Assembly: GCA_937974575.1 (NCBI GenBank)
Contig: CALJVI010000228.1
Location: forward strand, 1-51,015
Length of the DNA stretch: 51,015 nucleotides
Origin: an uncultured Saprospiraceae bacterium
Lineage (GTDB): Bacteria; Bacteroidota; Bacteroidia; Chitinophagales; Saprospiraceae
Direction of reading: 5' to 3'
Positions 1 through 51,015 of this stretch are shown piece by piece. The notes under the pieces are model-generated. The model saw only the letters and a program-made list of their open reading frames with translations, made no database searches and had not been told where the DNA came from. Within the stretch, counting starts at the first letter, position 1. Each line of letters opens with the position of its first letter. Made by a program: the position numbers and the translations under genes.

Positions 1-1
1 A

Positions 2-35
2 GAGGTTGTTTTCAGTTCGTTCTGAAAACAACCTC
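2..35. terminator. Perfect 14-bp stem-loop (GAGGTTGTTTTCAG / CTGAAAACAACCTC), probable terminator of a gene left of the window
   Basis: Direct self-complementarity at 2-15 and 22-35 with a 6-nt loop; flank is cut by the window edge so strand cannot be assigned. Confidence 0.55.
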
Positions 36-399
36 ACTATTTATAGAGAGATTTTTTTGAATTGTGGATGTATGAAAAAGAATGAATTCTAAGTGTTTAT
101 ATACAGCTAGAATCAAAGAGTTTTTATAAAATTAATCTTTACTTTTTTGCCCAAATGGACGTCTATAGTCCAGTGAGGTACAAGGATTAAAAATCACATG
201 TACGGCTTTCTTATATTGGAAAGGTGCAATCTGTTACTTGTGATGTTCCAATGTATAGTAGAAAGATCACCATAATTTTTTTGTTAAAATCGGAGTAGCA
301 ATTTATGGTTGACTAATACATAAATTAGTCATGCCGAAATATAGATTCTTGAATCATTTTTTTCAATGAAACTGAATATTAACTGTTTAAATAAATTTT

Positions 400-1875
400 A
401 TGCTAGCATCAGTAAAAGCATTTTTAAGTCAGAAGAAACGAAGTGCATATATAAATGGTCATTTTCAAAATGAGGGAAGTGGAAAAACGATTCCTGTGGT
501 TGATCCGGCTGAGGAGATAACTTTAGTTGAGGTAGATATATGTAACAGCGAAATCGTAAACGAAGCTGTTCAGGTAGCTTATCATGCATTAGAAAAAGGA
601 CAATGGTCGAAACTACTTTCCAATCAAAGAGAAAAAATGCTTATCCGCTATGCAGATATTATCGAGGATAATGGAGAAGAGTTGGCGGAGTTATTAGTCC
701 TTGAACATGGCAAATTGTTGGGGGATGCAAAAAAAGAAGTTTCCGCAGCGGTGAACTGCTTTCGATACTATGCAGGGTTTGCCACAAAAATTGAGGGATC
801 CACAATCGATGTTTCTCTTAGTGGTGGGCCCCATTTTGCTTTTACGAAAAGAGAACCAATAGGCGTAGTTGGAGCAATCGCTCCATGGAATGTACCAATA
901 ATGATGTATGCTTGGAAAATTGCACCTGCCTTAGCCTGTGGTTGCACCATAGTTTTCAAGCCTTCTGAAGAAACACCTTTGACTGCATTACGATTGGCAG
1001 AATTGTCAAAACAAGCTGATATACCAGATGGTGTAATTAATATTGTGACAGGAACAGGACATGAAACGGGACAAGCGATAATTAATCACCCACTAGTGTC
1101 TAAGATTACCTTTACAGGATCTACAGAAACTGGACGTATTATTGGGCAAAATTCGGCCAAGTTACTTAAAGAGTTTACTTTAGAATTGGGAGGGAAAAAC
1201 CCTGTGCTTGTTTTAGAAGATGCTGATTTTACTAAGGTACCAGCAGGTGTTTCGAAAGGTATTTTTTATAATCAAGGTCAAGTGTGTGTTTCTGGATCTC
1301 GTTTGTATCTACCAAAAAAGAAATTTGAAACTACCTTGGCTGACATAGCAGCAATTACTCAAAAAATGACTTTAGGGAGTGGTTTGGATCCAAATACTAA
1401 ATTGGGCCCAGTCGTTTCAAAAACTCATTTTGAAAAGGTGAATCAATATATTGAGCAAGGAAAGGCAGATAACATTGAGTTGGTTTCAGGGGGGAATTGC
1501 CCTTTTGATAAAGGTTATTTTATTGAACCTACCATTTTTGCAAATACAGAGAATAAACCTGTATCTATAAGTACAGAAGAAATATTTGGTCCGGTAATTA
1601 CTGCGATGCCCTATGATAGTCTGGATGACTTGCTAGAGAAGGCGAATAATACCAAATTTGGTTTATCGGCCAGCATTTGGACATCTGATTTAGGCAAAGC
1701 ACATTACCTAATAGATAAAGTAAAGGCAGGAATCATATATGTAAATTCTGCGGTTCGTTCGGATCCAAATTTACCTTTAGGCGGTTTTAAGCAAAGTGGT
1801 ATTGGGAAAGAGTTAGGTCGATCAGCGATTGAAGGCTTTACTAAATTAAAATCAGTTTGTATAAATTACAGCTAA
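400..1875 (+). CDS. Aldehyde dehydrogenase family protein
   Basis: ALDH motifs: APWNVPIMM, FKPSEETP, FTGSTETGR, LELGGKNP, NQGQVCVSGSR, EEIFGPV. Confidence 0.95.
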   Translation: MLASVKAFLSQKKRSAYINGHFQNEGSGKTIPVVDPAEEITLVEVDICNSEIVNEAVQVAYHALEKGQWSKLLSNQREKMLIRYADIIEDNGEELAELLVLEHGKLLGDAKKEVSAAVNCFRYYAGFATKIEGSTIDVSLSGGPHFAFTKREPIGVVGAIAPWNVPIMMYAWKIAPALACGCTIVFKPSEETPLTALRLAELSKQADIPDGVINIVTGTGHETGQAIINHPLVSKITFTGSTETGRIIGQNSAKLLKEFTLELGGKNPVLVLEDADFTKVPAGVSKGIFYNQGQVCVSGSRLYLPKKKFETTLADIAAITQKMTLGSGLDPNTKLGPVVSKTHFEKVNQYIEQGKADNIELVSGGNCPFDKGYFIEPTIFANTENKPVSISTEEIFGPVITAMPYDSLDDLLEKANNTKFGLSASIWTSDLGKAHYLIDKVKAGIIYVNSAVRSDPNLPLGGFKQSGIGKELGRSAIEGFTKLKSVCINYS

Positions 1876-1941
1876 TATCAAATTTGCAAGTGCCTATTTG
1901 AGAGATTAGTTAGAATAAATTCAATAACAGAAAAAATATTT

Positions 1942-3345
1942 ATGGGAGAACATCGCAATATAATAGGGGTTTCGACAGGAATCGCATCTATACTGAGTCT
2001 TATGCTGCTGGGGTCTTCTTTTTTGACCATCACACAAGGTATTAGTCTTGGAGGTTATATGTTTTTCGTAGCCCTTACTATTTCTTATATCCTTATGATG
2101 TGTCAAGCAACAAGTTTTGCTGAGTTATCAGGTATCATGCCATCAGAAGGAGCTGTTTACAACTATGTTACAGCAGGATTTGGACGTTTTATGGGGGTAA
2201 CAGCAACTTTAGCAGCTTATATTATTGTGACTGCTTTTGCTGCAAGTGCAGAGGTAGCAGTAGCAGGAATTTTTGTAAGGGAAAATTTTGGTGTACAATT
2301 TATTCCTACTGAATTCACTTTTCTCATTGGATGGCTTATCGTAATCGTTTGTATGTATATTAATCTTCGAGGATTGCAATTGTATTCTTTGTTAGAAAAC
2401 ATCATGTCTTATTTTAAATATGCGGTCATGGTAATTATTGGACTTATAGGTTTTTTCTTAACCAAGAAAGTTACAAATCTTTCCTACGTATGGGGAGATT
2501 CTACAATTGGAAGCGATTATTCTGCCTTATTTGCACTAGTTGGTTTGACACTATTTCTTTTTGTAGGTGCGGAGTATGTTACGCCGCTAGCTCCTGAAAT
2601 GAAAAATCATGAGAAAAATATACCACGTTCTTTATTTGGAGGTTTGACACTTTCCATTATCGCGATGTTCATTTTTGGAACAGCTATAACTTGGCAAGTT
2701 CCAAATGAAATAGTGACAGTACTAGAGAATGGTACTGTAGTAAAAGTATTAGATACCCCTGAAAGTGCATTAATGTTCGGAGAAGCGGTTTTAGGGTCAG
2801 TCGGAAAATGGTTTTTTGCCATCATAATATTAGTTGCAACAGTAGCATTGATAAACACGATTATTGCAAGTGTACCAAGAATTTTATTTGGGATGGCGAA
2901 AGATGGTATGTTGCCTAAAGTTTTCACAAAATTGCATCCGAAGTATCAAACTCCTTGGTTTGGAATTCTCTTTGTAGGGACTATTCCAATGGTCGGGGCC
3001 CTCTTGGTCGGGGAGAATATAGACGGTGTATTTTCTCTAATTCTCTCAGCTATATGTTCCTGGATTTTCTTTTATGCGTTGATAAATATTTCAGTTATTA
3101 AGTTAAGAATACGACGTAAAGACTTAAAACGTCCATATAAAGTGCCATTTTTTCCGATTCCTCAAATAGTTGCACTGATTGGTTTGTTGATTACTTTTTT
3201 TAATTTGACTCCTCCATTTTTGACTTTTTCGCAGATATATATTCCATTTTTCATAATGCTTTCTCTTTGTGCGCTATATGCTTTCTTTTGTGTAAAGAAG
3301 GATAGATGGAAGCCAGTTGAGCCTGAGGAGTTGATGAAGATATAA
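1942..3345 (+). CDS. APC family amino acid permease
   Basis: 467 aa, about 12 hydrophobic segments; ISLGGYMFF, FAELSGIMPSEGAVYNYV and PRILFGMAKDGMLP are typical of APC permeases. Confidence 0.9.
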   Translation: MGEHRNIIGVSTGIASILSLMLLGSSFLTITQGISLGGYMFFVALTISYILMMCQATSFAELSGIMPSEGAVYNYVTAGFGRFMGVTATLAAYIIVTAFAASAEVAVAGIFVRENFGVQFIPTEFTFLIGWLIVIVCMYINLRGLQLYSLLENIMSYFKYAVMVIIGLIGFFLTKKVTNLSYVWGDSTIGSDYSALFALVGLTLFLFVGAEYVTPLAPEMKNHEKNIPRSLFGGLTLSIIAMFIFGTAITWQVPNEIVTVLENGTVVKVLDTPESALMFGEAVLGSVGKWFFAIIILVATVALINTIIASVPRILFGMAKDGMLPKVFTKLHPKYQTPWFGILFVGTIPMVGALLVGENIDGVFSLILSAICSWIFFYALINISVIKLRIRRKDLKRPYKVPFFPIPQIVALIGLLITFFNLTPPFLTFSQIYIPFFIMLSLCALYAFFCVKKDRWKPVEPEELMKI

Positions 3346-3539
3346 GTAGTTGGGGATTTGCATAAAACCTTAATTGTTGTTACGCAAAATGGATTGATCT
3401 AAAAATCAAAACTATATAACTTTGAAGGACGATGGTATACAGGTCTATATAATAAAGTTGTTGAAGGTGTTAAAAAATACTTCTGATAATATCTTTATTG
3501 TGTTTGTCAAAGACTTAAATAGATTTTTAAATTAGTAAA

Positions 3540-4790
3540 ATGAAGAAAAGAATACTAATTGTAGGGACTGGTGATACAAAATCTGAAGAATTACTCTTCA
3601 TGAAGCATTGTATATCTGAACAAGGTGGGATTCCGATCGTGATGGATGTTGGTGTGTTGAGTGGTCCAAGTTTTGAAGTTGAATATTCTCGACATGACGT
3701 AGCAAAAGCTGCTAATACATCCAATCAGAGTATTATTGATTTGGGAGATGAAAATAAAGCTATGACCAAAACAGCTGAAGGAGCAGTTAATCTTTCAGTA
3801 AAGTTATATGAGGATGGTGAAATTGATGGTGTGCTTATGTTAGGTGGAACCATGGGGACGGATTTGTCCTTGGATGTAGCAAATGCGCTGCCGTTTGGGT
3901 TTCCAAAATTTATAATCAGTACCATTTCTTTTTCTCACCTTATACCGCCTGAAAGATTGAGTCCCGATTTGATGATGATATTATGGTCGGGTGGCTTATA
4001 TGGATTGAACTCTATCTGTAAAGCTTCACTAAGTCAGGCTTGTGGAGCTGTTTTGGGTGCGACTAAATCAGTTGAACCTCCTACCTATGATAAACCAGTA
4101 ATTGGCATGTCTTCCTTAGGAAGCTCTGCATTAAAATATATGAAATTTCTCAAACCCGAATTGGAAAAAAGGGGGTTTGAATTAGCGGTCTTTCACACAA
4201 CAGGGCAGGGGGGGAGAGCCTTGGAGAATCTTGCGCTACAAAAGAAATTTGTTTGTGTAATGGATTTTTCTTTACAAGAAGTTGCGAATGAAATGAAAGG
4301 TTCTATTGTTACTTCTGGTGCGGACCGAATGGAGAATGCTGGCAAGATGGGAATCCCATTAATGGTAGCTCCTGGAGCAATCGATTTGATTGATACTCCA
4401 ACCTGGAAAGCGCTGACCGACGACTTGAGCAACCGAGAGTACCATGCGCATAACCGACTCATTGCATCTGTTACTATGCATCCAGATGAGCGTCGTGAAA
4501 TGGCTCATTTAATTTCTCAAAAAATGAAAATGGCAAAGGGTGAAACTGCTTTTTTCTTACCACTTTCAGGAATTGAAGAGTGGGACAGAAAAGGAAACCC
4601 TTTACATGATGCAGAAGGACATGCTGCCTTTTGTGATGAAATCAAAAAAGTTTTACCTAGTGAAGTTCACTTTGTAGAATTAGATGCACATATAAATGAC
4701 CAAGCTTTTTCTGATGCTGTTTTGAATTTATTTGATGAGTGGTTGGATAAAGGAATTATTTCAAAAGAGAAAATTAGGAAGAATGCTTAA
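3540..4790 (+). CDS. Tm-1-like ATP-binding / UPF0261 family protein
   Basis: N-terminus RILIVGTGDTKSEELLFMK..., GVLMLGGTMGTDLSL, MGIPLMVAPGAIDLI and FFLPLSGIEEWDRKGNPLHD match the UPF0261/Tm-1-like family. Confidence 0.88.
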   Translation: MKKRILIVGTGDTKSEELLFMKHCISEQGGIPIVMDVGVLSGPSFEVEYSRHDVAKAANTSNQSIIDLGDENKAMTKTAEGAVNLSVKLYEDGEIDGVLMLGGTMGTDLSLDVANALPFGFPKFIISTISFSHLIPPERLSPDLMMILWSGGLYGLNSICKASLSQACGAVLGATKSVEPPTYDKPVIGMSSLGSSALKYMKFLKPELEKRGFELAVFHTTGQGGRALENLALQKKFVCVMDFSLQEVANEMKGSIVTSGADRMENAGKMGIPLMVAPGAIDLIDTPTWKALTDDLSNREYHAHNRLIASVTMHPDERREMAHLISQKMKMAKGETAFFLPLSGIEEWDRKGNPLHDAEGHAAFCDEIKKVLPSEVHFVELDAHINDQAFSDAVLNLFDEWLDKGIISKEKIRKNA

Positions 4791-5451
4791 AGGACTATTG
4801 TTGGACTTCGGGAGTGTGATTAGTAAGTCTCTTTTTGAAAGACATCAAATCACAGAGGAAGCTTTGGGATTGGAAAAAGGGACGCTTAAATGGCAAGGGC
4901 CTTTTGATCCTGAGAGTGATGACTTGTGGATGTCTATGCAACGAGACGAAATTACAGAACGTCAATATTGGGGAACTCGTGCCAAACAAATTGGTGAATT
5001 ATTAGGTCACCAAAACTGGAGCATGCTCGACCTATTAAGAAGTATGGGCGGAGAAACAGATTACTCAAAAGTCCTTCGGCCACAAGCTGTAAGAACCATT
5101 GAGCTGGTAAAGAAGGCAGGTTTGAAAGTGGGTATTTTGAGTAATGAGATAGAGTTATTTACAGGAAAAAAATTTGTAGATAATTTGCCATTCCTGGATC
5201 ACTTAGACAGCTTTTACGATGCCACTCATTCCGATATTTTAAAACCTGACCCACGAGCATATGCTGGTGCCATGGAGAATTTCAACTTAAAACCAAATGA
5301 GGTTTTATTTGTAGACGACCAGTTACGAAATATCATGGGTGGAATGAAATTTGGCTTACGCACCTTTCATTTTGATATTACTGAACCTGATGCATGTTAC
5401 GACTATATATTGCAAGTGTTAAAAGTTAAAAATAATCCCACTATTTTGTGA
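4783..5451 (+). CDS. HAD family hydrolase
   Basis: LLLDFGSV, VGILSNE, SDILKPDPRAY, LFVDD motifs; the start at 4783 (MLKGLLLDFG) overlaps the previous stop and is preferred to 4732. Confidence 0.85.
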   Translation: MLKGLLLDFGSVISKSLFERHQITEEALGLEKGTLKWQGPFDPESDDLWMSMQRDEITERQYWGTRAKQIGELLGHQNWSMLDLLRSMGGETDYSKVLRPQAVRTIELVKKAGLKVGILSNEIELFTGKKFVDNLPFLDHLDSFYDATHSDILKPDPRAYAGAMENFNLKPNEVLFVDDQLRNIMGGMKFGLRTFHFDITEPDACYDYILQVLKVKNNPTIL

Positions 5452-5472
5452 AAAATATAAAGAAATTATATT

Positions 5473-6873
5473 ATGCCAATATCTATTAATCCCTCGGAGG
5501 AAAGAGAACAACAAATTAATCTGCATCATGTGCAAATGAATAAATGGAATGCCAAAGAGCAATGGCATCCTATGGGTCATCCTAATGATTCTTTGAAGAA
5601 CCCTCCGTTAATCATTACTAAAGGTAAAGGAGTACACATTGAAGACATAGATGGTAATAGCTATGTTGATGGTGTAGGTGGACTGTGGAACATTAACTGT
5701 GGATATGGTCGAGCGGAAATCAAAGAGGCAATTATAAAGCAGATGGATGAATTGGTTTATTATTCAACATTTAGAGGCACTTCGCATCCTCGCTCTATAG
5801 AGTTGTCCCATAAGTTACTAGAGATGACAAAAGTAGAGAACATGAGGCGTGTTTTTTACAGTTCAGGAGGGTCAGATGCGATGGAGACTGCAATGAAATT
5901 GGCAAGACAGTATTGGAAAATTTTAGGTCAAAAAGATCGATATAAATTTATTTCCCTTAAAGATGGATATCACGGTACTCATTTTGGATCTTCCTCGGTA
6001 ACCGGGAATGCTCGATTTAGAAGAGCTTATGAGCCAGCTTTACAGGGATGTTATCATATTGATTCCCCATGGATGTATCGAAACCCATTTACGGAGGATG
6101 ATCCTATTTTATTGGGGCAAAAGTGTGCAGAGCAGTTGGAAAGAATGATTGTCCATTTAGGAGCAGATACGGTAGCAGCTTTTATAGCAGAGCCTGTCTT
6201 AGGTGCTGGCGGGGTTATCGTTCCTCCTGAAAATTTCTACCCGCTTTGTCGAGAAATTTGTGATAAGCATGGTGTGCTTTTTATAGCTGATGAAGTGATT
6301 TGTGGATTTGGTAGAACAGGAGAAATGTTTGGTTCAAGAGGCACGGGTGTTAAGCCAGATATCATGACTTTAGCCAAGGGGATAACTTCTGGGTATATAC
6401 CATTGGGGGCTACTTTATTCAATGATAGAATAGATGATGCATTTGCAAACAACAATGATTCTATCGGAAGTATAGCCCATGGGTACACATATTCAGGTCA
6501 CCCTTTAGCGTGTGCAGCAGCATTAGCGTCATTGGATATCGTAGAAAAAGAGGATCTACCAGGTAATGCTAGTATTCAAGGTGATTATATGATGAGCCGA
6601 TTAAAGACATTTGAAGATAAATTTGCGAGTGTTGGAAATGTTCGTGGTAAGGGATTGATGGTTGCTATTGAAATGGTTTCAGATAAGAAAACCAAGAAGA
6701 AAGTAGGGAAACCTTATGTAGCTTCTATTTATAAAAAGACATTAGAGAGAGGGGCAATTGTTCGCACCTCAGGAAATAATCTGATTATTTCTCCACCATT
6801 AGTTATACAGAAAGAAGATGTGGATGTTATTGTAAATGCATTGGAACGGGCTTTTGAAGAAGTGATTTTGTAA
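5473..6873 (+). CDS. Aminotransferase class III (PLP-dependent, omega-amino acid type)
   Basis: YVDGVGGLWNINCGYG, YYSTFRGTSHPRSIEL, FIADEVICGFGRTGEMFGS, LAKGITSGYIPLGA. Confidence 0.93.
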   Translation: MPISINPSEEREQQINLHHVQMNKWNAKEQWHPMGHPNDSLKNPPLIITKGKGVHIEDIDGNSYVDGVGGLWNINCGYGRAEIKEAIIKQMDELVYYSTFRGTSHPRSIELSHKLLEMTKVENMRRVFYSSGGSDAMETAMKLARQYWKILGQKDRYKFISLKDGYHGTHFGSSSVTGNARFRRAYEPALQGCYHIDSPWMYRNPFTEDDPILLGQKCAEQLERMIVHLGADTVAAFIAEPVLGAGGVIVPPENFYPLCREICDKHGVLFIADEVICGFGRTGEMFGSRGTGVKPDIMTLAKGITSGYIPLGATLFNDRIDDAFANNNDSIGSIAHGYTYSGHPLACAAALASLDIVEKEDLPGNASIQGDYMMSRLKTFEDKFASVGNVRGKGLMVAIEMVSDKKTKKKVGKPYVASIYKKTLERGAIVRTSGNNLIISPPLVIQKEDVDVIVNALERAFEEVIL

Positions 6874-6891
6874 GTTTATTTTTTAGTTATT

Positions 6892-6925
6892 GACAGAAGG
6901 GGCTTAAACCCCTTCTGTCTTTTTT
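6892..6925 (+). terminator. Intrinsic terminator of the + operon
   Basis: GACAGAAGGGG-cttaaa-CCCCTTCTGTC followed by TTTTTT; 11-bp perfect stem. Confidence 0.93.
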
Positions 6926-7057
6926 GAAGCATCAATGAATTTACTTTTGGAGCTTCAATGGTGTATGCATTGACACTTTTACATTGGAGCTATATAGGGT
7001 ATTGATGTGTTTAAGATATTTTGTGAAACTATCGACAGGGTCAAGTCAGTTTATTGT

Positions 7058-8255
7058 CTAATCATCAATTTTTTCATTTTTTAAGTATAGTCCTACATAA
7101 AAAATAAAAGCTGTAGCTAGGGTAGATAAGATAATTCCGCAAGTAATACTAAAAAGGGTCCCTTGATAGAAATGAGCAGAAATAGTGGTAATTATGGCGG
7201 CACCTAATATCATAGATGCTCCATAAATTGAAGATGCAAATCCTGCGATTTCAGAAAGTGGAGCAAGTGCAATGGTACTTGTATTGGGTAGAATAAAGCC
7301 AATTGAAGCAATGTAGCAAGAAAAGAACAACCCATGCTAACCAGAAGGGTACATCATCTATAAAATAGCAGATGATAAAGCCTGCTGATGCAAATATCGA
7401 TAAATTGATTCCATGTTTTAATAATTTTATAGGATGTTCTGTTTGAGTCTTTTTCTTGTTGTAGATTGTTGCAGCAACCATTATACCTGCGCTTAGTCCA
7501 AAAATGGGACCTACCAAATGAACTGCTATCCCATAAATGTCAACGATTAATAAAGAGACGTTTGTCAAAATTATTTGATAACCTGCAAAACTCGTCAGGA
7601 TTATTAGCATAGCCCACATACTTTCTCTAGAAGCCAAAATTAAATTTGCACTATTAGAAATTTGTTGACGAACGGTAAAAGCTTTATTTTTTTGTGGGTA
7701 TGTCTCGTAAGCAGTTAACCAGATAGATATTAGTAATATAGATCCTAATATTGGTGGGACCAAAAGAGCGGTTTTCCATCCATAATGTAGGTATAATATG
7801 CTTCCTAGTATTGGCGCAAATATGGGTGTGAATAAAAGAGCTGCAGTAAGCGATGACATTAATTTGGCTAGTGCTTTTCCATTAACTATATCTCTTGCAA
7901 TAGCACGTGCATTCACGGGCCCTGCTCCGCCTCCAATTCCTTGTAAAAATCGGCCAATAAGTAAGCCATCAAAGCTAGTTGAGAAAACAACAATTAGTCC
8001 AGCAAAAACATAAATTATTAGGCCTGTGTATGTAATTGGAATCCGACCAAATCTATCACTTAAGATGCCAAATGGAATCATGCTTAATCCATAACCAGCC
8101 AAGAATGAACTGACAATTAATTGCGATTTATTTTTATCGACTTGAAAATAATCAGTGATAGATGGCAGTATTGGAATACTAATATCAACCGCGACTGCCG
8201 TAATGACTATTAGTAAAAGAAGAGTATTTTGGTACCTGAGATTTCTTTTTTTCAC
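7058..8255 (-). pseudogene. Bcr/CflA-type MFS multidrug transporter, split by a frameshift near 7305-7330
   Basis: ORF 7251-8255 (N-terminal ~10 TM, DRFGRIPI, GIGGGAGPVNARAIARD) overlaps ORF 7058-7330, whose translation SIGFILPNTSTIALAPLSEIAGFASSIYGA continues the family C-terminus in another frame. Confidence 0.8.
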
Positions 8256-8258
8256 GTA

Positions 8259-9155
8259 TTAGGCATCTTGTCCTCTTCGGTACTGATTCGGTGTAAGCCC
8301 AAATTCGTCTTTGAATTTATTTGAAAAATATGGGGCATGTTCATAGCCCAATTCATAAGCAATCTGCTTTAAGCTTAGGTTAGAATAAGCTAATAGGCGT
8401 TTGGCTTCAAGCATAGTACGCTCAACGTGCAGGCGTTTGGCTGTCTTTTTTGTAAACCTTTTTATGATTTCAGAAAGTTTCCTTCGACTCAATCCTAATT
8501 TTTGAGCATAAAAGGTTATGTTATGTTCCTTTAAAAAATGTTTTTCTAGTAAATCTACAAAAGCTTGATAAAGCACCTTCTCATTGTTTTTCGTATTTGA
8601 GACTCGTTCTGTTTGAGCAATTCGAGCTCTTCGCTCTAGGATCAAAACTAAGGCTATTAATAGATGTTGCATAATACCTTTACTTAAGGAAAAGTCACTA
8701 GCTTTTAGATATTCCGACTCTAATAATATAAACATATTAACACATTGATTCATCTCCTCTGAGGATATCATCATTTGATGATTGTCGTCTCCTAGATAGC
8801 CTTTGAAGCAAGCGTAAAATGTGGTTTTATAACTAGTGCCGCTTGATGGGATAAATTCATTATTATAGCGTACGAAAAAACCTTTTATATTTTCGATTTT
8901 TAGAATCTCATGAACATGCCCTTCTTCCAAAGTACAGATTTCAGGAAAAGTAATTTTATTTTCAATTCCATCTATAGAGTGAGTCAGTACACCTTCTGTG
9001 ACAAAGATTAATTCGTGAAAGGTGTTTGTATATGGCTTATTTAGTATTAAATTTAGGTCAATGTCTTCTAAACGAAGTATGCAAAGCCCGTCTTTATCCC
9101 GAAACAGTTGCTCCATTTTTAACTTGACTGACTTCTTGAATTCCATGATTGACAT
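8259..9155 (-). CDS. AraC family transcriptional regulator
   Basis: C-terminal double HTH: FYAQKLGLSRRKLSEIIKRFT, SLKQIAYELGYEHAPYFSNKFKDEFGLTPNQYRR. Confidence 0.92.
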   Translation of the reverse strand: MSIMEFKKSVKLKMEQLFRDKDGLCILRLEDIDLNLILNKPYTNTFHELIFVTEGVLTHSIDGIENKITFPEICTLEEGHVHEILKIENIKGFFVRYNNEFIPSSGTSYKTTFYACFKGYLGDDNHQMMISSEEMNQCVNMFILLESEYLKASDFSLSKGIMQHLLIALVLILERRARIAQTERVSNTKNNEKVLYQAFVDLLEKHFLKEHNITFYAQKLGLSRRKLSEIIKRFTKKTAKRLHVERTMLEAKRLLAYSNLSLKQIAYELGYEHAPYFSNKFKDEFGLTPNQYRRGQDA

Positions 9156-9670
9156 TTATGTTACTACAATCTATCAAGATCATAGTAGTATTGTGAGTGC
9201 CTTGCGTGACTGCTCTTGATATATTTGGTCTTTGGCGAGTTAATGCATTTTTTAAAAAAAAAGATAGATAATTACATTGCAAAATTTACTATCACTAGAT
9301 TTTCTTCAAAGTCCTCTGTGTTTGGCAATTCCTCTAAGTTACCTAATCTTCCCAAATTATTACATGTAAATACCTTGCTATTTCTTGCACTGTAAGGGAG
9401 TTTGCTAAGGCTGTTCCCTTTTAATTGAAGGGAAAAAAGAATAGTGATCTTAGTTTTATTTTTTAATCACTCCGGTAGTTTCATTTTTGATGACTTTACT
9501 TAAGCTACTTGAAACCCTTATTATTCATAGTTTGACAACGGTGAACCATTCTAGAATGGAGCTGTCAAATGTCCCATCCATTCTATTTTTATTTCAAGTT
9601 TAAAATAATCCAAAAGGAATATTATATAAGGAGAAACCTGAATCTCTGAGAATATTAACGTGTGATATAT

Positions 9671-10825
9671 TTAAACCCAAGATTTGTAATATTTACCATC
9701 ATCAATCTTTAAACCGTTTTCGGTAACCATTAAGGGTTTAAATGTATCAATCATTACAGCTAATTCTTCTGTTTCTTTTTGCCCAATACTTCCTTCATAA
9801 GTTCCAGGATGTGGGCCATGTGGAATACCTGCAGGATGTAAAGAAATATTACCTGGTGCAACATCTGTTCGACTCATAAAGTCTCCATCTACATAATACA
9901 ACATCTCATCTGAATCGATGTTCGAATGATTGTAAGGAGCGGGGATAGACTTCGGGTGATAATCATATAATCTTGGACAAAAAGAGCAAATAACAAATGC
10001 ATTAGTTTCAAATGTTTGATGTACTGGAGGTGGTTGATGTATTCTTCCAGTTATTGGTTCAAAATTATGGATTGAAAAACCGTAAGGATAATTGAATCCA
10101 TCCCAACCAATTAAATCAAAGGGATGTGAAGCATAAAGTAATTCATAAAGGACACCTTGCTTTTTTACTTTAATAATGAAATCACCTTTTTCATCATGTG
10201 TTTCCAAGTTTTCAGGTAGCTTATAGTCCCTTTCGCAGAACGGGGAATGTTCTAGTAGTTGACCAAACCGATTTCGGTATCGTTTAGGGGTGTAAATAGG
10301 ATGGAATGATTCCGCAAATAGGATACGATTATCTTTTGTTTTAAATTCAATTTTATAAATCATTCCTCTAGGAATAATTAAATAATCTCCATACTCAAAT
10401 TCAATATTCCCAACTAATGTCTTAAGTGTTCCTTCACCTTTGTGGATGAAAAGCATTTCATCTGCATCCGTATTTTTATAGAAGTATGATGACATCGATT
10501 CACGAGGAGCGGCTACTCCTATATGTACGTCGTTGTTCACTAATAGAGGTTCTCTGGAATCTAAAAAATCGTCTACAGGAGCGGTATCGAAACCTATTAA
10601 TTTCCTGCTAGTAATATTCTTTTTAACTGCAATTTTAGGACTTACATCTTTCTGCCCCAAAATTTCTTTGAGCATTGTAGGTCGCTGATGGTGATATAAT
10701 AGAGTTGACATTCCGTCAAAACCAATTGTGCCAAATAGCTGTTCGTAATAGAGATTCCCATTAGGTTTATGGAATTGAGTGTGTCTCTTCTTTGGAATTT
10801 TCCCAAGTTTATGATAGATAGGCAT
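9671..10825 (-). CDS. hmgA: Homogentisate 1,2-dioxygenase family protein
   Basis: GRIHQPPPVHQTFET, SDEMLYYVDGDF, ISLHPAGIPHGPHPGTYEGSIG, ELAVMIDTFKPL are characteristic of HmgA. Confidence 0.9.
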   Translation of the reverse strand: MPIYHKLGKIPKKRHTQFHKPNGNLYYEQLFGTIGFDGMSTLLYHHQRPTMLKEILGQKDVSPKIAVKKNITSRKLIGFDTAPVDDFLDSREPLLVNNDVHIGVAAPRESMSSYFYKNTDADEMLFIHKGEGTLKTLVGNIEFEYGDYLIIPRGMIYKIEFKTKDNRILFAESFHPIYTPKRYRNRFGQLLEHSPFCERDYKLPENLETHDEKGDFIIKVKKQGVLYELLYASHPFDLIGWDGFNYPYGFSIHNFEPITGRIHQPPPVHQTFETNAFVICSFCPRLYDYHPKSIPAPYNHSNIDSDEMLYYVDGDFMSRTDVAPGNISLHPAGIPHGPHPGTYEGSIGQKETEELAVMIDTFKPLMVTENGLKIDDGKYYKSWV

Positions 10826-10840
10826 AGTGTAATTTTTAAC

Positions 10841-12634
10841 TTATTCCTTAACTTTCTTTGCGGTTGCAAGAATGTCTTTCAATTCTACTTCACTAATTTT
10901 TTCTAGAAACAGCAAAAGTAATTTACTATTTAGAAGTTCGCTTTCAGATTTATTTAGCCCTTTATGTGCATCAATTAGTTGTTTGTATTTATCATCATTT
11001 TTATACTTAGTAAATAAATCGGGTATAGATTCAATGATTGTTTGATTTTGTTTTTCGCCTAAAGCTCGTTGGAAAGCACTCGTGATAGTTTTAGTGTCTA
11101 CTGTTCGGCCGCGAGCAATGATATGATGGTCAGGACGGATCAAGTACCATGAATTATCCCTAAAGTCATATTTTTGAATAATATCAGTATCTAAGTCGGA
11201 TATAGTAATCACTTTAATCAAATCATGTTGAAAACTTATTTGACCATATACTAAAAGTGAAAAATCATTTCCTAAAGAATCAATCAAGAAACCATCATTG
11301 AGGACAGCGTCTTTAGCTGTATAGCCTAGCTGTATTTCTGTTTCCCATTCGGTATCGAATTCGGGGCTATTCAAAGAGGAATTCACATAACGAAAGGGGT
11401 TAGATAATCTGCCGCTATTTATTAAAGTACGAGCAAAAGAATTGTGCTGTGCTAAATCCAAAGCTGCATTTCTAAACTGTAAACTTATTTCTGATTTTGG
11501 AGAAATGAAATCTGTTGCATTAGTGGAATGAAATATGTTTTCATTGGTAGCATCACTTCTTTCTTCATCATAGCTATTAAGAAGGTTCCTAGGAGCTTGC
11601 TTTTTTAGTATATAAGCGAGTTTCCATATTAAATTATCTACATCCTGTACACCACCATTTGCTCCTCTAGCCCCAAATGGAGATACTAAATGAGCGGAAT
11701 CACCAGCAAAGATTATTCTATTGTGAACAAATTTTGCCATCCGCATACATCTAAATTGATAGATGCTTGTCCATTCTAGTTCGAATTTTACATCATCCCC
11801 TAGCATCTGTCGCAATCGCTCTTTTATCCGTTCTTGGTCAATCTCTTCATCTTTGTCAATCTCTTGACCTAGTTGTAAGTCAATTCTCCAAACTCCATCT
11901 GGTTGTTTATGCAAGAGTGCTGAATAGTCCTTGTTAAATGGGGGATCAAACCAAAACCATCGCTCTGTAGGAAAATTATTTTCCATAGTGATATCTGCAA
12001 TCAAAAAATTTTCTTCAAATTTTTCACCCTCGTATGGAATGTTCAATTTTGTTCTGGTAGGACTTTTTACGCCGTCACATGCAATTAAGTACTCTGCTTC
12101 AAGGAGGTAGTTTTCTTCCGGTGTTTTTATTGTGATTTTAACCTTTTCTTCATCTTGTTCAACGTCAATCAGTTCTTGTTCCCATCTTAAATCTATAAGT
12201 GGGCTTTCATGAATCGCATCGACAAGATATTCTTCAAAGTAGTATTGTTGTAGGTTGATAAAGGCTGGAATTTTATGGCCATCCTCTGGCAATAAATTAA
12301 ATTCATACGATAGGTCTTCATTGTAGAAAACTTTGCCAACATTCCATACGATACCTTTGTCCAGCATCTTATCCACCAAGCCCAATCGATTTATGATTTC
12401 TAGTGTTTTTTTTGCAAAGCAAATCGCTCGACTTCCTAGGACCACCGTGTTTTCTTTCATTATAATTACGCACGAAATTCCACGGGATGCTAGATCTAAT
12501 GCAGCGACTAGTCCTGTAGGGCCACCCCCAACAATGACTACTTGATGTCTAACTGGTGTTGATTTATCTTGATCAGGTGATCTTTGGTAATGAAATATCG
12601 GATTCGTGTATGTCTTTGGTTTAACCCATTTCAT
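10841..12634 (-). CDS. FAD-dependent aromatic monooxygenase (MhpA/PheA-like)
   Basis: VVIVGGGPTGLVAALDLA, ACDGVKSPTR, RIIFAGDSAHLVSPFGARGANGGVQDVDNLIWKLA. Confidence 0.9.
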   Translation of the reverse strand: MKWVKPKTYTNPIFHYQRSPDQDKSTPVRHQVVIVGGGPTGLVAALDLASRGISCVIIMKENTVVLGSRAICFAKKTLEIINRLGLVDKMLDKGIVWNVGKVFYNEDLSYEFNLLPEDGHKIPAFINLQQYYFEEYLVDAIHESPLIDLRWEQELIDVEQDEEKVKITIKTPEENYLLEAEYLIACDGVKSPTRTKLNIPYEGEKFEENFLIADITMENNFPTERWFWFDPPFNKDYSALLHKQPDGVWRIDLQLGQEIDKDEEIDQERIKERLRQMLGDDVKFELEWTSIYQFRCMRMAKFVHNRIIFAGDSAHLVSPFGARGANGGVQDVDNLIWKLAYILKKQAPRNLLNSYDEERSDATNENIFHSTNATDFISPKSEISLQFRNAALDLAQHNSFARTLINSGRLSNPFRYVNSSLNSPEFDTEWETEIQLGYTAKDAVLNDGFLIDSLGNDFSLLVYGQISFQHDLIKVITISDLDTDIIQKYDFRDNSWYLIRPDHHIIARGRTVDTKTITSAFQRALGEKQNQTIIESIPDLFTKYKNDDKYKQLIDAHKGLNKSESELLNSKLLLLFLEKISEVELKDILATAKKVKE

Positions 12635-12637
12635 GAT

Positions 12638-13642
12638 TTAAGCATTAAGTTTTTTCCACATTTCAATATCTATTTCGTCTGTCCAAATCTCTGGATGTTC
12701 TATACCTTTAGCTTCATCATATGCTCGTTTTGCATTGAAGTGCATACAATGTTCAAAAATGACCCAATGACCAAATTTTGGAGTCATAGCCTTTAACATT
12801 CTTTGATAACAGGTCTTCAAATCCTCACCAGCAGTTACACTCATTAGTGCTTGGTTATATAGCATTGAGGTGTATTCTGCAGTTCCATTAATTGCTTCTA
12901 AGCATTCTAATTCTGTTTTTAATGCTTCTCCTCTTCCTGGGACTAGTGCTTTAGGTTTAAGCGCTGCTAGTCTTTGTAGAGTGCCTCCCCACTTTTTTAG
13001 CTGTGCATCTCCACAGTACGGAGTTGCACCGTACTCTACCAAATCGCCTGCAAAACAGACTCTTTCTTCAGGTAACCAAGCAATGATATCACCACGAGTA
13101 TGTCCTTCTCCAATGTGAATCAGTTCAACTTTTTTGTTTCCTAAATCAACAGTCATTTTATCTGTGAACGTCATTGTTGGATAAGTCAATCCGCTAATAC
13201 TTTCGTGGCCTCTAAACAGTCTTGGAAAACGACCAAATTCTGAATCCCAATCTTGCTTTCCGCGCTCCATTATCATCTCCCATGTTTTATGCGATGTGAT
13301 AATTTCATCAGCTTGATAAGCACTAGCTCCCAAAACCCTGACAGCATGATAATGTGTCAATACTAAATATTTGATAGGTTTATCTGTAACTGATCGGACT
13401 TTCGCAATAACATCTTCTGCCATTCGTGGCGTGGCTTGCGCTTCTATTACCATCACACAATCATCTCCAATGATGACTCCACTGTTAGGGTCTCCTTCAG
13501 CTGTGTACCCGTAGGCTCCTTTTGCTAATTCAACAAATGATTTTTTCTTCTCTCCTAGATCTCCCTGAGATGCAAATGTTTTTGACATAATACTATGATT
13601 GTTTATTTTTTCAAAAATAGAAAGGATATCATCACACTTCAT
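12638..13642 (-). CDS. MBL-fold metallo-hydrolase superfamily protein with atypical HYHAVR motif; start may be internal (MSKTFASQG)
   Basis: VLTHYHAVRVLGASAYQADE, IGEGHTRGDIIAWLPEERVCFAGDLVEYG; three-gene operon spacing with downstream genes. Confidence 0.85.
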   Translation of the reverse strand: MKCDDILSIFEKINNHSIMSKTFASQGDLGEKKKSFVELAKGAYGYTAEGDPNSGVIIGDDCVMVIEAQATPRMAEDVIAKVRSVTDKPIKYLVLTHYHAVRVLGASAYQADEIITSHKTWEMIMERGKQDWDSEFGRFPRLFRGHESISGLTYPTMTFTDKMTVDLGNKKVELIHIGEGHTRGDIIAWLPEERVCFAGDLVEYGATPYCGDAQLKKWGGTLQRLAALKPKALVPGRGEALKTELECLEAINGTAEYTSMLYNQALMSVTAGEDLKTCYQRMLKAMTPKFGHWVIFEHCMHFNAKRAYDEAKGIEHPEIWTDEIDIEMWKKLNA

Positions 13643-13953
13643 GCACTAAAGTGTAATTTTTATTAATAGTTTATACGGAGCTTTTGACGCAGATTAAATA
13701 TCATTTTCAATGATACTATTCCACTTTTTACTTAGATTTCAACAAGAAATAATATATGTATACAATCTTTAAACATGTAGTGGTGTGAAACTTGATGAGG
13801 TCAGTATTCACAGAAGGGGAGTTTACACGATCAAGCCATCTTACCGCCCAAACTTCGATAGAATGCTATATCCTACTCTCATACCCATCCTAAAACATTC
13901 GCTCAACAAAACCATCATTTCTTTGTCTATACTATGACCATCGTGTATACCAG

Positions 13954-14367
13954 ATGATAGATATAGAATTACTAAAATTATTATTGGATGCTGGCTTACT
14001 CGTTTTGATTTGGCTGGTACAGCTAGTGGTCTACCCAAGCTTTACATATTACAATGAAGATCAGCTTAAGCAGTGGCATAAAAACTATACCGCCAAGATC
14101 ACCATTATAGTACTTCCTATGATGCTGGGCCAACTGTTCCTGTACATGTATTCTGCTTTATACTCATCTGCAACATTGGATTACTTGATGGCTGCACTAG
14201 TGATAATGACATGGGTAGTCACATTTGTGATAGCAGTCCCTTTGCATAGGAAGCTAGATAAAATGCCTAACACAGTAGAAGTGAGAAAAAAGTTGATTAG
14301 GACCAATTGGATTCGAACTTGTTTATGGACTATTATTTTTATCACCAGTTATATAAGATATGCATAG
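13954..14367 (+). CDS. Small multi-TM membrane protein
   Basis: 137 aa with about 4 hydrophobic helices; overlaps next gene by 8 nt. Confidence 0.75.
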   Translation: MIDIELLKLLLDAGLLVLIWLVQLVVYPSFTYYNEDQLKQWHKNYTAKITIIVLPMMLGQLFLYMYSALYSSATLDYLMAALVIMTWVVTFVIAVPLHRKLDKMPNTVEVRKKLIRTNWIRTCLWTIIFITSYIRYA

Positions 14368-14755
14368 TAAAGATTGGATGAAGACGGTTATGAAATTGGC
14401 TGCAGTGTATAATATATTATGGGGGGCTTGGGTTGTCCTCTTTCCATTGTCTTTTTTTCATTTAACGGGTATGGAGGAGCCCTTACATCCTATGATTTGG
14501 CAGGGTATGGGTATGGTCATTGGTGTATTTGGATTAGGCTATTGGCTGTCTTCTTACAATCCTGTCAAGCATTGGCCCATCGTAGCTGTCGGGTTTTTAG
14601 GGAAAATATTTGGCCCCATTGGTTTTGTTATGAACTACGCCATAGGTGCGGTTCCAGCTAGCTTTGGGTATACCTTGCTTACAAATGACCTGATCTGGTG
14701 GATCCCTTTCTTCCTTATTTTAAATGAGGTTCGTAAAAAGAATTGGGCTTTGTAG
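14360..14755 (+). CDS. Small multi-TM membrane protein
   Basis: 131 aa, 4 hydrophobic segments; overlapping start with upstream gene. Confidence 0.75.
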   Translation: MHSKDWMKTVMKLAAVYNILWGAWVVLFPLSFFHLTGMEEPLHPMIWQGMGMVIGVFGLGYWLSSYNPVKHWPIVAVGFLGKIFGPIGFVMNYAIGAVPASFGYTLLTNDLIWWIPFFLILNEVRKKNWAL

Positions 14756-15166
14756 CTTAGTTGGGGGATGTAAGCTTCTATGTCAACTAATGCTGGCACA
14801 TGGGTTAAATGGTCAACCATAATTATGAGTTAAAGCAGGAAAAAGAGCTGCTATAATATAAAATGAGTAATCACTAAACCTTAAAGAAGTGCGACAACTT
14901 GCGGAAAAATAATTTGAATTAAACTGCAAAGTAAAGGTCTTATTACTTTGCTATGACGGCAACAATTTCGTTGGCCAAGCGATATTCAATAATGAACCCG
15001 TTGAAGGTGCGAATTTTAGATTGTCAGAGATAGTTGTTGCAGATTTAGATTTGGGCAGGAGTCAAGACCAAATGCTTATTGATCATTAAATAATAATGGT
15101 TATTGAACTCTTGAGGTGATTGGCTTAGCTTATATCATCCCGACGTAAAGTTGCTTAGTTAAGCAA

Positions 15167-15661
15167 TTAAATTTTCTGTTTAAATATTTCTGGATTATCG
15201 AATTCGATAATAAGTTCTATTAGCTTAGGGTGGTTATTTTGAATTACCATACCAGTATAGTATGTGAATTCTTCTTCAATGCTATACAGTTCTTTAGCCT
15301 CGAAAGTAAAAAGAGCCTTGTTTTCTAATTTGTTATACCAAGTGTTAAAGCGCCTCATTCTACCAAGGTGCTTATTATCTAATGAGTCACAAATGAAAAT
15401 AATAGGACAATTATATTTTTCTATGAATCTTGTCATAGCAAATGAAATGGTCTCCATTATTCGTTGACCTACATCTGGTTTTTGTCCTTTCTTTTCTCCA
15501 ATCCTATTGAATGACACTTCGTATATGTCACAGTCAATCAAGTCCATTGGCAATAGATGTGACGAACTAGAAAAGGAAACTTTATATTGAGTTTCTACTA
15601 ATTCCTCAACCTCAAAATAGTATTCAAATTCAGAAAATTGGTATAAAGGATACCTACTCAA
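15167..15661 (-). CDS. DUF6169-like protein of unknown function (TTG start)
   Basis: 164 aa; SFNRIGEKKGQKPDVGQRIMETI...IIFICDSLDNKHLGRMRRFNTWYN. Family recall only. Confidence 0.7.
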   Translation of the reverse strand: MSRYPLYQFSEFEYYFEVEELVETQYKVSFSSSSHLLPMDLIDCDIYEVSFNRIGEKKGQKPDVGQRIMETISFAMTRFIEKYNCPIIFICDSLDNKHLGRMRRFNTWYNKLENKALFTFEAKELYSIEEEFTYYTGMVIQNNHPKLIELIIEFDNPEIFKQKI

Positions 15662-15791
15662 CTAATTTAAGCTGAGTTAAGTCAATAGGGGTTTGTTTGG
15701 AAGAAGCTGCATTTCTTTTTCCTTTATCTTTTAGGATCTTTTTGATCCTTATGGCTGAGTCGCCTTTGATGTGTACTTTTTTAATTGTCAT
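15654..15791 (-). CDS. 45-aa basic small protein MTIKKVHIKGDSAIRIKKILKDKGKRNAASSKQTPIDLTQLKLVE, translationally coupled to the DUF6169-like gene
   Basis: Read by hand from the minus strand; ORF is below the supplied track's cutoff; its stop (GTTGAGTAG) overlaps the TTG start of 15661; TATATTTG (-7-like) 11 nt upstream of the ATG. Confidence 0.6.
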   Translation of the reverse strand: MTIKKVHIKGDSAIRIKKILKDKGKRNAASSKQTPIDLTQLKLVE

Positions 15792-16225
15792 ACAAGTAGT
15801 ACAAATATATATAGTATTTATCTCAATAACTATACTAAATATGTTATTTATGTCATTCCTTTATAAAAATAATCAACTTCAGGCCAGTTATTCAATAATA
15901 GAACGCCTTAATCACTGCACTTGGTTCGCAATCTAAGTGTTTTAATAGTTTTTAACATAATATTGATAACCTTAATATGTGCTTGATTATAAGTTGTTTA
16001 AGCCTTCAAAAGCAGTCTGTTTGCACATGAAACTGCTTCATCTTCTTTATATTCTTAACTGGACTCTGAGATAGGGTTGTTCAGAAGTAAGGAACTAGAA
16101 ATAGATCAAGATTTCACAATTTGAGAATGTACAATCTAAAAGTGGGTAAAGATTTATAATTAGGAATAAATTTCGGCCTTTATAGATTTAGCTTACGTAA
16201 GCGTTAAGAATCTATACAGCCAGGA

Positions 16226-16260
16226 GCCTGCCCGACTGAGTCATTCAGGCGTGCTTTTTT
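16226..16260 (+). repeat. GC-rich hairpin repeat followed by T-run, inverted relative of 16702-16736
   Basis: GCCTGcccgactgagtcattCAGGCgtgcTTTTTT; shares GCCTGCCCGACTGA with the reverse complement of 16723-16736. Confidence 0.5.
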
Positions 16261-16678
16261 CCACTTGTGGAAGCTTATATTTCACTTATGGGAGCTTTTC
16301 TAGGCAAGTAGTATTAGTTGTCAAATCTCGACATAGTCTCTTGAACGAAGGCATTTAGATGTTTTCAGAGTATATCATTAGGTTTTTAGGATCCATAGCT
16401 GATACGAATTAGAAGTTATTGAGAATTATGATATTCAGTTCCTTACCAAAATTCTCTTTCATATTATCAAACTTATATCTAGATTGATTAGGTAAACATG
16501 AAGGTAAAGAAGATACGGATAGCGGACTTTAGTTTTCTCATTACTTAGTTAATGAGTTGTGGCGTGAAAGAAGTTCAGTGGATTTTGAAAAGAAAACCAA
16601 CCAACCGACAACGATAGTAACAACGAATTATTAATATCTTTGTCAATTGATTGCTTATTAAACAGATACAAGATCTAT

Positions 16679-16778
16679 TTGTACCCCCTGGGGGAATCTC
16701 CGCCTGACCACGCTGACGCTAGTCAGTCGGGCAGGCTTGCCAAGCTGTACAGATTGGGAACCATCACACCCGAAGGAA
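16679..16778 (-). pseudogene. Degenerate tRNA-Leu 3'-half remnant interrupted by a ~59-bp hairpin-bearing segment
   Basis: 16679-16698 matches the tRNA 3' end 16831-16850 at 19/20; 16758-16778 gaaccatcacacccgaaggaa resembles tRNA segment gaacccccactcccgaaggaa; intervening 16699-16757 has no counterpart. Confidence 0.4.
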
Positions 16779-16782
16779 TTTG

Positions 16783-16830
16783 TTTCCAAAAAAAAAGCCC
16801 AAACCTCTTACGAGCTTTGAGCTATTTTTT
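16783..16830 (-). terminator. Probable terminator of tRNA-Leu
   Basis: Minus strand AGCTCAAAGCTCGTAAGAGGTTTGGGCTTTTTTTTT; imperfect stem followed by long T-run. Confidence 0.5.
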
Positions 16831-16833
16831 TTG

Positions 16834-16915
16834 TACCCCCGGGGGGAATCGAACCCCCACTCCCGAAGGAACTGGATTTTGAATCCAGCGCGTCTACCAG
16901 TTCCGCCACAAGGGC
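16834..16915 (-). tRNA. tRNA-Leu (anticodon CAA); CCA not encoded
   Basis: Minus strand GCCCTTGTGGCGGAACTGGTAGACGCGCTGGATTCAAAATCCAGTTCCTTCGGGAGTGGGGGTTCGATTCCCCCCGGGGGTA; anticodon stem CTGGA/TCCAG with loop TTCAAAA; T-arm GGGGGTTCGATTCCCCC; acceptor pairs 1-7 with 66-72 allowing G-U. Confidence 0.95.
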
Positions 16916-16999
16916 ATTGCATTAAAACGGAAAGCAAAAGTATTTAAAATATACCTTCTGCACAAGACAATGATAACTTATTTATCCCGCTAAAATATA

Positions 17000-17035
17000 C
17001 AAGGCCTACCCAAAATATATTTGGATAGGCCTTGT
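17000..17035 (-). terminator. Hairpin terminator downstream of pyrophosphatase
   Basis: ACAAGGCCTAcCCAAA atatat TTGGaTAGGCCTTGT. Confidence 0.75.
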
Positions 17036-17057
17036 CTTAGCGATATAGTCAATTCTA

Positions 17058-17612
17058 TTAAATGAATTTAGCTTTATAATCTACAATACTCTGATTTACA
17101 ATCTCTAAGGCAGTATCTCTATCTTGAAACTCCTCTACGATTACAGTTTTGTTTTCAAGCTTTTTATAATCTTCAAAGAAGTTACGAAGCTCCTTAAAGA
17201 AGTGAGCAGGCAATTCAGTGATATTTGTAATGTGATTGACACTCATGTCGTTCTCTGCTACAGCGATAATTTTATCATCACTTTCTCCTACATCCATCAT
17301 ACGCATTACACCTATCACGCGTGCATCTACTAAGCACATAGGCTGCATATGTATCTGTGAAAGAACCAATATGTCCAATGGGTCATTATCATCGCAGTAA
17401 GTACGTGGTATAAAGCCATAGTTAGCAGGGTAGTACATAGATGCGTACAGTACACGATCTAGTTTTAGTAGTCCAGTTTCCTTGTCTAGCTCATATTTAG
17501 CCCTTGTATTCTTAGGTATTTCGATGATGGCGTTCACGGTATTCGGAACATTCTCACCTGGTGATACATCATGCCATGGATTCATAATTGTCTTTTCTGT
17601 AAAAGTACTCAT
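17058..17612 (-). CDS. ppa: Inorganic pyrophosphatase
   Basis: [79 protein letters not shown]. Confidence 0.96.
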
Positions 17613-18008
17613 ATATTTAATTTCTTATGTTTTATCTTCTAAAGTTGTTAAGACGGCAAAAATCGTGCAATGGATACTTTTAACCTAACTTGGAGTGAGA
17701 AAATATCTTTTTTAACAGATTCAATTATCTCTGATATATGGGCTTTTATGTTATTCTTGCTGCAATGTTGGTAAGTGTTCTTTTTATGTGGATATCTGCC
17801 CAAATAAGCTCTTCGCTTGCTATCATTCTGTAAGTCAGTCTGATGTGGATTTTAAACACGCTCAAGCCAGGCAAAATTCAATAGCCAATAGATTACTAAG
17901 CTTCAGAAGATGGTATAAAGTGAGAATAAATGTCATATATGCCCAGAATGGGTGTAGAGCGAAGATAGAAATTTAGGTATTTCATCCTTCTGGCTACAGT
18001 AAAAGGTA

Positions 18009-18722
18009 TCAAATTGCTGCATGGATGACTTCAAGTATCCGACTTGCAATGATCTGATGCCCGAGATCAGAATAATGGGCACCGTCTGGATAGTGCTCAT
18101 CGCTATTGAGATCGTCTATCGGAATGGTGATTCCTTGTTGTCTTGCAGTGATTTCTTCAATAATCTTATTGTATTCCAGGTATTTCTGATGGCTACCAGG
18201 GAGAATGTTTTCTACTCTTGGAGAAGGGAGATTGATAGGTAAAGCGATTACTTTGGCGTTGGAATTCCTTTTTATTTCTATAAAAATGTTTTCGTAGAGT
18301 TTGGCAAATTTCTTTTTACTGATCCATGCTCGCTTTCCTCTTATCTTTACAAAGAAGCTATTATGCTTCCTAATAAAAGAATCATGAATGACTCTTAAGA
18401 CATGCCTAAGTACACTGTCCTTTTTCTTATTTAAGATCTCGGCATACCAATAGGGGATTTCACGAGTGGAAGCGTCACATACACCCAGATTGATGATATA
18501 AACGTCAGGAAACTGATTGACAATAGTAGGATTTAGGATCTGCTGAATATCAGTAACCGTAGCTCTACTAAAAGCGGTATTGAGCAAGGAGACAAAGTGA
18601 TTAGGGTATTTTTCTATGAGCTTTTCTTCCAAGTACTGTCCATAGTTTTTAGAGCCTTCCGATTGTGGTCTGCATCGTAAAGCAATAGAATTTCCAACTA
18701 TAGTAACTTTGAATTTCTTCAT
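18009..18722 (-). CDS. SGNH/GDSL-type hydrolase domain protein (block I GNS instead of GDS)
   Basis: N-terminal VTIVGNSIALRCRPQ, C-terminal YPDGAHYSDLGHQIIASRIL (DxxH). Confidence 0.65.
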   Translation of the reverse strand: MKKFKVTIVGNSIALRCRPQSEGSKNYGQYLEEKLIEKYPNHFVSLLNTAFSRATVTDIQQILNPTIVNQFPDVYIINLGVCDASTREIPYWYAEILNKKKDSVLRHVLRVIHDSFIRKHNSFFVKIRGKRAWISKKKFAKLYENIFIEIKRNSNAKVIALPINLPSPRVENILPGSHQKYLEYNKIIEEITARQQGITIPIDDLNSDEHYPDGAHYSDLGHQIIASRILEVIHAAI

Positions 18723-18730
18723 TGGATGTA

Positions 18731-19924
18731 TTAATGATGGACCATAGACAGTATGAGCTCCGTTACCCGCTTCGATGCTCCGCCATCTAAATGGTCATAA
18801 AATTTATTCTTTAGTTGATTTCTTTTATCTCTATACGAGTCTTTTCCTTCACTTACTTCAAGAAGTGAAGTTAAAAAAGAAGCTTGATCTTTAGGTTTAT
18901 GCCCATGCGTTATATTTAAAAAATCAGGATAAAATCCGATTTCAGTATTGTATTTTTCAAAATCATAGACCAAAAAGATAACTGGTTTATCTTGAATCAG
19001 ATAGTCGTAATACATAGACGAATAATCGGTGATTAAAGCATCCGAAATCATACACAGATGATTGACGTCAGAACAGATGTCATGTGTGATGAGCTTAATA
19101 TGTTTGACCGTTTCTACAGACTTCCAAAAGTCTGCATTTGTATCATTGTTTAGATCGACATGATGAGGACGCAGCACTAAACACATATTCTGTTCCTCAA
19201 GAAATCGTTTCAAAGATGCTAAGTCATAGTCTTCAAATGGAAAAAACTGTGTAGCACCCCAGGGTCTCCATGTTGGACCGTATAAAACTACTTTATCAAA
19301 ACCGCTTAGGCCAAATTGAGTTTTTAGGTCATCTTTGTCAAAATTTTTGTCAAAGAAGACATCGTTACGCGGAAGCCCAGTAAACACAAAATGTTCGACC
19401 CCAATAGGCAGCAATTTGTTTTGTTGTTCTGCTGCAAAGGCAGAAGGTGCAATCATATAATTGCTTGCATTTATCTTATTATAGGTAGATTGTATAGACT
19501 TCTTTGGAGCGTCTTTGATATTCAGCCAACCCTTTCTCAAAGGGATGCCATGATGTAGATAGATATGTTTCGGTTTTTTCTGAAGCGGAATATACATCAA
19601 CACATCTTTGATATTGTGACTGCTGATATAGAGGGATGTTCTCAAGCTAAGCCAGATGCCTTTTGAGGATCTTCTTTTATACACCTTGCCACCTATTTTC
19701 TTTACTTGATCAATAACTTGATCGCTGTTGGTCAGCCAGACTGGTTGGAGCTCTTTATGCGTATTTAAAATATACTTGAAAAGTACAGCGGGATTGTCTG
19801 AAAAGCGGGTTCCATTATGCGCTCCAAATAGGATTAGTTTTTTTTGCTTAGGTATGATGAGTGCCAGCACCTTTAGAAAAAATGCAAAGGTATTCATGAC
19901 TACTTCCCGAATCCAGAATATCAT
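18731..19924 (-). CDS. CDP-glycerol:glycerophosphate glycerophosphotransferase family protein
   Basis: LQPVWLTNS, YLHHGIPLRKGW, VVLYGPTWRPWG, LVLRPHH, DALITDYSSMYYDYLIQDKPVIFLVYDFEKY. Confidence 0.9.
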   Translation of the reverse strand: MIFWIREVVMNTFAFFLKVLALIIPKQKKLILFGAHNGTRFSDNPAVLFKYILNTHKELQPVWLTNSDQVIDQVKKIGGKVYKRRSSKGIWLSLRTSLYISSHNIKDVLMYIPLQKKPKHIYLHHGIPLRKGWLNIKDAPKKSIQSTYNKINASNYMIAPSAFAAEQQNKLLPIGVEHFVFTGLPRNDVFFDKNFDKDDLKTQFGLSGFDKVVLYGPTWRPWGATQFFPFEDYDLASLKRFLEEQNMCLVLRPHHVDLNNDTNADFWKSVETVKHIKLITHDICSDVNHLCMISDALITDYSSMYYDYLIQDKPVIFLVYDFEKYNTEIGFYPDFLNITHGHKPKDQASFLTSLLEVSEGKDSYRDKRNQLKNKFYDHLDGGASKRVTELILSMVHH

Positions 19925-20358
19925 TGATTATTTTTGATCTTCAGATTTTCACGTTCTTTCAACAAGATATCATTGATGAGGGTAGAGGAGGTGCCTTTTG
20001 TATATGGGAAGTAGACTATTTTTACACCCACCTCATTGAATTGAGTTTCAAAATCTTTCCATTTTTCGGTAGCATACCAGTCGTCCCCCACAAACATGAC
20101 ATCAAATTTTATTCGATTCCACATGTCCATTTTGTCCATAGAGCTTTGAGGAACTACGGCGTCTACAAACTTTATATTTCTGACGATTTCCATTCGCTCC
20201 GCAAAAGGAATTACAGCCGTCTTGTTTTTGTAAGAAACCAGCTCATCAGTGGTGACACCCACCACCAATTTATCACATAGCCCTTTTGCATTTTTCAATA
20301 GGTTCAAATGTCCAATGTGAAATAAGTCAAATACGCCTGAAGTATATCCTGTAATCAT
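19921..20358 (-). CDS. Cytidylyltransferase-like nucleotidyltransferase (TagD-like)
   Basis: YTSGVFDLFHIGHLNLLKNAKGLCDKLVVGVTTDELV, PFAERMEIVRNIKFVDAVV, FVGDDWYATEKW, TKGTSSTLI. Confidence 0.9.
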   Translation of the reverse strand: MITGYTSGVFDLFHIGHLNLLKNAKGLCDKLVVGVTTDELVSYKNKTAVIPFAERMEIVRNIKFVDAVVPQSSMDKMDMWNRIKFDVMFVGDDWYATEKWKDFETQFNEVGVKIVYFPYTKGTSSTLINDILLKERENLKIKNNQ

Positions 20359-20369
20359 ATAGTTTCTTA

Positions 20370-21908
20370 TTAAATTATTATCCCTGCTCCTTTATTTTGA
20401 AAAGGCTGGAGGTTGAATAAAAGCCATGCATCCATCGCCGAGACATCCTCTTTCAATTCTTCTTTAAATATATTTTCTAGAGGAACTGGAAATCCAATCT
20501 TTTTACGATCAATTATTTCATTCGGAATGAGGTCTCGATATAAGCGCTTTAGCGGCTCCTTAAAGGATTGTCCCATTCGCCATTCAAAAGGAGTACCCGC
20601 CATCATCTCTACCAGCCTATGATCTACAAAAGGGACTCTCGCTTCTACACTGCACAGCATAGTCGAGTTGTCTACTCTTCTCAATAAGCCTTGCAAATGA
20701 ACTATTTGAAAATAGTAGGCTATTTTCTCCAAGGCCGTTTCGCCAGGGATGTTTTCTAAAGCAAAATCTAAAACCTCATTGTCTATATTAGAGCCATAAC
20801 AATATTTTTCATCAAAGCCTTTCAGGCTGAGAGATTCACTTTGTCTTGCCCACTTAAAAATACGGTCATATCCCCAAAATAACTCATCAGCTCCTTCACC
20901 AGAAAGGACTACTGTGTTCTCCTTTTTTACGACCTTTGTCATAAGGTATATCAGGATCTCATTGGGCACAGACAGTGGTTCTTGGCGTTCCGCTAACATC
21001 CATTTACCCGTCTCTAAAAACTCCTTTTTATCCACGGGGATCTGGTGAAGTATACTGTCCAAGTTTTTATTGGCCAAGCTGCTCCACTCAAATTCATTAA
21101 GTTCTTCAAAACCCACCGTCCAAGTGTGGGTAGGCTTTACTACGTAACTCAAGATTGTACTGTCAAGACCCCCACTCAAGTAGCTACCAACAGGTACATC
21201 TGCTCTTTTTCTCAATAGAATAGCATCGTTGATCAAGGCTTTCAAGTCCTCATCTTTGGGGGCCTCCTTAGAGGAGACATCTAGATCCCAGTATCTTACA
21301 ATTTTTCCATTTTTAAAATAATGGGCTGCCGGAAAAAATTTGATATCAGCATAGATCGTGTGACCTTTTACAGTCATTCTGAGTTTTCGATATTGACGCA
21401 TAGCAAACTCGTCCACTGCGCTTGCCTTAAGTTGGACCAGAGGTTTGATCTCACTAGAAAATTCTATGCTCTCTTTCCCTTCTCTAAAATATAAGGGCTT
21501 GATGCCAAGGCGATCTCGGGCTGCAAAAATATCTCTAGTGATTTCATTATAGATTACAAAAGCAAACATCCCATTAAAATACTGAAGACACTTTTCCCCA
21601 TACTTGATGTACATCTCTAAGATGACTTCTGTATCGGAATCTGTTTTTACATCAAGACGATGGTCTTTTATCAGTTCTTTATAGTTATACACCTCGCCAT
21701 TGTAAATCATGTGAAATGGACCAGAAGTGAAGGGTTGATTAGATCGCTCATTGAGATCTATAATGGACAATCGTAGGTGACCTAAGTAGTTGCCATTCAC
21801 CAGTTTGCTGTCCTTAAAATCTGGACCACGGTGATCCATTAAACCCAAGGCTTGATCAAGTTCTTCTTTGGAGAAACCAGTATTAAATGTTCCGAGAATT
21901 CCACACAC
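20370..21908 (-). CDS. Asparagine synthase (glutamine-hydrolysing) family protein
   Basis: MCGILGTFN, MDHRGPDF, MIYNGEVYNYKEL, VPVGSYLSGGLDSTILSY, LSGEGADELFWGY. Confidence 0.94.
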   Translation of the reverse strand: MCGILGTFNTGFSKEELDQALGLMDHRGPDFKDSKLVNGNYLGHLRLSIIDLNERSNQPFTSGPFHMIYNGEVYNYKELIKDHRLDVKTDSDTEVILEMYIKYGEKCLQYFNGMFAFVIYNEITRDIFAARDRLGIKPLYFREGKESIEFSSEIKPLVQLKASAVDEFAMRQYRKLRMTVKGHTIYADIKFFPAAHYFKNGKIVRYWDLDVSSKEAPKDEDLKALINDAILLRKRADVPVGSYLSGGLDSTILSYVVKPTHTWTVGFEELNEFEWSSLANKNLDSILHQIPVDKKEFLETGKWMLAERQEPLSVPNEILIYLMTKVVKKENTVVLSGEGADELFWGYDRIFKWARQSESLSLKGFDEKYCYGSNIDNEVLDFALENIPGETALEKIAYYFQIVHLQGLLRRVDNSTMLCSVEARVPFVDHRLVEMMAGTPFEWRMGQSFKEPLKRLYRDLIPNEIIDRKKIGFPVPLENIFKEELKEDVSAMDAWLLFNLQPFQNKGAGIII

Positions 21909-21911
21909 ACC

Positions 21912-23381
21912 TTATGATTTTCTAAATTTTTTAATAGATTTAATCGTTCTTTTGGCAAAGTCTATTTCATGTTTTTCAAAGAAATTGATTCCCCATAATG
22001 CGACTAAAAATAAGCCTAATAAACTGATTTTTATAGTTATACGCATGACTATATCCAAAGGGTTTATTAGAAAAAGCAAGCTAATAAAAATAAGACTAAA
22101 GCCGATCAACCAAGCTACTTTCTTTAGCTCGTACTCCAAAGGGAAAAATCGCATAGATAGCTTGTAGCTATATATCAAAGTGATAAAACTAGAAATAATC
22201 GATGCGATGATGGCCCCGTAATAATCATACTGCGGGATCAATAAGATATTGAGCACCACATTGACCATTAAGCCTACCAAAACGATATTGATATTAAACT
22301 TTGTATTTTTAGTGAAGTGAAGCCCCAGTGTGAAAATATATTGGATCGCCTTAAAAATAAATATAAAACCAATGAGTGGTACCAAGTTAAAGGCATCCCA
22401 ATAGTCGGTATTACTAGCAAAGGTCTTGATCACTTCTTTCGAAAAGAATGAAATGAACAAAGTAAACATCACAACCAGCAAAGTAAAATAAGTCAATACC
22501 TTAGAAATAAATGGCTTGAAATCAGGCTCCTTGTATCTTTTGAAAGCAATAGGTAAAAATCCCAATTGAAACGAAGTAATCAAAAATACATTCGTAACAC
22601 TGGAGATCTTATACCCCAAATTGTATATTCCCAAGTCCCCAAATTCATGAAAGTAGGGTAGGATAAATCGATCAGCCAGCGACAGCAACATCGCAGATAA
22701 AGTAGAAAATACCAAGGGAAACCCATAGTAAGCCATCTCTTTCGCCGCCTTCCCATTGAAGCGATAGCTGAAGTTGGAGGCTAAAAATTTGCTCGTCAGC
22801 AATAACACCAAAGAGTGCCCAACCAGATTACTGACCAGTATCCCTTTTATGCCCCACTGCAGCCACACGATAAGGTATATATTCAGTCCTAGTACAACCA
22901 CCAGTTTGAATAGGTTGATAGAAATAAAAGCAGATGCTTTCTCCTTAAACCGTAAAAACTCCAAAGGTACCTTACTCAATAACTCTATACTGATAGAAAC
23001 AAACAAGAGCTGAAAGAATATGGTATAGTCTACTTTGTCAAAACAGGTCAAAGCAAATTTTTCCGCAAAAGGATAGAGAAAGATATTCATTAATAGAGCG
23101 ATGACCAATAACCCAAGGAAAGACGTAAATAAAATGGATTGTTGTTCCTCCTCTTCTTTAGCATCGGAGCACCATCTGATCATAGCAGTCGGGATCCTAA
23201 AACTCAATACTGCTACCAATATGACTCCGATGGTCTCCAATAGTCCAAGTACTCCATAGTCGTCTATACTAAGATGATCCGTATATATAGGCAGCAATAC
23301 AAATCCGATCACTTTATTAGCGAGATTACCCACACTATAAATGGCCGATTGCTTAAATACGTTCTTAAATTGTCCCTTCAT
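21912..23381 (-). CDS. Polysaccharide flippase (Wzx/MATE-like)
   Basis: 489 aa with ~14 TM; FKQSAIYSVGNLANKVIGFVLLPIYTDHLSIDDYGVLGL. Confidence 0.9.
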   Translation of the reverse strand: MKGQFKNVFKQSAIYSVGNLANKVIGFVLLPIYTDHLSIDDYGVLGLLETIGVILVAVLSFRIPTAMIRWCSDAKEEEEQQSILFTSFLGLLVIALLMNIFLYPFAEKFALTCFDKVDYTIFFQLLFVSISIELLSKVPLEFLRFKEKASAFISINLFKLVVVLGLNIYLIVWLQWGIKGILVSNLVGHSLVLLLTSKFLASNFSYRFNGKAAKEMAYYGFPLVFSTLSAMLLSLADRFILPYFHEFGDLGIYNLGYKISSVTNVFLITSFQLGFLPIAFKRYKEPDFKPFISKVLTYFTLLVVMFTLFISFFSKEVIKTFASNTDYWDAFNLVPLIGFIFIFKAIQYIFTLGLHFTKNTKFNINIVLVGLMVNVVLNILLIPQYDYYGAIIASIISSFITLIYSYKLSMRFFPLEYELKKVAWLIGFSLIFISLLFLINPLDIVMRITIKISLLGLFLVALWGINFFEKHEIDFAKRTIKSIKKFRKS

Positions 23382-23671
23382 GCAATGATGAGTACGGTCT
23401 AGATTTCTTGTGATACTGCGAATAGCACCTTATTATGAATTGTTCATAGATGAGGCCCTCTTTACCCTATATTATTCAACGGAAATAATTTCTCTTTGAT
23501 CTTATAAACAGTCAAATATACCAGTATTTTTATATACGTTCTCGCTCCTCATTTTAGAGGGTAGAAAGACATAAAACGCAAAAACTTAAAACAATATGTT
23601 TCAAAAAGTGAATTATTTGTATTAACTTGATCTTTGTAAGACTATTATTTTAAGCATCAAAATCAATAATT

Positions 23672-24028
23672 ATGACAAATCAGGAAATCGCAAACCGCCT
23701 AGTAGAGCTTTGTAGAGCAGGGGACTACAAGACCTGCTATGAAGAATTATACGCTCCCAATGCTTGGAGTAGAGAGCCTAAAGGTAAAGCTCTAGTAGAA
23801 TTGGCTACAGGAATGGAGGAGATAGCCGAAAAAGGCAAAAAATGGAATGAAGCAATGGAGGCATTTCATGGCTCTAGCATATCGGACCCTATTGTAGCAG
23901 ATGACTACTTCTGTGTCAGTATGATGGTAGACTGTACGATGAAAGGAAAGGAGAGAAGCAAAACAGAGGAATTGTGCATCTACAAAATAGAAAACGGGAA
24001 AATAGTCTCAGAGGAATTCTATTATTAG
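23672..24028 (+). CDS. SnoaL-like / NTF2-fold protein
   Basis: NRLVELCRAGDYKTCYEELYAPNAWSREP...ELCIYKIENGKIVSEEFYY. Confidence 0.8.
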   Translation: MTNQEIANRLVELCRAGDYKTCYEELYAPNAWSREPKGKALVELATGMEEIAEKGKKWNEAMEAFHGSSISDPIVADDYFCVSMMVDCTMKGKERSKTEELCIYKIENGKIVSEEFYY

Positions 24029-24170
24029 TAGAACTCCCAGATAGATTCTGGATTATTTCAAGATTTATATATATATTTGAGCTTGGCTTTAAGCCAAGAA
24101 AGCCGCATGGGCGATCTATTTATAGGTCGCCTTTGCTGGTCTAGGTACTAAGTTTTCTTATAAATAAGAT

Positions 24171-24701
24171 TTACAATACCTGCGCAGCTTCCTTCTTGAT
24201 AGCTTCGAGTGCCTTATCATAAGTCATGTGCTTACGTTCGTCTATCAGTTTGAGCAAGGCCTGTGCATACTCATCAGCTGGCGCATTTCCATCTACCGTA
24301 TCAGATACTAAGTTTACGATATTGATCGTATCATCCTTGGTAAACTTGATGATCTCCCACAGCTTGTTAGATACATATACTTGCTGTGTTACATTATGCT
24401 CATATTCTTTCTGAATAGAGACCATGAGCGCATACCTCAGCGCCTTGCTGTCCATATTGTTTGTCCTCAGGCGGAGTAGGAGAGCAGGTATAGATATACG
24501 CTCACAAAACAAGCAGAGTCTTTCATAGGCTTGCAATCGGATAGGCAAGGCCGCCTCTTGATTTCGCTCCTTGTACTCCAGCATCTTCATTTGATACTGC
24601 TTATCCAAGAATCTCCCCATTATAGTATATACCGTAAAAAATACAATCAAAGCTGGGATCGCCACCTTTATAATATCTAATACTACTTCCATTGCTGTCA
24701 T
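24171..24701 (-). CDS. Membrane-anchored protein of unknown function
   Basis: 176 aa with N-terminal TM followed by a charged cytoplasmic domain. Confidence 0.7.
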   Translation of the reverse strand: MTAMEVVLDIIKVAIPALIVFFTVYTIMGRFLDKQYQMKMLEYKERNQEAALPIRLQAYERLCLFCERISIPALLLRLRTNNMDSKALRYALMVSIQKEYEHNVTQQVYVSNKLWEIIKFTKDDTINIVNLVSDTVDGNAPADEYAQALLKLIDERKHMTYDKALEAIKKEAAQVL

Positions 24702-24859
24702 GTCCTAATCAAATTTGCGCGAAAATAAGCTTTGAGTACCAATTTATAACCGCTTTGAAGAAATAACGTTACATTTTTATTTAAGAACAACTCTCCATGT
24801 TAAAATTTGTTATTTTTATACGGAACCGCCTTTAAGGTGATTTTGTTATAAAAAATGAA

Positions 24860-24867
24860 TATTTTTG
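24860..24867 (+). promoter_or_regulatory. Bacteroidota -7-like box TATTTTTG upstream of the IscA-like gene
   Basis: Matches TAnnTTTG 17 nt before the ATG at 24884; no convincing -33 at consensus spacing. Confidence 0.45.
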
Positions 24868-24883
24868 CATCAAATATATACCA

Positions 24884-25240
24884 ATGAGTGCTATCAAAGA
24901 AACAACTGTAAAGACACCTATTACCCTAACAGACTCCGCTGTCACTGCGCTCAATCGCATTATGAAGGAGCAAAACATAGCTGAGGATCACGGCCTACGT
25001 ATAGGAGTGAAAGGAGGAGGTTGTTCTGGATTTTCCTATTTACTTGGATTTGACAAGCAAAAAGAAAAGGACAATGTCTTTATGATCGGCGATATCAAAG
25101 TGTTCATGGAGAAAGCACACGGCATTTACCTCATAGGTATGGAGATTGACTGGGTAGAAGGGCTCAACAATAGAGGCTTCTCCTTCAACAATCCCAATGC
25201 TACAGAATCTTGCGGCTGCGGCAGTTCTTTCGATGCTTAG
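24884..25240 (+). CDS. Iron-sulfur cluster assembly accessory protein (IscA/HesB/ErpA family)
   Basis: LRIGVKGGGCSGFSYLLGFD and C-terminal ESCGCGSSF (C-GCG motif). Confidence 0.95.
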   Translation: MSAIKETTVKTPITLTDSAVTALNRIMKEQNIAEDHGLRIGVKGGGCSGFSYLLGFDKQKEKDNVFMIGDIKVFMEKAHGIYLIGMEIDWVEGLNNRGFSFNNPNATESCGCGSSFDA

Positions 25241-25281
25241 TTTTTTAATGATACCATCATAAACAGTTTTAGCTCTGATTC

Positions 25282-25331
25282 GGGGCTATCACGATCCTGA
25301 CTCCGGCTACGCCTACATCAGGACGTGACCG
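25282..25331 (+). repeat. Structured 3'-UTR element, copy 1
   Basis: 41/50 identical to 35261-35310; folds CACG-at-CCTGA-ctcc-GGC-tac-GCC-taca-TCAGG-a-CGTG. Confidence 0.7.
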
Positions 25332-25344
25332 CGTCATCCGCTAT

Positions 25345-25385
25345 ACAAAAAAAGCCACTGGAAAAAAACCAGTGGCTTTTTTTGT
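25345..25385. terminator. Bidirectional intrinsic terminator
   Basis: ACAAAAAAAGCCACTGG / CCAGTGGCTTTTTTTGT, 17-bp perfect stem, 7-nt A loop. Confidence 0.93.
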
Positions 25386-25408
25386 GCCGCTACTACCGCT
25401 TATCCCTA

Positions 25409-25443
25409 CGCGCTCCGCTTGTCGAGCTCCAGCTTTCGCTTCC
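25409..25443 (+). repeat. GC-rich intergenic repeat, left copy
   Basis: cgcgctccgcttgtcgagctccagctttcgcttcc; reverse complement recurs at 27804-27839. Confidence 0.75.
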
Positions 25444-25583
25444 GCGTAGGCTTAGAGATACGCTTATTTCATGTCGAAAATTAATTATGATAAAGTCTGA
25501 GTCAATTTAATAGTCTCTTCTAGGATTTTTTTTACTTAGATTTTGAGAATGAAGAGCTGAGGATGTAATAAGAAATGGGATAA

Positions 25584-26240
25584 TCACAATCTACTTCTCA
25601 CAAGTCTTATCTTTCTTTTTATCACAGCGAACATACTTTTCGCTAGTTTGAAAACTTCTGTTGAGCCTTTTGAGGGTCTTCCGTTTTCGTCTGAATCGTA
25701 ATTTATTTCAGCATTAGTAATAGCCTCTTCTATGAAAATCGGATGTCTTCTTGAATCAAATCCACCATCAAAACTTTCATTCACTTTTAGCTTCCAACTT
25801 TTACAAATATCATCAGACTCAAATTTCTCAACTTTTTGGTTTTGATGAAAAAATAACCAAACTTCAAAGCAAGGGTTACTTTCTACAATAAACCAATTTT
25901 GCTTGTCTAGACAATTAGCGCTAATCTGATTTATTTGTTTTTCTCTACTATTAGACTTGTCAGGGTCTGTATCCAAAACAAGCCATACTTCATCATTTTG
26001 TTGTAATGTGAAATTAGATTTATCTCCATGCAATGAGGCAATAGCTAAATCATAGAGACCTTTGGGTGAATTGTTTTCTTCAGGATTTAATTTATTTACC
26101 TCTACTTTTATTCTAGAATCAATTTCTCTAAAATATTGGAAATATTGATACTCCCTTTTCGCTCCTTCACAAAAAATATATAAGCTTTTTGCTTCTCTAT
26201 GAGGTGTCTGTCTTTCAAAAAGCCTATTTATCAAAATCAT
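25584..26240 (-). CDS. RloB-like (TOPRIM-like) protein
   Basis: SLYIFCEGAKREYQYFQYF, VWLVLDTDPDKSN, ESNPCFEVWLFFH; directly downstream of and overlapping an AAA ATPase. Confidence 0.85.
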   Translation of the reverse strand: MILINRLFERQTPHREAKSLYIFCEGAKREYQYFQYFREIDSRIKVEVNKLNPEENNSPKGLYDLAIASLHGDKSNFTLQQNDEVWLVLDTDPDKSNSREKQINQISANCLDKQNWFIVESNPCFEVWLFFHQNQKVEKFESDDICKSWKLKVNESFDGGFDSRRHPIFIEEAITNAEINYDSDENGRPSKGSTEVFKLAKSMFAVIKRKIRLVRSRL

Positions 26241-27576
26241 AATCGTGCCATTTGAGATCTTCTAAATTTGCTAAAAATGGAATAGAGCCATATCTACCAT
26301 TTAGATATCCTTTCCGGATGTCAATAGTTTTGTGCTCTTTAAAATCACTCAATGAGTACAAATCGGTAGAACCATTTAGATCTTTCTCCGCAAACCAAAT
26401 TTCATCTTGCCTAAATATTTCTTGGTCTAGTAAATTAGATTCATGTGTTGTAAATATTAATTGTCCTAGTGTATTCTTGTCTAGTGAGAACTTTTTAATG
26501 AGTTCTTTTATGAGCAGTGGATGTATACTTCTTTCGATTTCATCAACGATATAGACCTTTTCAGATGAAATTACATTTTTGAATGCTGGAACGAAATCTA
26601 ATAGTCTAATTGTTCCATCTGATTCTTCATTCAAATCAAAAAAAGCAGAATTGTTAATTGAAGAATGTTCAATTTTTAAGGTTTTTACCCAAATTATGTT
26701 ATTCTCTTTTACAAGTATTATTTCATCACCACGTCTACTTGTTAGCCCGATCATTTTTCTAGGAGAGTCTTCAACAGCCTTGATCAACTTATCTAGTTCG
26801 TTCTCATTATCCTCACCAAAAAATTCTCGAATGTTCTTTTTTTCCGTTCCCAATGATGTTATTCCAATATTGAAAGAGCGCATCAAATCTTCTGCATACT
26901 TTTTAAATTCACTATCTGTATCAATTTTATGTGCTAAAGCTCTTGGCTTTGAGTCGGGTGTTATAATTTCTAAGGTTTCTGAAAACCATTGGTAGGCTTT
27001 CTTTACGTCTTTCAAGAATTTATTTTCTCTATTTGATAGAAGTTTTAAAACGGGTTCATCGGGCTTTACGAATTCTTCTAACAAGACAGTTTTTAGGACT
27101 TGGCTTTTTTCATCGTTTTCGAACTCATCCAGAAATTTGATTGTGGTAATGTCATCAAGAGTACTTCTTTCAAAAATCAACTCATCCTCTTTTTTTCCTA
27201 AACCAGAGATATATAACTCTTCAGTTAATATCTTTTCTTCGGAAAGGACGATACCGTAATACAATGGTGTATTACCTTGTATGAACTCTACAGCAATAAT
27301 TTGCTCCTTTTGATCACTGAATTTATGCTGGGTGTCTTTTAGTTTAAAAGGAATCTTTTCTTTTGTAACCAATTTTTGAAATTGAAGCAAAGACTTAATT
27401 AAGTTTGATTTCCCTGCACCATTTGCTCCATAAATAGACGAAATTTTGAGCAACTCAAATCCTTCCACGCTATACTTATGGTTTTGTAAAGTTTTTAACC
27501 TCTTATTGGGTATTGTTGAAAATTCTTTTCTCTCCCCAAAAGAGAACATATTTTCTATTACAAATCGTATTAGCAT
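26224..27576 (-). CDS. AAA family ATPase (RloA/AAA_15-like)
   Basis: Walker A YGANGAGKSN, Walker B VYIVDEIERSIHP, IFTTHESNLLD. Confidence 0.9.
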   Translation of the reverse strand: MLIRFVIENMFSFGERKEFSTIPNKRLKTLQNHKYSVEGFELLKISSIYGANGAGKSNLIKSLLQFQKLVTKEKIPFKLKDTQHKFSDQKEQIIAVEFIQGNTPLYYGIVLSEEKILTEELYISGLGKKEDELIFERSTLDDITTIKFLDEFENDEKSQVLKTVLLEEFVKPDEPVLKLLSNRENKFLKDVKKAYQWFSETLEIITPDSKPRALAHKIDTDSEFKKYAEDLMRSFNIGITSLGTEKKNIREFFGEDNENELDKLIKAVEDSPRKMIGLTSRRGDEIILVKENNIIWVKTLKIEHSSINNSAFFDLNEESDGTIRLLDFVPAFKNVISSEKVYIVDEIERSIHPLLIKELIKKFSLDKNTLGQLIFTTHESNLLDQEIFRQDEIWFAEKDLNGSTDLYSLSDFKEHKTIDIRKGYLNGRYGSIPFLANLEDLKWHDYDFDK

Positions 27577-27803
27577 AAATTAACGTGATTTTTTCACGAC
27601 AATATACAAGATTTAGATTAATTATTCAATAACAAGTCCTTATATTTCGCATTTTAGGTGAAAATTTCACGCCTGCTATCTGGCGTACATATTTTATCAT
27701 CCATTTTGCTAATGAGGATTCCTTCATAAGATCACTATTATGGACAGGTGTATATTAGCTCGAAGAGCCCTCATAAAACTTTTGAAAGAACGCCATTTGA
27801 TGT

Positions 27804-27839
27804 GGAAGCGTATAGCTGGAGCTCGGCAAGCGGAGCGCG
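27804..27839 (-). repeat. GC-rich intergenic repeat, right (inverted) copy
   Basis: Reverse complement cgcgctccgcttgccgagctccagctatacgcttcc aligns to 25409-25443. Confidence 0.75.
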
Positions 27840-27942
27840 CTAGAGCCTAGGGGGTGAAGCGGTATACCCCAAAATGGATGGTGGCGGTAGAGACGCATTT
27901 TTTTCTGCGTCTGCATTTGGGGTGTAAGAGCGGAAGACCCGA

Positions 27943-27994
27943 CACCATGAAAAAAAGGGTAGCCCTTTTCCGGCTAGCCTTTTTTTCATAGGTG
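27943..27994 (-). terminator. Terminator of the TonB receptor gene (nearly symmetric)
   Basis: CACCATGAAAAAAAGGgTAGCC cttttcc GGCTAgCCTTTTTTTCATaGGTG. Confidence 0.9.
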
Positions 27995-28013
27995 TAGGCA
28001 CCAAATCAATCTA

Positions 28014-31000
28014 CTATTTGATTTTGTATCTCAGACCCGCATAAATATTTCTTCCGAATATGGGTCCCCAAATTAAGGAACTATCAAAGAACTCAGAATT
28101 TGGATTTTCGGCAGAAAGGATCGGGTTGTCCTGTGTGAAGTTGAGCAAGTTTTCTACACCTAGGTATATATCTAAAGCCTTCCATTTTTTGGTAGCCTGC
28201 ATGTTGATGGTTACGAAATCAGGGGAGTAGTCAGGTAATCTATACTCGGCAGGATTGGTGCTCGTGTTAGGAATCAGTCTGTCTCCCTGCCAGTTGACGG
28301 TAGCATCAAATGCCCACTTGTGTTCAATCTCGTAAGCCATATTGATAAACGCACGCTGTGCAGAAGTAAGTGGCTTGCGAGATAAACCATCCAAATATCT
28401 AGTCTTCACATCATTGAATCTGTATGCAAGACGCAGATCAAAAAACGGAAACAGTTCTGTATCGATCTGAGCTTGTACACTGTGTGAATACGAAGGACCG
28501 TCGAGATTATAGATACTCACAGATTGTGCATCGTGTATATAGTCAACGATGACCTGCGATTCGAAAAACGTGTAATAATAATCAGCACCAAATACGACTT
28601 CCTTGGCACCCACCCGAATAGCCTTGCTCACATTGGCACCAAAGTTCCATCCAATCTCTGGCTGAAACTGATACGGGTAGTCGGCAGGTGCTCCGGGGTT
28701 CCAACGGATCTGACGGTTGCTGGCAAACATACCAATGTTTTCCGCAAAGACAGAAGCAGTCCGCAGTGATCTTCCTGCGGCCAAACGAAATACGGTATCA
28801 TCATTGGGCGCATATCGAAGGTTGGCTCTTGGTGTAAAGAATACTCCATAGCTGTTGTGCAGATCTTGTCTTGCACCAAGTACCATGGTGAATACTTCAC
28901 TAGGCTGGTAAGTATACTCCACAAATACACCCGTACTCACTTCATTGCGCGCAAACTCAGTCGCTAGAACCAATTCGTCAAACTTGTCATATTGAAAACT
29001 GTAGCCTACACGGTACTTATGCTTTGTAGAATTGTTGAGCACATTTTGATAAAGGTAGTTTGCATAAAAGCTGGTTTGCTTAGCGTCATATATTCGAGTG
29101 CCAAAAAGCGCATCTTGATTATGGTGTACTGCAGATAACTGTAGGCCCATACTCGCAAAAGGATTGTCTAGAAATACCTTACCAAACTTTGCCCAGCCTT
29201 CTAAGCGATTGATATTTACGGTGGCTCCCCATAGGCCATCGGCTTTTGGGTCAGGGCTAGCAGCATATCCTACTTGGCCACTTATATTGTCATACTTCGT
29301 GCCCTTGATTCCTGCCTGAAATCGGAATCCGTCATCGCCAATAAATTTCCATCTATGCAATGCAATAAAATTTTGGGACAAAGGATTGTCCAAAAATTTA
29401 TCATTGTTCCTATCGTTTTCAGAAAAGTTTTTCTTTGCATGGAGTAGGGTAGCAGCATACCACTTATCATTGATATCGTGCCTGATATTTACATTCGCTT
29501 CAGTACGTCCCCCTTCATTAGCATATAGATTGACATACAGCAATTCCATATTGCCACATGGTTTCTTGAGCTCAATATTGATTTGTCCAGCAAGGCTTTC
29601 ATAGCCGTTGGCCACAGATCCAGTACCCATATTCAGCTGCATACCTTCTAGCCAAGTCCCTGGGGTAAAAGTGAAGCCATACAGTGCTGCCAAACCTCGT
29701 ACATAAGGCATGTTTTCACGAGTCACTTGTATGTTTGGACCTTCGAGCCCTAGCAGTTGGATCTTACGCGTGCCAGTGATGGCATCCGTAAAACTGACAT
29801 CTACAGAAGGGTTCGTTTCAAAGCTTTCTGCAATATTGCAACATGCTGCTTTCAAAAATTCCTTTTCATTGATGTTTTGCACCTTGATAGGATTGAGGTA
29901 AGATATCTCCGTCGTCCTTTTTCTGTGTACTACTTCTACGGTATTTAGCGTCAGGGCATCTGTCAAAACGATAGATACTATGCTTTCATTTTTCATAGAT
30001 ATAGTATCATTTTGATATCCTACATAGCTCACTTCTAAGTCGTCTACTCCAGGCATACGATTCAGACTGAACTGTCCATCGACATCCGTAACCGTACCAG
30101 AGCTTTGGTCTAGCCATTTGACGGTAGCTCCAATCAGTGGAATCCTATTGCCAGTATCATCTCTCTCGTAGATCATACCTGATACTTCTTCTCTTGAGTC
30201 AACTATTGAATCAGAATTTTCATTTTTCTCCTCGTGTTCTTCACCAGCAGCATGGTCATGACCACTATGATCTTCTTCTTGTTCTGAGCTGGGTGCTACT
30301 GGACCTGCATACTGACAGCAGCCAGGTAGATTAGCATACGCCTCAGGGGAAGCTTTTCGTTTGTTGGTAGCATGTCCTGCATTGGCGATATTCTCATGCA
30401 AAACATTTTTGTCAAAGGTGGTTTTATCTATTTCTACAGTCAGTATTTGTTTTTCGAGATTGTATTGTGCATTGAGCACACCATCGGTGACGAGCGCAAA
30501 GTTTTGTATTCTAGTGGTACACATGCCACAAGCACCTTTTACATGAATCTGTACAGATTTATTACTCTTGTCTTGATCAAGGCTCAAGTCCTGTTCATGA
30601 TCATGTGCTTCTCCTTCTTCTGGGGCGTGATTCTGATCTGATTGATCCTCCTCTGGCGTCAAGCTTGTTTCTGGTGGCCCATCATATTGACAGCAGCCAG
30701 GGAGTTTAGCATATGCTTCGGGAGTAGCTTTTACTTTATTGGTATTGTGTCCAGCTCCAGCTATATTTTCATGCAGTTGATATTTGTCAAAAGTTTTTTT
30801 GTCTACTTCGACAGTAAGTATTTGTCTTTCTAGATCATACTCTGCCTTAAGCACGCCATCGGTGATGATCGCATAATTTTGAATACGTTCGGTACACATA
30901 CCGCATGCACCTTCTACGTGTATTTGAACTTGCTTAGTTTTAGGTCCATCTTGCGCAATCACATGGAATGCAGACAACAAAAGACCTAACATTAAGATGA

Positions 31001-31016
31001 AATGAATACGTTTCAT
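28014..31016 (-). CDS. TonB-dependent receptor with two N-terminal heavy-metal-associated (HMA) domains
   Basis: Signal peptide, two GACGMC HMA units (30675-30929 and 30300-30554), Asp/His-rich linkers, carboxypeptidase-regulatory-like domain (GATVKWLDQSSGTVTDVDGQFSL), plug and outer membrane barrel ending FGRNIYAGLRYKIK. Confidence 0.93.
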   Translation of the reverse strand: MKRIHFILMLGLLLSAFHVIAQDGPKTKQVQIHVEGACGMCTERIQNYAIITDGVLKAEYDLERQILTVEVDKKTFDKYQLHENIAGAGHNTNKVKATPEAYAKLPGCCQYDGPPETSLTPEEDQSDQNHAPEEGEAHDHEQDLSLDQDKSNKSVQIHVKGACGMCTTRIQNFALVTDGVLNAQYNLEKQILTVEIDKTTFDKNVLHENIANAGHATNKRKASPEAYANLPGCCQYAGPVAPSSEQEEDHSGHDHAAGEEHEEKNENSDSIVDSREEVSGMIYERDDTGNRIPLIGATVKWLDQSSGTVTDVDGQFSLNRMPGVDDLEVSYVGYQNDTISMKNESIVSIVLTDALTLNTVEVVHRKRTTEISYLNPIKVQNINEKEFLKAACCNIAESFETNPSVDVSFTDAITGTRKIQLLGLEGPNIQVTRENMPYVRGLAALYGFTFTPGTWLEGMQLNMGTGSVANGYESLAGQINIELKKPCGNMELLYVNLYANEGGRTEANVNIRHDINDKWYAATLLHAKKNFSENDRNNDKFLDNPLSQNFIALHRWKFIGDDGFRFQAGIKGTKYDNISGQVGYAASPDPKADGLWGATVNINRLEGWAKFGKVFLDNPFASMGLQLSAVHHNQDALFGTRIYDAKQTSFYANYLYQNVLNNSTKHKYRVGYSFQYDKFDELVLATEFARNEVSTGVFVEYTYQPSEVFTMVLGARQDLHNSYGVFFTPRANLRYAPNDDTVFRLAAGRSLRTASVFAENIGMFASNRQIRWNPGAPADYPYQFQPEIGWNFGANVSKAIRVGAKEVVFGADYYYTFFESQVIVDYIHDAQSVSIYNLDGPSYSHSVQAQIDTELFPFFDLRLAYRFNDVKTRYLDGLSRKPLTSAQRAFINMAYEIEHKWAFDATVNWQGDRLIPNTSTNPAEYRLPDYSPDFVTINMQATKKWKALDIYLGVENLLNFTQDNPILSAENPNSEFFDSSLIWGPIFGRNIYAGLRYKIK

Positions 31017-31099
31017 ATTGATATGTTATAAAAGCAATACAGCGACTGCTTTTTATTGTAGTAAAAATATATATAGGGTAATTAGGCTAAGGGATTTTC

Positions 31100-31432
31100 T
31101 TAGCAGTTTTGTGGCGGCTGCCAGATTAGATCGTACACTCCTATAGCAAACGGGATTCCGCTATTCAACGGAGAAGTTCTAACAAAAGAGGTAGAATTTT
31201 TGTAGTCATCAGTGTCTATCTTGCTTGTGATCAGAAATGCACTTATACAGCAAGCACATTCACATTGACTAGAGCAAGGTTCGTGATCATCATCGTGATC
31301 TGAGTCCGAGGGACTCTGATCTTCGCAGTCTAGCTGCACGATTTCTTCATGAGAGCAGCAATTATTAGCAAGTGCGTATCCCATATTTGGGAAGGCAACA
31401 AATAATGCTAATATGATGGCTACAATTTTCAC
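31100..31432 (-). CDS. Small exported Cys/His/Asp-rich protein (DUF6660-like)
   Basis: Signal peptide, NNCCSHEE, DSDHDDDHEPCSSQCECACC, C-terminal IWQPPQNC. Confidence 0.75.
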   Translation of the reverse strand: MKIVAIILALFVAFPNMGYALANNCCSHEEIVQLDCEDQSPSDSDHDDDHEPCSSQCECACCISAFLITSKIDTDDYKNSTSFVRTSPLNSGIPFAIGVYDLIWQPPQNC

Positions 31433-31584
31433 TTATTTCTCTAAAACATTGATTAATACAAATATAGTGCAATCTTTTGATGGATGCTCACTTATTGGAT
31501 GTGAAAACCCCAGTGAGTGGTGTACACCTCCTATAATTAACGGTTTTTAGCTCAAAAAGATATCAGAAAGCTACATTATGTTGA

Positions 31585-32793
31585 TTATGTATCCTTTATT
31601 ATGAAGGGTTTTTCCCCTTTAACCATAAATAAATATACAAAACCTAGAAAGGAAACCCCTGCAATGACCCAAAAAGTAAAAGTGAAATTGGAAACATTAT
31701 TTTGGTACAATTCAGCACTCAATAGTGCTCCCAGGCCAATGCCTGCTTCCAGAGCGATGTATACAGTAGCCAATACCTGACCTAGTTTGCTAGGATCAGC
31801 TCTATCTATCGCCCAAGCAAACATAGCAGGTGAGGAGATGCCAAACGAGAATCCTAACAGGCCAGATGCTACAAATAACCAAGTAGCTGTATGGGCATAG
31901 CCCATCAATATCAAAGAGCCTACTACACAAAACAGAGCAACTTTTAAAACAGGTAAACGGCCATAGATATCCGAAACACGACCCGCTATCAATCTAGATA
32001 GAATAGAGGATGCTGTCAGTATTCCAAGATAGGTTCCCTTGTTTTCAATGCCTAGATATTCACATTGATTGGGGACTATGGTGAGCATAGCTCCAAATCC
32101 AAAGTAAAGACAAAAAGTGATGAAGCCAGGAGTCAATCCTGCTGGATGAAAAATTTCATCTTTTTTGAGCATCAGTAGTCTTGGCGAAAACGGTTTCTTG
32201 TCTTTTAGACTTTCTTTCATTCCAAATAAAATCAATATTGAAATTACAGCAACAAAAGAAGATGCAAAAAACATCATATCTATGGAGTAGTTATTAACCA
32301 AGTAACTGCCAAAAGGAGGTGCTCCTGAAGCACCTAGGTTCATAGATACACCCAGTATACCCATAGCTTCACCTCGGCGATGCGCTGGAACTATGTCTGC
32401 GGCATATGCCGTAGCAGCAGTAGGCTTGAAACCAGTGGACATACCATGAAAAAACCTAAGGAGTAAAAATCCAGCCACTCCCGACACAAAGGGATAGAGC
32501 AGGCTGCAGATAATACACATGCCAGTGCCAATGACCATCACTGGGATCCTACCCACCGTATCTGCTAGTTTACCGCTGAATGGTCTACTCAAGCCAGCAG
32601 TTAAGGTAAATAAGGCAATGATTAATCCAATATACTCCTCGCCACCCATTTCGCTTAGGTAAGCAGGTAGCTCAGTTATGATCATACTAAAAGATGCAGC
32701 AAAAAGCGTGTGACTGATACACAAAAGGATGAAGGATCGTGTATAGAGAAATTGATTGAATGTAGTCTTATTTGAGTCCATTTTGCTGCACAA
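31585..32793 (-). CDS. MFS transporter
   Basis: 12 TM; SRPFSGKLADTVGRIPVMVIG, SRLIAGRVSDIYGRLPVLK. Start likely MDSNKT at 32781. Confidence 0.92.
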   Translation of the reverse strand: MCSKMDSNKTTFNQFLYTRSFILLCISHTLFAASFSMIITELPAYLSEMGGEEYIGLIIALFTLTAGLSRPFSGKLADTVGRIPVMVIGTGMCIICSLLYPFVSGVAGFLLLRFFHGMSTGFKPTAATAYAADIVPAHRRGEAMGILGVSMNLGASGAPPFGSYLVNNYSIDMMFFASSFVAVISILILFGMKESLKDKKPFSPRLLMLKKDEIFHPAGLTPGFITFCLYFGFGAMLTIVPNQCEYLGIENKGTYLGILTASSILSRLIAGRVSDIYGRLPVLKVALFCVVGSLILMGYAHTATWLFVASGLLGFSFGISSPAMFAWAIDRADPSKLGQVLATVYIALEAGIGLGALLSAELYQNNVSNFTFTFWVIAGVSFLGFVYLFMVKGEKPFIIKDT

Positions 32794-32913
32794 AGATGGC
32801 TTAAATAATAACTAAAAGTTTACAATCACATCGTCCAGAATAAAATAATTAAAAGACATTTATAGCTTTAAAAAATTAGTTACTTTTAAGCGAAAATAAA
32901 TCAACTACATATT

Positions 32914-34119
32914 ATGTCAAAAGTACTTATCATCGGAGCAGGAGGGGTAGCTCGTGTTACTGCTTTTAAAATGGCTTCTCAAAAGAGAACCTTCTCAGAA
33001 ATCATGATCGCAAGTAGGACAAAATCCAAGTGCGACGCCATAGCAAAAGACATTGCGAAAAAGTATAAACGCAATGATATCAAAACCAAAAAAATCGACG
33101 CAGAGAATGTACCTGCCCTTATACGACTGATCAAGTCTTTCAAGCCAGATGTACTTGTGCATTTAGCCTTGCCTTATCAAGACCTTACCATCATGGAGGC
33201 ATGTCTTGCCACAAAAACACCTTACCTAGATACTGCCAACTACGAGCCCAAAGACGAGGCAAAGTTTGAATACAGTTGGCAATGGGCGTACCATGACCGA
33301 TTTAAGGAGGCCGGTATTATGGCTGTACTAGGTTGTGGCTTTGATCCCGGAGTGACAGGTGTGTTTACTAAGCATGCAGCAAAGCATCACTTTGATGAAA
33401 TGCATTATCTGGATATTGTAGATTGCAATGGCGGAGACCATGGCAAAGCCTTTGCAACCAACTTCAATCCAGAGATAAATATCAGAGAGATCACCCAAAA
33501 AGGGCGTTATTACAAAAAAGGAAAATGGATCGAGACAGAGCCTTTTGCGATTAAGAAAAAATTGACCTACCCCAATATTGGAAAGCGTGACTCCTATCTG
33601 CTTTACCATGAAGAGCTAGAATCTTTGGTGAAGCACTTCCCCAGCATCAAGCAGGCTCGTTTTTGGATGACTTTTGGCAAAGAGTATCTTACACACCTCC
33701 GAGTCATTGAAAACATTGGGATGGCACGTATAGATACGATCAAATATAAGGGCATAGATATTGTGCCACTACAGTTTTTAAAGGAGGTATTGCCCAATCC
33801 TGGTGACCTTGGCGAGAACTACTCTGGTGAGACTTCCATTGGATGTCGTATCAAAGGGGTGAAAAATGGAAAAGCAAAGACGTATTACATTTGGAACAAT
33901 TGTTCTCATCAGGCAGCTTATGATGAAACGGGAGCGCAAGGAGTTTCGTATACCACAGGTGTGCCTGCTATGATTGGAGCTAAAATGATTCTCCAAAAGA
34001 AGTGGAAAGGCAAAGGAGTCTTCAATGTAGAAGAGTTCAATCCTGACCCGTTTCTAAAAGAGCTCAATAAACATGGATTGCAATGGCACGAAAAAGTCAA
34101 TGCTAAATTAGAATTGTAA
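32914..34119 (+). CDS. Saccharopine dehydrogenase family, probable carboxynorspermidine synthase
   Basis: VLIIGAGGVARVTAFKMASQ, LGCGFDPGVTGVFTKHA; next to nspC. Confidence 0.9.
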   Translation: MSKVLIIGAGGVARVTAFKMASQKRTFSEIMIASRTKSKCDAIAKDIAKKYKRNDIKTKKIDAENVPALIRLIKSFKPDVLVHLALPYQDLTIMEACLATKTPYLDTANYEPKDEAKFEYSWQWAYHDRFKEAGIMAVLGCGFDPGVTGVFTKHAAKHHFDEMHYLDIVDCNGGDHGKAFATNFNPEINIREITQKGRYYKKGKWIETEPFAIKKKLTYPNIGKRDSYLLYHEELESLVKHFPSIKQARFWMTFGKEYLTHLRVIENIGMARIDTIKYKGIDIVPLQFLKEVLPNPGDLGENYSGETSIGCRIKGVKNGKAKTYYIWNNCSHQAAYDETGAQGVSYTTGVPAMIGAKMILQKKWKGKGVFNVEEFNPDPFLKELNKHGLQWHEKVNAKLEL

Positions 34120-35252
34120 TGATCGACCAACTTGATTTTGATACTGTTCCACCGCTCTGTTTTATTCAGGACGAGGATGCTTTAGTTAAGAATCTCAGTC
34201 TGATCAAAGAGCTTCGCAAGAATGCAGGTATCAAAATCATTTTGGCACTCAAAGCTTTTGCAAATTGGCACTTTTTCCCTTTGATGAAGCAGTATTTAGA
34301 TGGCGCAACAGCTAGTTCGCTTTATGAAGCAAAGCTGATTTTTGATGAAATGGGTCAGCGTGCGCACACCTATGCAGCAGTCTACGAAGAAGAAGATTTT
34401 GATAAGATTCTTTACTACAGCGATTATCTTACTTTCAATTCTCTTTCTCAATTAGAAAAATATAGAGCGCATTTGAACGATAAGGTCTCCATCGGTCTTC
34501 GTATCAATCCAGAGTATTCCCCTGTCCAAACAGAGTTGTACAATCCCTGTGCTACAGGTAGCCGATTGGGTATTACTTCGGATCTATTACAAAAACTACC
34601 CGAGGGAGTAGAAGGTCTGCACTTCCACGCGCTATGCGAATCAAGTGCCTTGGATTTGGTCAATGTTGTCAAGGCTATAGAAGAGAAGTTTGGCGATATG
34701 CTGTTCTATGCAAAGTGGATCAACTTAGGCGGTGGTCATGCCCTCAATTCTGGAAAATACGATTTAACCAAGCTGATTTTTCTATGCAAAAAACTGAAAG
34801 CTAAATACGACATAGAAGTGATCATGGAGCCAGGCTCTGGCATCTTGTGGAACACGGGCGTACTGGTGACTAGGGTAGAGGATATTGTTAGCGCCAATGG
34901 TATCGATACGCTTATGCTCAATACTTCCTTCACCGCTCACATGCCCGATACATTGGAGATGCCGTACCGCCCCGATATTCTCGGTGCAAATAAGGAGGGC
35001 AATGGAGAATTTCAATATCGCCTTGGCGGTAACAGTTGTCTAGCAGGCGATTTTCTAGAACCTTACGGTTTTTCCGAAGAAGTAGAAGTAGGAGATCGCA
35101 TCGTCTTTTTGGATATGATGCACTATACCACTGTCAAGACCAATATGTTCAATGGTGTCCGTCACCCCGACCTTGGTACTTGGTCACAGGAGAAGGGCTA
35201 TCGCAGCCTCCGTACCTTTTCATACAAAGACTTTCACCGCAGAATGGGCTAG
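34119..35252 (+). CDS. nspC: Carboxynorspermidine decarboxylase
   Basis: PLCFIQDEDALVKNL, ALKAFANWHFFPLM, MEPGSGILWNTGVL, YRLGGNSCLAGDF, YTTVKTNMFNGVRHP. Confidence 0.93.
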   Translation: MIDQLDFDTVPPLCFIQDEDALVKNLSLIKELRKNAGIKIILALKAFANWHFFPLMKQYLDGATASSLYEAKLIFDEMGQRAHTYAAVYEEEDFDKILYYSDYLTFNSLSQLEKYRAHLNDKVSIGLRINPEYSPVQTELYNPCATGSRLGITSDLLQKLPEGVEGLHFHALCESSALDLVNVVKAIEEKFGDMLFYAKWINLGGGHALNSGKYDLTKLIFLCKKLKAKYDIEVIMEPGSGILWNTGVLVTRVEDIVSANGIDTLMLNTSFTAHMPDTLEMPYRPDILGANKEGNGEFQYRLGGNSCLAGDFLEPYGFSEEVEVGDRIVFLDMMHYTTVKTNMFNGVRHPDLGTWSQEKGYRSLRTFSYKDFHRRMG

Positions 35253-35260
35253 TAGGATTT

Positions 35261-35310
35261 GGGGCCATCACGATCCAGACTCCGGCAGAGCCTTCGTCGG
35301 GACGTGACCA
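35261..35310 (+). repeat. Structured 3'-UTR element, copy 2
   Basis: 41/50 identical to 25282-25331, 9 nt after the nspC stop. Confidence 0.7.
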
Positions 35311-35461
35311 GGCTTTTCGCAGCGCGGCCCTACGCATACTCGCCAGGCTATACTCTAGGGCTGGTCTCCACTGTCGACCACTGCTACTATCCTTTGTCCT
35401 TGACTTGCTCGACCTATACGGTCTCGCATTTCCTATTAGGTGCTCTGTTTTAACACAACAA

Positions 35462-35507
35462 AAAAGGTGGTTTCAATAATCGAATATTAAAACCACCTTT
35501 TATTTTA
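35462..35507. terminator. Terminator between convergent nspC and the giant repeat protein
   Basis: AAAGGTGGTTT / AAACCACCTTT with flanking A and T runs. Confidence 0.8.
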
Positions 35508-35525
35508 TACCTAGTACCTAGTACT

Positions 35526-38500
35526 TTACTTCATTAAAGTAACATTACCCTTCAGTATATCTCTAAAGCCATCACGATACTCAAGATCTATATAGTAGAT
35601 GTAGACTCCTACAGGCATCTCCTCATCTTTATATATTCCTTGCCATCCTTCACTAGAATCATTTGGCTGGATATCTTTCTTAAAAAATACTTGTGTTCCC
35701 CACTTATCATAGATCGCAAAAGTATTGATGTTGGTCACTGCATTATCTTTAGCAAAAAGGTAAAATTCATCGTTTGATCCATCTAAGTTAAACGGAGAAA
35801 AAGCATTTGGCACATATACATTTAGATTCCGATCTACTCTTAGTTGTATCTGATCCATAGCCGAACAACCACTATCCAGTGTCACCTCTAGGGTGTACAA
35901 AATATCTATTGGACTAGTGGTAATAGGGTTGAGGCAGTCATCACAGGATAAGCCTGTAGATGGCGTCCATTGAATAGAAGAGATATCATTTGGATCTATA
36001 TTATTTAAGTTGGAACTAAGGTTGACACTATCTCCAACTAGAATTTCTATCTCTTCCATAAGGTCTACTCCGATATCTAGAGCAGGATTTATAATGACCT
36101 CTTGCGCTACTTCACAGCCATTGGCATCTAAAGCAGAAAGTTGGTAGGAGCCAGGCATTAAATCAGCATAATCTATATTGTTGGTGAATGAAATACCTCC
36201 GTCAAAAGAATAAGTATATGGTCCTTCGCCTCCTATGACCTCAGAGATCATTATAGCACCCAAGTCATCACTACATTGTGGATTTTGAGCATCAAAAATC
36301 AAATCAGTAGGTATGTTTTCATTTACAGTAATAAGGACTTCATCTGTAGAAATACATCCGTTATCAGTATTTAATACTTCAAGCGTATATAGGCCTGCTT
36401 CAGTAACTAAGGGGTTTAGCGTACTGTTTCCTTGTGTAATATTTCCATTACCCTGGTCCCAATTGATTTCATAAGAAGCATTTCCAATGAGCTCTGCTTG
36501 TAATTGGTATTCCAGAATATTACACTGAAGTTCAAAATCACTTCCTGCATCTATGTCGGGGGATACGATATCTTGTATTACATTTACCATATCCATACTA
36601 TTGCAGCCATTGTCAAGATTGGTAATCTCCACCATGTATTCACCAGGAGTATCGATTTCCAATTCATTGGTATTTGCATTAGGTATTACATTACCATTTA
36701 GCGTCCAGACGATTTCAGTATTTCCACTATTTGCAGGGATGCTTATAGTAGTAGTAGAGATGTCGCAGTTGAGCATTGCTGGTTGACTCAAAGTCGCCAA
36801 TGGAATAGCATCGTCCTGAGTAACTGCTACAGCATTCATGTCAGAGCAGCCATTGCTAAGATTGGTTACTTGAAGTTGATAGTCACCAGCGATATTCACA
36901 AGAGGGTTCAGGGTGTTTTCACCACTTACAAAATTTCCATTTGTAGTCGACCAAATAAAACTCACTTCGTTTTCATTCAAGCCGTTTAAGTCCCCTGTGA
37001 GCGCTATAACTGGATCTTGACAAGTGATTTCTCCAGAGTTTGCTGATACTACGGTTACGGTTGGAGTGTCTTGATCGACCTCTACAGTCACACTATAGTC
37101 TGCTTCACAGCCATTACTTGGGTCTATGACAAATAGGCTATAGGTGCCCGCCTGATCAACGACCAAATTAGATTCAGCAAGATTGCTATTCAATACATTG
37201 TTGTTAGCATCTAACCATGTATACTCTAAGTTTTGTCCATTCATTTCTACTGCTATCAATTGCGTACTTGTGTTGATACAATCAATTGTCTCAGGTATTT
37301 CAATGGCTACATTCGGCAATTGTCTCAAGTCTTCAACGGTGAGTATTGATTCCGCCATACATCCATTTTCAGAATTGGTGATTTCCAAAGTATATTCTCC
37401 AGGTTCCGTAAATGTGTTTTGCAATATTGTAGCTAGCTCATTTCCATCTACATCTGTCCACGCGTACTGAAAATCTACACCTACACTAGATCCGTTTGCA
37501 TCCACAGTTGCGGTTGGTTCTGGACAAGTCAGATTTGCAGAATTGTCCAAGACGACTACTGGATTTTCTATATCCTTTTCTACATCTATATCAAGCATGC
37601 TGATACATCCATTTACAGTATTCGTTGCAGTAAGTACATAGTTTCCACCTTCGTCCAATTCTGGATTTAGTGAGTTTGCACCATCTATAATATTTCCATC
37701 CAAAGTCTCCCATGTATATTCGTAAGTCCCATTTCCTTGGTTCAAGGCTTGGATGGTTATAGTTTCATTAAAACAATTGATGATGTCCGGATTGTCAATC
37801 ATAACCATAGGAGCCTCCTTGTTTTCTATCACTGTGACGGTTTGCTCTACTTCACAACCACTGCTATTATCGCTCAGTGTAAGGGTGTATGTTCCTGCAC
37901 TATTCACAATAGGATTAAGACCAGTCTCTCCACTGACAATGTTGCCGCCATCATTGCTCCAAGCAATGGAAATATTTGTCCCTTCTGTAGATTGAGATGC
38001 ATCTAGCATGATCTCTTCTTGAGTACAGGTAATTTCTTCGGGTATTGAGATGGCAACGGTAGGTGTATTTTCATCTACATCTACCATAACAGTAGCAGAA
38101 GCGGTACATTGATTTGCTATGGAGGTTACTATGAGTTCGTATTCTCCAGCTTGGTTGACCATTGGACTATTGGTCGTTTCACCGCTTAAGATATTACCCG
38201 TCAGTGCATTCCATTGTAGATCCAATCCAGTCAAGTCAGAGTCGACTCCAAGACTCACTTCAAGGGTTGTACAGCTTAAGTCCTCAACACTTGCAAGTAC
38301 TAGGCTAGGGGCAGTAGTGTCGGCACCGATATTTATAGCGCTTGTACTTTCACAATCATTGTTAGTATTAAAAATGGTTAGGGTATAATTCCCTGGTTCA
38401 AAGATCTCTGGATTAGGGGTATCGTCATTAAAGATATCATTTCCATCATCACTAGACCACTGATAGTTAATTCCACTACCACTAGTCGAGTTACTGGCAT

Positions 38501-41500
38501 CTAAAGTGATACTTGCTGTGGCGCAACTAAAATCTGTAGCAGGTTCAAATTCAATAATCGGTTGATCAAGATTTGGTTCAATGGTTACATCGCTTGTTTG
38601 GGAGCAACCGTTTTCATTGTTGATAACTGTCATGGTATATGTCGAAGCGGATCCAACTTCTGGATTGAAAGTATCCTCTCCACTGATAATGATTCCATTA
38701 TCGGAAGCCCAAGCAATAGTAATATCAGTCTCATTAGAAGTCAAAGAACCATTTAAAGTGATGGCATCTACACCGCAGTTAAGAGTGAGATTATCGCCAG
38801 CATTTATGACTGGATTGTCTATATTTTGAGCGACTTCAAATGTTTGATTCGATTCACATCCATTTTCCGGATTCGTAATGCTTAGGGAATAGGTACCTGG
38901 CATATCTACATCAATATTTTCACTATTTGCAGCAGATGTAATATTTCCCCCTTGGACCGCTTGCCAATTGTATTCCAAGTTTTGGGTTGGATTGTTAGCA
39001 ATGTTTACGATGTTTAGCTCGGTAGTGCCACAGTTGAGCTCGTCGATAGGGGAGAGTTCTATCATAGGAGCCTCTAGATTATCATCTATAATAATACTCG
39101 CAATAGAGGTACACTCATTCGCTTCGTTGGTCACCGTTATAAAATAGGTTCCAGCAGCAGTGATTACTGGTTGTAGTGAAGATGCTCCACTTACATCTGT
39201 ACCCCCATTATTACCCCATTCATAAGAGAATCCAGCACCGTTGTCAGATTGTTCTGCATTTAAGGTTATAGTACTGAATGTACAATTAATAGTATTGGAT
39301 TCAATGGCGACTATTTCGGAGTCTGGAATGTTATTGTCTTGTTCCACGATCACTTCAGCGGATTCTTCACAGCCATTATCTAAGTTGGTGACGGTGAGTA
39401 TATATGTTCCTTGTGCATTGACATTTATCAAGGCTGCGTTAGCATTACCCACAATGTTTCCGCCAAGTGTTGTCCAAGCGTAGCTGACATTTAATTCGTT
39501 AGAGCTTCCGTTTACAGGTATTTGATCTTGTCCACAAATTAAAATTTGGGTAGGGTCAACGAATATACTTGGTGGATCTTGTCTGTCGATCACTTCTACC
39601 GTTGCAGTGCTGGTGCATCCATTCTCTCCAGTAACTTCTACATTGTATATTCCTATGTCACCAACCATTGGACTAGCTGTAGTAGAACTAAATGCATTTG
39701 GCCCTGTCCAAGAGTACGCCTGAATATTTTCATCAGAACCTACTGCTAGTGCTACATCGCCAACACAGGCTAGATCTACATCTGGATTTGAGTTGATAGT
39801 AGGACCATCAGTGTTCTCATCTATCACAATTTCAAAAGGGACTTCACAGCCATTAGGAGCGGTGACCGTCAATATAAATGTACCAATCATATCGGCATTG
39901 ATTTGATTAGCACTGATTGGAGTGTTCATTGGGTCTGTCCATGCAAAAGTAGCACCTGGTGTACCAGAGCTGGCTATTAAAACTACTTCGGAAACATTGC
40001 AGTCTAGGGTGGTTCCTTGGTTTGCTATGATCTCACCGTCGGGGATATCTACGCTTTGCTCTACTTCAAAACTTATAGTGTTGGTACATCCATTTTCTGC
40101 AGTGATAACAGCGGTATATTCTCCTCCTTCTGTAATGTTATCTGGACTTTGTTGGGAGGAGGTATATCCATTCACGCCTGTCCAAGCGTATTCTAAAATA
40201 TTAGTTGTTGAACTGACACTAATAGTTGCCATATTCTCTGTACAAGTTATTTCTTCTGCTGTAAAGTCGATGTCTGGCATCGTAAGATCAGCATTGATGG
40301 TAACCATGCCTTGTTCAGTACATCCATTTGCAGCTGTGACGATGACATTGTATGTACCTTCAGCGTCAATCATTGGAGCAGGACTGTCAGAGGTATATCC
40401 ATTTGGTCCTGTCCATGCATAAGTGTAATCAGGATCGTTAATAGTATTTATTACATCCACTTCTTGATCTAGACAGGTGATTATATCACTAGGATCAATG
40501 GAGACGTCCACCATAGGAGGAGTGTCATCTGTCATTACCTCCACGGAGTAGGAATTCTGACATCCATTGGCTCCGTTTATAATTAGGTTATATGTCCCTG
40601 GGCCTTCTATTTCAGGAGACTCATCAGAATAAGATTGGTTGTTTGGTCCTGTCCATTCATAAGACAAGCCACTTTCACTTGCAACACTTGTTAGGGTAGT
40701 GGTAGTTCTATTGCAGCCTAAAATTTCTGGCGTATCTATAGTGACTGTTGGCTGAGTGGTGTCGGCATTTATGAATACTTGGTCCATAACGGAGCAGCCA
40801 TTGGGGGCAAATACGGTTAAGGTATAAGTACCGGTATCGCTTACCATCCCAGCATCTGCATCAGTGGCAGTAAAGTTATTTGGTCCAGACCATAAATAGG
40901 TAGCATTGCTTGAAGTAGATCCACCGGATAAGGAATATTCAGTAGTATTACAATCGATGACACCATCTACGACTGTACTAATGTCTGGTACATCTGCACT
41001 TTGTTCAATTTCTACACTATCGGTAGCTGTACATCCATTAGCAGCAGTAGCTGTTAAAATATAAGTACCTCCGATTTCTACAGAAGGCATTTCGTCAGTA
41101 TCGTTGGAATAGTTGTTAGGCCCTGTCCATTCAAATGAAGCAAAGCTTGAATTGCTATTAATGGACAGTTCCGAATCGGTCAATGTACAATCTAAATCAT
41201 TGGCAGCTATGATTGTAAAGTCAGGGCTGATGGTATCCGTCATGATTTCAATCATGGTATCTTGTGCGCAGCCATTGTTGGGATCTGTAACCGTAAGGTT
41301 GTATCCACCAGGTAATAAAACTACTGGCATGAAATCGTTAGAAGTGAAATTGTCTGGTCCTTCCCATTCATAATCTACGCCATTGGTGTCTGAGCTGCCT
41401 AGAAGCGTTACCTCCGTATTGGTACAGCTGATTACTCCATCTGCTTCAATTTCAGCAGTAGGATAATTAGACTCATCCGCAATGGTAATTGATTCTGATG

Positions 41501-42590
41501 TGGAGCAACCGGTAAATAAGTTTATTACGGTCAGTTCATATTCTCCAGGTTCGGTAACGACAAGATCTTCTGAAGGAGTTCCATTGTCTGTATCGCCATC
41601 TTTTACCCAAACTTCTATAGCTTGATTATTGGGGACATTACTTTCGCTTTGTAGCGTTATTTCAGGATTGTCACAGCTGAGCATACCTACTTGGGTTATG
41701 TCAATTTCTGGTACTAGACCAAATTCAGGAATAGTCCAAACAGCGGTTTCAATACACGAACCTGCTTCATCACTTGGATCAGTCACTGTAAGGAAATAGG
41801 TTCCTGCTGTAAGTACATTGACAATAGAGCCAGATGGTGTGCCGTCAAAAGTACCTCCATTCGCAGCATCCCATATAAAAGTTGAACCAACTGAGCCAGC
41901 GGCATCAAGTACTAAATCATCCTCAAAGTCTTCACAAACGAAACCCGGTCCATCCAATTCAATAAAGACTCCACAAGGATTAAGTGCACAATCAGATAAT
42001 CCTGTAGGATCACAGAAGTCAATTTGAAACCCTAAAAAAGTACCTGCATCAACTGGTAAATTATCCTCAATAAAAATTTTCCATTCACCATTGACTGGGC
42101 CAAAGTCAAAGTCTTCTATACAATTTAAAGCCGCTCCTCCAGATGAGGGATTGCCAGCTGGCCAATAAGTACCCGTAAAGTTGAATCCGAGACCAGACAT
42201 AATATCGCTGTCAAATTCGTTTAAGCCAAATGGGTTCATAGGAGTCTGAGAACAAGGTATAAAATCAATATCCCATACAGATCCATCTGTATTGCCATGG
42301 AATCCAGCAGGTCCAATTAATTGAACTTCTTGCCCCGAAGGGGAGATTAGGGTAAGCACTAGATCTCCTAAATATTGATGATCAAAAAGTAAGTTGATAC
42401 CGCATACACCTTGGAATGGGCTGCCTAAATTATCATTAGTGACACCTAATACATTTAGGAATAAAGTATCTGCTTCTCCGTCGGGAAGAAATAGCGGGCA
42501 GTTGGTACAACCGCATTCTACGGTTTGTGCTTGAGTACTATATCCTGCAAATAGGGATATCAGGAAAAACGTGTAAATGACTTTTTTCAA
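35526..42590 (-). CDS. Giant secreted repeat protein with N-terminal P-domain-like region, ~23 Ig-like repeats, SprB-like unit and gliding-motility-type (T9SS type B) C-terminal domain
   Basis: 2354 aa; signal peptide; repeats with ...C...W..GP../GNI.SG...NP..AGTYTLTVTN..NGC...; C-term VYVPNAFSPFNLDGSNDEFYLFAKD...WQGIYKDEEMPVGVYIYYIDLEYRDG...LKGNVTLMK. Confidence 0.93.
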   Translation of the reverse strand: MKKVIYTFFLISLFAGYSTQAQTVECGCTNCPLFLPDGEADTLFLNVLGVTNDNLGSPFQGVCGINLLFDHQYLGDLVLTLISPSGQEVQLIGPAGFHGNTDGSVWDIDFIPCSQTPMNPFGLNEFDSDIMSGLGFNFTGTYWPAGNPSSGGAALNCIEDFDFGPVNGEWKIFIEDNLPVDAGTFLGFQIDFCDPTGLSDCALNPCGVFIELDGPGFVCEDFEDDLVLDAAGSVGSTFIWDAANGGTFDGTPSGSIVNVLTAGTYFLTVTDPSDEAGSCIETAVWTIPEFGLVPEIDITQVGMLSCDNPEITLQSESNVPNNQAIEVWVKDGDTDNGTPSEDLVVTEPGEYELTVINLFTGCSTSESITIADESNYPTAEIEADGVISCTNTEVTLLGSSDTNGVDYEWEGPDNFTSNDFMPVVLLPGGYNLTVTDPNNGCAQDTMIEIMTDTISPDFTIIAANDLDCTLTDSELSINSNSSFASFEWTGPNNYSNDTDEMPSVEIGGTYILTATAANGCTATDSVEIEQSADVPDISTVVDGVIDCNTTEYSLSGGSTSSNATYLWSGPNNFTATDADAGMVSDTGTYTLTVFAPNGCSVMDQVFINADTTQPTVTIDTPEILGCNRTTTTLTSVASESGLSYEWTGPNNQSYSDESPEIEGPGTYNLIINGANGCQNSYSVEVMTDDTPPMVDVSIDPSDIITCLDQEVDVINTINDPDYTYAWTGPNGYTSDSPAPMIDAEGTYNVIVTAANGCTEQGMVTINADLTMPDIDFTAEEITCTENMATISVSSTTNILEYAWTGVNGYTSSQQSPDNITEGGEYTAVITAENGCTNTISFEVEQSVDIPDGEIIANQGTTLDCNVSEVVLIASSGTPGATFAWTDPMNTPISANQINADMIGTFILTVTAPNGCEVPFEIVIDENTDGPTINSNPDVDLACVGDVALAVGSDENIQAYSWTGPNAFSSTTASPMVGDIGIYNVEVTGENGCTSTATVEVIDRQDPPSIFVDPTQILICGQDQIPVNGSSNELNVSYAWTTLGGNIVGNANAALINVNAQGTYILTVTNLDNGCEESAEVIVEQDNNIPDSEIVAIESNTINCTFSTITLNAEQSDNGAGFSYEWGNNGGTDVSGASSLQPVITAAGTYFITVTNEANECTSIASIIIDDNLEAPMIELSPIDELNCGTTELNIVNIANNPTQNLEYNWQAVQGGNITSAANSENIDVDMPGTYSLSITNPENGCESNQTFEVAQNIDNPVINAGDNLTLNCGVDAITLNGSLTSNETDITIAWASDNGIIISGEDTFNPEVGSASTYTMTVINNENGCSQTSDVTIEPNLDQPIIEFEPATDFSCATASITLDASNSTSGSGINYQWSSDDGNDIFNDDTPNPEIFEPGNYTLTIFNTNNDCESTSAINIGADTTAPSLVLASVEDLSCTTLEVSLGVDSDLTGLDLQWNALTGNILSGETTNSPMVNQAGEYELIVTSIANQCTASATVMVDVDENTPTVAISIPEEITCTQEEIMLDASQSTEGTNISIAWSNDGGNIVSGETGLNPIVNSAGTYTLTLSDNSSGCEVEQTVTVIENKEAPMVMIDNPDIINCFNETITIQALNQGNGTYEYTWETLDGNIIDGANSLNPELDEGGNYVLTATNTVNGCISMLDIDVEKDIENPVVVLDNSANLTCPEPTATVDANGSSVGVDFQYAWTDVDGNELATILQNTFTEPGEYTLEITNSENGCMAESILTVEDLRQLPNVAIEIPETIDCINTSTQLIAVEMNGQNLEYTWLDANNNVLNSNLAESNLVVDQAGTYSLFVIDPSNGCEADYSVTVEVDQDTPTVTVVSANSGEITCQDPVIALTGDLNGLNENEVSFIWSTTNGNFVSGENTLNPLVNIAGDYQLQVTNLSNGCSDMNAVAVTQDDAIPLATLSQPAMLNCDISTTTISIPANSGNTEIVWTLNGNVIPNANTNELEIDTPGEYMVEITNLDNGCNSMDMVNVIQDIVSPDIDAGSDFELQCNILEYQLQAELIGNASYEINWDQGNGNITQGNSTLNPLVTEAGLYTLEVLNTDNGCISTDEVLITVNENIPTDLIFDAQNPQCSDDLGAIMISEVIGGEGPYTYSFDGGISFTNNIDYADLMPGSYQLSALDANGCEVAQEVIINPALDIGVDLMEEIEILVGDSVNLSSNLNNIDPNDISSIQWTPSTGLSCDDCLNPITTSPIDILYTLEVTLDSGCSAMDQIQLRVDRNLNVYVPNAFSPFNLDGSNDEFYLFAKDNAVTNINTFAIYDKWGTQVFFKKDIQPNDSSEGWQGIYKDEEMPVGVYIYYIDLEYRDGFRDILKGNVTLMK

Positions 42591-42799
42591 AACCTTCTCT
42601 TTTAGTGTTGTTCAAATATGGCTTGATGATAAAACACCAAACAATGTACTCGGAAATATATATATGTATTATTTATATTCTTTCGCTATGTACATCTACC
42701 AAATATCGGTTAAAATCTCCTAAAACTGAAGGATAATCAACTTATATATATAACCCTCAAAGCGCTAACCAAGTACATACTTACTTATATCCACGTATC

Positions 42800-42940
42800 A
42801 TGAGTGTTGACCTAGCGCTGTGCAAGAGTGGCCCGATAGGGACAGACCTAGCCAGTAACGCGAGTGGATGGCTAGGGCCGAGCGAATAGCGAGCTCTGGA
42901 ACATAGCGGCCGCGACTTTTTTGTCGAGGCAGGTCCCAAA
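42800..42940 (-). repeat. GC-rich intergenic element with internal stem-loops
   Basis: CCTAGCC/GGCTAGG stem, repeated gacctagc, GC content far above flanks, no convincing ORF. Confidence 0.45.
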
Positions 42941-43000
42941 GAAGTAATCTTTTTGAGCCTTTTACTTAGCCTAAACTGATTAATTTGTATCTTCATACTC

Positions 43001-45154
43001 ATGAAAGAATCGATGTCGCCAGAGCTAATTTTACAAAAGTATTTTGGATATAGTACTTTTCGAGATCAACAGAAAGAAATAATAGAAACGGTCTTGTCTG
43101 GCCGCGATGCCGTAGTCTTGATGCCTACAGGGGGAGGAAAATCAATATGTTTTCAAGTACCGGCATTGATGCTAGAGGGCACCTGTATAGTAGTGTCGCC
43201 TTTGATATCTCTAATGAAGGATCAGGTGGAGGCCTTGCGTGCGAATGGTATCACGGCAGCTTTTCTCAATAGCTCCCAATCATCGGCTGATCAGAGAATG
43301 ATAGAAACTGCGTTTTACAATGGTAACCTGAAAATGCTATACGTTTCTCCAGAAAAATTGGCTTCTGAAGTATTTATGTCGGCTATTTCAAAACTGCCCA
43401 TCAGTATGTTTGCCATAGATGAGGCACACTGTATATCCTCCTGGGGACATGATTTCAGACCAGAATACGCCAAACTAAAATTGCTAAAATTTCGCTTTCC
43501 AAACACTCCAATCATCGCGCTAACGGCAACAGCAGATAGAGTAACTCGCAAAGACATCATTGAACAATTGGCGCTCGATAGTCCTTCTGCATTTATAGCT
43601 TCTTTTGATCGACCCAATATATTTTTGGAGGCTAGACCTGGACAAAAGAAGTTGGAGCAAATTGCGAATTTTATTAGAGAAAGACCAAATAAGGCGGGTA
43701 TCATATACTGCTTGAGTAGAAAGAATACTGAAGAGTTGTCTACAAAATTGCAAGGGAAAGGAGTGAAAGCGATGTGCTATCATGCTGGTATGTCGGACGA
43801 AATGAGGGCTAAGGTACAAGAGGATTTTATCAATGATGAGATCCTAGTGGTCTGCGCTACTGTAGCCTTTGGTATGGGTATAGATAAGTCAAATGTCCGA
43901 TGGGTGATCCATCATAATCTCCCTCAAAATATAGAAGGGTACTATCAAGAAATAGGGCGTGCAGGGCGAGATGGTAGTAAAGCAGAAACTATTTTGTTTT
44001 ATAGCTTTCGAGATGTCGCTGTCTTTCGTGATATTTTCAAAAGTAATGGTGGGTCTCAAATGCCACTCAAATTATCCAAGCTAGATAGAATGCAGCAATA
44101 TGCAGAAGCGCAGTCTTGTAGAAGAAAGATGTTGCTCAACTACTTTGGTGAGGTTATGGAAAAGGATTGTGGTGCTTGTGATGTCTGCAAAAATCCACCA
44201 CAATATTTTGATGGAACGGTGATTGCTCAAAAAGCACTTTCTGGATTAATGCGATTGAAAGAGAATGTGGGGGTAAATGTTTTGATCGATGTATTGCGTG
44301 GATCTGCTAAACATGAGATTTTTAGTAAAGGATATGATAAGATCAAAACGTACGGTGCTGGACGAGAGTTCAGTCAGCGAGAGTGGAATTTTTTCTTGCA
44401 GCAGTTGGTCAATTTAGGGGTCATGGAGATTGACTATGATCGATATAACTTTTTAAGAGCAACTGAGTTTGGCAAGGATATCCTATTTGGTAAAAAGACA
44501 TTAGAGCTTGCTAGTCTGAAGCTGAAATTAGAGCGGGATGCAGCTGCGAAGAAAGCAACTAAGACTAAGTCCAAATCTGAAGCACTCAAAGATGAGCTAT
44601 TTGAAAGATTGAGAGTGCTGCGTGCACGATTGGCTAAAGCCAAAGGTGTTCCTCCATACATTATATTTGCGGATACAGCTTTGCTTGCTATGAGTGAAAG
44701 CAAACCTACCTCTGATCAAGAACTCCTTGCAATACCTGGTATGGGAGATACAAAGCTGAGCTTATATGGGGAAGCTTTCAAGACTGAAATAAAACTATAC
44801 ATCTTGGAAAAAGCGAAGGGGGGGAGCAACCTAAAAGGGGCGACCTATATGCAGACTTTAGAGATGTTTTCCAATGGATTATCTGTAGAAGTCATAGCAA
44901 AAAATAGGTCCCTTAATCCAAGTACGATTTACTCGCATCTGAGTCAACTCTATGCAGGAGGGGAGGACATTGACATTTTTAGATTTATCACCCAAAATGA
45001 AATAGACAAGGTCCTTGGGGTAGTGCAGAAGATGGAGTCTCCAATTACATTGAGACCAATATTTGAAGCTTTGGAGGAGAAAATAGATTACACTAAAATC
45101 AAGTTTGCCTTGGCTTACTTCGAGCGAAATAAGACGAGTATTTTGGCAAAATAA
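43001..45154 (+). CDS. recQ: ATP-dependent DNA helicase RecQ
   Basis: FGYSTFRDQQKEII, LMPTGGGKSICFQVPAL, IDEAHCISSWGHDFRPEY, YYQEIGRAGRDG, C-terminal HRDC-like and Zn-binding CRRKMLLNYFGE..CGACDVC. Confidence 0.97.
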   Translation: MKESMSPELILQKYFGYSTFRDQQKEIIETVLSGRDAVVLMPTGGGKSICFQVPALMLEGTCIVVSPLISLMKDQVEALRANGITAAFLNSSQSSADQRMIETAFYNGNLKMLYVSPEKLASEVFMSAISKLPISMFAIDEAHCISSWGHDFRPEYAKLKLLKFRFPNTPIIALTATADRVTRKDIIEQLALDSPSAFIASFDRPNIFLEARPGQKKLEQIANFIRERPNKAGIIYCLSRKNTEELSTKLQGKGVKAMCYHAGMSDEMRAKVQEDFINDEILVVCATVAFGMGIDKSNVRWVIHHNLPQNIEGYYQEIGRAGRDGSKAETILFYSFRDVAVFRDIFKSNGGSQMPLKLSKLDRMQQYAEAQSCRRKMLLNYFGEVMEKDCGACDVCKNPPQYFDGTVIAQKALSGLMRLKENVGVNVLIDVLRGSAKHEIFSKGYDKIKTYGAGREFSQREWNFFLQQLVNLGVMEIDYDRYNFLRATEFGKDILFGKKTLELASLKLKLERDAAAKKATKTKSKSEALKDELFERLRVLRARLAKAKGVPPYIIFADTALLAMSESKPTSDQELLAIPGMGDTKLSLYGEAFKTEIKLYILEKAKGGSNLKGATYMQTLEMFSNGLSVEVIAKNRSLNPSTIYSHLSQLYAGGEDIDIFRFITQNEIDKVLGVVQKMESPITLRPIFEALEEKIDYTKIKFALAYFERNKTSILAK

Positions 45155-45368
45155 AATATGAGCATTTAGATGTTAATATTTTGTGGAATGTACAATTAGC
45201 ACTGATCCTTTGTGCTATAAATTACAAATTTTTAGTTTTTGATCGCCATAAATATTGACGAATTGGTCATATATCACATTTGTAGAACATTTGTTGGATA
45301 TACATGTAGATATACTGCAATGTGTTTGTCTCTGATTAGTAGGGCTTAAGCAAGTGTGAGGCATAAAA

Positions 45369-45404
45369 AAAACCTAACGATTGTCTTTCAACATCCGTTA
45401 GGTT
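45369..45404 (-). terminator. Terminator of ftsK
   Basis: Minus strand AACCTAACG...CGTTAGGTT followed by TTTTTT. Confidence 0.85.
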
Positions 45405-45435
45405 CAATATGACCTCCGCTTTCGCGGAATGCCTC

Positions 45436-47922
45436 CTATTTCCTACGCTTTAATTCATCCAATAACCGTTCCAACTCGACACTATCATGTACCAGTACCT
45501 GTCTGGCTTTTGATCCTGCGGAAGGTCCAACGATGGTAAGAATCTCGAGTTGGTCCATAATACGACCTGCTCGATTATAGCCTAGTTTCATTCTACGTTG
45601 TAGCATGGAGGTACTGCCTATGCCAGAGGTAACTACTAAGTTGGCTGCCTCTGAAAACAGTTCATCTAGGTCAGAATATTTTAGACCAGAGGCCCCCCTG
45701 ATCTCATCATCCTCAGAATGAAATTCTGGTAGATAATAAGGTTTAGGATGACCAGGTTGATCTTCAATATGACTAATTACTTTTTCTACTTCTGGCGTAT
45801 CAATGAATGCACATTGTAGACGCACCACATCTGCACCATAGGATAACAGCATATCTCCACGACCGACCAATCTTTCAGCACCAGGCGTATCAAGGATAGT
45901 TTTGGAATCGACCATCGCCGTTACCTTAAATGCAATTCTTGCAGGGAAGTTGGCCTTGATAATACCTGTAATAATGTTTACAGAAGGACGCTGCGTTGCA
46001 ATGATCAAGTGGATACCAACGGCTCTCGATAGCTGTGCTAATCTGGCAATTGGGTTTTCAACTTCCTTACCCGCTGTCATGATCAAATCTGCAAACTCAT
46101 CAATCACCAACACTATATAAGGCATGAACTTGTGCCCTTTGTTGGGGTTGAGTCTGCGCTCTGTGAACTTCTTATTGTATTCCGTAATATGCCTAGATTT
46201 GGCTTTTTTCATAAGGCTATAGCGCTCATCCATTTCTATGATCAAAGAATTGAGCGTAGCAACCACTTTCTTGGTATCGGTTACTATAGGTTCTTCTTGA
46301 TCTGGCGGCGCTGTAAGGAAGTAGTCTTCTATGGCTGCATACGGGAACAGTTCCACCTTCTTGGGATCAATCAGTACGAGCTTGACCTGTGAAGGATGCT
46401 TTTTGTAGAGGATTGACATTAAAATGGTATTGATACCAACAGACTTACCTTGTCCTGTAGCACCTGCTATGAGTAGGTGGGGCATCTTAGCAAGATCGGC
46501 AACAAATACCTCATTGGAAATAGTCTTACCCAGTGCAATAGGTAATTCCATTTTCGCATTTTTAAATCGTTCAGAAGTCAGTACTTCTTTAAGAGATACG
46601 GTTTGTTTGTTCTTATTTGGTACTTCTATACCTATGGTTCCTTTACCAGGAATAGGTGCGATGATTCTGATACCTAAGGCAGATAAGCTCAAGGCAATAT
46701 CATCTTCAAGGTTTCTAATTTTAGAGATTCTTACACCTGGTGCAGGTATTATTTCATACAGTGTAACTGTTGGCCCAATGGTAGCCTTTATCTTAACGAT
46801 CTCTATCTTATAGTTTGCTAGAGTCTCAATGATCTGGTCCTTATTGCTCTCTAGCTCCGCACGATCTATTTCATAATTGCCATCACTGTAGTCGATCAAT
46901 AAATCAACGCTAGGCGGGACATAGTTTTTAAGATCTAATGTAGGATCATAAAGGCCGTTTTCGATAGGGTCATCTTCAGTGATCTCCATGTCTTCCTGAT
47001 TCAACGCCGCAGAGGGAACAGCAGCAGCCGGCTCTTCGATCTCAAGAGAGTGTTCAATACCTCCACCAGAAACTTGTACTTGAGGTTTTCCTATTTCGAG
47101 GCTAAGTTGTTCACCAGTAGGTTGCTCAACTTCAAGGCTAGGGTTGGTTGTGACCGCAACCTTGTTTTCTGTTTGCTTAGCACTAGGAAAAGACCAGCCA
47201 TCAGGATCTGCGGTACTTGTATTTTGGCTCGTATCAGCCACACCAGCCACTTGAGGTGTAGATTTTCTTTTCTTCTTCGTTCCAGTAAATCTGGCTATGA
47301 ATTCGTTGAAGTTCGTTTGTATTTGGAAAATGTACTGACGCAGCGTAAAGTCATTGAAGTTGGGATTGATGGCCCAAATAACAGCAGCACTGACTACAGC
47401 AATGATAAGTACATAAACACCAGCTTCACCCACGAAGTTGATCAACCAACTGGCTACCGTCTTGCCAAAGCCACCTCCATAAGGAAATTCCATATTGATA
47501 CAAAAGAATCCCAATATCACTGAGCTGAAAAATATACCAGCGATACCATAGTTGAGTTCTTTCTTATAATGTCGAATGGGATAGTTGCGTAAACGGGCAA
47601 TTCCAATAATGCTAAAGAGATAGATCAATCCAAAAGAGGGGAGTCCAAATAGAACATAGAAAAAGAAATTGGAGACAGTAGCACCTAGCCGGCCTAGCCA
47701 ATTGGCTATTTCATATTGGTTTTCTCCTCCCATAGCCGCTAAACCCGAGTTTAGGACATAAGCTTGGTCATCCTTCCATGTGAAAAGATAGGATACGAAT
47801 GCTATTGCCAGATAAACGGCAGCAAACAAACTGAACAACCCTATAAGCTTAGGGATCCTTTCGTCCTTTAGAAAATCAAAATTTAATTGCTTACTCTTTT
47901 TCTTCTTCCGCGATTTAGCCAT
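45436..47922 (-). CDS. ftsK: DNA translocase FtsK/SpoIIIE
   Basis: 4 N-terminal TM, LLIAGATGQGKSVGINTILMSILY, YIVLVIDEFADLIM, IATQRPSVNIITG, gamma-domain SMLQRRMKLGYNRAGRIMDQLE. Confidence 0.96.
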   Translation of the reverse strand: MAKSRKKKKSKQLNFDFLKDERIPKLIGLFSLFAAVYLAIAFVSYLFTWKDDQAYVLNSGLAAMGGENQYEIANWLGRLGATVSNFFFYVLFGLPSFGLIYLFSIIGIARLRNYPIRHYKKELNYGIAGIFFSSVILGFFCINMEFPYGGGFGKTVASWLINFVGEAGVYVLIIAVVSAAVIWAINPNFNDFTLRQYIFQIQTNFNEFIARFTGTKKKRKSTPQVAGVADTSQNTSTADPDGWSFPSAKQTENKVAVTTNPSLEVEQPTGEQLSLEIGKPQVQVSGGGIEHSLEIEEPAAAVPSAALNQEDMEITEDDPIENGLYDPTLDLKNYVPPSVDLLIDYSDGNYEIDRAELESNKDQIIETLANYKIEIVKIKATIGPTVTLYEIIPAPGVRISKIRNLEDDIALSLSALGIRIIAPIPGKGTIGIEVPNKNKQTVSLKEVLTSERFKNAKMELPIALGKTISNEVFVADLAKMPHLLIAGATGQGKSVGINTILMSILYKKHPSQVKLVLIDPKKVELFPYAAIEDYFLTAPPDQEEPIVTDTKKVVATLNSLIIEMDERYSLMKKAKSRHITEYNKKFTERRLNPNKGHKFMPYIVLVIDEFADLIMTAGKEVENPIARLAQLSRAVGIHLIIATQRPSVNIITGIIKANFPARIAFKVTAMVDSKTILDTPGAERLVGRGDMLLSYGADVVRLQCAFIDTPEVEKVISHIEDQPGHPKPYYLPEFHSEDDEIRGASGLKYSDLDELFSEAANLVVTSGIGSTSMLQRRMKLGYNRAGRIMDQLEILTIVGPSAGSKARQVLVHDSVELERLLDELKRRK

Positions 47923-48306
47923 ATGTTCCGGGAAATGTAGTGCTTCATTAAAATAAACTCGAATCGTGAAAATACATAATTTTTTTCTTAATATGTATCA
48001 TATTAGTACTTATTTTAATTTGTAGGTTTCTTCCGCAGTGAAAATGGTGCTGTGTACCTTTTAATAGAGCGGAATCAGGAACCCAGCACGAGCCAAATCC
48101 ATTGCAAAGCCACCACATTTATCCTGATTGTAGTCAAAAGCTCAAATCTGCACTCGAGAAACCCTAGTAGCTCAAAAGTTAAGTCGGAATCTAAACAATG
48201 AAATGATGCGTGAAACATCCAATAGATCAATTAATACCGAAGTCTATCGCAATGTTTCTAACAAAGCAATTGCTGGATGGAAATAGAAAACTAGAGAGAA
48301 TCGAGC

Positions 48307-49488
48307 CTAGTTTTCATCTTTTCTAAGATGGGATAAATAGACGAGAAAAAAGGCTTGTAGAATAAAAACAAAAACACCATATGCTTTCACGGTATCAAAG
48401 GATGTCAAATGCAGAATGGGTTCATAGAAGATGACAATAGTGGCCGTTAAGAGCATGGAGTTGAAAACCAATTGCGCCCGTAATCTTTGCTTTACGTCAA
48501 TCAAATAACTCAGTGGATGAGTCACAAAACGGGCACCCATCAGAGGTGCTAGCCACTGTGCATATTCGCCTGCAAGCCTCCATTTTTCACCCAGCACAAA
48601 GGAGAAAATATCTGGCCCCCACAAGATGACAACGAAAATAGGAATGATAATCAATGACCACATGACTAAGTTGACCTTGTTAACTAAGTCTTTGAGCGAG
48701 CCATCCTGAGCAAGATGCGCTTTATTGGCTTCCTTAAAAAATACAGGACTCACGGCTGCCGATATCAAGTTGATAGGAGCAGCCAGTATCTTTTGTTGTA
48801 CCATCGAAAACTGACCATTCATATCCACCCCAAAGTTTCCTCCAAAAAAGACAAAAGGCAATTGACTGGCAGAATTGTTGATCAGATTACCCGTCACCCC
48901 AAGCGTTAAGAAAGATTTGTATTCTTTAAATACTGCACGCATTCTATCCATAGACACTTTCAAAAAGAAGGGGAGTTTGGACAGATATAGTAAGGCAAGC
49001 AACATCGCTACTTGTCCTATTAGGGTTCCTAGAATTAGGCCATTTAGGTCAGTACCGATTACACCAAATAGGATTTGCAAAACTACAGTTGTAGTAGTTT
49101 GGGCAATGGTGCTATAGGACATTTCTTTATACTTCATATCCCGATTCAGCCAGTTGTGTATGGCTTGTGATTTGCCCTCTATGAATACACTCAAGGGAAT
49201 CGAAAAAAGGAATAATGGAACATGAAATGCGGGTATAATCGTTGGTGCCAAATAAATCAATCCAAGCAAAGCAGCGATGGTTACAAAGATGGTGAGCCAG
49301 TTGAAAGAGTAGCTCAAAGCCAATAGATCTTTAGCTTTGTCATCATCTTTTGGTAGCATTAAGCTGACATGAAAACCGCCACTGGCAATGGTTTTGCCAA
49401 TCATCATGAGCGCCATGAAGGTAGCCCATATACCAAAGTCGTCCAAATCATACAGCCTACTCAATATAGGGATAGAGCCCAAGGACAT
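48307..49488 (-). CDS. Oligosaccharide flippase; true N-terminus probably 26-32 codons upstream (up to 49584)
   Basis: PILSRLYDLDDFGIWATFMAL; in-frame upstream translation IIEQLRKLLSSKFVKSASILFTGVGITKV supplies the expected first helix. Confidence 0.85.
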   Translation of the reverse strand: MSLGSIPILSRLYDLDDFGIWATFMALMMIGKTIASGGFHVSLMLPKDDDKAKDLLALSYSFNWLTIFVTIAALLGLIYLAPTIIPAFHVPLFLFSIPLSVFIEGKSQAIHNWLNRDMKYKEMSYSTIAQTTTTVVLQILFGVIGTDLNGLILGTLIGQVAMLLALLYLSKLPFFLKVSMDRMRAVFKEYKSFLTLGVTGNLINNSASQLPFVFFGGNFGVDMNGQFSMVQQKILAAPINLISAAVSPVFFKEANKAHLAQDGSLKDLVNKVNLVMWSLIIIPIFVVILWGPDIFSFVLGEKWRLAGEYAQWLAPLMGARFVTHPLSYLIDVKQRLRAQLVFNSMLLTATIVIFYEPILHLTSFDTVKAYGVFVFILQAFFLVYLSHLRKDEN

Positions 49489-49628
49489 AACCTTAGTGAT
49501 GCCTACACCAGTAAATAAAATACTAGCACTTTTGACAAACTTAGAGGAGAGTAATTTTCTGAGCTGTTCGATTATTGCAATTGTTTAGTGCAAAGTAAGC
49601 CTTTTTTATGAACGGTCTATCCTGTTTT

Positions 49629-50969
49629 TTAGCTTACTGTAGATAAATGCGTTTCCTTAAATATAACGCCAAAATCTTCAAGATCTTTCAGCACCGTGCT
49701 ATAAACATCTTGAGTTACGGGAATATGTACTCCTTTGAGGTTGATTTTGCCTTCCAGTAGTACCTTGGTGAAGATTCCCATAGGAAGACCCACCAGTTTT
49801 GCCATCGCAGTATCAGTAGAGTTATCACCTTCCATTTGCATCGTAGAAAATAGTTTTTTCTGTTCACCATTTAGGGTGTATTCAAACTCATGTTGCATGA
49901 TGATAAGATCTTTGTCCTCTGGACGAAGAGTCCATTTTTTCATCAATAACTTTTGCAAGATTTGAGCAGGACTAGCTGCATCCATTTCGATCTTTTGATC
50001 AGAAAATAAGTCCAGCCAATTCAATTGTTGCATGATTTGACCATTCATATCTAGACCCAATCTAGCAGCTACTTGCTCTTGCACATTAGCACCTGGCTCA
50101 TGACGTACATAGGCACTTACCCAATCGCCAAAGCTTAATTTTGCACTATCATCTATCTTATACGTATCATCAGTAAGCCCAAGTTCGATGAGGGTGTTCC
50201 ATGCTTGACAGTATCCAGGTCGACGCAGTGTTCCTCTGATTAAATTTGGAGTTTCTTGCAATTTGTATATTTCTTGATAGTCAAGCGAATCACGATTTGG
50301 GTACATCTCAAATTCGCCAATACCTTTTATATCTACATTCTGAGCATCCTTAAATAATCTACGATAAGGCGCATAAGTGTACTTGCCATCTACCAGATAT
50401 TTGGCGGTGCTCTGACCAGCGAGCACTACATTCCTTGGGTTCCAAGTGAATTTATAGTGCCATGGATTATCGTCTGATTCTTCGGCAATGATACCACCGG
50501 TATAAGATCTGAAAGTTGTGATTTTGCCACCTTCCGCTTTGATTTCATTTATCTTTTCCATGGCAGACATATGATCAATACCAGGATCCAATCCCATCTC
50601 ACCCATAAATACAGCGCCCTTCGCAGCAAAGTCATCAGACATACCTTCTATTTCATCCGAAACATAGCTTGCAGTGACGACATGCTTTCCATATTTGAGT
50701 GCATCCTTTGCTACGATTCCATGCATGAAAGCGGGCAGCATAGAGATGATGACATCATTATCTGCTATATACTTTTGTCTAGATTCTTCGTCGTTGATGT
50801 CCAACTGGATCGCTTGACCTTTCTCAGTTTGTCCGACTTTCGATTGTGCGAGTGCTAGATTATTGTCGGCCACTGTGACGTTCCATTCCTTAGTTTTAGC
50901 TTCTTCGAGTAGGTATTTTATCAGTGAAGTGGCAGATCTTCCTGCGCCTATGACTAGTATTTTTTGCAT
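49629..50969 (-). CDS. Saccharopine dehydrogenase family protein (lysine-catabolism type)
   Basis: KILVIGAGRSATSLIKYLLE, MGEMGLDPGIDHMSAM, YTGGIIAEESDDNPWHYKFTWNPRNVVLAGQ. Confidence 0.92.
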   Translation of the reverse strand: MQKILVIGAGRSATSLIKYLLEEAKTKEWNVTVADNNLALAQSKVGQTEKGQAIQLDINDEESRQKYIADNDVIISMLPAFMHGIVAKDALKYGKHVVTASYVSDEIEGMSDDFAAKGAVFMGEMGLDPGIDHMSAMEKINEIKAEGGKITTFRSYTGGIIAEESDDNPWHYKFTWNPRNVVLAGQSTAKYLVDGKYTYAPYRRLFKDAQNVDIKGIGEFEMYPNRDSLDYQEIYKLQETPNLIRGTLRRPGYCQAWNTLIELGLTDDTYKIDDSAKLSFGDWVSAYVRHEPGANVQEQVAARLGLDMNGQIMQQLNWLDLFSDQKIEMDAASPAQILQKLLMKKWTLRPEDKDLIIMQHEFEYTLNGEQKKLFSTMQMEGDNSTDTAMAKLVGLPMGIFTKVLLEGKINLKGVHIPVTQDVYSTVLKDLEDFGVIFKETHLSTVS

Positions 50970-51015
50970 GCTTTTTTATTTATAATTGTAGAGTGCGAAT
51001 ATTGCACCAAATCCT

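Follow-up and report, generated by a model that had tools for sequence, protein, structure and literature searches.

A hairpin that occurs twice in the window, by which is meant the whole 51,015-nt stretch analysed here (contig CALJVI010000228.1 of an uncultured Saprospiraceae bacterium), proved to be one arm of a repeat of about 140-170 nt, present in about 90 copies in the 3.3-Mb source genome. It is a dispersed repeat in which the fold of one strand is kept by selection and which is tied neither to any one gene nor to transcript ends. On balance, we consider it somewhat probable that this is a genus-specific, extended, Flavo-1-type structured repeat, which probably moves as a non-autonomous element by a mechanism that we infer below. 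The first-pass annotation had described the hairpin alone, as a recurrent structured element, mobile or recruited, of transcript ends. Recurrence and structure were borne out, with real covariation among the copies, and so, probably, was the dispersed or mobile nature; the extent had to be revised.

Both hairpins were present as described. The segments 25282-25331 and 35261-35310 were identical at 41 of 50 positions and differed at the other nine, the CACG/CGTG and GGC/GCC pairs being retained in each. A repeat search of the window aligned them at 83% over 54 nt, and a core pattern allowing up to three mismatches was found at these two sites of the window only, where shuffles predicted none. 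Folded alone, the hairpin of copy 1 was clearly more stable than its shuffles (z -3.2 on the + strand, -3.9 on the - strand) and that of copy 2 hardly so (-0.9 and -1.6, respectively); the evidence for structure is the covariation across copies.

A degenerate pattern recovered 15 copies from the source genome (314 contigs, 89.7% complete); the reversed control yielded no copy. A covariance model (CM) of the hairpin built from these 15 copies returned 92 matches in the same genome, 23 of them with a long hairpin of about 65 nt and the others with a shorter one or a different apex; the median likeness of copies to their best match was only about 74%. The same model gave 30-55 matches in each of three congeners. 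Two more congeners and another 55 genomes of the order had no match at E <= 0.01, so that among the genomes searched the hairpin repeat is confined to the genus. Public contigs named Saprospiraceae also carried it. Scanning 85,000 species genomes with a pattern yielded mostly chance matches, clear model matches being limited to Saprospiraceae MAGs, and literature searches on Saprospiraceae repeats, on Bacteroidetes interspersed repeats and with a sequence string found nothing relevant.

When the copies were aligned together with their flanks, conserved sequence was seen to run well past the hairpin. Copy 1 covers 25279-25450, with the - strand as the structured one; its homology with copies C26 and C114 runs from ATTTGGGG to TTCGCTTCCGC between unrelated flanks, and it is 90% identical to C26 across 172 nt. 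Two copies this alike in unrelated surroundings set the ends of the element, which are sharp. In the orientation first noted (+), the order is TTTGGGG, arm 1, CC R N G YY N2 TCCGC, arm 2, CCRCT, N2' A Y C N' Y TTGTC and an optional arm 3. Read on the - strand, the optional arm 3 is followed by the 5' side of a long-range helix (P1), an AGCGG internal loop, the variable arm 2, an AGCGGA loop, the 3' side of P1, arm 1 and GGCCCCAAA. P1 holds arm 2, which may be any hairpin and varies among copies.

In copy 1, the hairpin originally noted is arm 1 (25290-25327, - strand; CACG/CGTG, CCTGAY/RTCAGG and GGC/GCC), as supported by covariation in 15 copies. One side of P1 (GCGTCA, 25331-25336, - strand) is complementary to the other (TACCGC, 25394-25399, - strand, located by the P1 motif scan), the exceptions being C.A and T.C, which become U.G and A.G on the - strand; on rescanning the window this helix scored 45.4, against at most 10.2 in 20 shuffled windows. 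Arm 2, as read from the sequence, is a 17-bp hairpin bordered by A and T tracts (25345-25385, assigned to no strand). It looks like a bidirectional intrinsic terminator. The 17-bp terminator reported after the first hairpin does pair exactly (25345-25361 with 25369-25385), yet it is internal to the repeat and forms the second hairpin there. Arm 3 (CCTACGCG...CGCGTAGG, 25405-25450, - strand), recognized by sequence and alignment, belongs to the long form of the repeat only. Copy 2 (35257-35399, - strand; CM match of 85 bits, P1 found) is a form without arm 3 that ends in TTTGTCC, the end being estimated. Its arm 1 is the second noted hairpin (35269-35306, - strand), located by hairpin comparison and the core pattern, and the P1 scan placed the two sides of its helix, also on the - strand, at 35310-35315 (AGGCTT) and 35388-35393 (TATCCT), with one T.T mismatch. 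The terminator-like hairpin reported after copy 2 exists (35457-35506) but stands outside the repeat, about 150 nt past the noted hairpin. A P1 motif pair also disclosed a third, divergent Flavo-1-like repeat at 27839-27945, in inverse orientation (structured strand +) and with a different arm 1, between an ATPase gene and a TonB-dependent receptor gene. All four of its tested P1 pairs were complementary (score 19.7, against at most 10.2 in the shuffled windows) and its arm-3 sequence was 96% alike to that of copy 1.

For the covariation analysis, the sides of P1 were placed by sequence-only weight matrices in which the variable tested positions were masked; these replaced an earlier regular-expression parse that often picked the wrong 3' site and gave weaker covariation. 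Positions N and N' were complementary in 76 of 79 copies, against a shuffle mean of 24, through all four combinations (G-C 34, A-T 19, C-G 13 and T-A 10). The N2-N2' pair was complementary in 74 of the 79 (shuffle mean 27), as was R-Y (shuffle mean 46). Since shuffles ignore the relatedness of copies, changes were also counted on a tree built without the tested P1 columns, on which N changed at least 34 times. The 22 congener copies behaved likewise, with N-N', N2-N2' and R-Y paired in 20, 22 and 21 of them, respectively. For arm 1, 93% of the cells were paired among 15 copies versus 87% after shuffling, a level reached in none of 500 shuffles, and five pairs displayed two-sided changes. The base pairs of P1 and arm 1 are thus conserved through repeated compensatory change, and the shape of the fold is kept by matching mutations even where the sequence is much changed.

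Individual copies showed further variation. At an orthologous site in two species (L042 and L064), a rare P1 variant, GGA/TCC, replaces the usual G-C third pair, a two-sided change at an otherwise invariant pair. Three copies (L001, L034 and L035) carry AGAGAAAAGGCATGCCTTTTCTCT or a near copy of it in arm 2 while the outer flanking stems differ, and from this subfamily arms seem to be exchanged as modules. Terminator-type arms 2 were present in three copies (copy 1 of the window, C26 and C114), with unrelated hairpins elsewhere, and most arm-2 hairpins had no T run. The subfamily made up of L025 and L028 (copies e1 and e4) and copy 1 of the window has an arm 2 resembling a two-way terminator (AAAAAAAGCCACTGG...CCAGTGGCTTTTTTT in copy 1) and is possibly a dispersed terminator.

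The first-pass annotation had placed the structure on the coding strand. At the position beside N, however, TC faced AC in 34 copies and CT faced AT in 42; in the former 34, a C.A mismatch on the + strand becomes a U.G pair on the - strand, adjoining a G.A or A.G mismatch, and the reverse case was never seen. Folding energies pointed the same way, the - strand folding better in 72 of 88 copies for arm 1 alone and in 69 of 82 for the whole element, and predicted structures contained 115 G-U pairs on the - strand versus 41 on the + strand. The G-U versus A-C pattern and the better folding of the - strand indicate that the structure belongs to the strand opposite to that noted. The same G-U substitutions, together with purine-rich internal loops on one strand, also favor the main rival explanation, according to which the Flavo-1 strand encodes a structured RNA family, either small RNA genes or an mRNA element binding a protein or the ribosome, with selection acting on the RNA and mobility being secondary. 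We regard this as possible but less probable than the mobile repeat.

Gene context was assessed from the longest non-overlapping ORFs of at least 90 aa on stretches around the copies. Outside ORFs were 82 of 88 copies, and the remaining six lay in ORFs of about 100 aa whose reality is doubtful. For the 65 copies with both neighbors called, the arrangement was '++' in 21, '--' in 11, convergent in 20 and divergent in 13, and no orientation bias among these 65 was significant (p 0.11 and 0.30). In 21 of the 65, both neighboring genes run against the structured strand and neither would transcribe it, which, with the mixed orientation, weighs against an RNA family. A similar picture was reported from the transcriptome of Flavobacterium psychrophilum, where Flavo-1 matches fall on either strand of transcribed regions and many fall in none; several 5' transcribed regions nevertheless coincide with Flavo-1, as an RNA family would have it (PMC9723704).

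These placements bear still more directly on the view of the first-pass annotation, namely a + strand element of the 3'-UTR or transcript end involved in mRNA stability, sRNA release or termination. Both window copies do follow a + strand stop (25240 and 35252), but each sits between convergent genes and is just as much on the 3' side of a gene on the - strand (stop at 25584 for copy 1 and at 35526 for copy 2). The median distance of copies was 25 nt from a preceding stop, against 122 nt from a start, which looks as though promoters had been avoided; for copies after a + strand gene, this closeness to the stop, like the terminator-like arm 2 of the three copies mentioned above, would agree with a transcript-end function. 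Against it stand the divergent and '--' arrangements, the lack of significant orientation bias, the poorer pairing of the + strand, the lack of a T run in most arm-2 hairpins and the absence of conservation after iscA (see below). An element of this kind would follow stops in a single orientation, and the repeat did neither consistently. The coding-strand 3'-UTR element was therefore rejected on gene context and strand tests, and we hold it to be very improbable. Of the outcomes that the annotation itself had named as contradicting it, copies untied to stop codons were observed, and a lack of covariation was not.

The window genes themselves deserve mention. Convergent to the iscA-like gene, a gene for an RloB-like protein (PF13707) adjoins one for an AAA_21 ATPase (25584-27576, - strand) in an RloAB-type cassette, possibly a defence pair. 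Before copy 2 on the + strand, a carboxynorspermidine decarboxylase gene (nspC) follows a saccharopine-dehydrogenase-like gene (32914-35252, + strand), the two probably forming a norspermidine/spermidine synthesis pair.

Congener loci ruled out a tie to iscA or nspC. After the iscA orthologue (protein 72-89% identical), no match to the element was found in three congeners, so that the repeat has no link to the IscA-like gene. At the nspC site there was no match in congener G004, and congener G002 had a different variant with the same layout. Two other copies have counterparts at the same site in congeners (e18/L064 and e7/L075); in both pairs arm 2 was replaced, and arm 1 and P1 still paired with changed bases. 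Copies are thus gained and lost, but those that remain in place retain their fold. Compensatory changes of this kind in shared copies point to maintenance at the site no less than to mobility, and count in favor of a structured RNA family. The modest likeness of most copies (about 74%) also weighs against the mobile reading, as does the fact that no target-site duplication was seen by eye.

The relation to Flavo-1 RNA (RF01705; Weinberg 2010, PMC2864571) emerged from the alignment of its model to L001, which recovered a shared A.G mismatch in the helix ccG-A-Uu / aA-G-Cgg, together with the AGCGG loops and the variable hairpin; these features, P1 with its mismatch, the loops and the terminal hairpin, were upheld by the covariation of the 79 copies. 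Within the window, no Flavo-1 match reached the gathering cut-off (42 bits) and none was found in 23000-36000 at E <= 10, while the best match in the source genome scored 41.1 bits. As the cut-off was not reached, the window copies are called a Flavo-1-type variant rather than formal members. Rfam comparison of the window at the cut-off gave only a tRNA; relaxed searches with other families added only sub-threshold, chance matches to miRNA-type hairpin families elsewhere. Nine of 28 Flavo-1 matches in the source genome abutted a hairpin match on the opposite strand, where 0.1 were expected. In congeners G005 and G004, Flavo-1 matches coincided with the same repeat, and two of those checked, G005:C61 (61.0 bits) and G005:C47 (44.4 bits), at L257 and L271, exceeded the cut-off and overlapped a hairpin match on the other strand. 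Flavo-1 matches from other genera of the order were followed, as judged by eye, by different hairpins with ACGCCCAAA or similar at their ends, so a 3' arm seems to be a wider Flavo-1 feature that has no place in the Rfam model. One genome from another family of the order (G037; e.g. L256 and L268) contained 59 Flavo-1 matches at E <= 1e-4 in 6.1 Mb, many over the cut-off; by these counts Flavo-1 is itself a high-copy dispersed repeat.

Under the preferred reading of a mobile Flavo-1-type repeat, the element would spread non-autonomously through a folded single strand, as a DNA or RNA intermediate, recognized by a putative trans-acting enzyme. Mobility or turnover is supported by the 90% identical copies with unrelated flanks and by the congener sites after iscA and nspC, which lack the element or, in G002, hold another variant. 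Any gap between genes may tolerate the repeat as long as promoters are left clear, and the folded strand may be kept as the recognition target of that enzyme or of a host protein. Effects on nearby transcripts, such as those of the arm-2 terminator in three copies, would then be side effects of single copies. The obvious candidate for such an enzyme was a Y1 transposase (RAYT). A further rival explanation, a REP/BIME-like palindrome mobilized by a RAYT and acting as DNA, would account for an intergenic, multi-copy, hairpin-forming repeat with a strand-specific fold; the repeat-bearing congeners G002, G004 and G005 do have Y1_Tnp genes. However, a search of the 89.7%-complete source genome, with its 92 matches, for Y1_Tnp (PF01797) gave none at E <= 0.001, and the RAYT/REP explanation was rejected on this ground. 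Elsewhere, Y1_Tnp presence did not track Flavo-1 copy number: G058 has Flavo-1 copies without Y1_Tnp, and many genomes have Y1_Tnp without Flavo-1. The length of 140-170 nt with a long-range helix also contrasts with the 20-40 nt given for REPs (PMC3733652), and we give a RAYT origin very little credence.

No function has been attached to the Flavo-1 motif since 2010. The copies described here reveal its structured strand, add arms that are missing from the Rfam model and supply about 100 natural variants with compensatory pairs, which makes it directly testable whether it is an RNA gene, an mRNA element or a mobile folded DNA. As a tentative generalization, Flavo-1 and its relatives might be one class of mobile elements with a folded strand in Bacteroidota rather than sRNA genes: P1 and the AGCGG loops would form the fixed core, the arms would be exchanged freely, and a putative enzyme that reads the fold would copy the elements.

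Among known systems, the pneumococcal BOX and RUP-type repeats are likewise small, interspersed and non-coding (PMC3049150); they belong to a different phylum and serve as an analogy only. REP/BIME elements with RAYTs share the short, multi-copy, intergenic and hairpin-forming character, whereas the present repeat is longer and composite, starts with TTTGGGG and had no GTAG/CGTC tag noted at its ends. It departs from the Flavo-1 model by an extra hairpin on the 3' side (arm 1), often by another one preceding, and by the G.A/U.G or A.G/U-A alternatives in P1; Flavo-1 is filed in Rfam as an sRNA gene, which favors the RNA family, whereas here it takes the form of a dispersed repeat. With Flavo-1 it nonetheless has in common the A.G-mismatch helix, the symmetric AGCGG/AGCGGA internal loops with a 2-bp GC helix between them, the variable terminal hairpin, the presence in many copies in Bacteroidota and the same structured strand.
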